From assembly GCF_003934165.1 (NCBI RefSeq), contig NZ_RKST01000019.1, forward strand, positions 1 through 64,000: a DNA stretch of 64,000 bases. Reading direction: 5' to 3'. The notes below the pieces were generated by a model that was given only the letters and a program-made list of their open reading frames with translations, was not told the origin of the DNA and made no database searches. The stretch comes from Borborobacter arsenicus. GTDB taxonomy: Bacteria; Pseudomonadota; Alphaproteobacteria; Rhizobiales; Rhizobiaceae. The translations under genes and the position numbers were made by a program. Below, piece after piece: positions 1 to 64,000 of the stretch (the first letter of the stretch is position 1; the number at the start of each line of letters is the position of its first letter).

Positions 1-1000
1 CGAACCGGAACCCATGGAATATGTCCGCGTCTGCGACGTTTACGGCGCCGGCTTCTACTACATCCCGGGCACCGAAACCTGCCTGCGCGTCGGCGGCTAT
101 CTGCGCTACGACATCCGCGTCGGTGATGCTGCCGTGTATAACGGTCTGCAGGACGTCAACGACCGTCTCGACGGCGGAACGGACGACACCTACTTCAAGC
201 GTGCTCGCGCTGCCGTGCAGCTCGACGCCCGTTCGGAAACCGAACTCGGCACCCTGCGTTCCTACATCCACCTCAACTTCAACTGGGATACCTTCAGGAA
301 CGACGACAACGACAGCGACACGCGCACCAGTGTTGCCATCAACCATGCCTATATCGAGCTCGGCGGCTTCCGCATCGGTAAGACCGACTCGCTGTTCTCG
401 ACCTTCACCGGCTATGCCGGCGGCGTGATCATGGACGATATCATCCTTTACGGTCCGTTCGACACCCACCAGATCGCCTACACCTACACCGGCGGCAACG
501 GCTTCTCGGCTGCAGTCGCTGTTGAAGAGGGTGCCGGTCCGGACTTCACGCTCGACTCCTATGTCCCGCACGTGGTTGCTGGCGTTGGCTACACGCAGGC
601 CTGGGGCGGCGTCTCGGGTGTCGTCGGCTATGACTCGGTTTGGGAAGAGTGGACCGGCAAGGTTCGCCTGGACGTGAACGCCACCGAGACGGTTTCGCTC
701 TTCATCATGGGCGCCTATGGCTCGGATGACAATGTCGCTCAGAGCTTCTACAAGCAGTGGGACGGCAATTGGGCTGTCTGGGGCGGCGGTTCGGCTCAGC
801 TGACCGAAAAGGCCAAGCTGAACATCCAGCTCTCCTACACCGAAGCAGAAGATTTTGCTGCTGTCGCTGGCGTGAACTACCAGCTGGTTCCAGGCCTGAC
901 CATCACGCCTGAAATCGCCTACACCGACAACTTCGACGCCCCGGATGGTGTTGATGCTGATGGCGTCACCGGCTTCCTGCGCTTCCAGCGCAACTTCTAA
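1..1000 (+). CDS. Omp2/RopA-family porin, 5' end outside window
   Basis: Outer-membrane general diffusion porin of the alphaproteobacterial Omp2b/RopA type; 332 residues are visible. The reading frame is open from base 2 (EPEP precedes the first visible Met at base 14), and the complete neighbour at 1374 shows that about 35 residues, including the signal peptide, lie upstream of the window. The mature N-terminus (MEYVRVCDVYG, then ETCLRVGGYLRYDI) keeps two cysteines and is nearly identical to the next porin. Alternating aromatic/polar beta-strands and the C-terminal GFLRFQRNF ending in Phe are typical of trimeric porins. It ends at a strong terminator, so it is transcribed separately from its paralogue. 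Start not visible. Confidence 0.93.
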   Translation, partial: EPEPMEYVRVCDVYGAGFYYIPGTETCLRVGGYLRYDIRVGDAAVYNGLQDVNDRLDGGTDDTYFKRARAAVQLDARSETELGTLRSYIHLNFNWDTFRNDDNDSDTRTSVAINHAYIELGGFRIGKTDSLFSTFTGYAGGVIMDDIILYGPFDTHQIAYTYTGGNGFSAAVAVEEGAGPDFTLDSYVPHVVAGVGYTQAWGGVSGVVGYDSVWEEWTGKVRLDVNATETVSLFIMGAYGSDDNVAQSFYKQWDGNWAVWGGGSAQLTEKAKLNIQLSYTEAEDFAAVAGVNYQLVPGLTITPEIAYTDNFDAPDGVDADGVTGFLRFQRNF

Positions 1001-1022
1001 TCAGCCCATCGGCTGATTTGAG

Positions 1023-1053
1023 AACCCGGCGGGCAACCGCCGGGTTTTTTGTT
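1023..1053 (+). terminator. Rho-independent terminator of first porin
   Basis: Perfect 10-bp inverted repeat (1023-1032 and 1037-1046) with a GCAA tetraloop, followed by a T run (1045-1050). It lies 22 bases after the porin stop codon. Confidence 0.9.
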
Positions 1054-1373
1054 TGGGTGGATCGCTCGAAGCGGGCTCCGCCACCTATTGCGCAGTCCCG
1101 AAATTGCGTCCGGCTGCTTGGCCTGGCTGCGGCGTTCACATGGTAAACGCGGCCTTAACGCCACCACTCCATTTGTGTTTTCTCTACAACAGACGAAGAA
1201 ACTCCGGCTGCGCATAGCATTCTGCGGATCGGCTCCTGTTGCGCGGCAAGATTTTGGTGGCAAATATCGCCTTCAAGAATCGGTGCCTCCCGCATCGGTC
1301 TCTTCAAGCCAAGGCAATCCGCAATAGCAGCGATACCCAGGCCACCCTTTGAGTTTTGACTGGAGATTTGACT
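1054..1373 (+). other. Intergenic leader of second porin
   Basis: 320 bases without a supported gene. Short frames here have no ribosome site. A weak promoter-like pair is present (TTGCGC at 1239-1244, 17-base spacer, AAATAT at 1262-1267), which would give a leader of about 100 bases. No operator or clear secondary structure was recognised. Confidence 0.35.
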
Positions 1374-2465
1374 ATGAACACCAAGAGCCTCTTTCTCGGC
1401 TCCGCTGCGGCCCTTTTCGCAGTCTCCGGTGCTTACGCGGCCGATGCGGTTGTCGTCGCTGAACCGGAGCCCATGGAATATGTCCGCGTCTGCGACGTTT
1501 ACGGCGCTGGCTTCTACTATATCCCGGGCACCGAGACCTGCCTGCGCGTTGGTGGCTATCTGCGCTATGACATCGGTGTTGGCGACCGTACCGGTTATGG
1601 CGGCTTCACCGATGTGGTTGACAAGGGAGACGCATTTGATGGTGTCGATAGCCTGAACGACACCTACTATAAGCGCGCCCGCGTAGCGCTGCAGCTTGAT
1701 GCCCGGTCCGAGACCGAACTTGGCACCCTGCGCGCCTATATGCACCTCAACTTCAACTGGGATGGCGGCGACGTAAACGACGACGGCATCACCACCACCA
1801 GCACGGAAGTGGCGATCGAGCACGCCTATATCGAGCTTGGCGGGTTCCGCATCGGCAAGAGCGATTCACTGTTCTCGACCTTCACCGGCTATGCCGGCGG
1901 CGTGATTGCCGACGACATCATCCCCTACGGCCCGTTCGACACCCACCAGATCGTCTACACCTACACCGGTGGCAACGGTTTCTCGGCGGCGATCGGCCTG
2001 GAAGAGGGCGACGGTCCGCTGTTCACTCTCGACTCCTACGTCCCGCATGTGGTCGGTGGCCTGTCCTTCACCCAGGGCTGGGGCGGTGTCTCGGCCGTCG
2101 TCGGCTATGACTCGGTGTGGGAAGAGTGGGCCGGCAAGGTTCGCCTGGACGTCAATGCGACCGAAACCGTTTCGCTCTTCATCATGGGCGGCTGGCAGTC
2201 AGATGCCGACAGGCCGAATTTCTATGGCTCCTGGAACGGCGATTGGGCAGTCTGGGGTGGCGGCACCGCCAAGCTGTCGGAAAAGGCGACGCTTAACGTC
2301 CAGCTTTCCTACACGGAGACGGAAGACTTCGCCGCAGTTGCTGGCTTAGCCTATGAACTCGTTCCTAACCTGACGATCACGCCGGAAGTCAACTATGTCG
2401 ACAATTTCGACGTCGACGGTGAAGACGGTGTTGGCGGCTTCCTGCGCTTCCAGCGCAATTTCTGA
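1374..2465 (+). CDS. Omp2/RopA-family porin
   Basis: Complete porin of 363 residues. The start at 1374 is chosen because TGGAG (1361-1365) sits 8 bases upstream and the N-terminus is a classic signal peptide (MNTKSLFLGSAAALFAVSGA, cleavage after AYA or AYAADA). The mature protein carries the conserved VCDVYG and ETCLRVGG cysteine segments and ends in LRFQRNF, giving the C-terminal Phe recognised by the BAM complex. It is a tandem paralogue of the preceding porin. Most differences fall in the segments after RYDI and around residues 280-290, which would be surface loops. It forms water-filled channels for small hydrophilic solutes in the outer membrane. Confidence 0.95.
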   Translation: MNTKSLFLGSAAALFAVSGAYAADAVVVAEPEPMEYVRVCDVYGAGFYYIPGTETCLRVGGYLRYDIGVGDRTGYGGFTDVVDKGDAFDGVDSLNDTYYKRARVALQLDARSETELGTLRAYMHLNFNWDGGDVNDDGITTTSTEVAIEHAYIELGGFRIGKSDSLFSTFTGYAGGVIADDIIPYGPFDTHQIVYTYTGGNGFSAAIGLEEGDGPLFTLDSYVPHVVGGLSFTQGWGGVSAVVGYDSVWEEWAGKVRLDVNATETVSLFIMGGWQSDADRPNFYGSWNGDWAVWGGGTAKLSEKATLNVQLSYTETEDFAAVAGLAYELVPNLTITPEVNYVDNFDVDGEDGVGGFLRFQRNF

Positions 2466-2490
2466 TCGGCCTATCGGCCTACTGAGTGTT

Positions 2491-2530
2491 GACGGCTCGC
2501 GGTCCAAGGGATCGCGAGCCGTCGTCTATT
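2491..2530 (+). terminator. Terminator of second porin
   Basis: Perfect 11-bp stem (2491-2501 with 2513-2523) and an 11-base loop, 25 bases after the stop codon, followed by a T-containing but interrupted tract (TCTATTTGT). Probably Rho-independent. Confidence 0.65.
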
Positions 2531-2658
2531 TGTCCACCTGATCTGCCGCGACGCTACCACAATAGATTGACGGGTCTCTCCCAAGTGAGCGCTATTCGCT
2601 CGCTGTGGCCGAGATTACGCTTGGGCATCTGCCCGCGTCAGCGCGTGGAGCCTCACTG

Positions 2659-2979
2659 ATGCTGCGGACAAGCGTATTTCATTGTTTCCTGGCTGGTTGC
2701 ATGGGGATGGTCAACGCCAGCGCACAGGAGGTGGTGGTGTTCAGACCTATCGACGCGAACGCAACATCGATCCCGTCTCTGGCTTGCCTCGACGCCTATG
2801 ACCGTGTTGACGATTCGTCAGCGCGGCTTTCGATGAGTTCCGATATTCTTCGCCTTTGCGCTGCAAATGAAGATGTGGATGGCGATGGGTGTGACAAGGA
2901 ATTGAAGCGGGTTGTAACCGATCAGTCCAAATTCCGCGACGCACTGAGGGGCTTCAAGAAGGAATGCCGCGCCAAATGA
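2659..2979 (+). CDS. Small secreted hypothetical protein
   Basis: Predicted 106-residue exported protein of unknown function. The start at 2659 is preferred over an in-frame Met at 2605 because GTGGAG (2645-2650) precedes it and the following residues form a signal peptide (MLRTSVFHCFLAGCMGMVNASAQ). The mature part has four cysteines (SLACLDAY, RLCAANED, DGCDKEL, KKECRAK), suggesting two disulfides in the periplasm, and is otherwise charged. No family was recognised. It stands alone between the porin terminator and the convergent hydrolase gene. Confidence 0.6.
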   Translation: MLRTSVFHCFLAGCMGMVNASAQEVVVFRPIDANATSIPSLACLDAYDRVDDSSARLSMSSDILRLCAANEDVDGDGCDKELKRVVTDQSKFRDALRGFKKECRAK

Positions 2980-3069
2980 TATGAGATACAAACATCCGCG
3001 CCCCGCGCAGAGATGGTGTGCGGCTGGCGGACATAACAGAAGCGATTTCGTGTCTTTCCGCGCACTCGT

Positions 3070-4020
3070 TTACGCAGAGGTCCCGGCAATGGATGAGGGG
3101 GCGATGCTTCCCGCGCCCGACCCGCCATGGCGCGTCTTGCGATCGGCCTTTGCAAGAAAGGTTGCGATTTTCTGAGGCAGACTGCCTGTTTCAAGAAGGG
3201 GAGCATGCCCCTGGCCGGTAACGGTCACTGTATCGATCATTGGATGGCGCCGCGCCATTTCATCCAAGGTTTCGGCCGAAAGCAGCCGAGAATTTTCGCC
3301 TCTGATCGCCAGAAGCGGAATATTGCACAGGCCCTGGAATTGTGGCCACAGCACCGGCAGCGGTGCATTCAGATCCAAACCAGTCACGGTTTTCACAAGC
3401 GCAGGGTCGTAGTCCGCGACTGGATTGCCGTCGGCATCGCGGTAGATGGCCCGGACGAATCGTTCCCAGTCGGCATCGGTCAGCGCCGAAAAGGCCTGGC
3501 CGTGAGTGGCGCGCTGGATAGTTACGGCATCGGCAAGGCTCTTGGGCTTGGGCGCACGTTCGAGATAGGCCCGGATATGGGCCAAGCCCGCACCTTCGAC
3601 GACCGGGCCTATGTCGTTGAGAATCACGGCCTTCAAGGTCGTTGGGCGCATGGCGGCAAGCACGTGGATGATGAGGCCGCCGCGCGAGGTGCCAATGAAG
3701 GCGCCATGCGCAATCCCCATTGCCGTCAGCCCGGCAAGAATATCCTCTGCCTCGACGACGACATTGTAGTTTTGCCAGTTGCGGTCATAGGCCGATTGGC
3801 CACGGCCACGATAGTCGAAGGCGACGACCATGCGCGGCGTAGCGGCGTCGCGCGACAGATAGAGCGCAAGTTCATGGAAGTCGCGGGCATTGCGGGTGAG
3901 CCCCGGAAGGCAGATTGCCGGCTGTGCTGTCGATATCTCCTTGCCATAGATGCGCGCGTGCAGACGCAACCCATCAGGCGCGCTGTAATAGAAGTCGGAA
4001 TAGTCTGGCGTGGAAGTCAA
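3070..4020 (-). CDS. Alpha/beta hydrolase
   Basis: About 316-residue alpha/beta hydrolase fold protein with unknown substrate. Visible motifs: the oxyanion segment LPGLTRNARDF, the strand-4 segment VAFDYRGRGQS, the nucleophile elbow GTSRGG (Ser nucleophile) and a late GQGHAPLL with the catalytic His; an Asp of the RGE/AETLDE region probably completes the triad. The chosen start is a TTG at 4020 that overlaps the TGA of the upstream transglycosylase gene (TTGA), implying translational coupling. The open frame continues further upstream, but only as antiphase reading of that gene. Start moderately uncertain. Confidence 0.82.
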   Translation of the reverse strand: MTSTPDYSDFYYSAPDGLRLHARIYGKEISTAQPAICLPGLTRNARDFHELALYLSRDAATPRMVVAFDYRGRGQSAYDRNWQNYNVVVEAEDILAGLTAMGIAHGAFIGTSRGGLIIHVLAAMRPTTLKAVILNDIGPVVEGAGLAHIRAYLERAPKPKSLADAVTIQRATHGQAFSALTDADWERFVRAIYRDADGNPVADYDPALVKTVTGLDLNAPLPVLWPQFQGLCNIPLLAIRGENSRLLSAETLDEMARRHPMIDTVTVTGQGHAPLLETGSLPQKIATFLAKADRKTRHGGSGAGSIAPSSIAGTSA

Positions 4021-6047
4021 CGACCGTTCACCAGATCGTCGACAATATCGAACTTGCCCGAAAGGCGCATCTTGTAGACCTGATAGTTCTCCATGACACG
4101 CTGGATATAGCCGCGGGTTTCGGCGAAGGGAATGCGTTCGATCCAGTCGATGACGATCTCGATATCCTTTCCACGCGGATCGCCATAGCGCGACATCCAT
4201 TGGGAGGCACGGCGCGGACCGGCGTTGTAGCCGGCGAAGGTGAGCACATAGGAGCCGTCGAAACGCCTAAGCTGCTCGCCGAGAAAGGCCGCACCCAGCG
4301 TCGCATTATACCCAGCATCGGTGGTGAGGCGGGCCTGCGAATAGGTCATGCCGGCCGTTCGTGCCACCTCCTTGGCGGTTCCCGGCAGCAATTGCAACAG
4401 GCCGCGCGCACCGGCACCCGAAACGGCCGTGACGTTGAACTCGCTCTCCTGGCGGGCAATGGCATAGGCAAGAGCCTTTCCGGAACCGGAAATATTGGCG
4501 GAGGAGGGGATGACACCGGTGGGATGGGCAAGCGCGCCGACCTCGATGCCGCGCGCAGCGGCGATCTTGCCGACCCTCAAGGCCAGGAAATGATTACCGC
4601 GCTTTTCGGCCATGACGGCAAGCAAAGCCAATTCGCCGGGGCTGGTGAGTTGGGCTGCAAGGTCGCGGTATAGCGTGTCGGCAAGGCTGGCATGGTCCGC
4701 CTGCTCCAGACGCTTGATGGCATGCACCGCCTCGCGGCGCTCGAAAGCCTGCCGATCCCGGGTAGATGGCTGGGGGTAGTCCACCTTGATCGTGTTGCGG
4801 CCCAGCTTGGCGGCGGCGAGTTGGCCATAGAAACTGGTGCCGTAGCGCGCCGCCTTCTGGAAATAATCCTTCGAATTGCCCGGGCCGCCCGTTTCGGCAG
4901 CGCGTCCGAGCCAATAATAGGCTCGCGCCAGCGAAATGGGGCCTTCGGCGAGATCGGCAATGCGGGCAAAATGCCGGGCCGCCACATTCGCGTCGCGCAG
5001 GCCGCGCAAGGCATACCAGCCCGCATGGAATTCGGCATCGGCAGCATTGGCCGGACTTTCGGCCGCATGGGCGGCTGCCACGCGATAGGCGGTTTTCATG
5101 TCGCCCTGATCGACCAGTTCGCGCGACAGTACGCGGCGTTCGATCCACCAGGCATCGGGATCGACCAGCGCGGCCTTCTCCTTGGGCGCCTTGAGCATGA
5201 CGGCTGCGGCCTGCGCGAACTTGTCCTTGCGCCGAAGATATTTCGCCTCGGCAAAATAATAGCCGGCACTGCGCTGCATGGCCGGCACCGCGTCAAGCAG
5301 CTTGCCCGCCGATTTTTCGCCGCGGATCACGGCACCCCAGGCTTCGGCCAATGTCTCGGCGCCGGCAAGGGCGGCAACGCGCATGGCCGAGTTGACTCGA
5401 TCCGCATAAAGCATCCGCTCCATGCGCAAACGGTGGTCGGCGGCCGGGATGAGCTTGCCGAACTCCTTGATGACGGCAACTTCGTCCCTGGCGTCGAGTT
5501 TTTGCGTGCGCCACAGCGGTGAAAGTGCGGCGCGTGCTGCGTTGCGATTTCCGAGCGCGACATGCGCCCGGGCGAGGATCATCGCGCCTTCGATGGTCTG
5601 CGGCGGCGTGCTGCCGAATGCCTTGGCGACGGCTTTCGCATCAGGCGCCTCGCGAAAAAGCGCACGTTCGCTGTTGCGGCGCAGCGCCTCCATGCCGGGC
5701 CAGCCGGGCAGCGCCTGTGCGGCAGCGGCAATTTCGCCGCTTGGGACCTTGTCGCCGCCTCGAAGAGCGATGGCCCAGGAGAGGATATGGTGGTCGAGGG
5801 AATGGCGAGGCAGTCGATCGCGGATCGTGCGTGCGCCATCGATGTCGCGCGCCGAGAGCGCATCGAGCCCGCTTTTCAGTACGGCGATGCTGCCCGTTGC
5901 AATCGCACCCGCGCCAACGAAACCACCAGGCTGGGCGGGGATCGCGGCGGTCATTTGCGCATCAACGGTGCCTGTCATCGCCGCTGGCGTGAAAGCGAGA
6001 AACGCGCCGACCAGCGCGAAGCGATGAATGTGCCTGTTGCCGGCCAT
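4017..6047 (-). CDS. Soluble lytic murein transglycosylase (Slt type)
   Basis: Periplasmic exolytic transglycosylase that cleaves the MurNAc-GlcNAc bond of peptidoglycan to form 1,6-anhydroMurNAc ends; 676 residues. The start at 6047 has GGGAG 5 bases upstream and opens a signal peptide (MAGNRHIHRFALVGAFLAF). Residues about 40-480 are alpha-helical repeats that form the superhelical ring of Slt70-like enzymes. The C-terminal catalytic domain shows AIARQESEF, with catalytic Glu near residue 534, then GARGLLQLLPGTA and FAGYNAGP. The last bases overlap the hydrolase start. The gene is divergent from dapA. Confidence 0.92.
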   Translation of the reverse strand: MAGNRHIHRFALVGAFLAFTPAAMTGTVDAQMTAAIPAQPGGFVGAGAIATGSIAVLKSGLDALSARDIDGARTIRDRLPRHSLDHHILSWAIALRGGDKVPSGEIAAAAQALPGWPGMEALRRNSERALFREAPDAKAVAKAFGSTPPQTIEGAMILARAHVALGNRNAARAALSPLWRTQKLDARDEVAVIKEFGKLIPAADHRLRMERMLYADRVNSAMRVAALAGAETLAEAWGAVIRGEKSAGKLLDAVPAMQRSAGYYFAEAKYLRRKDKFAQAAAVMLKAPKEKAALVDPDAWWIERRVLSRELVDQGDMKTAYRVAAAHAAESPANAADAEFHAGWYALRGLRDANVAARHFARIADLAEGPISLARAYYWLGRAAETGGPGNSKDYFQKAARYGTSFYGQLAAAKLGRNTIKVDYPQPSTRDRQAFERREAVHAIKRLEQADHASLADTLYRDLAAQLTSPGELALLAVMAEKRGNHFLALRVGKIAAARGIEVGALAHPTGVIPSSANISGSGKALAYAIARQESEFNVTAVSGAGARGLLQLLPGTAKEVARTAGMTYSQARLTTDAGYNATLGAAFLGEQLRRFDGSYVLTFAGYNAGPRRASQWMSRYGDPRGKDIEIVIDWIERIPFAETRGYIQRVMENYQVYKMRLSGKFDIVDDLVNGR

Positions 6048-6285
6048 GCCAACTCCCTGCCGCACACAATACAAACTGGATGGAGTGACAGGAAGCCTAT
6101 TCGGCGCCGATGAAGAGCAGGTTAATGAAAGGTTATCGGGGTCGATAAAATAGCGGGTTTTCTGGCCCTGCCGATCCCTCCTGTCTGCCGCGTCAAGGCT
6201 ATGGTGTGCGGCTTTGTTTTCGGATAGAAAGCCGCGAAATCAAAACATGACTGCATATCCGAAAGGCCGCAGGGAGTTCCATGAC

Positions 6286-7167
6286 ATGCTGAGAGGCTCG
6301 ATCACCGCACTCGTGACACCGTTCCAGAAGGGTGGCGGTTTCGACGAGAAAGCCTTTCGCGACCTTGTCGAGTGGCAGATTTCGGAAGGCACGTCCGGGT
6401 TGGTGCCGGTCGGCACCACCGGTGAATCACCGACCCTGTCGCATGACGAGCACCGCCAGGTGGTCAAGGCCTGTGTCGAGGTCGCCGCAGGCCGGGTGCC
6501 GGTGATCGCGGGTGCCGGCTCCAACAATACGGAAGAAGCGATTGGCCTTGCCAGATATGCCGAGCAGGTCGGGGCAGATGCGGTGCTGGTTGTCACGCCA
6601 TACTACAACAAGCCGAGCCAGCGCGGCCTCTACGCCCACTTTGCGGCGGTGGCCAAGGCAACCAAACTGCCGATCATCATCTACAATATCCCGCCGCGCT
6701 CGATCATCGACATGGCGCCCGAAACCATGGGCCGCCTGGCGCATGACTTCCCCAACATCGCCGGCGTCAAGGATGCCACCGGCAAGGTCGAGCGCGCTTC
6801 CGAGCAGCGCGCGACCTGCGGCAAGGACTTCATCCAGCTTTCGGGCGAGGATGCCTCGGCGCTGGGCTTCAATGCCCATGGCGGCGTCGGCTGCATTTCG
6901 GTGACCGCCAATGTCGCGCCGCGGCTGTGTGCGGAGTTCCAGGAGGCTTCGCTGAAGGGCGATCGCGAACGCGCACTCGAATTGCAGGACCGACTGATGC
7001 CGCTGCACCGGGCGCTGTTCCTGGAGCCCAACCCGGCCGGGCCGAAATATGCGCTTTCGCGCCTCGGTCGGATCGAGAATCTGCTGCGTACGCCGATGGT
7101 CGAGATCGAGGCCGAGACTGCCGCGCGCATCGATGCGGCGATGAAGCATGCCGGGCTGATCAACTGA
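6286..7167 (+). CDS. dapA: 4-hydroxy-tetrahydrodipicolinate synthase
   Basis: Condenses pyruvate with aspartate semialdehyde in the first committed step of lysine and diaminopimelate synthesis; 293 residues, the usual family length. The start at 6286 has AGGGAG 9 bases upstream; an earlier in-frame ATG at 6247 adds residues not seen in the family. Motifs: GTTGESPTL (Thr44/45), VVTPYYNKP (Tyr107), YNIPPRS (Tyr133) and GVKDATG with the Schiff-base Lys162. DAP feeds peptidoglycan, so the gene fits beside the transglycosylase. An 8-bp hairpin (6208-6215/6228-6235) lies in the leader. Confidence 0.96.
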
Positions 7168-7324
7168 AATGCGGCTGAATAAAAGCTTGGAGCCGTCCTC
7201 GAACTGGAACGGCTCTAGCCCCTTGCGGAATTCGGCTCGCAGGGCCATTTGAGTGCGTCCTTCAAGGCCTTTCCCGACAGCGAGGGGGGCGCCTTGAAGA
7301 ACCACCGGATAGCGATGTGATGCC

Positions 7325-7801
7325 ATGAGCCAGAAGAAAGCAGACCCCAACAACAAGGTTGCCGCAGAAAACCGCAAGGCACGGTTTTCCTATGAGGTCA
7401 TCGACACGGTCGAGGCCGGCCTTGTGCTGACCGGGACCGAGGTCAAGTCTCTGCGGCAGGGGCAGGCGAATATCCAGGAATCCTACGCCTCGGCCGAGGA
7501 TGGCGAGATCTGGCTGATCAATTCCTATGTGCCGGAATATCTGCAGGGCAACCGCTTCAACCATGAGCCGCGCCGCCGCCGCAAATTGTTGCTGAACAAG
7601 CGTGAAATGGCGCGACTTGCCCAGAGCGTCGAACGCGAAGGCATGACCATGGTGCCGTTGAAGATCTATTTCAACGACAAGGGCCGCGCCAAGCTGCTTT
7701 TGGCCATCGCACGCGGCAAGAAGCTGCACGACAAGCGCGAGACTGAAAAACAGCGCGACTGGAACCGCGAAAAGGGCAGGCTGCTCAAGGAGCGAGGGTG
7801 A
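7325..7801 (+). CDS. smpB: SsrA-binding protein SmpB
   Basis: Partner of tmRNA in trans-translation; it binds tmRNA, mimics the codon-anticodon pairing in the A site and rescues stalled ribosomes. 158 residues, normal size. Seen: [12 protein letters not shown] near the N-terminus, [15 protein letters not shown], and the basic C-terminal tail ([21 protein letters not shown]), which enters the decoding centre. Downstream of dapA with 157 bases between, in the common dapA-smpB arrangement of this order. No tmRNA gene was seen in the window. Confidence 0.97.
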
Positions 7802-7818
7802 GGAATGGTGCGCGTCCG

Positions 7819-7852
7819 CGCACGAAAAGCCAACGATTTGGCTTTTCGTGCG
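7819..7852. terminator. Bidirectional terminator between smpB and udg
   Basis: Perfect 15-bp inverted repeat (CGCACGAAAAGCCAA at 7819-7833 and its complement at 7838-7852) with a CGAT loop, placed between two convergent genes. The A/T runs lie inside the stem, so it can act in both directions. It could also be a member of a dispersed palindrome family. Confidence 0.6.
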
Positions 7853-7916
7853 ACGAACGTCCGAAGCCATAGCGAAGGGCCGGACCGGGTAGAGCTACTT
7901 CAGCTCCAGCCTGATT

Positions 7917-8567
7917 TTATCGCTTCAGATACTCTGCTATCTCGCTGAATACATTGATGAACATCTCTGTCGTCAGGCGACCGGTATTGGTGTTGTAGCG
8001 CGAGCAGTGATAGCTCGAAAACACGGTCACACCGCCGATCTGTTGCCTGCCGCCATGGCTGAAGGGAAAGTCGGCCACTCGCCCGCCCAATGCCCTGATG
8101 GTGGATTGATGTGAAATCGTCCCCAGTGTCAGGATCGCTTCCAGATTTTCAAAGCGCTTCAATGTGGCGCTGAGGAACTGCCGGCAGGTGTTGATTTCGG
8201 CGCCGACCGGCTTGTTTTCGGGTGGGACGCATTTGACCGCATTGGTGATTGCGGTGCCGATCAGTTCGAGACTGTCGTCGGGACGCGCCTCGAAGCGCCC
8301 GCGTGCCAGACCGAAGCGGATCAGTGTGTCATAGAGGAGGTCGCCAGCGTAGTCGCCGGTGAAGGGCCTTCCGGTGCGGTTGGCACCGCGCAGGCCGGGT
8401 GCCAGCCCGACGACGAGCAGGCGCACGGCCGCGTCGCCTTCAGGGGGCAGGAAGGAGGGGACCGGTGCATTGTGCCATGATGGCTCGCGCTCACGCCATC
8501 CCGCAATGAAATCATGCAGGCGGGGGCAGAGTGGGCAATCGGGCGAGGGTTCGCAGGCGCCCCGCAT
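7917..8567 (-). CDS. Uracil-DNA glycosylase, family 5 (UdgB type)
   Basis: Base-excision repair glycosylase; 216 residues. Motif A reads GLAPGLRGANRTG followed by PFTGD, which is family 5 (UdgB) rather than family 4, and the C-terminal motif HCSRYNTNTG supplies the His of motif B. Cysteines at 5, 11 and 14 plus later NAVKCVPPEN and INTCRQF are consistent with the 4Fe-4S cluster of the family. The ATG at 8567 overlaps the TGA of the upstream NYN gene (ATGA), so translation is probably coupled. The family removes uracil and, in characterised members, hypoxanthine and other deaminated bases. Confidence 0.88.
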   Translation of the reverse strand: MRGACEPSPDCPLCPRLHDFIAGWREREPSWHNAPVPSFLPPEGDAAVRLLVVGLAPGLRGANRTGRPFTGDYAGDLLYDTLIRFGLARGRFEARPDDSLELIGTAITNAVKCVPPENKPVGAEINTCRQFLSATLKRFENLEAILTLGTISHQSTIRALGGRVADFPFSHGGRQQIGGVTVFSSYHCSRYNTNTGRLTTEMFINVFSEIAEYLKR

Positions 8568-9151
8568 CAATAGTCTTCGTCATCGGCCGTATCGGCCGGC
8601 TCCGGGCGCCGCGCGGGTCGTTCGGTGGGATCGCGGCCGATCTCGCCCTTCAGCGTCATGAGGTCGATGAAGTGGTCGGCCTGCCGACGCAGTTCATCGG
8701 AGATCATCGGCGGCTGCGAGGCCATGGTGGATACCACGCTCACCTTCTTGCCCCGACGCTGCAATGCCTCGACCAGCGTGCGGAAGTCGCCGTCGCCGGA
8801 GAAGATGACATAGTGGTCGACCACGTCGGCCAGTTCCAGCGCATCGACGGTGAGTTCGATGTCCATATTGCCTTTGATCTTGCGGCGGCCGGCGGAATCG
8901 GTGAATTCCTTGGCCGGCTTGGTCACCACCTTGAAGCCGTTATAGTCGAGCCAGTCTATCAGCGGGCGAATGGAGGAGTATTCCTGATCTTCGACCAGCG
9001 CAGTGTAGTAGTAGGCTCGGAGCAGATAACCGCGTTTCTGGAAGCTCGACAGCAATTTGCGATAGTCGATGTCGAAGCCGAGCGAGCGCGATGTGGCGTA
9101 GAGATTAGCGCCATCAATAAAGAGCGCGATCTTCTCCCGTGGATCAAACAT
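8567..9151 (-). CDS. NYN/LabA-like (DUF88) predicted ribonuclease
   Basis: 194-residue protein of the NYN (PIN-like) family, predicted metal-dependent ribonucleases. Evidence: ALFIDGANLY at the N-terminus with the first acidic residue, KGNMDIELTVDALEL, and YVIFSGDGDF followed by ALQRRGKKVSVVS, the typical LabA spacing of Asp residues. The tail is acidic and ends DDEDY. AGGGA lies 8 bases before the ATG. It is transcribed divergently from rpoZ and forms an operon with the uracil-DNA glycosylase. Its RNA target is unknown. Confidence 0.85.
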   Translation of the reverse strand: MFDPREKIALFIDGANLYATSRSLGFDIDYRKLLSSFQKRGYLLRAYYYTALVEDQEYSSIRPLIDWLDYNGFKVVTKPAKEFTDSAGRRKIKGNMDIELTVDALELADVVDHYVIFSGDGDFRTLVEALQRRGKKVSVVSTMASQPPMISDELRRQADHFIDLMTLKGEIGRDPTERPARRPEPADTADDEDY

Positions 9152-9456
9152 GTGAAATATCCCTAGAAAAAATAGGCAACGTCATCAAAACGCCAGAACT
9201 GCCGTTGGGTTTCGTGAAAACAGCCCTGACGAACCGCCTAATCTAAAAATATAACGCGACTGCTTCCCATTCCAAGGGCCGCAAGCCTGCACAAGAAAAT
9301 GTGATCTTGCGTTTCCGGCAAGAGGAGTCGAGTGTCAAGGCATGAAACCGTGCCTGTGGCCGAGGCGGCATGCTGCTTCTTGCTTGTGTTTTGCAGCGGT
9401 TCGGGTTAAGGACCGCGCCTGTTTTCCATGACATTCACGTATGAAAGGGGCGATCC
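9152..9456. other. Divergent intergenic region NYN / rpoZ
   Basis: 305 bases shared by two divergent genes. It must hold both promoters, but no pair close to the alphaproteobacterial consensus was found. The best candidate for rpoZ is CTTGTG near 9382 with TTAAGG 17 bases downstream, which is weak. No ORF with a ribosome site, no tRNA. Confidence 0.3.
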
Positions 9457-9861
9457 ATGGCCCGCGTAACCGTTGAAGACTGCATTGACAAGGTCGACAA
9501 CCGCTTTGAGCTGGTGCTTCTGGCCGGCCATCGCGCCCGGCAGATCTCGCAGGGTGCGCCGATCACCGTTGATCGTGACAACGACAAGAATCCGGTCGTC
9601 GCATTGCGCGAAATCGCTGACGAGACCCTGTCGCCGGGCGATCTCAAGGAAGACCTGATCCATTCGCTGCAGAAGCATGTCGAGGTCGACGAACCCGAAT
9701 CCGATAGCCAGGCCTTGCTCGACCAGGCCGACGCATCGGCGGCGGCTCCTTCCGAGGACGCTGGCGAGGAAGAAAACATCGCTTTCGACCGGATGAGCGA
9801 GGAAGACCTGCTTGCCGGCATCGAAGGCCTTGTCGCGCCGGAGAAAAACGACGAATACTGA
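9457..9861 (+). CDS. rpoZ: RNA polymerase omega subunit
   Basis: Small subunit that chaperones beta' assembly; in proteobacteria with DksA/ppGpp control it is also part of a ppGpp site. 134 residues. The N-terminal half shows [28 protein letters not shown]-type residues (positions 1-28) and [15 protein letters not shown], the conserved omega core. The tail after residue 80 is acidic and alphaproteobacterial in style. AAGGGG precedes the ATG. Its position directly before rsh matches the conserved rpoZ-spoT pairing. Confidence 0.96.
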
Positions 9862-9954
9862 CCTTTTGGGTCAGCATCGGCACTTCCGTGCCGGTTGAAT
9901 CATGGCTATTTATGACATGCGCCGTATCACCCGATGCGGCGCATGATCGTTTTC
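9859..9954 (+). terminator. Hairpin cluster / possible terminator between rpoZ and rsh
   Basis: Three consecutive hairpins fill the 112-base gap: CTGACC/GGGTCAG (9859-9874), CGGCAC/GTGCCG with a TTCC loop (about 9879-9894), and a perfect 9-bp stem CATGCGCCG/CGGCGCATG (9916-9924/9937-9945) followed 4 bases later by TTTT. The last resembles a Rho-independent terminator or attenuator and could reduce read-through into rsh. Confidence 0.5.
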
Positions 9955-9973
9955 CGACCCGCGAGATCTGGCC

Positions 9974-12202
9974 ATGATGCGTCAATATGAGCTTGTCGAG
10001 CGCGTGCAGCGCTACAAGCCTGACGTGAACGAGGCGCTTCTCAACAAGGCTTATGTCTATGCCATGCAGAAGCATGGCCATCAGCGGCGTGCTTCTGGTG
10101 ATCCTTATTTCTCGCACCCGCTGGAAGTGGCGGCGATCCTCACCGAAATGCATATGGACGAGGCGACCATTGCCGTGGCGCTTCTTCATGACACGATAGA
10201 GGACACGTCGGCGACAAGGCAGGAGATCGACGAACTCTTCGGCCCCGATCTCGGCTCGCTGGTCGAGGGGCTGACCAAGCTCAAGAAGCTCGATCTCGTG
10301 TCGAAGAAGGCCGAGCAGGCCGAGAACCTGCGCAAGCTGCTTCTGGCGATCTCGGAAGATGTGCGCGTGCTTCTGGTCAAGCTTGCCGATCGCCTGCACA
10401 ATATGCGCACGCTCGACCATATGCCCGAAAGCAAGCGACTGCGCATCGCCGAGGAGACGATGGACATCTATGCGCCGCTGGCCGGCCGCATGGGCATGCA
10501 AGGCATGCGCGAGGAACTGGAGGAACTGGCCTTCCGCTATATCAACCCGGAGGCCTATCGCACAGTGACTTCCCGGCTTGCCGAGCTTTCCGAGCGCAAT
10601 CGCGACGTGATCGTGGAGATCGAGAACACGCTGTCGGAACTGTTCAAGAAATATGAGCTGAAGGCGAGCGTCAAAGGCCGCCAGAAAAAGCCGTGGTCGG
10701 TGTTCCGCAAGATGGAGTCCAAGGCGCTCTCCTTCGAGCAGCTTTCCGATATTTTCGGCTTCCGCGTCATCGTCGACACGGTCGAGGATTGCTATCGCGC
10801 TCTGGGTGCCATCCACACGACCTGGTCGATGGTGCCAGGCCGCTTCAAGGATTACATTTCGACGCCCAAGCAGAACGACTATCGCTCGATCCACACCACC
10901 ATCGTCGGGCCGTCGCGCCAGCGCATCGAGTTGCAGATCCGCACCCGCGAGATGAACAAGGTGGCCGAGTATGGTGTTGCCGTTCATGCGCTCTACAAGG
11001 ATACGCCCGGCAAGGTGAATGCCGCAGACCACGCGATCTCCAAGGAAACCAATGCCTATGCTTGGCTGCGGCGCACCATCGAGCAACTGGCGGAAGGCGA
11101 CAATCCGGAAGACTTCCTCGAAAACACCAAGCTCGAATTGTTCCAGGATCAGGTGTTCTGCTTCACGCCCAAGGGCATGCTGATTGCGCTGCCGCGCGGC
11201 GCGACCCCGATCGATTTTGCCTATGCCGTGCACACCGATGTCGGCGACACTTGCGTGGGGGCCAAGGTCAATGGCCGCATCATGCCGCTGATGACCGAAC
11301 TGAAGAATGGCGACGAGGTCGAGATCATCCGCTCCAAGGCGCAGGTGCCGCCGGCGGCATGGGAATCGGTAGTGGTGACCGGCAAGGCGCGCGCCGCCAT
11401 CCGTCGCGCCACCAAGAATGCCATCCGCAAGCAATATTCCGGCCTCGGGGCGCGCATCCTGGAGCGCGCCTTCGACCGTGCCGGCAAGGTCTTTTCCAAG
11501 GACGGGCTGAAGCCGGTGCTGCATCGCCTTGCACGCAAGGATGTCGAGGATGTGCTGACGGCAGTCGGCCGTGGCGAACTGGCGTCCAGCGACGTGATGA
11601 AGGCGGTGTTCCCGGATTTCAAGGACGAACGGGTCACCCAAGCAGCGAAGCCGCGGGAGGAAGGCTGGTCGAAGATCAGGAACGCGGCCGGCATGCTGTT
11701 CCAGATTCCGGGCCGGGCCTCGCGCAAGGACAGGCAGGTGGCCAGAGAGAACGGCGCAGTGCCGATCCGCGGCGTTCGCGGCGACCTCCCGGTGCGGTTT
11801 GCGCCGGAGGGCGCCGTGCCGGGTGATCGCATCATCGGCATCATGCAGCCAGGGTCTGGCATCACCATCTATCCGATCCAGTCGCCGTCGCTCACCGCTT
11901 TCGACGACCAGCCGGAGCGCTGGATCGACGTGCGCTGGGACATCGACGAGGCGACCAAGGAGCGCTTTCCCGCCCGCATATCGGTGGTGGCGCTCAATGC
12001 GCCGGGGTCGCTCGCCGAAATCGCGCAGGTGATTGCCGAAAACGATGCGAACATCCATACGCTTTCCATGATCCGCACAGCGCCTGACTTCACCGAGATG
12101 CTGATCGATCTCGAAGTCTGGGACCTGAAGCACCTGAACCGGCTGATTTCTCAGCTCAAGGAGAACGCCAGCGTCAGCGACGCCCATCGCGTCAATGGCT
12201 GA
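9974..12202 (+). CDS. rsh: Bifunctional (p)ppGpp synthetase/hydrolase (Rel/Spo homologue)
   Basis: Long RSH enzyme, 742 residues, controlling the stringent response by making and degrading (p)ppGpp. N-terminal hydrolase: FSHPLEVA (His48), LLHDTIEDT (His72-Asp73, Glu76-Asp77), all HD residues present. Synthetase: GRQK near 235, FGFRVIVDT, then RFKDYI and NDYRSIHTT, near 260-310. A TGS domain follows at about 395-455 (FCFTPKGMLIALPRG), then a helical region, and a C-terminal ACT domain at about 660-742. Both activities appear intact, as expected for the single long RSH of Rhizobiales. A second ATG follows at 9977. Confidence 0.96.
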   Translation: MMRQYELVERVQRYKPDVNEALLNKAYVYAMQKHGHQRRASGDPYFSHPLEVAAILTEMHMDEATIAVALLHDTIEDTSATRQEIDELFGPDLGSLVEGLTKLKKLDLVSKKAEQAENLRKLLLAISEDVRVLLVKLADRLHNMRTLDHMPESKRLRIAEETMDIYAPLAGRMGMQGMREELEELAFRYINPEAYRTVTSRLAELSERNRDVIVEIENTLSELFKKYELKASVKGRQKKPWSVFRKMESKALSFEQLSDIFGFRVIVDTVEDCYRALGAIHTTWSMVPGRFKDYISTPKQNDYRSIHTTIVGPSRQRIELQIRTREMNKVAEYGVAVHALYKDTPGKVNAADHAISKETNAYAWLRRTIEQLAEGDNPEDFLENTKLELFQDQVFCFTPKGMLIALPRGATPIDFAYAVHTDVGDTCVGAKVNGRIMPLMTELKNGDEVEIIRSKAQVPPAAWESVVVTGKARAAIRRATKNAIRKQYSGLGARILERAFDRAGKVFSKDGLKPVLHRLARKDVEDVLTAVGRGELASSDVMKAVFPDFKDERVTQAAKPREEGWSKIRNAAGMLFQIPGRASRKDRQVARENGAVPIRGVRGDLPVRFAPEGAVPGDRIIGIMQPGSGITIYPIQSPSLTAFDDQPERWIDVRWDIDEATKERFPARISVVALNAPGSLAEIAQVIAENDANIHTLSMIRTAPDFTEMLIDLEVWDLKHLNRLISQLKENASVSDAHRVNG

Positions 12203-12229
12203 ACGCCTGCCAAGCAATGGACTGACTGA

Positions 12230-12808
12230 ATGAATACGACAGAAGTGCTGGATATCTTCCGCAGCGCAGGCGCCGTGCTGGAAGGCCATTTCATCCTGAC
12301 TTCGGGACTGCGCAGCCCGATCTTCCTGCAGAAGGCGCGCGTCTTCATGCATGCCGACAAGACCGAGGCACTGTGCCGGGCGCTGGCCGAGAAGATCCGT
12401 GCCGAGGTGCCGGGCCGGATCGACTATGTCGTGGGACCTGCCATTGGCGGCCTGATCCCGGCCTATGAGACCTCGCGCCATCTCGGCGTGCCGGCAATAT
12501 GGGTTGAGCGCGAGGCAGGCACCTTCAAGCTGCGCCGCTTTGAGATCGAGCCGGGTGCCCGTGTGGTTATCGTGGAGGATATAGTCACCACCGGCCTGTC
12601 GATCCGGGAAACCATCGAGTGCCTGCGCGATCTGGGCGCGGAAGTGCTGGCCGCCGCCTGCATCATCGACCGCTCGGCCGGCAAGAGCGATGTCGGTGTG
12701 AAGCTGGTGGCGCTCGCCGAATATGAGGTGCCGGCCTATCCGGCGGACCAGTTGCCGCCTGAACTTGCCGCGCTACCCGCGGTCAAGCCCGGCAGCCGCA
12801 ACATCTGA
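12230..12808 (+). CDS. pyrE: Orotate phosphoribosyltransferase
   Basis: Transfers phosphoribosyl from PRPP to orotate giving OMP, the fifth step of UMP synthesis; 192 residues. Motifs: [12 protein letters not shown] (substrate loop), [14 protein letters not shown], and the PRPP-binding segment [13 protein letters not shown]. It lies 27 bases after rsh in the same direction, and only 6 bases before acpS, so these genes are probably one transcript. The dihydroorotase of the same pathway is encoded at 18740. Confidence 0.95.
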
Positions 12809-12814
12809 CTTGCC

Positions 12815-13216
12815 ATGATTATCGGCATCGGCAGCGATCTGATCGACATAAGGCGCATCGAGAAATCGCTCGAGCGCTATGGCGAGCGTTTCGTCCAAAG
12901 AATCTACACCGAGGTGGAGCAGGCGAAATCCGACCGCCGCCGGGAGCGGGCCGCGTCCTATGCCAAGCGTTTCGCGGCCAAGGAGGCCTGCGCCAAGGCG
13001 CTGGGCACGGGAATGTCGCATGGCGTGTTCTGGCGCGACATGGGCGTGGTCAACCTGCCGGGGGGCAAGCCGACGATGAAACTGACCGGCGGCGCGGCCA
13101 CGCGATTGCAACAGATGCTGCCAAAGGGTCATCGGGCGATGATCCATCTCACCATCACCGATGATTTTCCGCTCGCCCAAGCCTTTGTGATCATCGAGGC
13201 CCTGCCGGTCGAATAA
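12815..13216 (+). CDS. acpS: Holo-[acyl-carrier-protein] synthase
   Basis: Transfers 4'-phosphopantetheine from CoA to Ser of apo-ACP (the acpP product encoded at 56679). 133 residues, trimeric AcpS type. Visible: [12 protein letters not shown] with metal-binding Asp8, and [14 protein letters not shown] with the catalytic Glu. Typical order acpS-lepB-rnc-era follows. Confidence 0.95.
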
Positions 13217-13305
13217 CCGCCACTTTCATGGCGCTCCTACCGGCTCGGGACGTTGCCCCGCGCGTGCCGACCCCTTATACCAACGACCCAGACAAAGAGG
13301 ACGAC

Positions 13306-14055
13306 ATGAGCGTGGCTGACAAATCTGAGAAGAAATCGGGCGGACTTGGCGAAACCGTCAGCGTCATCGTCCAGGCGCTCCTGCTGGCATTGGTCATCCG
13401 CACGCTTTTGTTCCAGCCGTTCTCGATCCCCTCCGGGTCGATGCGGCCTACGCTGCTGGAAGGCGACTATCTCTTCGTCACCAAATGGGCCTATGGCTAT
13501 TCGCGCCACTCGCTGCCCTTTTCGCCCAACATCTTCTCCGGCCGCATTTGGGGATCGGAGCCGGAGCGCGGCGATGTCGTGGTGTTCAAATTCCCGCCCA
13601 ATCCCTCGCTTGACTATATCAAGCGCGTAGTTGGCCTGCCGGGCGACCGTATCCAGATGCGTGACGGCGAGCTCGTCGTCAATGGCGAGGCGGTGAAACG
13701 CGAGAAGATCGGCCAGATCGACAATCCGGACATCACGGAGGTCAGCCGCCCGGTCGACGTCTATCGCGAAACGCTGCCGAACGGCGTTTCCTACGACACG
13801 CTCGACATCACGCCGAATTCGATCGGCGACAATACGCGCGAATTCGTCGTGCCCGACGGGCATTATTTCATGATGGGCGACAATCGCGACAATTCCTCCG
13901 ACAGCCGCTTCTCGGTGGGCTATGTGCCGGCGGAAAACCTCGTCGGCCGCGCCAATATCATCTTCTTCTCGATCGCCGATGGCGCAAGCCCGCTGGAAAT
14001 ATGGAAATGGCCGGGCTCGCTGCGCGGCTCGCGCCTGCTCGACTTCGTGCGCTAG
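13306..14055 (+). CDS. lepB: Signal peptidase I
   Basis: Inner-membrane protease that removes signal peptides from exported proteins; 249 residues. The start at 13306 is chosen because AAGAGG (13295-13300) precedes it; the upstream in-frame ATG at 13228 lacks a site. One N-terminal membrane segment (about 16-36) is followed by IPSGSMRPTL with catalytic Ser45, then SLDYIKRVVGLPGD with catalytic Lys106, and the box GDNRDNSSDSR near the C-terminus. No second membrane anchor as in E. coli, which is usual in alphaproteobacteria. Confidence 0.95.
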   Translation: MSVADKSEKKSGGLGETVSVIVQALLLALVIRTLLFQPFSIPSGSMRPTLLEGDYLFVTKWAYGYSRHSLPFSPNIFSGRIWGSEPERGDVVVFKFPPNPSLDYIKRVVGLPGDRIQMRDGELVVNGEAVKREKIGQIDNPDITEVSRPVDVYRETLPNGVSYDTLDITPNSIGDNTREFVVPDGHYFMMGDNRDNSSDSRFSVGYVPAENLVGRANIIFFSIADGASPLEIWKWPGSLRGSRLLDFVR

Positions 14056-14067
14056 CGGCGCCGCGTC

Positions 14068-14793
14068 ATGGCCTTCAAACGGCTGACCGGAGAGGCGCTG
14101 GCGGCAGCGCTGCAGGAGCGCACCGGACATATTTTCCGCGATCATCAGCGGCTGCAGCGCGCGCTTACCCATGCCAGCGCGCGCGGCGCTCATTCAGGCG
14201 TCGATTATGAGCGGTTCGAATTCCTTGGCGACCGGGTGCTTGGCCTGTTGGTGGCCGACATGCTGTTCCATGCCTTTCCGGATGCGGCCGAAGGCGAATT
14301 GTCGGTGCGGCTGAACGCGCTGGTCAATGCCGAGGCGCTTGCTGAAATCGCTGACGAGATCGGCCTGACCGAACTGATCCGCGCCGGCAGCGAAGTCAAG
14401 ACACTGGCCGGCCGCAAGCGCGTCAATATTCGCGCCGATGCGTTGGAATCGCTGATCGCGGCCCTTTATCTCGATGGCGGCATGGATGTGGCGCGAGCCT
14501 TCATCCTGCGCTATTGGGAGCCGCGCTCGCGTGTGACAGGGGCTGCCCGCCGCGATCCCAAGACCGAACTGCAGGAATGGGCGCATCACACTGCAACCAC
14601 CACGCCCGTGTACAAGATCGAAAGCCGCGAGGGACCGGATCACGATCCGCTCTTTACGATGAGCGTGCAAGTGGGCGACCATGAGCCGGCGATCGGAACC
14701 GGCCGCTCCAAGCGCGAGGCAGAACAGGCGGCGGCCGCCGCATTGCTTCTGCGCGAGGGCGTGTGGGGCAGCGAGGAAGGACAACAATCGTGA
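14068..14793 (+). CDS. rnc: Ribonuclease III
   Basis: Double-strand-specific endoribonuclease that processes rRNA precursors and structured mRNAs; 241 residues. RNase III domain with the signature ERFEFLGDRVLGLL and the second acidic cluster ADALESLIAALYLDGG; a dsRNA-binding domain from about residue 165 (DPKTELQEWAH ... SKREAEQAAAAALL). 12 bases after lepB; the stop codon overlaps the era start. Confidence 0.96.
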   Translation: MAFKRLTGEALAAALQERTGHIFRDHQRLQRALTHASARGAHSGVDYERFEFLGDRVLGLLVADMLFHAFPDAAEGELSVRLNALVNAEALAEIADEIGLTELIRAGSEVKTLAGRKRVNIRADALESLIAALYLDGGMDVARAFILRYWEPRSRVTGAARRDPKTELQEWAHHTATTTPVYKIESREGPDHDPLFTMSVQVGDHEPAIGTGRSKREAEQAAAAALLLREGVWGSEEGQQS

Positions 14794-15701
14794 CCGAAAC
14801 CCAGGCGCCTGTGACACATTCCGGCTTCGTTGCGCTGATCGGCGCGCCCAATGCCGGCAAATCCACGCTGGTCAACCAGCTGGTCGGCGCCAAGGTGTCG
14901 ATCGTTACTCATAAGGTGCAGACGACTCGCGCCATCGTGCGCGGCATCGCCACGCATAACAATGCGCAGATCGTGTTCGTGGATACGCCCGGCATCTTCA
15001 AGCCGCGCCGCCGACTCGACCGCGCCATGGTCACCACCGCCTGGGGCGGGGCCAAGGACGCCGATCTGGTCATGGTGCTGATCGATGCCGAACGCGGGAT
15101 CAAGGGCGATGCCGACGCGATGCTGACCAGTCTTGAGGGCGTGCATCAGCCCAAAATCCTCATTTTGAACAAGCTCGACCGGGTGAAGCCTGAAAGCCTG
15201 CTGGAATTGGCCGCCACGGCCAATGAGCGCGTCAAGTTCGAGCGCACTTTCATGGTCTCGGCCCTGACCGGGGCTGGTTGCGGCGCCATCCTCGATTATC
15301 TCGCCGAGGCCTTGCCGGCCGGCCCCTGGTATTATCCGGAAGACCAGATTTCCGACCTGCCGATGCGCCAGCTCGCCGCCGAGATCACCCGCGAGAAGCT
15401 TTATCTGCGCCTGCACCAGGAACTGCCCTATTCTTCCCATGTCGAGACGGAGAAGTGGGAGGAAAAGCCCGACGGCTCGGTGCGCATCGAGCAGGTGATC
15501 TATGTCGAGCGCGACAGCCAGAAGAAGATCGTGCTCGGCCACAAGGGCGAGACGATCCGCTCGATCGGCCAGGCGGCCCGCAAGGAGATCGGCGATATTC
15601 TCGAACAGAAGGTGCATCTGTTCCTGTTCGTGAAGGTGCGCGAGAACTGGGGCGACGACCCCGAACGCTATCGCGAAATGGGCCTTGATTTCCCTGGTTG
15701 A
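14790..15701 (+). CDS. era: GTPase Era
   Basis: GTPase that binds the 3' end of 16S rRNA and helps assemble the 30S subunit; 303 residues. The start is a GTG at 14790 whose last bases form the TGA of rnc (GTGA), with AGGAAGG 9 bases upstream. G1 GAPNAGKST, G2 TTRAIVRG, G3 DTPGIF, G4 NKLD, then a C-terminal KH domain with GHKGETIRSIG. Translationally coupled to rnc. Confidence 0.95.
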   Translation: MTETQAPVTHSGFVALIGAPNAGKSTLVNQLVGAKVSIVTHKVQTTRAIVRGIATHNNAQIVFVDTPGIFKPRRRLDRAMVTTAWGGAKDADLVMVLIDAERGIKGDADAMLTSLEGVHQPKILILNKLDRVKPESLLELAATANERVKFERTFMVSALTGAGCGAILDYLAEALPAGPWYYPEDQISDLPMRQLAAEITREKLYLRLHQELPYSSHVETEKWEEKPDGSVRIEQVIYVERDSQKKIVLGHKGETIRSIGQAARKEIGDILEQKVHLFLFVKVRENWGDDPERYREMGLDFPG

Positions 15702-15762
15702 TCGTTCCGCGCGACCTGGATTTGCGCTATTCTTTCGGCTCGTTCAGTTCGGGAGATGCGCG

Positions 15763-16374
15763 ATGGCTTACATCAATACCGTGACCGACAGCGATCCTGG
15801 TTCCAAGATAGCGCGGATGTTCGCAAAGGCTGAGGCCGGCTACGGTTATCTGCCCAATATGGTGAAGGCGTTCAGCCACCGTCCGGATGTGATGGAGGCC
15901 TGGAACAACCTTCTTGCCAGTATCAAGTCGAGCATGGATTTGCGCCGCTATGAACTGGTGACCATGGCGGCAGCCAAGGAACTGCGCAGTTCATATTGCA
16001 TGCTGGCCCATGGCAGCGTGCTCCTGCACGGACATTTCACCCCGCTGGAGCTTCAGGCGGTGGTGGAAGGCAACGATACGGCTCCCCTCAACGAAACCGA
16101 CCGCGCCATCATGCGCTTTGCCGCCAAGGTGGTGCGCGATGCCACGTCGGTCAGCGCCGAAGACGTCGAGGACTTGCGGAGCAGGGGACTGACGGATAGC
16201 GAGATTTTCGACATCGTTGCTGCGGCCGCCGTGCGCTGCTTCTTCAGCAAGACGCTTGATGCATTGGGTGTGCAGCCTGATGGCGTCTATCATGAGATAG
16301 AGCCGCGTCTGAAACGGGCGCTTGTGGTGGGGCGCGACATTGATAGCGGTTGCGACCTGTCGCACCCGGCTTAG
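15763..16374 (+). CDS. AhpD-like / peroxidase-related protein
   Basis: 203-residue helical protein of the carboxymuconolactone decarboxylase/AhpD superfamily, resembling the uncharacterised peroxidase-related group. The core reads [22 protein letters not shown]: one Cys and a His in the place of the CxxC redox pair, so thiol chemistry may be single-cysteine. Start at 15763 with GGGAGA upstream. It is inserted between era and recO, a pair usually adjacent in this order, and is followed 8 bases later by recO, so it is probably cotranscribed. Substrate unknown. Confidence 0.78.
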
Positions 16375-16382
16375 TTTGCACG

Positions 16383-17138
16383 ATGGAATGGCGCGACGAA
16401 GGCATCATCCTCGGCACCCGCAAGCATGGCGAATCGAGTGTCATCCTTGAGGTGATGACACGCGCGCATGGCCGCCATCTCGGCATGGTGCGCGGCGGGC
16501 GCTCACGCAAAGCGCAGCCGGTGCTGCAGGCGGGCAACCGGGTGGACGTGACCTGGCGCGCACGACTCGACGAACATCTCGGCATGTTCCAGGTCGAGGC
16601 GCTGGAACTCAATGCCGCGCGATTGTTCGAAAGCGCCTGTGCCGTCTACGGCCTGCAGACGCTTGCCGCGCACCTTCGCCTGCTCCCCGAACGCGACCCG
16701 CATGCTGCGCTGTATGAAACGCTGCTAGTGCTGATCCCAAATCTTGCCGAGCCGATGGCGGCGGGGGAACTGGTGGTGCGTTTCGAATTGCTCGTCCTGG
16801 AAGAACTTGGCTTCGGCCTCGATCTTGCCTCATGTGCTGCAACCGGCCGGCGCGATGAACTGGTCTATGTCTCGCCGAAATCAGGCCGTGCGGTCTCACG
16901 CGAAGCGGGGCTGCCCTGGCACGAGAAGATGCTGGCGCTGCCGTCCTTCCTGCTGCGCGGGTCGGGCTTGCGCGCCGACAGGGCGACGATGGAGCAGGCA
17001 TTTCGCCTGACGGATTTCTTCTTCACCCGGCACGTCTATGAGCCGCGCGGGCTGCATCCGCCGGAGGCCCGCGCCGGCTTCCTCAACGCGCTACGCAAGC
17101 ACGAAATGGCCGCCGCAGCCGCTGACGAACGCACGTAG
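16383..17138 (+). CDS. recO: DNA repair protein RecO
   Basis: Recombination mediator of the RecFOR pathway that loads RecA onto SSB-coated DNA; 251 residues. N-terminal OB fold: [19 protein letters not shown] and VRGGRSRKA; helical C-terminal half with [10 protein letters not shown]. The start at 16383 matches the family's conserved beginning, although no clear ribosome site is visible, so it may be coupled to the upstream gene 8 bases away. Confidence 0.92.
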
Positions 17139-17142
17139 CCTG

Positions 17143-17769
17143 TCAGCTTGCCCTCGCAATGGTGGCGCGCTGCTTTTCGATATGCATGAAGCGGTCGAGG
17201 AACGCCTTCTGCACCGCCCTGACCGGGCGCGATGTCAGGTCGAAGCGATCTGCCGCGATGCCGCGCGGGCGGCCGAAGAACTGGGCGGCTTCGGCGGTCG
17301 AGAAGCCCGCCAGTTCGGTCGCCTCGAAATAGGCGGCGATCTGGTCGGCGCGCTTGATCGCCTTCTTCAGCTTCTCGTCGGGGTCGGCCGGCAATGAGAA
17401 GCGGATATGGATCGCCCGTTGCAGGCGGTGCTCGACCGTCTTGTAGCCGCCGCCGACCACGGATTTGAACGGCGAGATCATGTCGCCGATGACATATTCC
17501 GGGGCGTCATGCAGCAGCGCTGCCAGGCAGGCGTCGGGCGAGGGATTTTTGACCTGCTCGCGAAAGATCGCTTCCACCAGAAGCGAATGCTGCGCGACCG
17601 AAAAGGCATGATCCCCGCCGGTCTGGCCGTTCCAGCGGGCAACACGCGAAAGGCCGTGGGCGATGTCGGAGATTTCGACATCGAGCGGCGAGGGATCGAG
17701 CAGGTCGAGCCTGCGCCCCGAAAGCATGCGCTGCCATGCACGCGCCGGCGCGCCCGCCCGATCCGCCAT
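17143..17769 (-). CDS. HD-domain hydrolase (YfbR-like)
   Basis: 208-residue HD-superfamily phosphohydrolase, resembling bacterial 5'-nucleotidase YfbR-type proteins. HD residues: GGDHAFSVAQHS (first His), ALLHDAPEYVIGD (His-Asp) and a later KRADQIAAYFEA Asp. Convergent with recO (4-base gap). Its ATG overlaps the TGA of the upstream ygfZ-like gene (ATGA), implying coupling. Substrate not deducible; dNMP or another nucleotide is a guess. Confidence 0.8.
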   Translation of the reverse strand: MADRAGAPARAWQRMLSGRRLDLLDPSPLDVEISDIAHGLSRVARWNGQTGGDHAFSVAQHSLLVEAIFREQVKNPSPDACLAALLHDAPEYVIGDMISPFKSVVGGGYKTVEHRLQRAIHIRFSLPADPDEKLKKAIKRADQIAAYFEATELAGFSTAEAAQFFGRPRGIAADRFDLTSRPVRAVQKAFLDRFMHIEKQRATIARAS

Positions 17770-18656
17770 CAGGCGTCCCCCGTGGCGGTCTGGTCCTGCG
17801 GGAAAGTGAATTTTGCCCAGGCGGGAATGGTGAGCGAGACGGCAACGCCGCCGGCGGTGATTGGCAGGCCGGTGTCAAGCGCATCCTTGACGCGGTCGAT
17901 CCGCACGATCGCCAGGCCGTCAGTGCCGGAAACGGAACCGAGCGTACCGATGGAACGGTCGCCGGCAAGGATGTCTGCGCCGCTTTCAGACAGGGCCGAG
18001 TCTGCGGCAACCAGAAGGACACGCCTGCGCGCGGTACCTCGATGCTGCATGCGCGACACCACCTCCTGGCCGACATAGCAGCCCTTGGTGAAGCCGACCC
18101 CATCGCTCTGGTCGAGCAGCACATCGTGCGGGAAGGCATCGCCGAGCGCATAGTCCGGACCGCTTTCGGCAATGCCGTGGGCAATGCGCAGCGCATGCCA
18201 CAGCGAGGGATCGGGCTCGCCCAAAGCAATGGGAGCGTAGATGCGGCGGACGGAAGGCTCGCCGGCAAAACGCGCGTCGCGAACCGCTGCCGTGCCTTGC
18301 GGCAGCTCGCTTGAATCATCTTGTGAAGTCGATGAATCACCTTGCCACGAAACGGAGACAAATGTCTGATCCGGCTTGGAAATCTCAGCCTTGGCACGCA
18401 GCCGGTAGAGCATCAGCCGGCGGATGAAGTCGTCCACCACATCGGCGCGGCAATCCAGCCGGAAGCCGCCGGAACCGTCGCGCGAGATCAGGAAATCGAA
18501 CAGGATCTTGCCCTGCGGCGTCAGCAGCGCGCCGGGCTTGGCCTCATCTTCGCCGAGTTTGTCGAGATCGGTGGTGAGGATGTTTTGCAACAAATGTTCC
18601 GCATCCGCGCCAGACACCAAAACCAGGCTACGGTCTGCGAGGTGGACAATGGGCAT
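17769..18656 (-). CDS. ygfZ: YgfZ/GcvT-type folate-binding protein
   Basis: Folate-binding protein of the YgfZ/Iba57 family, needed for maturation or repair of some iron-sulfur enzymes. 295 residues from the ATG at 18656; a longer frame extends to 18710 but adds no family-like sequence. Diagnostic motif KGCYVGQEVVSRMQHRG, with the conserved Cys. The N-terminal region (VLVSGADAEHLLQNILTTD) matches the GcvT fold. Divergent from the dihydroorotase gene. Confidence 0.88.
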   Translation of the reverse strand: MPIVHLADRSLVLVSGADAEHLLQNILTTDLDKLGEDEAKPGALLTPQGKILFDFLISRDGSGGFRLDCRADVVDDFIRRLMLYRLRAKAEISKPDQTFVSVSWQGDSSTSQDDSSELPQGTAAVRDARFAGEPSVRRIYAPIALGEPDPSLWHALRIAHGIAESGPDYALGDAFPHDVLLDQSDGVGFTKGCYVGQEVVSRMQHRGTARRRVLLVAADSALSESGADILAGDRSIGTLGSVSGTDGLAIVRIDRVKDALDTGLPITAGGVAVSLTIPAWAKFTFPQDQTATGDA

Positions 18657-18739
18657 GATGACAATGACCTGAAACTTGCAAATCGGGATGCCATTACGTA
18701 AGCCGCTCACATCAGACCGGCAAGAGCCAGGACCCAGCT

Positions 18740-20071
18740 ATGACAGCGAGTTACGACCTTATTCTCAAAGGCGGCATTGTCGTCAATCAGGACGGCATCG
18801 GTGCGCGCGACATCGGCGTGAGGGCGGGGCGGATCGCGGCGATAGGCAATCTCGCCACGGCCTCGGCCGGCGAGACCATCGATTGCACCGGCCTGCACAT
18901 CCTGCCTGGCGTGGTGGACAGCCAGGTGCATTTCCGCGAGCCCGGACTGGAGCACAAGGAAGACCTGGAGAGTGGGTCGCGGGCCGCCGTGCTCGGTGGT
19001 GTGACCGCCGTCTTCGAAATGCCCAACACCAATCCGCTGACGACGAGTGCCGATGCACTGGCCGACAAGGTTGCGCGCGGTACGAACCGCATGCATTGCG
19101 ACTTTGCCTTCTGGGTCGGCGGCACACGCGACAATGCCGCCGATGTCGGCGAGTTGGAAAGGCTGCCGGGCGCTGCCGGCATCAAGGTGTTCATGGGCTC
19201 GTCCACCGGCGACCTTCTGGTTGAGGATGATGACGGCGTGTTCTCGATCCTGAAGAACACGCGCCGGCGGGCTGCCTTCCATTCGGAAGATGAATTCCGC
19301 CTGCGCGAGCGGCTTGGCGAGCGAGTGGCGGGCGATGCTTCCTCGCATCCGGTGTGGCGCGACGAGATCGCGGCACTGCGCTGCACGGAGCGGCTGGTTG
19401 AGGTGGCGCGGCGCGCGCGGGCACGCATCCATGTGCTGCATATCTCGACGGCGGAGGAGATCGCCTTCCTCGAAGGCCACAAGGACGTGGCAAGCTGTGA
19501 GGCGACGCCGCATCACCTGACCATGACCGCCGACGACTATGGCCGGCTCGGCACGCTGTTGCAGATGAACCCGCCGGTTCGTGTCTCGCGCCATCGCGAT
19601 GGCATCTGGCGCGGCATTTCGCAGGGGATCGTCGATGTGCTGGGCTCCGACCATGCGCCGCACACGCTTGCCGAGAAGGCGAAGGAATATCCGGCGTCGC
19701 CCTCGGGTATGACGGGCGTGCAGACGCTGGTACCGATCATGCTCGACCATGTAAATGCCGGCCGGCTGACGCTGGAGCGGCTGGTGGACCTGACCAGCCA
19801 TGGCCCGCAGCGCCTGTTCGGCATGGCCCGCAAGGGTCGGATCGCCGCCGGCTACGATGCCGATTTCACCGTGGTCGATCTCAAGCGGCGTGAAACCATC
19901 ACCAATGCCCAGCAGGGCTCCAAGGCGGGCTGGACGCCCTATGACGGCAGGGAAGTGACCGGCTGGCCAGTTGGCACCATCATCCGCGGCAGCCGCGTGA
20001 TGTGGGAAGGCGAGATTGTTTCGCCTTCGCAGGGCAGGGCGGTCGAGTTCTCCGAATCCGGCGCAGGCTGA
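18740..20071 (+). CDS. pyrC: Dihydroorotase, class I
   Basis: Amidohydrolase closing carbamoyl-aspartate to dihydroorotate in pyrimidine synthesis; 443 residues. Metal and active-site positions: Lys149 in GIKVF (carbamylated Lys), His181 in FHSED, His234 in LHIST, Asp304 in GSDHAP. The first ligand motif is DSQVHFREPG (60-69), so the first His of the usual DxHxH is Gln62 while His64 is kept. EMPNTNP and the C-terminal GYDADFTVVDL are as in dihydroorotase/allantoinase. Allantoinase or dihydropyrimidinase are alternatives, but the FREPGLEHKEDL context favours dihydroorotase. Confidence 0.88.
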   Translation: MTASYDLILKGGIVVNQDGIGARDIGVRAGRIAAIGNLATASAGETIDCTGLHILPGVVDSQVHFREPGLEHKEDLESGSRAAVLGGVTAVFEMPNTNPLTTSADALADKVARGTNRMHCDFAFWVGGTRDNAADVGELERLPGAAGIKVFMGSSTGDLLVEDDDGVFSILKNTRRRAAFHSEDEFRLRERLGERVAGDASSHPVWRDEIAALRCTERLVEVARRARARIHVLHISTAEEIAFLEGHKDVASCEATPHHLTMTADDYGRLGTLLQMNPPVRVSRHRDGIWRGISQGIVDVLGSDHAPHTLAEKAKEYPASPSGMTGVQTLVPIMLDHVNAGRLTLERLVDLTSHGPQRLFGMARKGRIAAGYDADFTVVDLKRRETITNAQQGSKAGWTPYDGREVTGWPVGTIIRGSRVMWEGEIVSPSQGRAVEFSESGAG

Positions 20072-20089
20072 GGCTCAAGCCGGATCGCT

Positions 20090-20905
20090 CTATTCACCGG
20101 CGACGAAGAACACCCACTGGCCGTCAGGCGCGATGCCGGCACGGTAGAATGTATATGTGCCGTAGGTCTTCATATCCTCGTAATCGCCGGCCGTGACGAT
20201 CTTGAAAAGCTCGACGCGCTGCGGCGAGGTGAGCTTTTCCAGGGGCATGGCGAAGAAATAGGGCCAGGCATAAAGCTCCTGCGGCGTGCCGGGGTCGAGA
20301 TGGACGTAGCCGCTGGTCAGCACCTCCTCCAGGATAGCCAGTATCTCCTGGCCTTCGGTGTCACCGGAAAGGCCGCGCAGGAAGTCGATGGCGTCGCCCT
20401 CGACTTCGGCCAGTGAAAGCTGGGTTGCGTCGTCGCCGGAGCCGATCAGGGGACGCAGCTTTTCGATGTCGCCGGTCTTGGCCGCGTCGAGAATGAGTTG
20501 GCGCATGCGCCGGACGGGTTCTGGCAGCTTTTCCAGGTCATAGAGGATTTCCGGCAGCGGCGCATTGGGGTCGTCAACGCCCTGCGTGGCTCCGTTGGGT
20601 TGCGCCGGCTGTCCGGGCTCGACCTGTTCGGGTTCTTCTTCCTCGGGCTCTGCCTCGTCAGGCTTGGCGCCCGTTGGCGGCGTGGTCTGGATGGGATCGG
20701 GCAGGGGGACGGATTTCTCCGGTGCCTCTTCGGGGGAGGCTGGCGCGGGAAGCTCTTCCCGTTTGATTTCGCTCAAGGCTGCGGCTGGAAGCGTCGCGGT
20801 GAAGAAAAACGCCGAAGCGGCGATGGCAAATGTGGCAAGCCAGGAAAAGGTAAACCGGCCGATCGAAACTCGGTCGCCTGCCGCGCCGCATCTGGATAGC
20901 TGCAT
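20090..20905 (-). CDS. Secreted hypothetical protein with Pro/Glu-rich linker
   Basis: 271 residues, function unknown. The start at 20905 has GGGAG 4 bases upstream; an earlier ATG lacks a site. An N-terminal hydrophobic segment (TFSWLATFAIAASAFFF) is a signal peptide or anchor, followed by a Pro/Glu/Gln-rich linker (about 50-105) and a folded C-terminal domain of about 155 residues (LPEILYDLEKLPEPVRRMRQ ... APDGQWVFFVAGE). Looks like the conserved periplasmic proteins of unknown function found across Rhizobiales. Convergent with pyrC. Confidence 0.75.
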   Translation of the reverse strand: MQLSRCGAAGDRVSIGRFTFSWLATFAIAASAFFFTATLPAAALSEIKREELPAPASPEEAPEKSVPLPDPIQTTPPTGAKPDEAEPEEEEPEQVEPGQPAQPNGATQGVDDPNAPLPEILYDLEKLPEPVRRMRQLILDAAKTGDIEKLRPLIGSGDDATQLSLAEVEGDAIDFLRGLSGDTEGQEILAILEEVLTSGYVHLDPGTPQELYAWPYFFAMPLEKLTSPQRVELFKIVTAGDYEDMKTYGTYTFYRAGIAPDGQWVFFVAGE

Positions 20906-20983
20906 GTCACTCCCTCTCATGGGCACGGAATCGATTCCTTGCCCAGCCGTCTCTTACAATGAAAAGGCGGCGAGGGGGACGTG

Positions 20984-21247
20984 TCAATGTCGCAGGCGGA
21001 CCGGTTCGAACTCGCCGGCGATCACTTTCTCGCGCATCCGCTCAAGCAGGCCCAGTGCGGCGGCCTCGCCGCTGCGCCGCAATATCTCGCCGCAAGCGGT
21101 GGCAAGGGCCGCCTCCGCGATGATGTCGGATTCGATGCCGGCCGAAAGTCCTTCTGCCCAGGCCTCATTGTGGCATTCAACGGCAGTCAGGCGCTTTTCT
21201 TCCCTGACCAGCGCATCGATGTCGCTGATCCTTTGTTGCATGCTCAT
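20984..21247 (-). CDS. 87-residue hypothetical protein behind CtrA sites
   Basis: Small, soluble, helix-rich acidic protein (87 residues) with no recognised family. The ATG at 21247 follows AGGGTGG; the next Met is two codons later. Composition (many Ala/Glu, motif EEKRLTAVECHNEAWAEGL then ALGLLERMREKV) suggests two or three amphipathic helices. Two perfect TTAA-N7-TTAA motifs lie 55 and 120 bases upstream, so cell-cycle control by CtrA is likely if the motifs are used. Confidence 0.65.
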   Translation of the reverse strand: MSMQQRISDIDALVREEKRLTAVECHNEAWAEGLSAGIESDIIAEAALATACGEILRRSGEAAALGLLERMREKVIAGEFEPVRLRH

Positions 21248-21301
21248 CTTCCACCCTTTCAAGTCCGGCCCGAAAAAGTCGGATCAACTTGAGCTTTCCC
21301 T

Positions 21302-21316
21302 TTAATGTCCCGTTAA
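21302..21316 (-). promoter_or_regulatory. CtrA-type binding site (proximal)
   Basis: Exact TTAA-N7-TTAA (TTAA at 21302-21305 and 21313-21316), the full consensus of the alphaproteobacterial cell-cycle regulator CtrA. It lies 55 bases before the start codon of the 87-residue protein. Confidence 0.55.
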
Positions 21317-21366
21317 GTTGTTTAGCACGCCAGGCGTTCCATGTACGCCCCGGATTGCCGGGACCG

Positions 21367-21381
21367 TTAATGCGCACTTAA
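21367..21381 (-). promoter_or_regulatory. CtrA-type binding site (distal)
   Basis: Second exact TTAA-N7-TTAA (21367-21370 and 21378-21381). On the minus strand it reads TTAA-N7-TTAAC, the extended CtrA consensus. It overlaps the stop codon of the TIGR02301-like gene and is 65 bases from the proximal site. Confidence 0.55.
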
Positions 21382-21752
21382 TTTCCATAGCGCCCGGCGA
21401 CCTCGCGGGTGAGCGTTTCGCCCTCCTTCATGTAGCGGTCGATCGCCTCGGTGGCCGAGGGGGTGCATTTGGCATAGGCACCTTCGAAAGAGCGATAGCC
21501 GCGATTGAAGCTGGCGATGAATTTTGCCCGCCGCGCCGGGTCGGGCTTTTCGGCCTCGATCAGCTTTTCCATCTGGCCACGCCACTGCGTGCCTTCCTCG
21601 CCACACAGATTGCGCAGGAAATGCAGCGAGCCGAGAATTTCGGCAAGCCGCATCAAGCTGCCCTCGAACGGCGCCTCCGCAGCGCGTGCGGGTCCGGAGG
21701 AGAGTGCCGGAACGACGGCCAGAACGAGGAAAATCTGCAAGATGCGGCTCAT
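21378..21752 (-). CDS. TIGR02301-family secreted protein
   Basis: 124-residue periplasmic protein of a small alphaproteobacterial family of unknown function (TIGR02301). A signal peptide (MSRILQIFLVLAVVPALSSG, cleaved after ARA) is followed by the recognisable LAEILGSLHFLRNLCGEE, with a conserved Cys, and FNRGYRSFEGAYAKCTP with the second Cys, probably a disulfide. AAGGGG precedes the ATG closely. Confidence 0.78.
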   Translation of the reverse strand: MSRILQIFLVLAVVPALSSGPARAAEAPFEGSLMRLAEILGSLHFLRNLCGEEGTQWRGQMEKLIEAEKPDPARRAKFIASFNRGYRSFEGAYAKCTPSATEAIDRYMKEGETLTREVAGRYGN

Positions 21753-21809
21753 AACCCCTTGTGGCGAAACAATTTGTCAGCCGCAAGGCGATTTACCGGC
21801 AATTCCCGG

Positions 21810-22223
21810 TCAATTGTCGTCCGCCAGAAGCTTGGCTGCCACCTCCAGCGTGCTCGCGGTTACCGGCATGGTTTTCATCTGCCCCAGCGTGAAGAAGCCG
21901 GCCTCGGCTGCATCGGTGGCGGCCAGGGGCTCGCCGCCGCAATCGTCTCCCGAAAACACCTGAAGGCGATAGGCAACCGCGATGCCGTCGCGTAGCGTTT
22001 CGATCGTGAATTGACGCAGCGGTGTCAGGTTGCAGACCTCAAGTCCGGTCTCCTCGCGCAACTCGCGGGCTGCCGCCTGCTCTTCGCTCTCGCCCGGCTC
22101 CACCCGTCCCCCTGGAAAGGCATATTCGCCGAAGGAGGGGGCGTGGCCGCGCTTGACCAGCAGGATGCGGTCGCCGCGCCTGAGCGCTACCGAGACTGCG
22201 GGGATGATCAGCTTCTGTGCCAT
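21810..22223 (-). CDS. Nudix hydrolase
   Basis: 137-residue Nudix pyrophosphohydrolase. The complete Nudix box is visible as GGRVEPGES, EQAAARELREETGLEV (GX5EX7REUXEEXGU). The start at 22223 (MAQKLIIPAVSVALRRG) matches the start of the fold; the frame continues upstream without family-like residues. Substrate class is not readable; ADP-ribose or NADH/dNTP-type are possible. Divergent from the YedK gene with 124 bases between. Confidence 0.85.
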   Translation of the reverse strand: MAQKLIIPAVSVALRRGDRILLVKRGHAPSFGEYAFPGGRVEPGESEEQAAARELREETGLEVCNLTPLRQFTIETLRDGIAVAYRLQVFSGDDCGGEPLAATDAAEAGFFTLGQMKTMPVTASTLEVAAKLLADDN

Positions 22224-22312
22224 TGGTCTGCTCGGTTGTTGGTGATTGCGTTGGGGACAGCGCCGGTTGCGGACACTTAGCAGGTTGCCGCCACCGGTTT
22301 CCATGGCCACAG

Positions 22313-22336
22313 TACCGATAGAATTATCAATCGGTA
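22313..22336. promoter_or_regulatory. Dyad, possible operator
   Basis: Perfect 7-bp inverted repeat TACCGAT (22313-22319) / ATCGGTA (22330-22336) with a 10-base AT-rich centre that itself contains GATA/TATC. It ends 11 bases before the YedK start, where a repressor could block transcription or translation. Regulator unknown. Confidence 0.35.
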
Positions 22337-22347
22337 TCGAACGAGCA

Positions 22348-23097
22348 ATGTGCGGCCGCTTTTCACTCATTTCCAACCCGGAAGAGGTCGAAGCCCTGTT
22401 CGGACTGATTGCGCTCGACCCGTTCCCGCCGCGCTACAATATCGCTCCCACCCAGCCCATCCTGATGGTGATGGCAGGCACGCCGCGTGAACCCGGCTCC
22501 AATCTGCCCGACCGCCAGGCGCTGCTGGTGCGCTGGGGGCTTATTCCGGCCTGGGTGAAGGATACCAAGGCCTTTCCGCTGTTATTCAATGCCCGGTCCG
22601 AAACGGCAGCCCAAAAGGCGGCGTTCCGCACCGCCATGCGGCATCGCCGCACGCTGGTGCCGGCCTCCGGCTTCTATGAATGGCGGCAGGGCAACAAGAA
22701 GGGCGCACAGGCCTATTGGGTGCGGCCGAGGGAGGGCGGCATCATCGCCTTCGCCGGGCTGATGGAAAGCTATGCCGAGCCCGGCGGCTCGGAAATGGAT
22801 ACAGGTACCATCCTGACCACCAGCGCCAGCAGCGATATCGCCCCGATCCATGAGCGCATGCCGGTGGTGATCCACCGCGAGGATTTCGCACGCTGGCTGG
22901 ATTGCCGCACGCAGGAGCCCCGCGACGTGGTCGATCTGATGCGGCCGACCGAACCCGGCTTCTTCGAGGCGGTTCCCGTATCCGATCTCGTCAACAAGGT
23001 CGACAATGCCGGGCCGGAACTGCAGCAGCGCGTGGAGCCCGCGGCGGTGGAGAAGGCTGACCCGCCACCCGCTCCTGCGCAGATGTCGCTGTTCTAA
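22348..23097 (+). CDS. YedK/HMCES-type SRAP protein
   Basis: SOS-response-associated (SRAP) protein, 249 residues, which forms a covalent thiazolidine crosslink to abasic sites in single-stranded DNA through Cys2. The start at 22348 is fixed by the need to expose Cys2 (MCGRFSL), although a frame is open upstream. Other active-site residues: Asn and Arg in RYNIAPTQ and FNARSET, Glu in ASGFYEW, and His in IHERMP. C-terminal tail about 35 residues longer than the core. Fits beside a Nudix enzyme as a genome-maintenance pair. Confidence 0.92.
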   Translation: MCGRFSLISNPEEVEALFGLIALDPFPPRYNIAPTQPILMVMAGTPREPGSNLPDRQALLVRWGLIPAWVKDTKAFPLLFNARSETAAQKAAFRTAMRHRRTLVPASGFYEWRQGNKKGAQAYWVRPREGGIIAFAGLMESYAEPGGSEMDTGTILTTSASSDIAPIHERMPVVIHREDFARWLDCRTQEPRDVVDLMRPTEPGFFEAVPVSDLVNKVDNAGPELQQRVEPAAVEKADPPPAPAQMSLF

Positions 23098-23109
23098 GCG
23101 GTCCTACCG

Positions 23110-23727
23110 ATGTCAGCCACGCTATCGGCAGGCCTGTCCGGTTTTCTGCTCGGCGCCTCGCTCATCATCGCCATCGGCGCGCAGAACGCCTTCATCCTGA
23201 GGCAGGGCCTGCTCAGGCAGCATGTCTTCATCCTGTGCCTGATCTGCGCTTTATCGGATGCGTTGCTGATCTTGGCGGGCGTCGCCGGGCTCGGCACGCT
23301 GATCGCGCAATCGCCAATGCTGATCAATGTGGTGACGATGGGCGGAGCGCTCTTCCTGTTCTGCTATGCGCTCTTTGCCTTTCGCCGCGCGCTGAAGCCG
23401 GAGGTGCTGCACGCGGCCAACACCGGCCGAGGCAGCCTGAAGACGGCAATCGCTGCCTGCCTGGCCTTCACCTTCCTCAACCCGCACGTCTATCTGGATA
23501 CGGTGCTTTTGCTGGGCTCGCTCTCGGCACGCTACGAGGGAAGCGCCCGCCTGGCCTATGCGGCAGGCGCGGTGCTTGCATCCTTCGTCTGGTTCTTCGG
23601 GCTGGGCTATGGCGCCCGCCTGCTCCAGCCCGTCTTTGCCAGACCCGCCGCCTGGCGCGTGCTCGACGTCGCCATCGGCCTCATCATGGCCGGTATCGGC
23701 CTCAGTCTGCTAAGCCGCCTTGCGTAG
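23110..23727 (+). CDS. LysE/ArgO-family amino-acid exporter
   Basis: 205-residue inner-membrane exporter with about six hydrophobic segments. N-terminal GFLLGASLIIAIGAQNAFILRQG and FTFLNPHVYLDTVLLLGS are the LysE-family hallmarks (GAQN and NPH..LD). Probably exports arginine or lysine. No LysG/ArgP-type LysR regulator is adjacent. 12 bases after the YedK gene. Its last 18 bases are antisense to the end of a small minus-strand ORF. Confidence 0.88.
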   Translation: MSATLSAGLSGFLLGASLIIAIGAQNAFILRQGLLRQHVFILCLICALSDALLILAGVAGLGTLIAQSPMLINVVTMGGALFLFCYALFAFRRALKPEVLHAANTGRGSLKTAIAACLAFTFLNPHVYLDTVLLLGSLSARYEGSARLAYAAGAVLASFVWFFGLGYGARLLQPVFARPAAWRVLDVAIGLIMAGIGLSLLSRLA

Positions 23728-23871
23728 CGGCTGCTGCTCTTCGGCCGGCTTGTCCTTCCTGGCCGCAAGCACGGCTGCGAGAATGTCCGCTGGGCCGATT
23801 GCCCGGTAATGGCTGGTGAGCGCCGCATATTGGCGGCGAATGCGTTCTGCTTCGCTCTGTGCGACCGACAT
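23710..23871 (-). CDS. Small hypothetical protein (53 aa)
   Basis: Possible 53-residue basic helical protein (MSVAQSEAERIRRQYAALTS, then ADILAAVLAARKDKP). The ATG at 23871 is chosen because GGGGA lies 8 bases upstream; a longer form from 23913 has no site. It overlaps the end of the exporter gene by 18 bases in antisense. Function unknown. Confidence 0.5.
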   Translation of the reverse strand: MSVAQSEAERIRRQYAALTSHYRAIGPADILAAVLAARKDKPAEEQQPLRKAA

Positions 23872-24240
23872 GACTGCGTTCCCCAAGGTAAATTCCCGTT
23901 CAGGTCCTGCCATGATAGGTCTTTGGGTCGAAATAGTGACCGCTGGCCGGCCTTTCCGCCAGTTGAACAATTTGATCTATGGACATGTTTAATAAAATCT
24001 TACGGATAGTCCGAAAGGAGAAGCCGCAGTTGCGGCTTGACGGCAACAGCGCCGGCAGCGATAAAGCAGCCATGAAAACGCCTTTCGCCATTTGCGGCAT
24101 TTGCATTATCGGCTAGCGAAAGCTGGCTCGGACGTTTTCGCCTTTTCTCTCGACAGACAGGACAAACGCCCCGGCCAGCAGGCTGGAAGAATAGGTTTCA
24201 TCACGCGTGGCGACCTGCCCGCAAACGAACCGGAGTTTGA
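23872..24240. other. Intergenic region upstream of cysS
   Basis: 369 bases with no gene I can support. It contains a compact inverted repeat AAGCCGCA/TGCGGCTT (24021-24028/24031-24038) and short frames without ribosome sites. It probably holds promoters for cysS (plus) and the small minus-strand ORF, but no clear promoter elements were found. Confidence 0.3.
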
Positions 24241-25731
24241 ATGTCGGACGCATTTAGAGGCTTGCGGCTTACCAATACGCTGACACGCACGAAGGAGGAC
24301 TTCGTGCCGATCGATGCGCGCAATGTGCGCATGTATGTCTGTGGCCCCACGGTCTACGACTTCGCCCATATCGGCAATGCCAGGCCGGTGATCGTCTTCG
24401 ACGTGCTCTACCGCCTGCTGCGCCAGCTCTACGGCGAGAGCCACGTCACTTATGTGCGCAACATCACCGACGTGGACGACAAGATCAATGCGCGCGCCCT
24501 GCGCGATTTTCCCGACCTGCCGCTCAACGAAGCGATCGCCAGGGTCACGGAAAAGACCGCCGACCAGTTTCATGCCGATGTGGCGCGGCTCGGCTGCCTG
24601 GAGCCGACATATGAGCCGCGCGCGACCGAGTTCGTTCAACCGCGCGCCGACGGCAAGACCGATATGGTTACGTTGATTCAACGTCTCATCGAACGCGGCC
24701 ATGCCTATGAAGCCAATGGCGAAGTCCTGTTCGACACCGCTTCGATGCCCGACTATGGCGCGCTCTCCAAGCGCAATCTCGACGAGCAGCAGGCGGGTGC
24801 GCGCATCGCCGTCGAGGGGCACAAGAAGAATCCCGGCGACTTCGTTTTGTGGAAGCTTTCCGCCGCCCATGAGCCTGGCTGGGAGGCGCCGTGGGGCCAA
24901 GAGGCGTGGGCCGCCACAGGCGGGACCGGGAAGCCAAAAGGTCGGCCGGGCTGGCATATCGAGTGCTCGGCCATGTCGGCGGCCTATCTGGGCGAGGTGT
25001 TCGACATCCATGGCGGCGGGCTCGACCTGATCTTCCCGCATCACGAGAACGAGATCGCGCAATCGCGCTGTGCGCATGGCACGCAGGTGATGGCCAATTA
25101 CTGGCTGCACAACGGCTTCCTGCAGGTCGAGGGTCGCAAGATGTCGAAGAGCGAGGGCAATTTCGTTACCATCCACGAATTGCTGGAGACGGACAGGTTC
25201 GGCGGGCGCAAATGGCCGGGCGAGGTGCTGCGGCTTGCCATGCTGATGACGCATTACCGCGAGCCGATCGATTTCTCGGTGCGCAAGCTTGAGGAGGCGG
25301 AGGCCGTGCTGGATGGCTGGTATCGCGCCGTCGGCGATACGCCTGTCTCCAACATTTCCTGCGCCGACGTGCTCGGTGCGTTGTGCGACGATCTCGGCAC
25401 CGCAGGCGCGGTGACGGCGCTGCACGAACTGCGCGCCGAGGCGGCCAAGGGCAGCAGTGGCGCGCAGGCCTGCTTCAAGGCGAGCGCGGCACTTCTGGGC
25501 CTGCTGCAGGTGACTGCCGACGAGTGGTTTGCGGCGAAGGCCGCAAATGCCGAGATCGATCGAGAGGCGATCGCCCAGCGTATTGCCGCGCGCCTTGCCT
25601 TCATCCGCGACAAGGATTGGGGAGAGGCCGACAAGATCCGCGATGAGCTGCTGGCGCAGGGCGTCCAGCTCAAGGACGGCAAGGACCCCGCCACCGGCGA
25701 GCGCGTGACCACCTGGGAGGTGAAACGATGA
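24241..25731 (+). CDS. cysS: Cysteinyl-tRNA synthetase
   Basis: Class I aminoacyl-tRNA synthetase, 496 residues. Zinc-site Cys34 in [10 protein letters not shown], the HIGN form of HIGH at 43-46, GWHIECSAM with the second zinc Cys, HHENEIAQS, and KMSKS at 300-304. C-terminal DALR-type helical domain. The stop codon overlaps the ATG of the next gene (ATGA). Confidence 0.97.
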
Positions 25732-26111
25732 TTGATCATCTGGGCATTTGCGTTGCGGATTTCGATGCGTCCAAGGCCTTCTACGACAAGGTGATGGCGC
25801 CGCTTGGCGCCTCGTTCTTGATGATGGTGCCGGCGGAGCATACCGGTGGCGTCAAGGTCGGCGGCTATGGCCGCGAGCGTCCGACCTTCTGGCTGCATGA
25901 AGGGGCGGAAACCGGTCCGGGGCGGCACATCGCCTTTTCGGCCCGTTCACGGGCGGAGGTCGATGCCTTCTACGCCGCGGCGATGGCTGCCGGCGGCCGT
26001 GACAATGGCGCGCCGGGGCTGCGGCCGCATTACCATCCCGATTATTACGGCGCCTTCGTCTTCGATCCTGACGGCAACAATATCGAAGCCGTCTGCCACC
26101 TGCCGGAATGA
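25728..26111 (+). CDS. VOC-family (glyoxalase-like) protein
   Basis: 127-residue vicinal-oxygen-chelate protein, a single beta-alpha-beta-beta-beta unit pair. [22 protein letters not shown] holds the first metal His; [21 protein letters not shown] and [13 protein letters not shown] hold the later His/Glu positions. Overlaps cysS by 4 bases. It could be a dioxygenase, glyoxalase or resistance protein; the substrate is not deducible. Confidence 0.85.
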
Positions 26112-26129
26112 TGCGGGGAGGGCAAAGCC

Positions 26130-27582
<1,453 letters not shown>

Positions 27583-27612
27583 GCTGTCTGGCATTTATCT
27601 GGCCTGATAGGT

Positions 27613-27772
27613 CCACCCCCCTCTGGCCTGCCGGCCATCTCCCCCTCAAGGGGGGAGATCAGCAGAGCCAACTTCGCCACCTATTCTGCAACGTTGGCGA
27701 TTGGGTGAGGTCGTGGCGAAAGCTAATCTCCCCCCTTGAGGGGGAGATGCCCGGCAGGGCAGAGGGGGGTGG
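27613..27772. repeat. Large intergenic palindromic repeat
   Basis: Two 47-base arms (27613-27659 and 27726-27772) are inverted copies with 2 mismatches, separated by 66 bases. Each arm itself contains CTCCCCCCTTGAGGGGGAG-like symmetry. It resembles the abundant palindromic intergenic elements of Mesorhizobium/Brucella (RIME or Bru-RS type); family membership is inferred. The right arm ends 3 bases before the first cimA ATG. Confidence 0.85.
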
Positions 27773-27775
27773 TTC

Positions 27776-29425
27776 ATGTCCGCCAAGGCAAGATTGGGCA
27801 TGGCAATGACCGTGAAACAACGCATTTATCTCTACGACACCACGCTGCGTGACGGCCAGCAGACGCCGGGTATCGACTTTTCGGTGGAAGACAAGCTGGC
27901 GGTGGCCAAGATGCTGGACGAGTTCGGCCTCGATTATGTCGAGGGCGGCTATCCTGGCGCCAATCCGACCGATACGGCGTTTTTCACCGGAAAGCGCACC
28001 AAGCGGGCGAAGTTTTCCGCTTTCGGCATGACCAAGCGGGCGGGCGTCTCTGTGTCGAACGACCCGGGACTGGCCGTTCTCTTGCAGGCCGAGGCGGACA
28101 CCGTGTGCTTCGTCGCCAAGAGCTGGGACTATCATGTGCGCGTGGCGCTCGGCTGTTCCAATGAAGAGAATCTGGAAGCGATTGCAGCGTCGGTCGAGGC
28201 GGCACGCGACGCCGGCAGGGAAGCGCTGGTCGATTGCGAGCATTTCTTCGACGGCTTCAAGGCCAATCCAGACTACGCGCTGGCTTGCGCGCGCACCGCA
28301 TTTGAGGCTGGCGCGCGCTGGGTGGTGCTGTGCGACACCAATGGCGGAACTCAACCCTCGGAAGTGCGCACAATTGTCGAACAAGTCATAGCGTGTGGTA
28401 TTCCGGGCGAAAATCTCGGCATTCACGCCCATGACGATACCGGGCAGGCGGTGGCCAATTCGCTTGCCGCGGTGGAGGCCGGGGTGCGCCAGATCCAGGG
28501 CACGCTGAATGGCATCGGCGAGCGCTGCGGCAATGCCGACCTGATCACGATCATTCCCACACTGATGCTGAAGCCTGCCTTCGCCGACCGCTTTGAGACC
28601 GGCATTTCGGCTGAGGCGCTTGCCGGCGTCTCCAGGCTGTCGCGCGGCTTCGACGAATTGCTCAACCGTGCGCCGGAAGCGCAGGCGCCCTATGTCGGCG
28701 CCTCGGCCTTCGCCACCAAGGCCGGCATCCATGCCTCGGCGCTGGCCAAGGAGCCGCAGACCTATGAGCATGTACCGCCGGAATCGGTCGGCAACCGGCG
28801 CAGGGTCATGGTGTCGGACCAGGGCGGCAGGGCGAATTTCGTCACCGAACTGAAACGGCGCGGCATTGAAATACCGAAGGACGGCCATAAGCTTGATGCG
28901 CTGATCGCCGTGGTCAAGGAGCGCGAGGCCGAGGGCTACGCCTATGAGGGTGCGGATGCGAGCTTCGAGCTCCTGGCGCGGCGCATGCTGCATACGGTGC
29001 CGGATTTCTTCCGCGTCACCAGCTTTCGCTGCATGGTCGAGCGGCGCTTCGACGCCAATGGCGTGCTGAAGACGATCTCCGAAGCGGTGGTCAAGGTGAC
29101 CATCGATGGCGAGGAGAAGATGTCGGTTGCCGAGGGCAGGGGGCCGGTCAATGCGCTTGACGTTGCCCTGCGCAAGGATCTTGGCAAGTTCCAGACCGAG
29201 ATCGGTGACCTGGAACTGGCTGACTACAAGGTGCGCATCCTCAATGGCGGCACCGAGGCGGTGACGCGGGTCCTGATCGAATCGCGCGATTCGACCGGTG
29301 CGCGCTGGTCGACGGTGGGTGTCTCCGACAACATCATCGACGCTTCCTTCCAGGCGCTGATGGATTCCATCGTCTACAAGCTGATGAAGAACCGCGAAAT
29401 GGCGGGTCTGGTGGCCGCCGAATAG
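27776..29425 (+). CDS. cimA: Citramalate synthase (LeuA-like, CimA type)
   Basis: HMGL/isopropylmalate-synthase family enzyme, most like (R)-citramalate synthase, condensing pyruvate and acetyl-CoA in a threonine-independent route to isoleucine; up to 549 residues. YDTTLRDGQQTPG holds the catalytic Arg-Asp, HAHDDTGQAVANS the metal histidines, and NGIGERCGNADL follows. The regulatory LeuA-dimer domain occupies the last 130 residues. Start uncertain: ATG at 27776, 27800 or 27806; the first uses G-rich sequence from the palindromic repeat as ribosome site. Confidence 0.88.
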   Translation: MSAKARLGMAMTVKQRIYLYDTTLRDGQQTPGIDFSVEDKLAVAKMLDEFGLDYVEGGYPGANPTDTAFFTGKRTKRAKFSAFGMTKRAGVSVSNDPGLAVLLQAEADTVCFVAKSWDYHVRVALGCSNEENLEAIAASVEAARDAGREALVDCEHFFDGFKANPDYALACARTAFEAGARWVVLCDTNGGTQPSEVRTIVEQVIACGIPGENLGIHAHDDTGQAVANSLAAVEAGVRQIQGTLNGIGERCGNADLITIIPTLMLKPAFADRFETGISAEALAGVSRLSRGFDELLNRAPEAQAPYVGASAFATKAGIHASALAKEPQTYEHVPPESVGNRRRVMVSDQGGRANFVTELKRRGIEIPKDGHKLDALIAVVKEREAEGYAYEGADASFELLARRMLHTVPDFFRVTSFRCMVERRFDANGVLKTISEAVVKVTIDGEEKMSVAEGRGPVNALDVALRKDLGKFQTEIGDLELADYKVRILNGGTEAVTRVLIESRDSTGARWSTVGVSDNIIDASFQALMDSIVYKLMKNREMAGLVAAE

Positions 29426-29498
29426 CCATCAGCCATATGCGACGATCGATCAGAACTTTGAAATGGTGCTTGCTCTCCAATGGGCGCATAGGGAACCC

Positions 29499-30434
29499 AT
29501 GACAGTGCAGACAACCACAAGCAGCGACCCGGCGAGCCGGGGGTTCTTCTATGCCCTTTCGGCTTATTCCCTTTGGGGCTTCCTTCCGCTTTTCCTGAAG
29601 GCGGTGGCGCATATTCCTGCAACCGAAGTGGTGGCGCACCGGATATTGTGGTCGGTGCCGGTCGCGGGGGTCGTGCTGCTGGTGCTCGGCCGCACGAAGG
29701 ATGTGATGGCGGCGCTGCGCTCACCGCGCACGATGGTGATGGCGGCAGTCACTGCGGCCATCATTGCGCTCAACTGGGGCATCTATGTCTGGGCAATCGC
29801 GGTGGAGCGCACCGTGGAGTCGGCGCTCGGTTATTACATCAATCCGCTGGTCAGCGTCGCCATGGGGGCCGTGCTGCTCGGCGAGCGGATGAACCGGATG
29901 CAGATGGCAGCCATCGGTCTGGCCACGGTCGCCGTTTGCTTCCTGGCTGTCGATGCCGGCGGGGTGCCCTGGGTCTCGCTGTCGCTTGCCTTCACTTTTG
30001 CCACCTATGGCTATCTGCGCAAGACGCTGCCCATCGGCCCAAGCCAGGGCTTCTTCCTGGAAGTGCTGATCCTGTGCCTGCCGGCGCTTGCCTATGTCGT
30101 ATGGCTGCAGATGCGAGGGGAAAGCCATCTTCTGCCCTCGCAGCCCTATGACTTCGCCCTGCTCTTGGCCTGCGGACCGATCACCGCCGTGCCGCTGCTG
30201 CTCTATGCATTCGGTGCCAAGTTGCTGCGGCTGAGCACCCTTGGCCTGATGCAATATATCGCGCCGACAATGATCTTCCTGATCGCGATATTTGTTTTCA
30301 ACGAACCGTTTGACGGCGTGCGCGTCGTCGCCTTCGCACTGATCTGGTCGGCGCTTGCGATCTACACCTGGTCGACGTTTTTCGTCCATGAACGCCCGGC
30401 GGTTGCAGAGCAGGTAGTCACGCCGGACAAGTAA
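29499..30434 (+). CDS. rarD: RarD protein, EamA/DMT-family transporter
   Basis: 311-residue inner-membrane protein with about ten hydrophobic segments in two EamA repeats. GFFYALSAYSLWGFLPLFLK and ALNWGIYVWAI, then GYYINPLVSV, are RarD hallmarks. Substrate unknown (chloramphenicol sensitivity in E. coli is the naming phenotype). The start at 29499 is chosen over 29463 because AGGGA lies upstream; the extra residues do not look family-like. Confidence 0.9.
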   Translation: MTVQTTTSSDPASRGFFYALSAYSLWGFLPLFLKAVAHIPATEVVAHRILWSVPVAGVVLLVLGRTKDVMAALRSPRTMVMAAVTAAIIALNWGIYVWAIAVERTVESALGYYINPLVSVAMGAVLLGERMNRMQMAAIGLATVAVCFLAVDAGGVPWVSLSLAFTFATYGYLRKTLPIGPSQGFFLEVLILCLPALAYVVWLQMRGESHLLPSQPYDFALLLACGPITAVPLLLYAFGAKLLRLSTLGLMQYIAPTMIFLIAIFVFNEPFDGVRVVAFALIWSALAIYTWSTFFVHERPAVAEQVVTPDK

Positions 30435-30460
30435 TGAAGCTTGGCGCTGAAGGCGGCTAG

Positions 30461-31072
30461 CTACATCTTGTCGATGACCGACTGCACGCCGGTGGTCGGC
30501 GTATCGACCGCCGCGCCCTCCGCGAGGATTGCCGCGACGATGGCCTCGGGCTTGTCGATTACCAGCGGCTTGACCAGATGCGAGGTGTGCACGAAGCCCT
30601 GGTCCTTCATGTGGTCGATGAGCGCCAGCATCGGGTTCCAGAAGCCGGCGACATTGCCGAAAACGATCGGCTTGCGGTGATTGCCGAGTTGGGCCCAGGT
30701 CATGATCTCGACGATCTCTTCCAGCGTGCCGATGCCGCCGGGAAGCGCCACGAAAGCATCCGACTTCTCGAACATCGCATGTTTGCGTTCATGCATGTTT
30801 TCGGTGACGAGGATTTCGTCGAACCGGTCGAGCGCGCTTTCGGTGGCTTCCTTGTTCACGAGAAAGCGCGGGATAATGCCAGTGATCTTGCCGCCGGCCC
30901 GGTAGGCACCGTCCGCCACCGCGCCCATGATGCCCTTGGTGCCGCCGCCATAGACGAGCCGCAGGCCAGCCTCGGCGATCGAGCGTCCAAGCACATGCCC
31001 TGCCTTGAGATACAGGCCATTGATGCCCGGCGAGGAACCGCAATAAACGCAGATCGATCGAATCGTCTTCAT
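30461..31072 (-). CDS. LOG-family protein (cytokinin-activating-like)
   Basis: 203 residues. Lysine-decarboxylase-like Rossmann fold with the LOG signature: CVYCGSSPG at the N-terminus, MHERKHAMFEKSDAFVALPGG and PGGIGTLEE (PGGxGTxxE). LOG enzymes release ribose phosphate from nucleoside 5'-monophosphates and form free cytokinins in plants; bacterial roles range from nucleotide turnover to cytokinin release. The start at 31072 is fixed by the family's beginning. Convergent with rarD, divergent from the LysM gene. Confidence 0.9.
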   Translation of the reverse strand: MKTIRSICVYCGSSPGINGLYLKAGHVLGRSIAEAGLRLVYGGGTKGIMGAVADGAYRAGGKITGIIPRFLVNKEATESALDRFDEILVTENMHERKHAMFEKSDAFVALPGGIGTLEEIVEIMTWAQLGNHRKPIVFGNVAGFWNPMLALIDHMKDQGFVHTSHLVKPLVIDKPEAIVAAILAEGAAVDTPTTGVQSVIDKM

Positions 31073-31186
31073 CCGCTTATTCGTGGTTGTCTTGGCCGCT
31101 TTGGTCAAGCTTGGAGTCGGGCTTTTTCTTGTAGCCCTCGCCAAAACAGGATAGACCCGGCGAAGGTGGCTAAGTGTTGGGGTACC

Positions 31187-32689
31187 ATGGCAGGCACAGC
31201 AGTAAGAGCCTTGTTGTTTTTGGCAGGTGGCGTCGCTGCCGCGGCTGTGACGGCCTATGTGTCCGGCGCGCTCGATCCATATCTGGGCAAGCCGGAGGTG
31301 GTCGCGGCGACGCCGGATGCTTCCGCGGCGGCAAAAGCGGATTCCAAGACGGCAAGGCTGCCCGGTGAAAGCAAGGAAGCTCCCTCGCAGCCTTCGGCGA
31401 CGTTGGCCGGTCCGGAAGGCGCTGAGGCCGCAAAGCCCGCGGACACGAAGGCGCCTTCTGCCGACACGGCTGGACAGGAGAAGCAGGCAAAGGACATTCT
31501 GGCGCCGTCCTTCGATGTCGTGCGGGCCGAGCCCGACGGGTCGATCGTCATCGCCGGCAAGGCAGCGCCCAACTCCAAGGTCGAGATCGTCATTGGCGCC
31601 GAAGTGATCGGCAATGCGACAGCCGGGCCGGAGGGGGATTTCGCGGTCGCACTCGATGAAAATCTGAAGCCTGGCAACCACCAGATCGTGCTGCGTTCGA
31701 CCGCCCCTGACAATGTAGTGGCAACCTCGCCCGAAACCGCGATCGTATCCATCCCCGAAACGAAAGACGGGCAGGTCTTGGCGCTGGTCGAGCAGCCCGG
31801 CGTGCCAAGCAAGCTGATTTCGGTGCCCGAGCCGGAAAAGCAGGCCGAAGCGAAGGCCGACAGCAAGGCGTCTCAGCCCTCGGATCAGAATGCTGCTACA
31901 ACGCAGGCACCGCCTGTGGCGCAGGAAGAAAAGGCCAATACACCTTCCGGGCAGGCAGGCGAGCAACAGGCGGCTGTCTCCCCGGCACCGTCTGCGGCTG
32001 AGCCGAAGCCCGGCGAGCCCATGGTCAAGGTCGAAGCGGTGGAGATCGAGGGGCGCAAGATATTCATCGCCGGTGCCGCCGATCCAGGCCGCAAGGTGCG
32101 CGCCTATGCCAACGATATCCTGCTGGGGGAGGTGATCACCTCGCCGGGCGGGCGCTTCCTGATCGAAACCGAGCGTGATTTGCCGGTCGGTGACTACATC
32201 ATCCGTGTCGACGGGCTGGAGCCGGATGGGGCCAAGGTGGTGACCCGGGCGGCCGTTCCGTTCGAACGCGAGCCGGGAGAAGCGATTTCGGCGGTCGCGC
32301 CGGACGCCAATGCGCCGGAAGGCGGACAAGCAGCGGATGCTGCGGCAGCCGCGCCAGGCGACGCTGGCGAGAAGGCAGCGGCGGCACCGGCCCTGCCTGC
32401 CGGAGCCGGCGAGATTGCCGCCACGGCGCCTGAGGCTCTTGCCCCGAAGCTGGAAAACGTCGATGGCGCGGTCATCATCCGTCGTGGCGATTCGCTGTGG
32501 CGCATATCCCGCCGTGTCTATGGGCTCGGTGTCCGTTACTCCACGATCTATCTCGCCAATCAGGAGCAGATCAGGGACCCGGACATGATCTGGCCGGGCC
32601 AGGTCTTCAAGGTACCGGAGAAGACGCGGGAGGGCGAGGCGGCCGACATGGAAGCCATCGGCAGCCAGGCAACGACCGCGCCCCGATAA
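31187..32689 (+). CDS. LysM protein with two Ig-like repeats
   Basis: 500 residues: an N-terminal hydrophobic anchor (about 6-25), a Pro/Ala/Lys-rich disordered stretch, an Ig/Big-like repeat (FDVVRAEPDGSIVIAGKAAP ... KPGNHQIVL), a long Ala/Glu/Gln-rich linker, a second repeat (VEAVEIEGRKIFIAGAADPG ... LPVGDYIIRV), another linker and a C-terminal LysM domain (IIRRGDSLWRISRRVYGLG ... IWPGQVFKVP). Probably a periplasmic peptidoglycan-binding scaffold attached to the inner membrane. ATG at 31187 after GGGG. Composition strongly biased in linkers. Confidence 0.82.
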   Translation: MAGTAVRALLFLAGGVAAAAVTAYVSGALDPYLGKPEVVAATPDASAAAKADSKTARLPGESKEAPSQPSATLAGPEGAEAAKPADTKAPSADTAGQEKQAKDILAPSFDVVRAEPDGSIVIAGKAAPNSKVEIVIGAEVIGNATAGPEGDFAVALDENLKPGNHQIVLRSTAPDNVVATSPETAIVSIPETKDGQVLALVEQPGVPSKLISVPEPEKQAEAKADSKASQPSDQNAATTQAPPVAQEEKANTPSGQAGEQQAAVSPAPSAAEPKPGEPMVKVEAVEIEGRKIFIAGAADPGRKVRAYANDILLGEVITSPGGRFLIETERDLPVGDYIIRVDGLEPDGAKVVTRAAVPFEREPGEAISAVAPDANAPEGGQAADAAAAAPGDAGEKAAAAPALPAGAGEIAATAPEALAPKLENVDGAVIIRRGDSLWRISRRVYGLGVRYSTIYLANQEQIRDPDMIWPGQVFKVPEKTREGEAADMEAIGSQATTAPR

Positions 32690-32698
32690 TCGCAGCTG

Positions 32699-32727
32699 TT
32701 GCAGAAATCCGGTTCATCGTCTATCGT
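32699..32727 (+). promoter_or_regulatory. Promoter of arsR-atm1 operon
   Basis: TTGCAG (32699-32704), 17-base spacer, TATCGT (32722-32727). The -10 element lies between the two arms of the adjoining dyad. Confidence 0.55.
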
Positions 32728-32741
32728 CGATGGACGATGAA
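32713..32741 (+). promoter_or_regulatory. ArsR-type operator
   Basis: Perfect 9-bp arms TTCATCGTC (32713-32721) and GACGATGAA (32733-32741) with an 11-base centre holding the -10 element. It is 17 bases before the regulator's start codon, a classic autoregulation geometry for ArsR repressors. Confidence 0.65.
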
Positions 32742-32758
32742 TTGCCGGTGCACCGGAG

Positions 32759-33100
32759 ATGACTGACTGCCGACCGGCTGAAACAAACCTGATCGCTGCG
32801 CGGTTTGCCGCCCTGTCGCACCCTGCCCGTATCTCAATTCTGCGGCATCTGGCGCAGGCGCAATGCTGTTGCTGCAAGGACGTGGTCGAACAACTCGACC
32901 TTGCGCAATCGACGGTGTCGCAGCATCTGAAGATATTGGTGGAAGCAGGCCTCGTGCGTCTTTCGCCAGAAGGGCAGCGTTCGCTTTACGAGATCGACCG
33001 GGACGCCCTTGCGGGGTTTTCCGCGTCATTTGCCACGCTGGTGGAAGATTGTTGTTCTGCCAGCCCAGCCAATACAGAGACTGACAATTTTGGCCGATAA
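32759..33100 (+). CDS. ArsR-family metalloregulator with four-Cys run
   Basis: 113-residue winged-helix repressor. ALSHPARISILRHL and the recognition helix segment LDLAQSTVSQHLKILVEAGLV are typical ArsR/SmtB. It has seven cysteines: Cys4, a run at 36-39 (QCCCCKDVV) where ArsR proteins carry the alpha-3 CVCDL metal site, and Cys98-99. Thiophilic metal or metalloid sensing is likely. It overlaps the exporter start by about 11 bases, so the two are one operon controlled by the dyad upstream. Confidence 0.88.
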   Translation: MTDCRPAETNLIAARFAALSHPARISILRHLAQAQCCCCKDVVEQLDLAQSTVSQHLKILVEAGLVRLSPEGQRSLYEIDRDALAGFSASFATLVEDCCSASPANTETDNFGR

Positions 33101-34973
33101 GACCGTTTCAGCCGATTCCGGCTCCACGCTTAAAACGCTGGTCAATCTATGGCCCTATATGTGGCCATCGGACCGCCCCGACCTGAAAGCCCGTGTGGTA
33201 TGGGCGACGTTCTATCTGTTTGTCGCCAAGTTCATACTGGTGGGGGTGCCCTATTTCTTCAAATGGGCGACCAATGCGCTTGCCGGTGACAATGCACCGC
33301 TGCCGCCGCTGCCGGATTTCCTGCTTGGGCCGGTGATGCTGGTCATCGCCTACAATGTCGTGCGGCTGGTGCAGCTTGGCTTCAACCAGCTCCGGGATGC
33401 GCTTTTTGCCCGGGTCGGCCAGCATGCGGTGCGCCAGCTTGCCTACAAGACCTTCGTCCACATGCACAATCTGTCGCTGCGCTTTCATCTCGAGCGGCGC
33501 ACCGGCGGCCTGTCGCGCATCATCGAGCGCGGCACCAAGGGCATCGAGACGATCGTCCGTTTCACCATCCTCAACAGCCTGCCGACCATACTGGAATTTG
33601 CCCTGACGGCGGTGATCTTCGCCATCGCCTATGGCTGGCTCTATGTGCTGGTGGTGGCGGTCACCGTGGCGATCTACACCTGGTTTACCGTCTGGGCGAG
33701 CGATTGGCGCATCGGCATCCGCCGCGAGATGAACGATTCTGACACCGACGCCAACACCAAGGCGATCGATTCGCTGCTGAATTTCGAGACGGTCAAATAT
33801 TTCAACAATGAGCGCATGGAAGCGCAGCGTTTCGATCGTTCGATGCAGCGCTATGAGGTGGCAGCGACGAAGACCTGGACCTCGCTCGGCTGGCTCAATT
33901 TCGGGCAGGGCGCGATCTTCGGCGCCGGCATGGCGATTGTCATGTGGATGTCGGCGCTGGAAGTGATGGCCGGCACGCAGACGATCGGTGATTTCGTCTT
34001 CATCAACGCCATGCTGATGCAGCTTTCGGTGCCGCTGAATTTCATAGGCTTCATCTATCGCGAGATTCGCCAGGGCCTGACCGACATCGAGCAGATGTTT
34101 GCCCTGCTCGATGTGAAGCAGGAGGTGGTGGACCAGCCGCAGGCAAGGCCCCTTGCCGTGTCCCATGGCGCGGTCGAGTTCCGCGACGTGCATTTCTCCT
34201 ACGATCCGGCGCGCCCGATCCTGAAGGGGGTCAGCTTCGAGGTGCCGGCCGGCAAGACGATTGCCATCGTCGGCCCTTCGGGCGCGGGCAAGTCGACCAT
34301 CTCGCGGTTGCTGTTTCGCTTCTACGACATCCAGAGCGGCTCGGTGCTGATCGACGGGCAGGACATACGCGATGTGACGCAGGAGAGCCTGCGCGCGGCG
34401 ATTGGCATGGTGCCGCAGGACACGGTGCTGTTCAACGACACTATTGCCTACAATATCCGCTATGGCCGTACCGATGCGAGTGACGAGGAGGTGAAGAAGG
34501 CGGCCGAACTTGCACAGATCGGCGCATTCATCGACCGCCTGCCCGACGGCTACAAGGCCATGGTCGGCGAGCGTGGGTTGAAGCTTTCGGGCGGCGAAAA
34601 GCAGCGCGTGGCCATCGCTCGCACGATCCTCAAGGCGCCGCCTATCCTGATGCTGGACGAGGCGACGTCAGCCCTCGATACGCATACCGAGCAGGAGATC
34701 CAGGCCGCGCTCGACCTGGTCAGCCGCGGGCGAACGACGATCGTGATCGCCCATCGGCTCTCGACGGTGATCGGCGCCGATGAGATCATCGTGCTCAAGG
34801 ATGGACGCATTGCCGAGCGCGGCACGCATCTGGCGCTGCTGCGCAAGGAAGGGCTTTATGCCTCCATGTGGGCTCGCCAGCGTGAGGCGAGCGAGGCCGA
34901 GGAGCGGTTGCGCATCGCCCGCGAGAGCGACGATTTGGGCATAGTCACCCGCCGCCGCACTGCAGAAGTTTGA
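33090..34973 (+). CDS. Atm1/HMT1-type ABC exporter
   Basis: Half-transporter with membrane domain and ATPase fused, about 627 residues. Six hydrophobic segments (about 30-310), then Walker [10 protein letters not shown] near 395, signature LSGGEKQR near 499, Walker B ILMLDEATSALD and AHRLST. FNNERMEAQRFD, the conserved substrate-cavity segments and NALAGD are Atm1-like. Bacterial Atm1 proteins export glutathione conjugates of metals such as Hg or Cd, which fits the upstream metalloregulator. No ATG fits; TTG at 33090 is the best start and is uncertain. Confidence 0.9.
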   Translation: MADKTVSADSGSTLKTLVNLWPYMWPSDRPDLKARVVWATFYLFVAKFILVGVPYFFKWATNALAGDNAPLPPLPDFLLGPVMLVIAYNVVRLVQLGFNQLRDALFARVGQHAVRQLAYKTFVHMHNLSLRFHLERRTGGLSRIIERGTKGIETIVRFTILNSLPTILEFALTAVIFAIAYGWLYVLVVAVTVAIYTWFTVWASDWRIGIRREMNDSDTDANTKAIDSLLNFETVKYFNNERMEAQRFDRSMQRYEVAATKTWTSLGWLNFGQGAIFGAGMAIVMWMSALEVMAGTQTIGDFVFINAMLMQLSVPLNFIGFIYREIRQGLTDIEQMFALLDVKQEVVDQPQARPLAVSHGAVEFRDVHFSYDPARPILKGVSFEVPAGKTIAIVGPSGAGKSTISRLLFRFYDIQSGSVLIDGQDIRDVTQESLRAAIGMVPQDTVLFNDTIAYNIRYGRTDASDEEVKKAAELAQIGAFIDRLPDGYKAMVGERGLKLSGGEKQRVAIARTILKAPPILMLDEATSALDTHTEQEIQAALDLVSRGRTTIVIAHRLSTVIGADEIIVLKDGRIAERGTHLALLRKEGLYASMWARQREASEAEERLRIARESDDLGIVTRRRTAEV

Positions 34974-35067
34974 GTGCGGAAGCGCCGATCCGCTGCAATG
35001 TCGCGTTGCGATGGGCGAGTGTTTCCGGTAAGCAGGCGCCAACTGAATTGGAGCCTGCCCCCGCCCT

Positions 35068-35766
35068 ATGAGCCTTGTCGATACGATCAGGAATACACTC
35101 GTGCCCGTTCATCGGGAGGGATATCCGTTCATCGGGGCGTTTTTTGCGGCAACGCTGATCCTGGGCTATTTTTCGACCAGCCTGTTCTGGATCGGCCTGA
35201 TCCTGACGGCGTGGTGCGCCTATTTCTTCCGCGACCCGCAGCGCGTGACGCCGGTTGATGACCGATTGGTGATAAGTCCCGCCGACGGGATCGTCTCTGC
35301 CGTCGGGCCGGCAGTGCCGCCTCGCGAGCTTGGCCTCGGAACCACGGAAATGACCCGTATTTCGGTGTTCATGAATGTCTTTTCCTGTCATGTGAACCGC
35401 GCGCCGGTGCGCGGCCGCATCACAAGGATCGAACACCGGCCCGGCAAGTTCCTGAATGCCGACCTCGACAAGGCAAGCAGCGAAAACGAGCGCAACGGGC
35501 TGGTTATCGAAAGCCCGAATGGAACCGTGGCTGCCGTGCAGATCGCCGGCCTGGTGGCACGACGAATCGTCTGCTGGGCCGAGGCAGAGAGCAATATCGG
35601 GGTCGGCGAACGCTTCGGGCTGATCCGCTTCGGCTCGCGTGTCGATGTGTTCCTGCCCCTGGGTGCCACGGCGCGTGTGGCGGTCGGCCAGACGGCGGTC
35701 GCAGGCGAAACCGTCATCGCCGAGTTTGGTGGCGATCCCGCAACCCTTCTGGCGCGGGTCTCCTGA
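35068..35766 (+). CDS. psd: Phosphatidylserine decarboxylase proenzyme
   Basis: Makes phosphatidylethanolamine from phosphatidylserine at the inner membrane; 232 residues, the short proenzyme type. N-terminal membrane segment (about 19-50), [34 protein letters not shown], and the self-cleavage site Gly189-Ser190 in RFGSRVDV, which yields the pyruvoyl-bearing alpha chain. The pss start lies one base after its stop codon. Confidence 0.95.
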
Positions 35767-35767
35767 G

Positions 35768-36589
35768 ATGGCCCGGCCGTTCCAACCCTTCGAGAGTTAT
35801 GGCCGCGGCGGTCCCCGTATTCGTGAAATTCCCCTGCGGCTGGTCCTACCCAACCTGATCACCGTGCTGGCCATATGCGCAGGGCTTTCGGGCATCCGGC
35901 TTGCCTTCGAACTGCGCTTCGAGACGGCGGTGGTGATGGTGCTGATTGCCGCCTTCCTGGACGGCATCGACGGTCGCATCGCACGTATGCTGAAGGCGAC
36001 GTCCAAATTCGGCGCACAGATGGATTCGCTTGCCGACATCGTCAATTTCGGTGTCGCGCCGGCCTTGGTGCTTTATGCCTTCCTGCTCGATCGCGCCGGC
36101 TCGCCGGGCTGGATTGCCGCTCTTCTGTTTGCCATTGCCTGCGGATTGCGGCTGGCGCGCTTCAACGTGCTTGAGGAAGACCACAACCGGCCTGCCTGGG
36201 AAGGGGAGTATTTCGTCGGCGTTCCGGCTCCAGCCGGCGCCGTCATCGTCATGCTGCCGATCTATCTGGTGTTCATCGGCGCGCTGCAGGCCGGCCCCAT
36301 GCTGGGTTTCGTCAGCTCCGGTTTCACCGTGCTCGTCGCCTTCCTGCTGGTCAGCCGCTTGCCGATCTATACCGGCAAGAAACTGCGGGTGCCAGGCGAC
36401 AAGGTATTGCCGCTGATCCTGGGCATATCGTTCTTCGTGCTGCTGCTGGTCACCTATCCGTGGCAGACACTGTCCGTCTCGGTGATCGCCTATCTGCTGT
36501 TTCTGCCGCTGAGCGCCCGAGCTTATTTTCGCCGGGCCAAGATCGAGGACGCGAAAGCGGCCGCGGAAGAAGCCGACAAAATTCCTTAA
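35768..36589 (+). CDS. pssA: CDP-diacylglycerol-serine O-phosphatidyltransferase
   Basis: Supplies phosphatidylserine for Psd; 273 residues. CDP-alcohol phosphatidyltransferase motif DGIDGRIARMLKATSKFGAQ followed by MDSLAD matches DG-x2-(D)G-xAR-x8-G-x3-D-x3-D. About seven or eight hydrophobic segments. The start at 35768, one base after psd, implies coupled translation of the two consecutive enzymes. Ends 11 bases from a convergent gene. Confidence 0.94.
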   Translation: MARPFQPFESYGRGGPRIREIPLRLVLPNLITVLAICAGLSGIRLAFELRFETAVVMVLIAAFLDGIDGRIARMLKATSKFGAQMDSLADIVNFGVAPALVLYAFLLDRAGSPGWIAALLFAIACGLRLARFNVLEEDHNRPAWEGEYFVGVPAPAGAVIVMLPIYLVFIGALQAGPMLGFVSSGFTVLVAFLLVSRLPIYTGKKLRVPGDKVLPLILGISFFVLLLVTYPWQTLSVSVIAYLLFLPLSARAYFRRAKIEDAKAAAEEADKIP

Positions 36590-36600
36590 CAAGCGAAATC

Positions 36601-38847
36601 CTATGCGGCGGCCACGATTCCGAGCCGCTGCAGCGCCATTTGTCTGACCGCGGCATAGTCGATCCGTCCGGAATCGAGCCGGGGCAGGTCCGCGATCGTG
36701 ATGATGTCATGCGGGATTAACCGGTCGCTCGCCCCGGCAAGCCTGCCGAATTGCCGCAGCAGATCGGGCTCGTCGGCGGTGGTGACCAGCGTGACCTGTT
36801 CGCCCTTGTGCTTATCGGGAACGGCGATGGCCGCATGCTGGCCATCGGGCCAGAGCTGACAGGCAAGGGCTTCGACCGCGTCGAGGGAAACGATCTCGCC
36901 GCCGACGCTGGCAATGCGCCCGGCGCGGCCCATCACGGTCAGGAATCCTTCGCGGTCGACGTCGACGATATCGCCGGTGTCGTGCCAGCCATCGCCCAAA
37001 GCCTGGAGCACGCCGGGTTGCGAGGCGCGCATATAGCCGAGCATCAGATTGGGCCCCTGGATCAGCAGGCGACCGGCCTGCGGGATGCCGCTGACCGGTT
37101 CAAGCTTCATGCGCATGCCCGGAAGCAGACGGCCGGCCGTGCCCTCCCGGTTGTGGGTGGCGGTGTTGATGGAAACGACAGGAGCAGCCTCGGTCAGGCC
37201 AAAACCTTCCACGATGCGCGCGCCAAAGCGCTCACGCCAGATGCGCCGGGTCTCGTCATCGACAGTTCCGGTGCCGACCATGGCGAAACGCAGGCCCGAA
37301 AGGTTGAAGTTTTCCGCAAGCCGGCCATGGGCGGCGAGGGACGTGTCGTTGCCCAGGATGATGCTTGGCCTGATCTTTGCCGCAATGGCTGCTTCCCGCT
37401 GCGAACCGAGGGCTTCGCGGTCAAGCAGAAGCCTGGCTCCCGCCAGAAGCGGCAGGACAATGCCGCCGGTGAGGCTGAAGGTGCGCGATACAGGCAGGAG
37501 GTTGAGCAGGCTGTCGTCAAGACCGATGCTGAGGCGCGCCTCAAGCTGGCGGGCATTGGCCAGAAGATTGGCGTGCGACAGCACGACCGCCTTGGGATCC
37601 GCCTCCCGGCCGGAAGTGAACAGAATTGCGGCCGGCGTCGCCGCTTCCTGGCGCATATGGACGGGCCACCACCACAAGGCTGCCGCCACGAGTTTTTCAG
37701 CGATCGTGATGTTCTTGCGGACGTCTTCCAGCCAGACGAACTTTGCACCGCCTTTTTCTGCCGCCTCAACGGCTTGCGAGAGGCCGGCATTGGCAATGAA
37801 GCTGCGTGAGGAGACGACGGTGCGCACAAGCGCGGTGCGAATGGCGGTGGTGATGCCGGCTGATTGCGTCTCGGGCTTGATCATTGCCGCAACGCGGTCG
37901 CCGGACCAGAGCGCAAGGAGCGAGACTACCATGTCGGCAGTGTTCGGCAGCAGCACGCCGACGGCTTCGCCCGGCGCGGTCACGGAGGCAAAGCGATGGC
38001 CAAATGTGCGGGCGCCGACAAAAAGCTGCCTGTAGCTCAGCGTTGCGTGCATCCGGCCCGATTCGGCTTGCTCAAAGCTCTCGACGATCGGGTGGTGTGG
38101 GCCATAGCGGAAGGCTGCGTCGCGGAGTGCCAGGAACAGGCTGCGCTTTGGATCGGGTGCGGCAAGGCGAGCTTCCGCCAGGCGGTCGAACAGGGCATTC
38201 GATGCGCGAGCTGGCTGCTTGATACTGAGCGCCATCAGCTCGGCGATGGTTATCGGCTCCAGCGTATTGACGGAAAGGCGCGGGAAAAGCCGCCTGCGCC
38301 CGTCTGTCGCCCTGCTGCGGGAAAAAGGCAGATATCGCGCCTCGCCGACGAATATCGGCACAACCTTCGCATCGGCCCGCAGCGCGATGCGTGCCACGGC
38401 ACGAAATAGCCGATAGGTCTTTGTGTCGGGCTCGATGGTGTCGGGCAGGTAGACGGCAAGGCGGCCCCTGCCTTTCAGGACGCGCACCAGGCGCCGGCTG
38501 ACGAAGACATGCTCGGCCTTGAAGACGATGGTGCGGGCGAGGGCCCGCCATGGCTCCAGCCAGGGCGAGCGTGCGGATTCATCGTCGAGGATATGCAGCG
38601 TATCCTCCGGCAGCAGTGAAAGCATCAGGGCCGGATCGAGACGGGATTGATGCGTGATCGCGTAGATGACGGGGGTCTGCACCGCGCGCGCAGCGCGGAC
38701 TTTTCGGTCGCGGATGCGATAGACGAGCTTCAGCGGCACATAAAGCAGTGCCTGGCGAAACCCCAGTCGAAGTCGGACAATCTGGAGAATGGCCACAGCC
38801 AGATAGGCTGCGACGATACCCAGCGCGATGCTGCTGGCAAGGATCAT
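36601..38847 (-). CDS. Fused 1-acyltransferase / AMP-dependent acyl-ACP(CoA) ligase
   Basis: 748 residues resembling E. coli Aas. An N-terminal membrane segment is followed by a PlsC-like domain with HQSRLD (His66, Asp71; the H-x4-D motif), then an acyl-adenylate-forming domain: a divergent P-loop ILFTSGREADPKAV (usual form TSGTTGxPK), EGFGLTEAAPV and GWHDTGDIVDVDREGFL. Probably reacylates lysophospholipids or activates free fatty acids. Located tail-to-tail with pssA, so it joins a phospholipid cluster. GGGGAG precedes the ATG. Confidence 0.82.
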   Translation of the reverse strand: MILASSIALGIVAAYLAVAILQIVRLRLGFRQALLYVPLKLVYRIRDRKVRAARAVQTPVIYAITHQSRLDPALMLSLLPEDTLHILDDESARSPWLEPWRALARTIVFKAEHVFVSRRLVRVLKGRGRLAVYLPDTIEPDTKTYRLFRAVARIALRADAKVVPIFVGEARYLPFSRSRATDGRRRLFPRLSVNTLEPITIAELMALSIKQPARASNALFDRLAEARLAAPDPKRSLFLALRDAAFRYGPHHPIVESFEQAESGRMHATLSYRQLFVGARTFGHRFASVTAPGEAVGVLLPNTADMVVSLLALWSGDRVAAMIKPETQSAGITTAIRTALVRTVVSSRSFIANAGLSQAVEAAEKGGAKFVWLEDVRKNITIAEKLVAAALWWWPVHMRQEAATPAAILFTSGREADPKAVVLSHANLLANARQLEARLSIGLDDSLLNLLPVSRTFSLTGGIVLPLLAGARLLLDREALGSQREAAIAAKIRPSIILGNDTSLAAHGRLAENFNLSGLRFAMVGTGTVDDETRRIWRERFGARIVEGFGLTEAAPVVSINTATHNREGTAGRLLPGMRMKLEPVSGIPQAGRLLIQGPNLMLGYMRASQPGVLQALGDGWHDTGDIVDVDREGFLTVMGRAGRIASVGGEIVSLDAVEALACQLWPDGQHAAIAVPDKHKGEQVTLVTTADEPDLLRQFGRLAGASDRLIPHDIITIADLPRLDSGRIDYAAVRQMALQRLGIVAAA

Positions 38848-38993
38848 GCCGCACTCCCCATGCGTGTCCTACTTGCGGTTCTCGCGACCGCCTGGGATGA
38901 GAAAACTAGACGAAGGTGCGCGAAGGTCAATGCAGGCATTTTCATTCACCAGGCGGACATTCCAAGAATGTTGGGTGGCCTTCTTGCCTGCGC

Positions 38994-39023
38994 AAAGAAA
39001 AAAGCCGGCGCGAGGCCGGCTTT
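38994..39023 (-). terminator. Rho-independent terminator (minus strand)
   Basis: Perfect 9-bp stem AAAGCCGGC (39001-39009) / GCCGGCTTT (39015-39023) with a 5-base loop. On the minus strand it runs into TTTTTTCTTT; on the plus strand there is no T run, so it terminates minus-strand transcription. No minus-strand protein gene precedes it. Confidence 0.85.
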
Positions 39024-39075
39024 GAGTAAGGGTTGGACGGGTGAGGGGGATGGGGGGTGGTGTACCCGTCCGCCA
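38994..39075 (-). ncRNA. Candidate stress-induced small RNA with C-rich loop
   Basis: About 80-nt transcript predicted from an EcfG-type promoter to a strong terminator. The first hairpin is an 8-bp perfect stem (39064-39071 with 39035-39042) that exposes a 21-base loop containing CACCCCCC and TCCCCC, anti-Shine-Dalgarno-like sequences typical of trans-acting small RNAs of Rhizobiales. The second hairpin is the terminator. No start codon with a ribosome site lies inside. Possibly related to EcfG-controlled RNAs (EcsR/GsrN-like); that relation is inferred from promoter type and structure only. Confidence 0.65.
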
Positions 39076-39079
39076 AGAG

Positions 39080-39104
39080 AACGCACGGGAGGCAAAAGGG
39101 TTCC
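39080..39104 (-). promoter_or_regulatory. EcfG-type (general stress response) promoter
   Basis: On the minus strand: GGAAC (39104-39100), 16-base spacer, CGTT (39083-39080), the consensus of the alphaproteobacterial general-stress sigma factor EcfG. Transcription should start near 39073-39075. Confidence 0.65.
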
Positions 39105-39112
39105 CGCAATTA

Positions 39113-39375
39113 GGGTCAGGACCTATTAATATGATCGAAAATGGCGCCTGAAACGGCGATGAGATGCCAGGAGAAGCCCGCCGGTCGATGTGGTTCATCG
39201 GCCAAGGGCCTCGACGCCGCAGCTCGAAGCCGTTTCGGCGTCCTTCGGATGTGGTCCCTCTGGCCGGCTACTTTGTTGAAAAGGCTTGAAAATGACGACA
39301 TTTCCTGCGCCTTTTCTCCTCGTATCCAGCCAGATGGTCTCACACCATTTCGACCAGATTAACAGGTCCTGACCC
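39113..39375. mobile_element. MITE with TA target duplication (IS630/mariner-like)
   Basis: Terminal inverted repeats start GGGTCAGGACCT (39113 onwards; complement ending at 39375); over 20 terminal bases they differ at 2 positions. TA flanks both ends (39111-39112, 39376-39377), the target duplication of IS630/Tc1/mariner elements. The 263-bp interior has no transposase, so it would be non-autonomous. Short frames inside on both strands lack ribosome sites. Confidence 0.75.
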
Positions 39376-39380
39376 TAGCT

Positions 39381-39575
39381 TCAGCGCATCAAGCCATGCG
39401 TGGCCGTCGAGCCTTCATTCCAGTCGCGCCCCGCATGTGAAAAGACTGCGGCGAGCACGATCGTGCCGCCGAAGAGATTGGCCGCCGGCGGAATTTCCGC
39501 CAGAAATGACGGAAGCCAGGGCGAATGACGCACCGAACGCCGCAAGCAGCGCGGCGTCGCGGATCGATATTTCAC
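39381..39575 (-). pseudogene. C-terminal remnant of an EamA/DMT transporter
   Basis: The last 40 codons read FLAEIPPAANLFGGTIVLAAV then a short tail to a stop at 39381, very like the final helix of EamA-type transporters (GExPxxxxxxGGxxxLxAV). The preceding membrane-like residues (DAALLAAFGASFALASVI) are in another frame, so the fragment is frameshifted and has no N-terminal part. It starts 3 bases from the MITE's right TA. Confidence 0.45.
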
Positions 39576-39657
39576 AACACCCGCCTGGTTGCCTTACTTG
39601 GGCAAGGCAGGCACATGCGTGGTAGAGTGGCTTCCCGCGCATGTGAGAGGTTAACCC

Positions 39658-40185
<528 letters not shown>

Positions 40186-40213
40186 GGCCGGGCGGGGTGT
40201 TGGCCGGAAAAGG

Positions 40214-40843
40214 TCAATTCGCGGCGAAGCAGTAGAAAAGACCGTCGCCGCCGGTTCCCTTCAACGCATCCTGGCTGCAGCCGCCGCGCGATGCATGCGA
40301 AGAGTTCCACGATTTCGCTGGGGGAGAATCATCGAGCCCCATGCGGTCGTGGTGGCCCATCATTGCAGCCCCTTCGGTTCCGTCCATGCTCCAGTCGCCG
40401 CAGGTCTGGTCGGCGGCCTTGGTGCCGTCCGGCATCGATCCGGTCAGGATATCGTGCCGATTGGGCTCGTCGCCGCGACCGTTGATGACGGTGCCCTTCT
40501 CATCGAGCGCCGTCTGCTTGTTGATGCCGTTGGCATCGCTGTGCAGCGAGGCGACATCGTCGGCAATCTTTTCGCCCTTGGCGTTGAACCAGGGGCCAGC
40601 GCCTATGCGGTCGCGCGCGTCGGTGTCACTGGTCGAAAGATAGGCATGCCAGGTCTTGCCTGAGCTGCCGGCAGCTTCTGCCAGTTGCTGGCAATGGGCA
40701 TCGGCGCCTGCAAGGCCGCCCAGATTGGCGCCCTTGCCCGGCCCCTGGCTGGTGACGAAGAAACTCATCGACGTGTCTTGCGCGCTGGCCGCCGACATCA
40801 TGGCCGCAATGCCTGCGGCCGCTAGAACAGCAAGATGTTTCAC
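40214..40843 (-). CDS. Secreted lectin-like protein
   Basis: 209-residue exported protein. The start is a GTG at 40843 with an excellent GGGAGGA site 6-7 bases upstream; no ATG fits. Signal peptide (VKHLAVLAAAGIAAMMSAAS, cut after SAQ). The mature domain resembles the C-type lectin/endostatin-like fold seen in bacterial secreted proteins: ADAHCQQLAEAAGS, WHAYLSTSDTDARDRIG, GPWFNAKGEKIADD, CGDWSMDG, and GGCSQDAL with GLFYCFA. Four cysteines would form two disulfides. Ligand unknown. Confidence 0.72.
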   Translation of the reverse strand: MKHLAVLAAAGIAAMMSAASAQDTSMSFFVTSQGPGKGANLGGLAGADAHCQQLAEAAGSSGKTWHAYLSTSDTDARDRIGAGPWFNAKGEKIADDVASLHSDANGINKQTALDEKGTVINGRGDEPNRHDILTGSMPDGTKAADQTCGDWSMDGTEGAAMMGHHDRMGLDDSPPAKSWNSSHASRGGCSQDALKGTGGDGLFYCFAAN

Positions 40844-40952
40844 GGATTTCCTCCCGGTTTTCGGTCCCCACCCGGAAGAAAACGTTAGGGCGCACCTACA
40901 TAAGCAGCCAATCACAACCCCGTGTTGAAGATGTGAACGGTGCGCGGCCGGA

Positions 40953-41714
40953 CTACTCCGGCATCCGGTAGGAGACCCAGCGCTGCGGCTTGGCCTGGAA
41001 AATCCGGCCGGTTTCCGTCAGTTCAGGGCTCGCCAGCGGCAAAATATTGGCCGCGATCTCGGATGGGTGCGGCAGCGTGGCCGGATCTTCGCCGGGCGCC
41101 GCCTGCGCACGCATGGCTGTGCGGGTGCGGCCCGGATCGACGCAATTGACCCTGAGCTTCATGTTCCGGGTTTCGTCGGCCCAGGAGCGCCCCAGCGCCT
41201 CGACCGCGGCCTTGGAGGCGGCATAGGGCGCCCAGAAGGCACGGGCGGAATGGGCTGCTCCCGAAGACAACAGGATGGCGCGCCCGGCATCCGAAAGCCG
41301 CAGCAGGGGATCGACCGAGCGGATCAACCGCCAGGTTGCGGTGACATTGACGGCCATGACCTTGTCGAACACCTTGGCCTCGACATGGCCAATAGGGGCG
41401 ATGACGCCAAGCACGCCGGCATTGGCAACGAGAATGTCGAGCTTGCCCCAGCGGTCGTTGATGGCGCCGCCGAGCCGGTCGATGCCCTGCATGTCGGTGA
41501 GGTCGAGCGGCACCAGCGTCGCCTCGCCACGCCCGGTCCTGGCTCTCTCCGCCTTGATCTCGTCGTCGAGTTCCTCAAGGCCGCCAACGGTGCGGGCAAC
41601 GGCGATGACATGGGCTCCCGCCGCCGCCATCTGCCTGGCGATGTGATAGCCGATGCCACGCGATGCACCAGTGACCAGCGCTATACGGTTGGAAAGGTCG
41701 GGAGCAGGGGTCAT
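40953..41714 (-). CDS. Short-chain dehydrogenase/reductase
   Basis: 253-residue classical SDR. NAD(P) motif TGASRGIG, NAG in VANAGVLG, catalytic Ser in LLSSGAAHS, Tyr-x3-Lys in YAASKAAVEALG, and DPGRTRTAM after it. Cofactor likely NADP because of Arg after the glycine motif. Substrate unknown. In this order an SDR gene commonly lies near purF, as here. Confidence 0.9.
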   Translation of the reverse strand: MTPAPDLSNRIALVTGASRGIGYHIARQMAAAGAHVIAVARTVGGLEELDDEIKAERARTGRGEATLVPLDLTDMQGIDRLGGAINDRWGKLDILVANAGVLGVIAPIGHVEAKVFDKVMAVNVTATWRLIRSVDPLLRLSDAGRAILLSSGAAHSARAFWAPYAASKAAVEALGRSWADETRNMKLRVNCVDPGRTRTAMRAQAAPGEDPATLPHPSEIAANILPLASPELTETGRIFQAKPQRWVSYRMPE

Positions 41715-41877
41715 AAGGATTTCCAGTTCGAATATGCGGTATCAGATAGGACGAAACCGCAAAATAAGGAACCCTGCAACGGCTGATCCATTTTGCCCCA
41801 GTGCGGGGGATTCCCGGTGCATCGGGACGGACCGCGATGCCCCTGGAACAGACAATTTATCGCAGGAGGGGAAATCC

Positions 41878-42303
41878 ATGAGCAGAACCGTTGCAATCCT
41901 GATCGCAAGGCTGATCTTCGCCGGCATTTTTGCCATGGCGGCAGCATTCAAATTCGCCGGAATGGCAGACACTGCCGCTTACATCGCTGCGGCCGGCTTT
42001 CCGTTTCCATTGCTGCTGGCGTGGCTCGCGGCGTTCTTCGAGCTTGCGCTGGTGCTTGCCTTCCTGACCGGAGCGTATTTTTCCGAGGCGGCACTTTTGG
42101 CCGGTGTCTATGTAATCTTCCTGGCCTTTGCCTTCCACGGCCCATCACATTGGCAAGGCAATCAGGCCGAGTTCGGCTTCTTTGTCGACCACTTCACCTT
42201 CCTGGCCGGCCTGCTCTTCGCGGCCGTGCACGGGCCGGGCGAAAAGCTGGCGTTGCACAATGGCTTGATCTGGAAAGGCGAATCCGTTTCTGGCCGACTC
42301 TGA
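41878..42303 (+). CDS. DoxX-family membrane protein
   Basis: 141 residues with four hydrophobic segments. RLIFAGIFAMAAAFKFAG and AWLAAFFELALVLAFLTG match the DoxX (quinol oxidase subunit-like) family; HGPSHWQGNQAEFGFFVDH keeps its polar loop. AGGAGGGG lies 7 bases before the ATG. May modulate membrane redox or oxidative stress resistance; unproven. Convergent with purF. Confidence 0.82.
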   Translation: MSRTVAILIARLIFAGIFAMAAAFKFAGMADTAAYIAAAGFPFPLLLAWLAAFFELALVLAFLTGAYFSEAALLAGVYVIFLAFAFHGPSHWQGNQAEFGFFVDHFTFLAGLLFAAVHGPGEKLALHNGLIWKGESVSGRL

Positions 42304-42353
42304 GCCAGTGATCGCACCAGACCCAAACCTGAATTTTGAATTGAACCTAACGC

Positions 42354-43835
42354 CTATGTTCCGCTCGACGCCAGTAGCGAAAGGGTGCGGACATTGTCGG
42401 CCCCTTCATGGTCCAGAAGTCGGGTCGGATAGTCGGTGGTGAAGCAGGCATCGCAAAATTGCGGCTGGTCGTTCTCGCGCCTTGCCTCACCGACCGCGCG
42501 GTAGAGCCCGTCGATCGACAGGAAACCGAGCGAATCGACACGGATAAATTCCGCCATGTCCTCGATAGACATGCGCGAGGCCAGCAGCTTGGTGGTTTCC
42601 GGCGTATCGACGCCGTAGAAGCAGGAGGAGCGCGTCGGCGGGGAGGCGATGCGCATATGCACCTCCCTTGCGCCGGCATCGCGCACCATCTGCACGATCT
42701 TCTGGCTGGTGGTGCCGCGCACGATGGAATCGTCCACCAGCACCACGCGCTTGCCCTCGATCATGCGGCGATTGGCATTGTGCTTGAGCTTGACGCCCAT
42801 ATGGCGGATCGAATCGGTCGGCTGGATGAAGGTGCGGCCGACATAGTGGTTGCGGATGATGCCGAGCTCGAAGGGCAGGCCCGCTTGCTGGGCAAAGCCG
42901 ATGGCTGCCGGGGTGCCGCTGTCGGGCACCGGAACGACGATATCGGCCTCGACCGGATTTTCCAGCGCCAGCTCCATGCCGATACGCTTGCGCACATCAT
43001 AGACGTTGCGGCCTTCGACGGAGGAGTCCGGGCGGGCGAAATAGACATATTCGAAGATGCAGAAGCGCGGCTTCTGCGGCTCGAACGGGAAGATGCTCTC
43101 GATGCCCTTGGGTGTTACGATGATCATTTCGCCCGGCTTGACGTCGCGCACGAAGCGCGCGCCGATAATGTCGAGGGCAACCGTTTCGGATGCCAGGATC
43201 CAGGCGCCGTCGAGATCGCCCAGCACCAACGGGCGGATGCCGAGCGGGTCGCGGCAGCCGATCATCTTCTTGGACGTTAGCGCCACCAGCGAGAACGCGC
43301 CTTCGAGCGCACGCACCGCCTCGATGAAGCGACTGTTGACATCCTTCTCGCGGCTGGTGGCGACCAGATGCAGGATGGTCTCGGTGTCGGAGGTGGAAGA
43401 GAAGATCGCGCCTTGCTTCTGCAGCGTGCGCTGGACAGTCATGGCATTGGTGATGTTGCCGTTATGGGCAATGGCGAACCCACCATCGGCAAGTTCGGCA
43501 AAGAGCGGCTGCACATTGCGCAGGCCCGAGCCGCCTGTGGTGGCATAGCGCGTATGGCCGATGGCGCGGTTGCCCTTGAGGCTGTCGAGCACGCGCGGCT
43601 TGGTGAAGGTATCGCCAATCAGCCCGACATGGCGTTCGACATGGAACTGGCTGCCATCATAGGAGACGATGCCGGCCGCTTCCTGGCCGCGATGTTGGAG
43701 CGCGTGCAGGCCGAGCGTGACGATTGCCGCAGCATCCTGCCGGCCGAAAATGCCGAACACACCGCATTCGTCGTGGAAATGATCGTCGGCCTCACCTTGG
43801 AGGACGTCTGCATGTGCCATGGGGCGCACTCTCAT
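42354..43835 (-). CDS. purF: Amidophosphoribosyltransferase
   Basis: First committed enzyme of purine synthesis, making phosphoribosylamine from PRPP and glutamine; 493 residues. The N-terminal propeptide is removed before nucleophile Cys24 (DECGVFGIF). HNGNITNA belongs to the glutaminase domain; VLVDDSIVRGTTSQK is the PRPP loop. Start at 43835; an ATG at 43820 with a weak GAGAG upstream is an equal alternative. Last gene of the dnaB-radA-cvpA-purF run. Confidence 0.96.
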   Translation of the reverse strand: MRVRPMAHADVLQGEADDHFHDECGVFGIFGRQDAAAIVTLGLHALQHRGQEAAGIVSYDGSQFHVERHVGLIGDTFTKPRVLDSLKGNRAIGHTRYATTGGSGLRNVQPLFAELADGGFAIAHNGNITNAMTVQRTLQKQGAIFSSTSDTETILHLVATSREKDVNSRFIEAVRALEGAFSLVALTSKKMIGCRDPLGIRPLVLGDLDGAWILASETVALDIIGARFVRDVKPGEMIIVTPKGIESIFPFEPQKPRFCIFEYVYFARPDSSVEGRNVYDVRKRIGMELALENPVEADIVVPVPDSGTPAAIGFAQQAGLPFELGIIRNHYVGRTFIQPTDSIRHMGVKLKHNANRRMIEGKRVVLVDDSIVRGTTSQKIVQMVRDAGAREVHMRIASPPTRSSCFYGVDTPETTKLLASRMSIEDMAEFIRVDSLGFLSIDGLYRAVGEARRENDQPQFCDACFTTDYPTRLLDHEGADNVRTLSLLASSGT

Positions 43836-43877
43836 CAGAAAGCCATCATATAGGGCAGCAGAAAGCCGTGCGCCATA

Positions 43878-44480
43878 TCAATTGTCCGCTGGAGCCTCTT
43901 CGGACGGTGGCGTCTCGGCTGGTGGTGTCGTGGTTTCGGCCGGCGGTGCCTCACCCGTTTCGGGCACCTGATCCGGCTGCAACCGCTTCAGGATCGAGTT
44001 TTCGGGATCGTCCGGCAGCATGCTTTCAAGTTTTGCGCCGATGCTTTCGAGCAGTGGCTTGGATTTGGCTTCCGCGATCCAGGCCGGCGGATTGGAGCCG
44101 ACCAGCCAGTTGAAGAACAGAAGGCCCACGGCCACGACAAGGATGCCGCGTGCCGCGCCATAGAGAAAGCCGAGCGTGCGGTCGAGCGCGCCGACACGGC
44201 TATCGATGATGAAATCGGCGATCTTCATGGTGATGACCGTCACCACGATGAGCGCGACGATGAAGACAATCGCCGCCGCAGCACCCATCGCCAGCTTCTC
44301 ATTGTCGATATAGGGCTGCACATAGGGCAGCACGGCCGGGTAGAAGAAATAGGCAGCAATTGCCGCCGCAACCCATGACGCGATTGAAAGCACCTCGCGT
44401 GAGAAGCCGCGCACCATGGCAAGCATCGCCGAAACGAGGGTGAAGCCGACGAGAATTCCGTCAAGCAGCGTAATCGGCAT
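43878..44480 (-). CDS. cvpA: CvpA-family membrane protein
   Basis: 200 residues with four membrane segments in the first 130, then a Pro/Glu-rich soluble tail. LLDGILVGFTLVSAMLAMVRGF and ALDRTLGFLYGAARG are CvpA hallmarks. In E. coli it is needed for colicin V production and lies before purF as here; a role in envelope homeostasis is reported. 38 bases after radA. Confidence 0.9.
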   Translation of the reverse strand: MPITLLDGILVGFTLVSAMLAMVRGFSREVLSIASWVAAAIAAYFFYPAVLPYVQPYIDNEKLAMGAAAAIVFIVALIVVTVITMKIADFIIDSRVGALDRTLGFLYGAARGILVVAVGLLFFNWLVGSNPPAWIAEAKSKPLLESIGAKLESMLPDDPENSILKRLQPDQVPETGEAPPAETTTPPAETPPSEEAPADN

Positions 44481-44518
44481 GTCGTTCCCACTCCATCATG
44501 ACGCCTGCGATGGTCCGG

Positions 44519-45916
44519 TCAGTCGTCTGCGTTCCGGCGCAGCGATCCCGCAATCCGCACCACAAGATCGGTGAGCGTCGCCGGCTGAAACGCACGGGAC
44601 CCGATGCCCCCGGATATTTCCTCGCTGCCCTTGGGCAGAACCGCCTCTCCAAAACCCAGCTTTTCGGCTTCCTTGAGACGCTGCTGCGCATGCGCAACCG
44701 GCCTTATGGCGCCTGAAAGGCTGATTTCGCCGAAATAGACGCAATCTGCCGGAAGGGCAAGACCGGTAAGCGACGAAACCAGGGCCGCCGCGACCGCGAG
44801 ATCGGCCGCCGGTTCGGAAATGCGGTAGCCGCCGGCGACGTTGAGATAGACATCGTGGGTGGCAAAGCGCACGCCGCAATGGGCCTCCAGCACCGCAAGC
44901 ACCATGGCAAGGCGCGGGCTGTCCCAGCCGACGACGGCGCGGCGCGGCGTGCCCAGCGGCGAGGGCGCGACCAGCGCCTGGATCTCGACCAGGACCGGGC
45001 GCGTGCCCTCCATGCCGGCAAAAACGGCAGCCCCCGGCGATTTGGCATGGCGCTCGCCGAGGAACAATTCGGATGGGTTGGACACTTCGCGCAGGCCCTT
45101 GTCCGACATCTCGAACACGCCGATCTCGTCGGTCGGGCCGAAGCGGTTCTTGACCGTGCGCAGGATGCGGTAGTGATGGCCGCCTTCGCCTTCGAAATAG
45201 AGCACGCCGTCGACCATGTGCTCGACCACGCGGGGGCCGGCGATCTGCCCTTCCTTGGTGACATGGCCGACCAGCACGATGGCCGCACCGGTGGATTTGG
45301 CGTAGCGGATCAGCGCCTGCGCCGAGGAACGGACCTGGGTGACCGTGCCCGGCGCCGATTCGGCCATGTCGGTCCATAGCGTCTGGATCGAATCGAGGAT
45401 GACGAGGTCGGGCCGCTTGCCTTCGGCAATGGTTGCCAGAATGTCCTCTACATTGGTTTCGGCAGCAAGCTCCACCGCCGAATCGGCAACGCCGAGCCGC
45501 TGGGCGCGCAGCCTGATCTGGGCTACCGCCTCTTCGCCTGAGACATAGACGATGCGGTGGCCCTTGCCGGCAAGGGCGGCCGCGGCCTGGGTGAGCAGGG
45601 TCGATTTACCGATGCCCGGATCGCCGCCGACCAGCAGGGCCGAGCCGCGCACGAAGCCGCCGCCGGTGGCACGGTCAAGCTCGCCGATTCCGCTGGCGAT
45701 GCGCGGCGCATCCTCGATCTCGCCCGACAGGGTGGTCAGCGTGACCGGGCGGCCCTTGCGGGCGCTGCGCATTGCCGCCGGCCCGCTGCCGATGCCGCCC
45801 GAGGTGCCTTCCTCGATCAGCGTGTTCCATTCGCCGCAGGCGTCGCATTTGCCGGCCCAGCGCGTGTGGACCGTGCCGCAATTCTGGCAGATGAACTGGG
45901 TGCGGGTTTTAGCCAT
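44519..45916 (-). CDS. radA: DNA repair protein RadA/Sms
   Basis: Recombination ATPase that drives branch migration and fork processing; 465 residues. Zinc ribbon Cys10, 13, 24 and 27; Walker A GGDPGIGKST at 97-106; the RadA-specific KNRFG motif; a C-terminal Lon-protease-like domain (GTPRRAVVGWDSPRLAM onwards). The start codon and the 22 bases upstream coincide with a copy of half of the palindromic repeat seen at 27613, so the ribosome site is unusual (CCTGCCGG instead of GGAGG). Confidence 0.95.
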   Translation of the reverse strand: MAKTRTQFICQNCGTVHTRWAGKCDACGEWNTLIEEGTSGGIGSGPAAMRSARKGRPVTLTTLSGEIEDAPRIASGIGELDRATGGGFVRGSALLVGGDPGIGKSTLLTQAAAALAGKGHRIVYVSGEEAVAQIRLRAQRLGVADSAVELAAETNVEDILATIAEGKRPDLVILDSIQTLWTDMAESAPGTVTQVRSSAQALIRYAKSTGAAIVLVGHVTKEGQIAGPRVVEHMVDGVLYFEGEGGHHYRILRTVKNRFGPTDEIGVFEMSDKGLREVSNPSELFLGERHAKSPGAAVFAGMEGTRPVLVEIQALVAPSPLGTPRRAVVGWDSPRLAMVLAVLEAHCGVRFATHDVYLNVAGGYRISEPAADLAVAAALVSSLTGLALPADCVYFGEISLSGAIRPVAHAQQRLKEAEKLGFGEAVLPKGSEEISGGIGSRAFQPATLTDLVVRIAGSLRRNADD

Positions 45917-45940
45917 GACCGGCAGGCCAGAGGAGGGTGG
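45915..45940 (-). repeat. Degenerate half-copy of the palindromic repeat at radA start
   Basis: On the minus strand it matches the first 26 bases of the repeat arm beginning at 27613 with 24 identities (starting CCACCC, then CCTCTGGCCTGCCGG). No inverted partner is found nearby, so it is a fragment. It overlaps the first bases of the radA start codon. Confidence 0.6.
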
Positions 45941-45960
45941 ATATCACAGGCACGTCCAGC

Positions 45961-47451
45961 CTACTCGAACCGTTCAGGCAAATGATGCTCTTCGGCGAGA
46001 TCGGAGAAGCGGGTGAATTCGCCGGTAAAGGCGAGCGAGACAGTGCCAGTGGGGCCATGGCGCTGCTTGGCGATGATGACCTCGGCCTTGCCGCGGGCAT
46101 CGTTCATTTCGCCTTCCCACTTGAGATATTCCTCGGTGCCGGGCTTCGGCTCCTTGTTCTTGAGATAATATTCCTCGCGATAGACGAAGATCACCACGTC
46201 GGCGTCCTGCTCGATCGAGCCCGATTCGCGCAGGTCGGAAAGTTGCGGGCGCTTGTCGTCGCGGCTTTCGACCTGACGCGAGAGCTGCGACAGGGCGATG
46301 ATCGGCACGCCAAGCTCCTTGGCGAGCGCCTTCAGTCCGGTCGTGATCTCGGTGATTTCCTGAACGCGGTTCTGCGAGGCCTTGGCGGAGGAGCCTTGCA
46401 TGAGCTGGATATAGTCGATGACCAGCACGTCGAGTCCGCGCTGGCGCTTCAGGCGGCGGGCCCGTGCGGCAAGCTGGGCAATCGAGATACCGCCGGTTGA
46501 ATCGATGAAGAGCGGGATTTTCTGCATCGTCTGCGAACAGGCGACCAGCTTTTCGAAATCCGCCTCGGTGATGTCGCCGCGGCGGATCTTGGAGGAGGGG
46601 ATTTCAGTCTGCTCGGAAATGATGCGCGTGGCGAGCTGTTCGGACGACATTTCAAGCGAGAAAAAGCCGATGACACCGCCATTGGCCGCCTTGAACGAAC
46701 CGTCGGCCTGTTGCGCCGGCTCATAGGCATGGGCGATGTTGAAGGCGATGTTGGTGGCAAGCGAGGTCTTGCCCATGCCCGGACGCCCCGCCAGCACGAT
46801 CAGGTCGGAAGGCTGCAGGCCACCCATGCGCCGGTCGAGGTCGCGCAGGCCGGTGGCGATGCCGGAGAGGTGTCCGTCGCGCATATAGGCGGCGTTGGCC
46901 ATGTCCACGGCGGTCTTGACCGCGTCGTTGAAGCTCTCGAAGCCGCCATCGTAGCGGCCGGTTTCGGCCAGTTCGAACAGCCGCCGCTCGGCATCCTCGA
47001 TCTGTTCCTGCGGCGCCATGTCGACCGGGGCGTCATAGGCGATGTTGACCATGTCCTCGCCGACCGTGATCAGCGCGCGCCGCGTGGCAAGGTCGTAGAT
47101 GGCGCGGCCATAGTCGGCGGCGTTGATAATGGTGACGGCTTCGGCGGCCAGCCGGGCGAGATATTGGGCGACCGTCATGTCGCCGACCTTCTCGTCGGCC
47201 GGCAGGAAGGTCTTCAGCGTGATGGGATTGGCCATCTTGCCCATGCGGATGAGTTCGCCCGCAACCTCGAAGATCTTGCGGTGCAGCGGCTCGTAGAAAT
47301 GTGCCGGCTTGAGGAAATCCGAAACGCGGTAGAAGGCGTCGTTGTTGACGAGCACCGCGCCCAGCAAGGCCTGTTCAGCCTCGATATTGTTCGGCGCCTC
47401 GCGATAGAGCGGTGTTTCGGCCACGCCGAATTTTCGTGCTGCCTCTGCCAT
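45961..47451 (-). CDS. dnaB: Replicative DNA helicase DnaB
   Basis: Hexameric replication-fork helicase; 496 residues. N-terminal domain EAEQALLGAVL, Walker A AGRPGMGKTS at 221-230, IGFFSLEMS, LVIDYIQLM (Walker B), SQLSRQVE and DLRESGSIEQDADV. No intein. GGGGAAAG immediately upstream of the ATG. 44 bases separate it from radA, where many Rhizobiales carry alr. Confidence 0.97.
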   Translation of the reverse strand: MAEAARKFGVAETPLYREAPNNIEAEQALLGAVLVNNDAFYRVSDFLKPAHFYEPLHRKIFEVAGELIRMGKMANPITLKTFLPADEKVGDMTVAQYLARLAAEAVTIINAADYGRAIYDLATRRALITVGEDMVNIAYDAPVDMAPQEQIEDAERRLFELAETGRYDGGFESFNDAVKTAVDMANAAYMRDGHLSGIATGLRDLDRRMGGLQPSDLIVLAGRPGMGKTSLATNIAFNIAHAYEPAQQADGSFKAANGGVIGFFSLEMSSEQLATRIISEQTEIPSSKIRRGDITEADFEKLVACSQTMQKIPLFIDSTGGISIAQLAARARRLKRQRGLDVLVIDYIQLMQGSSAKASQNRVQEITEITTGLKALAKELGVPIIALSQLSRQVESRDDKRPQLSDLRESGSIEQDADVVIFVYREEYYLKNKEPKPGTEEYLKWEGEMNDARGKAEVIIAKQRHGPTGTVSLAFTGEFTRFSDLAEEHHLPERFE

Positions 47452-47658
47452 TCTTTCCCCGATGTTCAGCCCCGGACCTCGGTACCAGAAGCCGCCGGCG
47501 CCCGCTCGACAAATACCGGGTTTTCCCTCTTGTGCCCGCGATTCACAGACGACCGGAAAAATCCGTCTCGATGCCAGAATCAGATTGACGCGAATCAGTA
47601 CGGGAGTTTAGCGCAGGCCGCGCGGAACAAAACAGGAAAATCCTGTCATGCTCCGCGT

Positions 47659-48954
47659 TTACTGGCCTTTCTCGGCAACGCGCCGCTTAGGCGCCGGTTC
47701 GCCGGAAGAATCGTCCGGCTTGTGGGCGGCCTCGTGCAAGGCCAGCGCCTTCTCGCATTTGCCGATATAGTCGCGGGTGAGCGGCACGGTGTCGTTGCGG
47801 CGCGTGAGCTGCACCTGGAAGACAATCAGGTCCTGCCAGCGGAACGCAGCCTCCGAGCCGGCAAGGTAAAATTCCCACATGCGGCAGAAGCGCTCGTCAT
47901 AGATTTCCTTGGCGCGCTCACGATTGGCCATGAAGCGCTGGCGCCAGTTCTTCAGGGTCTCGGCATAGTGCAGCCGCAGGATCTCGATGTCGGCCACCAT
48001 CAGCCCCGATTTCTCGATGACGGGCAGCACTTCCGACAGCGCCGGTATGTAGCCGCCGGGGAAGATATATTTGCGGATAAAGGCATTGGTGGCAAAGGGC
48101 GGGCCGCTGCGGCCGATGGAATGCAGCACCATGACGCCATCTGGCTTGAGCAATTGCGCGCATTTTTCGAAGAATGTGCGGTAGTGGTTGACGCCGACAT
48201 GCTCGAACATGCCGACCGACACGATGCGGTCGAAGCGCTCTGTCAGATCGCGATAGTCGCGCAGTTCGAAATGGGCGTGGTTGTCCAGGCCGTCTTCGCG
48301 GGCCCGTTCGGTCGCAACCGCAAGCTGTTCGGTCGACAGCGTGACGCCGAGAACCTCGGCATCGAAATTTCGCGCCAGATAAAGGCCCAGACCGCCCCAG
48401 CCGCAACCGATGTCGAGCACGTTCTGGCCCGGTTTCATGCAAAGCTTGGAAGCGATATGGCGCTTCTTGGCCAGTTGCGCCTCGTCGAGCGTCATGTCTG
48501 GTCGCTCGAAATAGGCGCAGGAATATTGCATGTCCTGATCGAGGAACAGCTTGTAGATTTCACCCGACAGATCGTAGTGACGCTGGACATTGCGCTTGGA
48601 GCGGCTTGCCGTGTTGAGCTGGTGGAAGCGCCGGAAGGCATGACGCAGGCCTTCCACCGCCTTGGTCCAGGCAGCTTCGATGGTGCCGCTCGGCCCCATA
48701 TTCTCGAAGGCTATTCGCAGCACACCCAATATGTCGCCCTCGACCACATCGAAATCGCCTTCCATGAAGGCTTCCGGCAGTGCCAGCATCGGATCGAGCG
48801 CGATGGCGCGTTCGGCATGCTTTGTCTTGACGACGACATGGACGTGCTCGCCGCTGCCATCACCAAACCTGTAAGTGGCGCCGGTGGGGCCGGTGACGGA
48901 GAGGTTGCCTGTTATGACCAGGCGTTCGACGACACGCTGCAAAAATCTGTTCAC
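47659..48954 (-). CDS. cfa: Cyclopropane-fatty-acyl-phospholipid synthase
   Basis: SAM-dependent methylase forming cyclopropane rings in membrane lipids; 431 residues. VLDIGCGWGGLGLYLA is the SAM motif; QYSCAYFERPDMTLDEAQ and VSVGMFEHVGVNHY, then FPGGYIPAL, are family signatures. The start is GTG at 48954 (GGGTG upstream); no ATG is available nearby. Monocistronic, between the rplI terminator and dnaB. Confidence 0.93.
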   Translation of the reverse strand: MNRFLQRVVERLVITGNLSVTGPTGATYRFGDGSGEHVHVVVKTKHAERAIALDPMLALPEAFMEGDFDVVEGDILGVLRIAFENMGPSGTIEAAWTKAVEGLRHAFRRFHQLNTASRSKRNVQRHYDLSGEIYKLFLDQDMQYSCAYFERPDMTLDEAQLAKKRHIASKLCMKPGQNVLDIGCGWGGLGLYLARNFDAEVLGVTLSTEQLAVATERAREDGLDNHAHFELRDYRDLTERFDRIVSVGMFEHVGVNHYRTFFEKCAQLLKPDGVMVLHSIGRSGPPFATNAFIRKYIFPGGYIPALSEVLPVIEKSGLMVADIEILRLHYAETLKNWRQRFMANRERAKEIYDERFCRMWEFYLAGSEAAFRWQDLIVFQVQLTRRNDTVPLTRDYIGKCEKALALHEAAHKPDDSSGEPAPKRRVAEKGQ

Positions 48955-49034
48955 GGCGATGCACCCGCTTTTTTACGAGAAGGTCCACCCCTATTGTGCG
49001 TCAAAGCGTCACAAACACAATAGTTCCAGTTTGT

Positions 49035-49064
49035 ACAAAAAAACCCGGGCAAAATGCCCGGGTC
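49035..49064 (-). terminator. Terminator of the rpsF-rpsR-rplI operon
   Basis: Perfect 8-bp stem ACCCGGGC/GCCCGGGT (49043-49050/49056-49063), followed on the minus strand by seven T (49043-49037). It lies about 45 bases after the rplI stop codon. Confidence 0.92.
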
Positions 49065-49107
49065 TTGGTCCAGTTCACCGAAGATGTATCGGCGCGTAGA
49101 ACTGTGA

Positions 49108-49683
49108 TCAGATTTCCTCGCCTTCTTCGGCATTCGGGTCGAAGAAATTCTCTGGGCGGGCATTCTCATTGATGTCCTCGCCATAGATGGCTTCGGCAGA
49201 ATCGAGCTTCTCGCCGGCTGCCTGGCGCTCTGCCTCGTCGGCGGTGCGGGCGATGTTGAGCGTGATGGTGACCTCGACTTCCGGATGCAGCGCGATCGCT
49301 ACATTGGTGAGGCCGATGGTCTTGATCGGGTGGTTCAGTTCGACCTGGTTGCGATCGACCGAGAAGCCTTCGGCTGAGATGATGTCGGCGATGTCGCGGG
49401 TCGAAACGGAACCGTAGAGCTGGCCGGTCTCGCCGGCCGAGCGCACGACGACGAAGTTCATGCCGTCGAGCTTTTCGGCAACCTTCTCAGCTTCCGACTT
49501 GCGCTCCAGGTTGCGTGCCTCGAGCTGGGCGCGCTGGCCCTCGAACTTCTTCTTGTTGGCTTCATTGGCGCGCAGCGCCTTGCCCTGCGGCAAGAGGAAG
49601 TTGCGGGCAAAGCCGTCCTTGACGCGGACGGTGTCGCCCATCTGGCCGAGGCGGGAAATACGTTCCAGAAGAATGACTTCCAT
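49108..49683 (-). CDS. rplI: 50S ribosomal protein L9
   Basis: 191 residues; binds 23S rRNA at the base of the L1 stalk. The start at 49683 has AAGGAG 9 bases upstream. [19 protein letters not shown] and [12 protein letters not shown] belong to the N domain, followed by the central helix and the C domain. It has an alphaproteobacterial acidic C-terminal extension (about 40 residues, ending EEGEEI). Confidence 0.97.
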
Positions 49684-49861
49684 GATTCTGATCTCCTTTA
49701 TGTCGCACAATTGCGAAGAGCCAGGCAGGAAGCTGAAGGTCGGCGCGTTGCGCCTCGGTCGCTGTCCTGCCGGCTGGCAGTTAGGGAAGCGGACAAGCCG
49801 GTTCCCAACCCGGGGATTTTTATTCTGCTTCCCGAAGCCGCGCCCGTCGCGGCGGGGAAGA

Positions 49862-49883
49862 TGCGGGCGGCTTACCGCCCGCA
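49862..49883 (-). terminator. Hairpin between rpsR and rplI
   Basis: Perfect 9-bp stem TGCGGGCGG/CCGCCCGCA with a 4-base loop, about 20 bases after the rpsR stop. The following bases are TCTTCCCC, so termination is partial at best; it could set the rplI:rpsR ratio or stabilise the 3' end. Confidence 0.4.
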
Positions 49884-49903
49884 GTTCGGTCGCGTGGCGA
49901 CCC

Positions 49904-50152
49904 TTATTTCACCACATAGGGCAGCAGGCCGAGGAAGCGCGCGCGCTTGATCGCCTTGGCGAGTTCGCGCTGCTTCTTCTGGCTGACGGCCGTGATGCGC
50001 GACGGCACGATCTTGCCGCGCTCGGAAATGTAGCGCTGCAGCAGACGCACGTCCTTGTAGTCGATCTTGGGCGCGTTGGCGCCGGAGAACGGGCAGGTCT
50101 TGCGGCGACGATGGAAAGGGCGCCGCGTCGGAATCTGATTGATGTCGACCAT
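49904..50152 (-). CDS. rpsR: 30S ribosomal protein S18
   Basis: 82 residues. [28 protein letters not shown] and [22 protein letters not shown] are conserved. Its ATG shares one base with the TAA of rpsF (TAATG), so translation is coupled. S18 pairs with S6 on 16S rRNA. Confidence 0.98.
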
Positions 50153-50589
50153 TATTCTGCTCCCTCAACGCCTTCGCGCGGGCGGCGCGGGCCGCGGTCG
50201 CCCCGGTCACCACGATCACGATCTCCGAAGCCACGGCCCGGACGATCGCCACGATCACTGCGCTCTTCGCGCTTCTGCATCATGGCCGACGCGCCTTCCT
50301 CGTGAGCCTCGACCTTGACGGTCAGGAAGCGCAGGACGTCTTCCGACAGGCCCATCTGGCGCTCCATTTCATTGAGCGCTTCGGGCGGGCAGGTCAGGTC
50401 CATCAGCGTGTAGTAAGCCTTGCGGTTCTTCTTCACGCGATAGGTGAGGGACTTCAATCCCCAGTTCTCGACCCGGCCGACAGACCCGCCATGAGAGGTG
50501 ATGACACCCTTGTACTGTTCGACAAGAGCATCGACCTGCTGCTGCGAGAGGTCTTGCCGGGCAAGAAACACATGTTCGTATAGAGCCAT
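50152..50589 (-). CDS. rpsF: 30S ribosomal protein S6
   Basis: 145 residues. [39 protein letters not shown] and [15 protein letters not shown] define S6. The final 40 residues are an Arg/Asp/Gly-rich tail ([11 protein letters not shown] type), common in alphaproteobacteria and probably disordered and RNA-binding. The start at 50589 follows AAAGG at a rather long spacing. First gene of the operon. Confidence 0.97.
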
Positions 50590-50808
50590 TGTTTTCGTGC
50601 CTTTCTTCATTTCCCTGTCGGTTCCCGGCGGCTAAAGCCTCTGCAACTTCTCTTGACCTGCATGGCAGGGAAGAAAGGAGCGTAACGAGACGGTCGAGAG
50701 CGGAGACACGGGAAGCGGAAACCCATCTGGCTTCACAACGGATGCTTTCACATTGAAAGCCTCCGGCCCTCCGTTCAGCCCCCAGCTGGGACCGGCAGAT
50801 TGCGGGCG
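50590..50808 (-). other. Long leader of rpsF mRNA
   Basis: About 215 bases between the predicted transcription start and rpsF. Contains a perfect hairpin GCTTTCA/TGAAAGC (50744-50760) and, just before rpsF, a GC-rich CCGCCGGGAACCGACAGG stretch. Leaders of rpsF operons often bind S6:S18 for autoregulation, so this may be such an element; I could not fit the full motif. Confidence 0.4.
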
Positions 50809-50837
50809 TCTATACAGGTTTTTGCGACGGATGCAAG
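50809..50837 (-). promoter_or_regulatory. Sigma-70 promoter of rpsF operon
   Basis: On the minus strand CTTGCA (50837-50832), 17-base spacer, TATAGA (50814-50809): close to the alphaproteobacterial housekeeping consensus. Predicted start near 50802. Bases 50838-50975 up to the next gene show nothing else. Confidence 0.65.
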
Positions 50838-50975
50838 GCGGTCATTCGATGCCTGCATATCGCGAACGCATTCTTAACCCTTTTGCGAATGAAGCCGGCG
50901 GAATGCGGCTGCATTCAACAAAATTTCACCTTGCCCGCGCCAGATTACGTCAAACGGGCAATCACGGGGGTTGTG

Positions 50976-52616
50976 ATGCTGATCCAGCGTTTCTGGCATT
51001 CGCGAAGCGGCAATTTCGCCATGATGTTCGCGATTTCGTTTCCTGCTGTCCTCGCCGGGGTTGGCCTGGCCCTTGATGTCGCCAATCTGATCGCCGCCAA
51101 ATCGAACCTTCAGAACGCGCTGGATTCGGCGGTTCTGGCCGCTTCACGGCTTCAGGATGCATCATCTTCCCGACAGGATGCATTTGACGGATTCTTTGCG
51201 GCCAACATTGCCGGCAACCACTATCTTGAGAACGCGGAAGCCGAGTTCGCGGTTGACCCGGGCATCAACTCCATCAGAACGACAGCTACCGCCCACGCCG
51301 ACGTATCTTTGAACTTTGCCTTCATTTTCGGCCAGAGTGCGCGCGTCACGGCGACGGCCAGCGCTTATGAATCGACCGCGCGGCTGGAGGTCGCGCTGGT
51401 GCTCGACAATACCGGTTCGATGGAAGCCACCAATATGCAGGCGCTGAGGGAGGCTGCAACCGACCTGATCGCGACATTGGAAGAAGAAAAAACCAAGAAT
51501 CCAGATCGTGAAATCCGAGCCGCGCTCGTTCCGTTCGTCACCGCTGTGAATATCAAAGGCGTGGGGTTCAAGGAAGAATGGATCGATAAGCGCAAGGTCG
51601 TACCAGAGGACGATTCTAGCCTGAACGGGGTAAATTTCGAGCTTGAGGACGGAAGCCGGGTCGGCCACTGGGAACTGTTCACACGGCTTAAAGAGAAGGC
51701 CGGAGTCAACGTCGAGTGGAAAGGCTGTGTGGAGGCGCGCCCGGCGCGCTACAATGCCGACTACACGCCTAAGATGGGCGTTACTCCAAACCTTGACGAT
51801 ACGCAGCCCAACCCATTGAAGCCCGAAACGATGTTTGTGCCGTACTTTGCGCCGGATGAGCCGGGAAAGGCCCAACAGGCGCTGAACGACGGAAACAAAC
51901 TGAATAATAGCTATCTGGAAGACCCATACGACGCGAGTGACAAAAAGCAAAACAACGCGGACAATCTTCTGGCGATGCAGAGGTCACTCACCAAGTATAG
52001 CAAGAGCAGCATCCGGAATGTAATCGGAGACAACACTTTCAGGACCACAGGCCCGAACTATGCCTGTCCGACGCCGATCGTGCCGCTGACGACGGATCTA
52101 ACCACGCTCAAGACAGAAATAGCTAAGATGATCTACTGGCAGGGTTCCGGTACCAACGTTGCGGAGGGGGTGGCATGGGGCATGCGCGTGCTTTCGCCAG
52201 GCGAACCCTATACGCAAGGCCACCCCTTCGATGCCAAGGAGACGACCAAGGTTGTGGTGGTCTTCACCGATGGCGAAAACAATGTCTTTGGAGCGAAAGA
52301 CGCTCTCATCAACAAATCGGACTATGGTTCCTACGGATACGTCAAGGACGGCTACAAGAGAATGGGGACGGATGACCGGGGGATCGCCCTGTCCAACGTC
52401 AACAAGCTGACGCTCGCCGCATGCAACCAGTTGAAGGATAATGACGTCCGGGTGTTTACCGTGGTGCTGAAGGCGGTCACCGCGACCAATCGGGACCTGT
52501 ACACGGCCTGTGCCACGAACCCGACGGACTATTATCCGACCAAGGATGCGACCGAGTTGAAGGCCGCATTCAAGAAGATCAGCTACTCGATCTCGCAGCT
52601 CTATGTGACGAACTGA
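50976..52616 (+). CDS. TadG-like pilus protein with von Willebrand A domain
   Basis: 546 residues. The N-terminus RFWHSRSGNFAMMFAISFPAVLAGVGLALDVANL is the TadE/TadG transmembrane pseudopilin-like segment (residues 5-40), then an extracytoplasmic vWA domain: LVLDNTGSM (MIDAS Asp144, Ser148), a large inserted middle region, GTNVAEGVAWGMRVL and VVVFTDGENN. It is an orphan: no tadABC or flp genes are nearby. The start at 50976 has GGGGG 6 bases upstream. It ends exactly where the convergent gene ends. Confidence 0.88.
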   Translation: MLIQRFWHSRSGNFAMMFAISFPAVLAGVGLALDVANLIAAKSNLQNALDSAVLAASRLQDASSSRQDAFDGFFAANIAGNHYLENAEAEFAVDPGINSIRTTATAHADVSLNFAFIFGQSARVTATASAYESTARLEVALVLDNTGSMEATNMQALREAATDLIATLEEEKTKNPDREIRAALVPFVTAVNIKGVGFKEEWIDKRKVVPEDDSSLNGVNFELEDGSRVGHWELFTRLKEKAGVNVEWKGCVEARPARYNADYTPKMGVTPNLDDTQPNPLKPETMFVPYFAPDEPGKAQQALNDGNKLNNSYLEDPYDASDKKQNNADNLLAMQRSLTKYSKSSIRNVIGDNTFRTTGPNYACPTPIVPLTTDLTTLKTEIAKMIYWQGSGTNVAEGVAWGMRVLSPGEPYTQGHPFDAKETTKVVVVFTDGENNVFGAKDALINKSDYGSYGYVKDGYKRMGTDDRGIALSNVNKLTLAACNQLKDNDVRVFTVVLKAVTATNRDLYTACATNPTDYYPTKDATELKAAFKKISYSISQLYVTN

Positions 52617-54533
52617 TCAGGTCGTGCCGGGAGCTTCCTTTGGTGTTGGGAAGAAGGTTTTCTTGCCGTGGCGCTTGCCGAAGATCATGTCATATTGCAG
52701 CAGGCGGAAGTCGCGGATAACCGGATCGATCGTCTTGGCGCGTGACCAGTTCGGTGTCGCCTCGTCTGCCGGCGACACCAGCATGTTGCGGTCGATGACG
52801 CGGTAGCGCTCGCTGATCTCACCGAGGAAGCCGGTATAATAAGGGTGGCTGATGCCGGCCGCCTTGAGCACATGCAGCGGCAGCAGGGCCGGGCTGATCG
52901 AGCCCAGATCCGTCACCGGACCGCTGCGGTTCGACCAGATGACCAGCGGTGTCTCATGCTGGGCGCTCATTTCCGGCAAGGGCGCCTTGCGGCTGGCGAC
53001 ATTGTCCTTCATGAAGCCGGTTTCGACATAGGCTGGCCCCAACGGTGGCAGATGGTCTCCGAACATGGCAATGACCGTGGGCCGCTCCCGCTGCCTTGCC
53101 CATTCGAGCAATCGCGCAAGGCTCTTGTCGCCGTCTGCAACGCCCTCGGTGTAGCTCAGGATTGCCCCTTGTGACTCTGCGCTTGGGGCTCCCGACACCT
53201 CATGCATGGTGTCGATATAGCGATTGGCAGCGTAAGGGCCATGGTTCTGCAGCGTGACGGCAAACAGGAAGAACGGCTGCGCGATAGCGTCGGCCTCGCG
53301 AATGATCTCGTCGGTCAGCGCCATGTCGGACGCAAGCGGCCCGCGTGCAGCCAGCGGCGGCAGGTTTTCCACCGACATGAACCGTTCGAAGCCGAAGGCC
53401 TCGTAGACCGGCGCGCGGTTCCAGAACCAACCCTCGAAGGGATGGAAGGCCCGCGTGGCATAGCCCTCGCTCTTCAGGAAGGTTGCAAGCGACGGCAGCG
53501 AGCGGCGCACATATTGCTGATAGGGAATGCTGCCATAGGGCAGGAATGCGTTGGAAAAGCCCGTCAGCGCCTCGAACTCGACATTGGCGGTCATGCCGCC
53601 GAATTCCGGCGAGAAGATATGACCGGACTGGATCGCCCGAACTGTAGGGATGGGATCGGGCGTAATGGTGACACCCGGCAGCAATGTCGGGTCCCAGAAG
53701 GATTCGTTCATGACGATGATGATGTCAGGCCGCTCGGCAGGCAGGACCGGCAGCGCCGTGTGCGGCTGCGCGATGGCCTCGATGGCCTTGGCCGAATAGC
53801 CTTGAGGGGCCGACACCTTGGCCATCGGCACATTGAGCGCGAAGGCGATGGCAAAGCCGTTGCTGTCGTAATTCTCCTTCTGGTCCCACATCATCGGGAT
53901 GATCTGGAGCCGGTCGCGCGCCCAGGAGAACGTCGCGTAGTCCATGATCGAGCCGAAGAAGACCAGTGCCGGCAGCGCCAAGGCCAGGCGGGCGGCTCGG
54001 GCGCGCCATGAAAGCGCGGGGATGTGCCTGCGCCAGAATTTCCAGGCCATGACCAAAAGGACGAGGGAAGCAACCGCACCGGCAAGGGTCGCCACTGCCA
54101 TCAGCGGGCGCTGTCCTACCAGCAGAGGCGCCAGTTCCAGGATCTGGCGTGCATATAGAAAGTCCGTCGGATAGAGCGGGTCGCCGAGATAGTGCGATTT
54201 CTGGTGGCCGATGAAGGCCAGCAGCAGAGCGAGCGGTGCCACCAGAAGCAAGGCGTGGTAGGCGCGGCCAAGCAGGGCGTCGAGGAAGATCAGCAGAAAT
54301 GCGAACAGAAGAACCGTGGTCCAGCCGGGACGGAACGGCTGCTGGAAGAAGAGCAGCGTCTGCGAGAGCGATCCGCGCACGATCAGTTCGACGGCAAAGA
54401 CCAGCAGGGCTGAAATCAGTAGTGTGAGCGCAACGGTACCGCCGATCCGTGCTGCCGAAAACGCACGGCTGCGCCCGGCCGCTGCCGCATCATTTGTGGA
54501 ATCGCCCTGCAAAGGCTCAAACAGACTTGCCAA
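52617..54533 (-). CDS. LtaS/MdoB-type phosphoglycerol transferase (sulfatase fold)
   Basis: 638-residue inner-membrane protein: five hydrophobic segments in the first 200 residues, then a periplasmic sulfatase-type domain. Glu in IIIVMNESFWD, Thr nucleophile in GGMTANVEFEALTG, and Asp-His in MFGDHLPPLG match LtaS/OpgB metal and catalytic residues. In Gram-negatives such proteins add phosphoglycerol to periplasmic or cyclic glucans, or phosphoethanolamine-type groups to envelope glycans. The start is a TTG at 54533 with GAGG upstream; no ATG fits. A Pho-box-like array lies 27 bases upstream. Confidence 0.82.
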   Translation of the reverse strand: MASLFEPLQGDSTNDAAAAGRSRAFSAARIGGTVALTLLISALLVFAVELIVRGSLSQTLLFFQQPFRPGWTTVLLFAFLLIFLDALLGRAYHALLLVAPLALLLAFIGHQKSHYLGDPLYPTDFLYARQILELAPLLVGQRPLMAVATLAGAVASLVLLVMAWKFWRRHIPALSWRARAARLALALPALVFFGSIMDYATFSWARDRLQIIPMMWDQKENYDSNGFAIAFALNVPMAKVSAPQGYSAKAIEAIAQPHTALPVLPAERPDIIIVMNESFWDPTLLPGVTITPDPIPTVRAIQSGHIFSPEFGGMTANVEFEALTGFSNAFLPYGSIPYQQYVRRSLPSLATFLKSEGYATRAFHPFEGWFWNRAPVYEAFGFERFMSVENLPPLAARGPLASDMALTDEIIREADAIAQPFFLFAVTLQNHGPYAANRYIDTMHEVSGAPSAESQGAILSYTEGVADGDKSLARLLEWARQRERPTVIAMFGDHLPPLGPAYVETGFMKDNVASRKAPLPEMSAQHETPLVIWSNRSGPVTDLGSISPALLPLHVLKAAGISHPYYTGFLGEISERYRVIDRNMLVSPADEATPNWSRAKTIDPVIRDFRLLQYDMIFGKRHGKKTFFPTPKEAPGTT

Positions 54534-54560
54534 CTCACGAACCTCGAACGCGAAACAAAA

Positions 54561-54589
54561 CTGTCATCCCACTGTCACCGAACTGTCAC
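54561..54589. promoter_or_regulatory. Three-repeat Pho-box-like array
   Basis: CTGTCAT (54561-54567), CTGTCAC (54572-54578), CTGTCAC (54583-54589): three 7-bp direct repeats with 4-base linkers, exactly 11-bp period, as in PhoB boxes. It lies between the divergent LtaS-like gene and fabD, oriented toward fabD. Which gene it controls is not clear. Confidence 0.6.
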
Positions 54590-54745
54590 AAAATCTAGCG
54601 TCTGTGTTCAAATTGAGAAGGGGAGCCGGGCTTCGCGCTCATTTTTGAAAACAATGGCTACGTTCGGTGTTGATACCGGACGGCCTTGACTTTGACGCCT
54701 TCCTCGCGTCACACGCGACGTCGAGAAACAATCCGGGAGCCGTTC

Positions 54746-55687
54746 ATGGCCATCGCATTTACCTTTCCGGGGCAGGGAAGCCAGGCTATTGGCATGGGCA
54801 AGGACCTTGCCGAGGCCTTCCCGCAAGCGCGCGCGGTGTTCGAGGAAGTCGACGAAGCGCTTGGCGAGAAGCTGTCATCTGTCATTTGGGAGGGGCCGGA
54901 AGACGCCCTGACGCTGACTGCCAATGCGCAGCCGGCGCTGATGGCCGTCTCCATGGCCGCGATCCGCGCGCTGGAGGCGAGCGGCCTGGCGTTGAAGGAC
55001 AAGGTTTCCTATGTCGCCGGCCATTCGCTCGGCGAATATTCGGCGCTTGCCGCGGCAGGCATGTTTTCCATCGGCGATGCCGCAAGGCTGCTTCGTATCC
55101 GCGGCAATGCCATGCAGGCGGCGGTGCCGGTGGGCGAGGGCGCAATGGCAGCCATCATCGGGCTGGAGCAGGCCGATGTAGAGGCGGCCTGCGCCGAGGC
55201 CGCCCATGGATCGGTCTGCCAGATCGCCAATGACAACGGCGGCGGCCAGTTCGTGATTTCGGGCGCCAAGGCAGCGGTCGAACTTGCGGCAACGCTTTGC
55301 ACGCAAAAGGGCGCCAAGCGCGCGCTGATGTTGCAGGTTTCGGCTCCCTTCCACTCCGCGCTGATGGGGCCGGCGGCCGACGCCATGCGCGAGGCGCTGG
55401 CCGGCGTGAAGAAGAATGTGCCGCTGGTGCCGGTGGTCTCCAATGTCTCGGTGAGCCCGTCCAGCGACCCGGACGAGATCGCCGCGCGGTTGGTCGAGCA
55501 GGTGACGGGACGGGTGCGCTGGCGCGAGACCATCGACTGGTTTGGCGCCAATGGTGTTACCGCGCTTTATGAAATAGGCGCCGGCAAGGTGCTGTCGGGG
55601 CTGGCGCGGCGCATCAATAAGGAAATCGCGACGACGGCGGTCGGCACTCCCGCGGATGTCGAAGCAACTGTCGCAGCGCTGGCCTGA
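54746..55687 (+). CDS. fabD: Malonyl-CoA:ACP transacylase
   Basis: Loads malonyl groups onto ACP for fatty acid elongation; 313 residues. FPGQGSQ at 7-13, nucleophile GHSLGEYSAL with Ser94, and APFHSALM with the catalytic His. The start at 54746 follows CGGGAG. First gene of the fabD-fabG-acpP-fabF group. Confidence 0.97.
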   Translation: MAIAFTFPGQGSQAIGMGKDLAEAFPQARAVFEEVDEALGEKLSSVIWEGPEDALTLTANAQPALMAVSMAAIRALEASGLALKDKVSYVAGHSLGEYSALAAAGMFSIGDAARLLRIRGNAMQAAVPVGEGAMAAIIGLEQADVEAACAEAAHGSVCQIANDNGGGQFVISGAKAAVELAATLCTQKGAKRALMLQVSAPFHSALMGPAADAMREALAGVKKNVPLVPVVSNVSVSPSSDPDEIAARLVEQVTGRVRWRETIDWFGANGVTALYEIGAGKVLSGLARRINKEIATTAVGTPADVEATVAALA

Positions 55688-55744
55688 GGAATAAACTCGA
55701 CCCCACCCATTTGAAGGGTGTGCTCTAAGAAGCGGAGTTCAAAC

Positions 55745-56482
55745 ATGTTCGATCTGACCGGCCGCAAGGCGCTCGTCACCGGAGCTACCGGCGGCATTGG
55801 CGAGGAGATCGCCCGCGCGCTCCACAGGCAGGGCGCAACCGTCGGCCTGCATGGCACCCGTGCCGAGAAGCTGGAAGCGCTGGCCGCCGAACTCGGCGAG
55901 CGGGTGAAGCTGTTCCCGGCCAATCTGTCGGACCGCGACGAGGTCAAGGCGCTTGGCCAGAAGGCAGAAGCCGAACTCGAGGGCGTCGATATCCTGGTCA
56001 ATAATGCCGGCATCACCAAGGACGGGCTTTTCGTGCGCATGTCGGATGCGGATTGGGATGCCGTGCTGGAGGTCAATCTGACGGCGGTGTTCCGCCTGAC
56101 GCGCGAACTGACCCATCCGATGATGCGCCGCCGCAATGGCCGCATCATCAATATCAGTTCGGTGGTGGGCGTCACCGGAAATCCCGGCCAGACGAATTAC
56201 TGCGCCTCCAAGGCCGGCCTGATCGGCTTTTCCAAGTCGCTCGCGCAAGAGATCGCCACCCGTAACGTGACGGTCAATTGCGTTGCGCCGGGCTTCATCG
56301 AATCAGCCATGACCGACAAGCTCAACGACAAGCAGAAGGAGGCGATCATGGCCGCGATTCCCGCCAGGCGCATGGGAACAGGCGCCGAAGTCGCCTCGGC
56401 GGTGGTGTATCTTGCCTCTGACGAAGCCGCCTATGTCACCGGCCAGACCATTCATGTGAACGGCGGCATGGCGATGATCTGA
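55745..56482 (+). CDS. fabG: 3-oxoacyl-[ACP] reductase
   Basis: NADPH-dependent reduction of the beta-keto group; 245 residues. TGATGGIG (12-19), NNAG (86-89), Ser138/139 in NISSVVG, Tyr152 and Lys156 in YCASK. The start at 55745 follows GCGGAG and corresponds to the family beginning. Confidence 0.97.
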   Translation: MFDLTGRKALVTGATGGIGEEIARALHRQGATVGLHGTRAEKLEALAAELGERVKLFPANLSDRDEVKALGQKAEAELEGVDILVNNAGITKDGLFVRMSDADWDAVLEVNLTAVFRLTRELTHPMMRRRNGRIINISSVVGVTGNPGQTNYCASKAGLIGFSKSLAQEIATRNVTVNCVAPGFIESAMTDKLNDKQKEAIMAAIPARRMGTGAEVASAVVYLASDEAAYVTGQTIHVNGGMAMI

Positions 56483-56484
56483 AT

Positions 56485-56516
56485 ACGCCATCCACGACGG
56501 TGGATGAGGCGTTTTC
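56485..56516 (+). terminator. Terminator after fabG
   Basis: Stem ACGC-C-ATCCAC with GTGGAT-G-(AG bulge)-GCGT, followed by TTTT, starting 3 bases after the fabG stop. Separates fabDG from the highly expressed acpP. Confidence 0.65.
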
Positions 56517-56617
56517 CGCATTGGACGCGCGCAGCTTTTCGTGTAATGCCGCCCTTGAGACGGGGCTGGCGAGGGAATTGCCGCTGCCGTTCGGTTCCTC
56601 AAAGGAACATCTTTCAG

Positions 56618-56646
56618 CTTGATTAGCGGCATTCGTGCGGCTAACG
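56618..56646 (+). promoter_or_regulatory. Possible acpP promoter
   Basis: CTTGAT (56618-56623), 17-base spacer, CTAACG (56641-56646), 32 bases before the start codon. The -35 is alphaproteobacterial in style; the -10 is weak. Confidence 0.35.
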
Positions 56647-56678
56647 AAGACGAACAAACAAAGGACGAGGATGCCCAC

Positions 56679-56915
56679 ATGAGTGACACCGCAGAGCGCG
56701 TCAAGAAGATCGTTGTCGAACATCTCGGCGTCGAAGCCGACAAGGTAACGGAAGCAGCGAGCTTCATCGATGACCTGGGCGCGGACAGCCTTGACACGGT
56801 TGAACTCGTCATGGCGTTCGAAGAAGAGTTCGGTGTGGAAATCCCCGACGATGCGGCCGAGACGATCCTGACCGTCGGCGATGCCGTGAAATATATCGAC
56901 AAGGCCTCGGCCTGA
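56679..56915 (+). CDS. acpP: Acyl carrier protein
   Basis: 78 residues, acidic. [10 protein letters not shown] carries Ser37, the phosphopantetheine site filled by AcpS (gene at 12815). The start at 56679 has GAGG 8 bases upstream. Carries acyl intermediates of fatty acid synthesis. Confidence 0.98.
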
Positions 56916-56952
56916 CGCTTTCGCCGGCAGTCAGTAGACCGGGAGTACCTTT

Positions 56953-58215
56953 ATGAGGCGTGTCGTCGTAACCGGCATGGGCCTGCTCTCGCCATTTGGC
57001 GTGGGCGTGGAACATGGGTGGAAGCAGCTTCTGACCGGCCGCAGCGCGGCCAGAAGGGTCACGGAGTTCGAGGCCGAAGACCTCGCCTGCAAGATCGCCC
57101 ATGTGATCCCGCGCGGCGACGGCAGCGACGGCACCTTCAATCCCGAGGCCTATCTGGAGCCGAAGGAACTGCGCAAGATCGGCGACTTCATCCTTTACGG
57201 GATCGCGGCCGCCGACGAGGCGTTGAAGGATTCCGGCTGGGAGCCGAAGACGCCCGAGGAGCAATATGCCACCGGGGTGATGATCGGTTCAGGCATCGGC
57301 GGCATCGAGGGTATCGCGGAAAATGCGCTGGTTTTGCATGAACGCGGACCTCGTCGCATCACGCCCTTCTTCATTCCCGGCAACATCATCAACCTGGTTT
57401 CAGGCCAGGTGTCGATCCGGCACGGGCTGAAAGGCCCGAACCATTCGGTCGTCACCGCCTGTTCGACCGGGGCGCACGCAATCGGCGATGCCGCACGGCT
57501 GATCATATTCGGCGATGCCGATGTCATGCTGGCCGGTGGCGCGGAATCGCCGGTGACGCGCCTGTCGCTGGCCGGGTTTGCCGCCTGCAAGGCGCTCTCG
57601 ACAGGGCGCAACGAGACACCGCAAAAGGCGTCCCGCCCCTATGACCGCGACCGTGACGGCTTCGTCATGGGCGAGGGCGCGGGCGTGGTCGTGCTTGAAG
57701 AACTCGAGCACGCCAAGGCGCGTGGCGCGAAAATCTATGCCGAAGTGACCGGCTACGGTCTGACCGGCGATGCCTATCACATCACCGCGCCATCACCGGA
57801 CGGGGAAGGCGCCTTCCGCTGCATGCAGGCCGCGCTCAAGCGTGCAAACCTGTCTCCGGCCGATATCGACTATATCAACGCCCACGGCACCTCGACCATG
57901 GCCGACACGCTGGAGCTCGGCGCGGTCGAAAGGCTGGTTGGGGATGCTGCATCGAAGATTTCCATGTCTTCGACCAAATCGTCCATCGGCCACCTTCTGG
58001 GGGCCGCAGGTGCCGCCGAAGCGATCTTCTCGATCCTGGCCATTCGCGACAACATCGCGCCGCCGACAATCAATCTCGACAATCCTGAACGGGAAACGGC
58101 CATCGACCTGGTGCCGCACAAGCCGCGTCAGCGCCGGATCGACGTTGCGCTCTCGAATTCCTTCGGATTTGGCGGCACCAACGCATCGCTGGTCTTCCAG
58201 CGCTACAATGGCTGA
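56953..58215 (+). CDS. fabF: 3-oxoacyl-[ACP] synthase II
   Basis: Condensing enzyme that elongates acyl-ACP with malonyl-ACP; 420 residues. Catalytic Cys170 in TACSTG, His in NAHGTST and His in SSIGHLLGAAG; FGFGGTNASL near the C-terminus. 37 bases after acpP, so cotranscription is likely. Confidence 0.97.
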   Translation: MRRVVVTGMGLLSPFGVGVEHGWKQLLTGRSAARRVTEFEAEDLACKIAHVIPRGDGSDGTFNPEAYLEPKELRKIGDFILYGIAAADEALKDSGWEPKTPEEQYATGVMIGSGIGGIEGIAENALVLHERGPRRITPFFIPGNIINLVSGQVSIRHGLKGPNHSVVTACSTGAHAIGDAARLIIFGDADVMLAGGAESPVTRLSLAGFAACKALSTGRNETPQKASRPYDRDRDGFVMGEGAGVVVLEELEHAKARGAKIYAEVTGYGLTGDAYHITAPSPDGEGAFRCMQAALKRANLSPADIDYINAHGTSTMADTLELGAVERLVGDAASKISMSSTKSSIGHLLGAAGAAEAIFSILAIRDNIAPPTINLDNPERETAIDLVPHKPRQRRIDVALSNSFGFGGTNASLVFQRYNG

Positions 58216-58370
58216 GTTCGCGGCCGGGTTCGAATTTCGTCGCGAATTTTGCCTTATTCGTGCCTAGGGTCCCCCAAAGGGGGATTCATCAATGCGATCG
58301 GCCGGAACCGCAAGATCCTGTCCTGGCCGTTCGGCGGGGATGATACTCGCAAGAGCAATATTGAGGCGCC

Positions 58371-59561
58371 ATGAACACCAATCCGGCAGAAGGGGAATTC
58401 GGCGAGCGCTCCCAGGCGCCGAAGCCTATCGTGCCGAAGACCGCCAGCGAAGCGCTGCGGCCGGAGGCAGGCACGCCGCCGCCGCCGCGAACCCGTTCGC
58501 GAGCGTCGCGCAACCAGTTCATTGTATTCATGAATTTCCTCCTGTCGGTGGTCATGCTCATCGTGCTGGCGGCGGGTGCGGCGGTTTATTTCGGCAAGCG
58601 TGAATTCGAGGGCGCGGGTCCGGCCAGGACGGCCACGACCTTCCTGGTCAAGCCGAACACCGGCGTTCAGGAAATCGCCGAACAGCTCGAACGGCGCGCC
58701 CTGATCAGCGATGCGCGCATCTTCCGTCTCGGCGTGCGCGCCCACGGCAATGATTCGGCACTGAAGGCCGGCGAATACGAGATCAAGCCGGAAGCTTCGA
58801 TGCGCGACATCATGGAGCTTCTCAAGAGCGGCAAGTCGGTGATGTATTCGCTGACGATTCCGGAAGGATTGACGGTCGAGCAGGCATTCCAGCGCATTGC
58901 CGAACAGGAGGCGCTGACCGGCGACCTGCCGCAGACGCTACCGCCCGAGGGCAGCCTTGCGGCAGATACGCAGCGTTTCACCCGTGGCGCCACGCGCCAG
59001 CAGATCATCGACAAGATGCTGGCGCATCAAAAGGAACTGGTCGAGGAGATCTGGTCGCGGCGCGTGCCTGACCTGCCATTGGCCAATATCGAGGAATTCG
59101 TCATTCTGGCGTCGATCGTGGAAAAGGAAACCGGACGCGGCGACGAGCGTTCGCGGGTCGCTGCCGTCTTCCTCAACCGGTTGAAGAAGAACATGCGGCT
59201 GCAGTCCGACCCGACCATTCTATATGGGCTGTTCGGCGGCAAGGGCAGGCCCTCAGATCGCCCGATCTATCAGTCCGACATCGAAAAGCCGACGCCCTAC
59301 AACACCTATGTCATCAACGGCCTGCCGCCGACGCCGATCGCCAATCCAGGCAAGGCAGCGCTGGAAGCGGTCGCCAACCCGTCGCAGACCAACGATCTTT
59401 ACTTCGTCGCGGATGGCACCGGCGGGCACGTCTTTGCCCAGACGCTGGAAGAGCATAACCAGAATGTCGCGCGTTGGCGGGCCATCCGTAAGAAGCAGGC
59501 CGATGAAGCCGCAAAGGCCGGCGAAGGCGGCGCGGCAGAAGAGACGGCACCGAAGCAATAG
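58371..59561 (+). CDS. mltG: Endolytic murein transglycosylase MltG
   Basis: Inner-membrane enzyme that cuts nascent glycan strands and sets their length; 396 residues. A Pro/Arg-rich cytoplasmic N-terminus, one membrane segment (about 50-73), a LysM-like subdomain, and the YceG catalytic domain with ILASIVEKETG (Glu251, equivalent to E. coli Glu218). C-terminal Ala/Glu tail. A short hairpin TCCCCC/GGGGGA (58270-58284) precedes the gene. Confidence 0.95.
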   Translation: MNTNPAEGEFGERSQAPKPIVPKTASEALRPEAGTPPPPRTRSRASRNQFIVFMNFLLSVVMLIVLAAGAAVYFGKREFEGAGPARTATTFLVKPNTGVQEIAEQLERRALISDARIFRLGVRAHGNDSALKAGEYEIKPEASMRDIMELLKSGKSVMYSLTIPEGLTVEQAFQRIAEQEALTGDLPQTLPPEGSLAADTQRFTRGATRQQIIDKMLAHQKELVEEIWSRRVPDLPLANIEEFVILASIVEKETGRGDERSRVAAVFLNRLKKNMRLQSDPTILYGLFGGKGRPSDRPIYQSDIEKPTPYNTYVINGLPPTPIANPGKAALEAVANPSQTNDLYFVADGTGGHVFAQTLEEHNQNVARWRAIRKKQADEAAKAGEGGAAEETAPKQ

Positions 59562-59679
59562 CGGATCGGACCCGACCAAGGGACCAGGTTCAAGACAATG
59601 CGGCATGGAGATCTCCGCAATGGTAAGGCGTAATCCGCCGTTTGCCGTGGCGCGAGGTGGCAATCAGATAGGGGCGCCG

Positions 59680-60570
59680 ATGACTTTGCAAAGCATGACG
59701 GGCTTTTCGCGGGCCACGGCGGAGCATGACGGTGCGGCCATTGCCTGGGAAGTGAAGTCGGTCAACGGCAAGGCCGTGGACACCCGGCTCCGGTTGCCGC
59801 AGGGCTGCGAAAGGCTGGAACAGCCGGTGCGCCAGGCCGTGCAACGCCGCTTCTCGCGCGGCAGCATCCAGGCATCGCTGACCATCGGCCGGACTGCCGG
59901 GACGATGGTGCAGCCCGTGGTCAATGAGGCGTTTTTGAAGGATCTGGCAGGGCTTGCCCAGCGGCTTCAGGAACAGTTCGGCGTCGCACCGGCAAGCGCT
60001 GACGGCCTGCTTGCCCTACGCGGCGTTCTCGACGTGCCGGAAACCCTGGAAACCGAGGAGGTGCGCGCTGCTTTCGATGTGGCTGTCCTGGCTGCGCTGG
60101 ACAAGGCGCTGGCCGGTCTTGAACAGGCGCGCCAGGCCGAAGGGGAGGCATTGCGCGGGCTGCTAGCTGGCCACGTCGATGCGATCGAGGCGCTGACCTT
60201 GCGGGCCGAAGCCGACAAGTCGCGCGACCCGGCGGTCATCCGCGCCAGGCTCGCCGAGCAGGTCGCCCTGCTGATGGATGCTGCGGCCAATCTCGATGAA
60301 ACCCGCCTGCATCAGGAAGCTGCTTTCCTTGCCACCAAGGCAGATATCCGCGAAGAGATCGACCGGCTGAAAACCCACGTCGCCTCGGCACGAACGCTGT
60401 TGTCCGGCACCGGGCCGATCGGGCGCAAGCTCGATTTTCTGGCGCAGGAATTCAACCGCGAATCGAATACTTTGTGCTCGAAATCGAACGCTGCGAGCGT
60501 GACTGCCACCGGGCTGGAATTGAAGGCCGTGGTGGATCAGTTTCGTGAGCAGGTTCAAAATCTGGAGTAG
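59680..60570 (+). CDS. yicC: YicC-family endoribonuclease
   Basis: 296 residues. MTLQSMTGFSRA and VKSVNGKAVDTRLRLP at the N-terminus, and the C-terminal GPIGRKLDFLAQEFNRESNTLCSKS segment (DUF1732), are signatures of YicC, described as an endoribonuclease acting on structured or small RNAs. The start at 59680 follows AGGGG. It is 3 bases before gmk, a conserved pairing. Confidence 0.93.
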   Translation: MTLQSMTGFSRATAEHDGAAIAWEVKSVNGKAVDTRLRLPQGCERLEQPVRQAVQRRFSRGSIQASLTIGRTAGTMVQPVVNEAFLKDLAGLAQRLQEQFGVAPASADGLLALRGVLDVPETLETEEVRAAFDVAVLAALDKALAGLEQARQAEGEALRGLLAGHVDAIEALTLRAEADKSRDPAVIRARLAEQVALLMDAAANLDETRLHQEAAFLATKADIREEIDRLKTHVASARTLLSGTGPIGRKLDFLAQEFNRESNTLCSKSNAASVTATGLELKAVVDQFREQVQNLE

Positions 60571-60573
60571 CGT

Positions 60574-61227
60574 ATGAGCGCGCAGACATCGTCAACCGCA
60601 ATCCGGCGGCGTGGCCTTATGCTGGTCTTGTCTTCCCCCTCCGGGGCGGGCAAGTCGACCATTGCGCGCAATCTGCTCGAGAACGATCACGAACTCAGCC
60701 TGTCGGTAAGTGTCACCACGCGGCCACGCCGCGGCAGCGAAATCGACGGTGTGCATTATCGCTTCATCACGCCGCGCGAATTCGACGGCATGCGCGAATC
60801 GGACGCCTTGCTGGAATGGGCTGAGGTTCACGGCAATTTCTACGCTACCCCGCGCGAACCGGTGGAGGCGGCGATGGCCGACGGCCGCGACATGCTGTTC
60901 GATATCGACTGGCAAGGTGCGCTTCAGCTCAAGGACAAGATGCGAGCCGACATCGTCTCGATCTTCATCCTGCCGCCCTCGATGAAGGAACTGAAAGCTA
61001 GGCTCAAGCGCCGGGCGGAAGATTCGGACGAGGTGATCGAAAAGCGCCTGCAGAATGCGCGAGTCGAGATCGAGCATTGGCGTGATTACGACCATGTCGT
61101 CATCAATCACGACCTCGACCGCGCTTATAGCGATGTCCGCGCCATCGTAACCGCCGAACGGCTGCGGCGCGACCGCCGACCCGGCCTGTTCGATTTCGTT
61201 TCCGGCCTGCTGGACGAGAAGATATAG
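60574..61227 (+). CDS. gmk: Guanylate kinase
   Basis: Phosphorylates GMP to GDP; 217 residues. P-loop [10 protein letters not shown] (20-29), [19 protein letters not shown] (GMP site), and LFDIDWQGA. Essential for GTP and (p)ppGpp precursor supply. Convergent with rsmA, 15-base gap. Confidence 0.97.
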
Positions 61228-61242
61228 GGCTGATCGAAGACC

Positions 61243-62067
61243 CTACACAGCGTTGGCCAGCGCCACGAATTCGGCGATATCGAGCGTTTCGGCCCGGCGG
61301 GTGCCGTCGATGCCAGTTGTCTCCAGGAGGCGCGCACCCTCGATGCCCTTGAGGCTCTGGCGCAGCATCTTGCGGCGCTGGCCGAAGGCGGCTTCGGTGA
61401 CACGGCCGAGGGTACGAACGTCAGCGGGCAGCGGCTGTTCTCGGGGGATGAGATGCACCACTGAGGACGTGACCTTTGGCGGCGGCGTGAAAGCCTGTGG
61501 CGGCACGTCGAAGGCGATCCTTGCTTCTGTGCGCCAGCCGGCCAGAACGCCCAACCGTCCATAGGCATCGCTTCCAGGCAAAGCCACGATGCGCTGGGCA
61601 ACCTCGCGCTGGAACATCAGCGTCATGGAGCGGTAGAAGGGCGGCCAGTCGGCAACGGTCAGCCAGCGCAGCAGCAGTTCGGTGCCGATATTGTAGGGCA
61701 GGTTGGCAACAATCTTTGTCGGTTTGCCGCCAGCAATGGCTGGAAAATCGGTCTTGAGCGCATCGCCGGGTATGACTTCCAGGCGGCCGGGATAGTGTGC
61801 GGAAACCTCGGCCAGCGCCGCCAGGCAACGTTCGTCGCGCTCGATGGCAACCACGCGCGCAGCCCCATTCGCCAGCAATGCGCGGGTCAGCCCGCCGGGC
61901 CCAGGCCCTACCTCGATGACGGTCACGTCGCTCAGGTCACCGGCGGCGCGGGCAATCTTGCCGGTAAGATTGAGATCGAGCAGGAAGTTCTGGCCAAGCG
62001 ACTTCTTCGCCTGAAGCTCATGGCGCGCGATCACCTCGCGCAGCGGCGGCAATCCGTCGAGGCTCAC
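61243..62067 (-). CDS. rsmA: 16S rRNA (adenine1518/1519-N6)-dimethyltransferase
   Basis: KsgA; dimethylates two adjacent adenosines in helix 45 of 16S rRNA; 274 residues. [33 protein letters not shown] (SAM motif I) and [11 protein letters not shown] (NLPY). The start is a GTG at 62067 whose GTGA overlaps the stop of pdxA; AGGA lies 9 bases upstream. Coupled to pdxA, the usual arrangement. Confidence 0.95.
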
Positions 62068-63092
62068 GCAGAAGCGTCCTGCGTGTCGGCGAGTTGCCGG
62101 GCAAGCTTGAGCGCAGCGATCAAACTGTCCGGTCGCGCAATACCTTTGCCGGCAATGTCGAAGGCGGTGCCGTGATCTGGCGAGGTGCGAATGAAAGGCA
62201 GGCCGAGTGTGACATTCACGGCCTCGTCGAAGGCCAGCGCCTTGGCCGGAATCAGCGCCTGATCGTGATACATGCACAAGGCGACATCATAGCCGGCGCG
62301 CGCGCGGGCGTGAAACAGCGTGTCGGCGGGCAGGGGACCGAAAGCATTGATGCCTTCGGCTCGCAACTGATCTACTGCCGGCCGTACGATTGTCTCGTCT
62401 TCTTTGCCCATTGCGCCGCCTTCGCCCGCATGGGGATTGAGCCCGGTTATGGCGAGCCGCGGGTCTGCGATCCCGAAGCGGCTGCGCAGATCATGCGCCG
62501 TGATGCGCGCGGTGCGCAGGATCATCTCGGTGGTCAGCGTTCCCGGCACTCGCGCTAGCGGGATATGTATCGTCACCGGTACGGTGCGCAATTCAGGCCC
62601 GGCCAGCAACATGACCGGGGTAATCTCCCGGCCGACCTTCTGCCCGGCGAGATGGGCGAGATATTCGGTGTGGCCAGGGAAACGGAAGCCGGCATCATAA
62701 AGCGGCTTTTTGGCGATCGGGCACGTGACGAGCGCAGCCGCAGTTCCTGAAAACACATCTGCGACCGCGCGGTCGATTGCCTCGATGACACCGGCCGCAT
62801 TGTCGGAAGTCGGCACGCCGATGCTGTCGGTGAAGCGTGAAGCCAGAGGAACGACCGGCAAGGCGCGCGCAAAGACCTTCGCAGCCTCCGCAGGTGTCGT
62901 TTCTTCGACAGGGATGTCGACGCCGAGATGCCGCGCCCGCGCAGACATCAGAGCCGGATCGGTGAGGAGATAAAAGGGGGCAATTCCGGTCGCGGCTCGT
63001 GAGTTCCACGCTGCCATGGCAATCTCCGGCCCGATGCCGGATGGATCACCCGCCGTCACCGCAAGAGCCGCCGCTTCCTCCGCCCCAGCCAT
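62064..63092 (-). CDS. pdxA: 4-hydroxythreonine-4-phosphate dehydrogenase
   Basis: NAD-dependent step of pyridoxal phosphate synthesis; 342 residues. [15 protein letters not shown] at the N-terminus, the metal histidines in [18 protein letters not shown] and MYHDQALIP, and [16 protein letters not shown]. Four bases after surA in the conserved surA-pdxA-ksgA order. No clear ribosome site, so it may be coupled to surA. Confidence 0.95.
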
Positions 63093-63096
63093 GGCG

Positions 63097-64000
63097 TTAG
63101 CGTTCGACGATGCGAGCTTTTTCCCGCAATTCGGCGATGTATCGCTTGCTCATCGCTTCGGCTTGCTCATCCTTGTTGCCTTCCGACTGGAACACCATCT
63201 TGGCGACCTTGTCGTCGGAAACCTCGCGGGCACTGCAAATGCCGATGAACTCGATGCCGCGATCGGTCTGGCGAACAGGGGTCGCGCCGCCGGTCTTGGT
63301 CTTCTTGATCTGGTCGGCCCATTCGGCGGGCAGTTCAGGCGCCAGCACCCGGCCGAGGTCGCGAACGGTCACGTCGAGCAGGCCCTTGGCGAATTGGCGC
63401 GTGCTTTCGCAGCCGCTGAAGCGTGCACGCATTGCCTCGGCCTCGCGTTTGCGCTTGCCGATGTTTCCACGTTCCTTGGCCGGAACGACGAAAATAACCT
63501 GCTGCAGCATGTATTCGGTTGCCGAGGGCTTGCTGCCGCCCTGCTCGAGCATGCGCCGCACCACGTCCTGTTCGCTCATCGTGCCGCCCTGGGAACGGTA
63601 GCGGGAGGAAAGCGCCTGGTTCCAGCTCATCTGCGCACGGATGAAGTCCTTGAAGTGCTCAGCGGTGACTCCGGCTTGCGAAAGGGCGCCGGTCAACTGC
63701 TTGGTCGACATCTTGTTGGAACTGGCAAAGCGCGCGAAGGCATCTTCGACCTGCTGGTCCGAGACATTGATGCCCAGCCGTTTTGTTTCGGCGACCCGCA
63801 ATGTCTGCTCGATCATCTCATCGGCGGCGAGCTTGTTTAGATTGCCCTTGCGGTGCTGCAATTTCATGAAGGCAGCGCGACGCTGTATGTCGTAGGTCGT
63901 GATCGGGACATTGTTGACGACATATTTGATCTCGCTCGCCTGGGCAGGCGAGATGGACACCGCTGCGGGAATGGCGCTTGCAGCGACCAGCAGGGCAAAG
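63097..64000 (-). CDS. surA: Periplasmic chaperone SurA-like peptidyl-prolyl isomerase, 5' end outside window
   Basis: Only the C-terminal ~300 residues are visible; the frame runs off the window end. The last visible bases encode [15 protein letters not shown] followed by SPAQAS, the end of a signal peptide, so only the first few residues are missing. The SurA N domain ([40 protein letters not shown]) is followed by one divergent parvulin-like domain. SurA escorts outer-membrane proteins, such as the porins at 1-2465, to BAM. A GTG at 63960 could be mistaken for the start. Confidence 0.88.

Follow-up and report, generated by a model that had tools for sequence, protein, structure and literature searches.

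A short arrangement of elements on the minus strand of the window (the whole stretch of Borborobacter arsenicus DNA analysed here, 64,000 nucleotides in length) raises the question of whether it encodes a small RNA (sRNA) of the general stress response. The initial annotation had taken the arrangement for an sRNA gene that is controlled by EcfG and whose RNA has a C-rich loop, and the conservation of these sequence features in relatives supports that reading.

Architecture of the locus

Base for base, the minus strand contains the motif that had been described, namely GGAAC (39104-39100), 16 intervening nucleotides and CGTT (39083-39080), followed by a terminator with a T run. The relevant features are as follows:

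39100..39104, minus strand: -35 element GGAAC of an EcfG-type promoter; exact match, in the same place in 37 of 43 model matches
39080..39083, minus strand: -10 element CGTT, 16 nucleotides after GGAAC; of the 37 promoter-bearing matches, 32 have GTT and 5 have ATT
38994..39076, minus strand: proposed sRNA gene, about 80 nt; covariance model R2, among whose sequences is the window RNA itself, matches 38995-39071 with 68.1 bits (E 2e-12)
39035..39071, minus strand: hairpin 1, with an 8-bp stem and a 21-nt loop; from the fold, covariation and a C-rich loop in 33 of 33 sequences
38994..39023, minus strand: intrinsic terminator, stem 39023-39001 plus U tail; from the fold, with 7 of 9 stem pairs changed on both sides
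36601..38847, minus strand: acyltransferase and AMP-binding ligase gene (Pfam PF01553, PF00501)

The 5' end of the sRNA would probably lie a few bases past the -10 element, and its 3' end would fall in the U run. The 8-bp hairpin expected to expose two C runs appears in the fold at 39071-39035: its arms, GGACGGGU and ACCCGUCC (39071-39064 paired with 39042-39035), enclose a loop (39063-39043) that holds a run of six C (39057-39052) and a run of five (39049-39045). The fold energy of the 86-nt RNA is -29.5 kcal/mol, compared with -17.0 (sd 2.6) for shuffled sequences (z = -4.8), and none of 200 shuffles was as low.

The RNA had also been said to contain no protein gene, and no conserved one was found when its open reading frames (ORFs) were compared with 12 related loci. 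None of three minus-strand ORFs across the RNA is matched in these loci at E<=1e-3. A plus-strand ORF of 160 codons does find matches in 10 of them, but these begin at its first residues, where it runs antisense to the ligase gene. Across 33 aligned RNAs the lengths cover all three residues modulo 3, and some frame of at least 10 codons is present in 21 of them. No Rfam 15 family reaches its gathering threshold in the window or in the 12 related loci; the best sub-threshold sRNA family is SorX (16.4 bits against a threshold of 46.6).

Conservation and distribution in relatives

Taken alone, the promoter motif in the window is no more than chance would give and is not significant: it was seen once against 0.43 expected, and at least one occurrence was found in 34 of 100 shuffles of the window. 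Genome-wide, GGAAC followed after 16 or 17 nucleotides by CGTT occurs 83 times, below the 169 occurrences of the reversed control pattern. The locus stands above chance because promoter, hairpin, C-rich loop and terminator are conserved jointly.

A BLASTn search of the family with the locus matched 115 of 247 genomes at E<=0.01, many at the terminator end only. Relatives with the whole arrangement, picked by requiring the promoter, a C run and a T run, served as seeds, and a covariance model (R1) was built from six RNAs trimmed to leave out the promoter. Since R1 was built without it, the sequence upstream of R1 matches provides an independent test of the promoter. At E<=1e-5, R1 yielded 43 matches, which include close relatives, so that they are not independent and all counts among them are inflated by kinship. 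GGAAC-N17-(G/A)TT stands directly before the hairpin in 37 of the 43, with a spacer of 17 in all 37; when the six seeds, chosen with a promoter, are excluded, it is present in 31 of 37 matches. Control windows of equal size taken 100, 200 and 300 bases further up contain GGAAC in 1 of 129 cases. For a smaller set of 33 loci, GGAAC is present in 30 of 33 against 0 of 99 control windows.

The promoter is absent from its usual place in six of the 43 matches. Two genomes of one genus (G136 and G041) have GCAACC...CATT where it usually stands. The match in G104 is an RNA of the general stress (GSR) locus, with its promoter one hairpin further upstream, and the match in G288 is a two-hairpin sequence resembling that of G104. 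Two extra copies in G089, on contigs C118 and C125 (L354, L046), likewise have no promoter. G089 holds three copies of the RNA in all, and G002 holds two, the extra one of which (contig C8, 108943-109012; L010, L044) has an EcfG-type promoter. In 15 more family loci, the majority from Mesorhizobium and nine of them picked by a pattern that requires GGAACC, the -10 element ends in ATT in 12 and in GTT in three. Twenty loci from outside the family were viewed as well, and none of them bears the promoter at this position.

A side observation concerns the -10 element itself, which in most Mesorhizobium copies is CATT for CGTT at nearly unchanged spacing (L136, L177, L185, L186, L188). The change from GTT to ATT in this genus perhaps reflects a shift in promoter strength or sigma preference.

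The RNA structure is conserved along with the promoter. Among 35 matches, changes on both sides are seen in 8 of 8 stem pairs of hairpin 1 and in 7 of 9 pairs of the terminator stem, and in neither case did any of 500 shuffles reach the observed value; the alignment underlying these counts was fitted to the model structure, and 2 of its 35 rows are spurious antisense matches. With the antisense rows dropped, pairing is retained in 253 of 264 stem cells (33 rows). Counted over the 19 distinct combinations of arms, 145 of 152 base pairs can form, compared with a mean fraction of 0.78 and a maximum of 0.89 in 1000 trials with the arms shuffled. The initial annotation had staked its proposal on a loop conserved in relatives, and the covariance search recovered one that is C-rich in 33 of 33 sequences: every loop contains a C run of at least four, the mean composition is 62% C and 7% G, and the stem is present in the minimum-energy fold of all 33.

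The RNA is far from universal in the family. At E<=1e-5, R1 matches 41 of 297 family genomes, spread over 20 of 109 genera by our count from the listing, and leaves 256 of the 297 without a match; all four genomes of the genus carry the RNA. At E<=0.01 the number rises to 91 of 297 genomes, many of the matches being weak. Matches above E 1e-5 were not counted as members, a cut-off that omits some true ones. Twenty further loci were viewed. Nine of these are strong matches, six of them with the promoter; the other 11, weaker matches or matches from the order search, include one with promoter and C-rich hairpin (G052), three that look like the two-hairpin type (G236, G179, G174) and seven that show neither. 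The order-wide search covered 397 genomes including the family and gave matches in 55 at E<=0.001, the best outside the family scoring 41.8 bits.

In another family of the order, five loci (L113, L114, L117, L121, L122) show a different hairpin with a C-rich loop, followed by a terminator; its stem resembles GGCCCGGU...ACCGGGCC, and there is no GGAAC promoter. This is perhaps another C-loop sRNA with another promoter.

A pattern scan of named genomes gave at least 119 matching stretches. Among the 80 matches listed, 12 are labelled Mesorhizobium, and their carriers include M. ciceri WSM1271, M. huakuii NBRC 15243, M. jarvisii LMG 28313 and M. zhangyense. All 12 of these loci match R2, at 59.6-71 bits, and nine other loci among the matches listed have no R2 match at E<=0.01.

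Proposed function and alternative readings

We consider it quite likely that the locus encodes a trans-acting general-stress sRNA of about 80 nt, whose C-rich loop would pair with G-rich mRNA sites in the manner of GsrN of Caulobacter. In the mechanism that we propose, PhyR would remove the anti-sigma factor NepR and EcfG-RNA polymerase would then transcribe the sRNA from a start a few bases ahead of the 8-bp hairpin, which would keep the C-rich loop open. The strong intrinsic terminator would end the transcript with a U tail that would be suited to Hfq. The C runs would pair with G-rich stretches of several mRNAs, either Shine-Dalgarno sequences or G tracts in leaders, and this pairing would change the translation or stability of those mRNAs. 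The comparison shows that promoter sequence, hairpin, loop and terminator are present and conserved jointly; that the window RNA is transcribed, depends on EcfG, binds Hfq and base-pairs with mRNA targets is inferred. By analogy with GsrN in Caulobacter, it probably adjusts mRNAs under stress.

The genes on either side suggest other readings. The RNA could be the leader of the downstream acyltransferase/ligase gene, with an EcfG promoter and an attenuator controlling read-through, and the gene does share the orientation of the RNA and begins 148 bases beyond it. It lies close downstream in 4 of 4 genomes of the genus, and in 14 of 28 loci a gene of the same family is no more than four ORFs away. 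Among five viewed Mesorhizobium loci, a ligase-like gene is visible in three (L177, L186, L206), yet in three (L177, L185, L186) the gene after the RNA is on the opposite strand; we take this opposite-strand gene to be LysR-like. Opposite-strand ORFs also intervene in G003, G089 and G271, and the neighbours are different ones in G131/G196, G153/G267/G046 and G158/G219, with promoter, hairpin and terminator retained throughout. We therefore regard a leader function as improbable. It is still harder to see in the locus a mere terminator serving the transporter gene upstream, or an sRNA processed from the 3' end of that gene's transcript. The transporter gene does precede the RNA in four of the five Mesorhizobium loci, the fifth being cut by the locus end, and in 7 of 28 loci its end lies on the same strand as the hairpin, about 44-62 bases ahead of it. 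The promoter, however, is located between the transporter gene and the hairpin, and at other loci the upstream gene differs. Moreover, neither a promoter nor a conserved C-rich first hairpin would be required for termination. The window itself retains at 39414-39570 (minus strand) a remnant of the C-terminal part of the transporter, a gene present beside the RNA in relatives and EamA-like by a weak, below-cut-off Pfam match of a 60-residue piece; the RNA is nonetheless intact, and we hold this reading to be highly improbable. Varied neighbours in other genera argue against both leader and mere terminator.

The RNA is intact in the window despite a repeat as well as the transporter remnant. This MITE-like repeat (39111-39377) has inverted ends GGGTCAGGACCT...AGGTCCTGACCC between TA dinucleotides and lies 6-8 bases upstream of the sRNA -35 box; six copies of 242-270 bases are present in the genome, and one in G001.

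The targets of the proposed sRNA were sought in the window by pairing of the loop with gene-start regions. Pairing at <=-12 kcal/mol was obtained for 12 of 45 regions compared with 18% of controls, a proportion little above control. The best partner, at -29.5 kcal/mol, is found ahead of a LeuA-type synthase ORF at 27776 and is no artefact of the RNA's own antisense; the two best both fall in copies of a short intergenic repeat, GGCAGGGCAGAGGGGGGTG and variants, at 27614-27632 (minus strand), 27753-27771 (plus) and 45921-45939 (plus). These three copies compare with 0.04 expected in the window; the repeat stands just before the ORFs at 27776 and 45937, and its G run can pair with the C-rich loop. 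Genome-wide, GCAGAGGGGGG occurs 7 times compared with once for the control. The gene katG was rejected as a shared target: no katG-type peroxidase (PF00141) was found in the B. arsenicus genome, and in the three other genomes of the genus, where PF00141 is present, no conserved G tract precedes the gene. GsrN activates katG, and the sign of regulation by the window RNA is therefore not to be assumed; the repression of many mRNAs put forward in the initial annotation is a conjecture.

Both the pairing figures and the negative result for katG would suit a different role, that of a protein-binding or sponge RNA whose C-rich loop would titrate a protein or a second RNA. No result here indicates such a partner, and in the case of GsrN pairing of the C-rich loop with a G tract in an mRNA has been demonstrated (PMC5869019, in excerpt); we judge this role to be quite improbable, and pairing with mRNAs stays the reading that we prefer.

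The general stress locus and two-hairpin RNAs

In the B. arsenicus genome, contig C7 encodes PhyR and NepR together with an adjacent ECF sigma factor, and the sRNA lies on contig C15, that is, not near phyR-nepR-ecfG. Within 19.5 kb around NepR, inspection of GTT sites by eye found no GGAAC...GTT site followed by a C-rich hairpin, and the best R2 score at the GSR locus is 22 bits. In relatives, seven R1 matches lie 2.3-2.7 kb upstream of NepR. We compared about 40 GSR regions, eight of which had been chosen for having a match. In seven of them (L278-L283 and L285, from G104, G073, G035, G065, G086, G063 and G108) an EcfG-type promoter is followed, about 2.6 kb upstream of NepR, by two C-rich hairpins and a terminator, and R2 scores 38-63 bits on all eight; in the other 32 regions, a promoter with a C-rich stretch was seen by eye in two (G005, G101). 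No Rfam family matches the two-hairpin RNAs.

The second hairpin, linker and terminator of the GSR-locus RNAs resemble the window RNA. Judged from this resemblance, common descent is suggested, and it is put no higher because scores of up to 42 bits are also reached outside the family without a promoter. A more elaborate history is conceivable, although we think it rather unlikely. The window RNA would be a dispersed, shortened form of a GsrN-like RNA of the GSR locus, made up of the second C-rich hairpin, the linker and the terminator. Equipped with an EcfG promoter, this unit would have moved away from the phyR locus, reached Mesorhizobium and further genera of the family, been copied in some genomes (as in G002 and G089) and replaced the two-hairpin RNA in its carriers, so that one stress regulon would be served by mobile, interchangeable C-loop RNAs. 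The dispersed and two-hairpin RNAs occur together in G086, and we do not claim that they exclude each other, the sample of about 40 regions, eight of them match-chosen, being small and biased.

If the proposed function is correct, the general stress response of some rhizobia and their relatives would have a conserved RNA arm without an Rfam family. GsrN is central to stress survival in Caulobacter, yet Rfam holds no family for the window RNA. With the covariance model and the named Mesorhizobium loci, the sRNA can be studied directly in genetically tractable strains, and the contrast of dispersed RNAs with one hairpin and GSR-locus RNAs with two offers a natural test of what the number of C-rich loops does.

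Comparison with known sRNAs

Excerpts of the literature on GsrN and on EcfG-linked, RpoE2, C-rich-loop and Rhizobiales/Mesorhizobium sRNAs, including PMC3616915, PMC3927594 and PMC7143759, contain no description of this RNA. For Mesorhizobium huakuii 7653R a list of 40 candidate sRNAs has been published, and one of them could correspond to the window RNA (PMC5596092, in excerpt).

Several described sRNAs share its main traits. The SmelA075/SmelA099 family of Rhizobiales is likewise stress-linked and has C-rich anti-Shine-Dalgarno loops, but its members have three or four hairpins, each with the loop CCUCCUCCC (PMC3927594, in excerpt). ReC64 of Rhizobium etli, known here by its description rather than by its loops, is 88 nt long and is located downstream of phyR-tcrY with an EcfG promoter (PMC3892343, in excerpt). 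The GSR-locus RNAs of relatives sit at about the same place. The window RNA shares the EcfG-type promoter with ReC64 and the seven GSR-locus RNAs, whereas it lies away from the phyR locus, beside which they are found, and has a single C-rich hairpin where those seven carry two.

The closest comparison is with GsrN, a sigma-T-dependent sRNA of Caulobacter that activates katG by pairing of its C-rich 5' loop with a G tract (this and the further points on GsrN from excerpts of PMC5869019). Both RNAs combine a general-stress promoter, a C-rich loop exposed in a 5' hairpin and an intrinsic terminator, and they are of similar size (about 100 nt for GsrN, about 80 nt for the window RNA). They differ in the loop, where GsrN has six tandem C and the window RNA two C runs, and in the target katG, which the B. 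arsenicus genome lacks as far as our search found. BLASTn matches of GsrN are confined to Caulobacteraceae; the window RNA was compared with it by description. GsrN-like RNAs near the GSR locus of Rhizobiaceae have already been proposed, proximity to that locus being the criterion used outside Caulobacteraceae, although C. crescentus gsrN is itself distal; the initial annotation named neither GsrN nor these RNAs. Because the window RNA lies away from the GSR locus and the link to katG fails, we do not file it as GsrN itself. It is better placed in a new family of its own among the EcfG-driven C-loop sRNAs, a kind already known.
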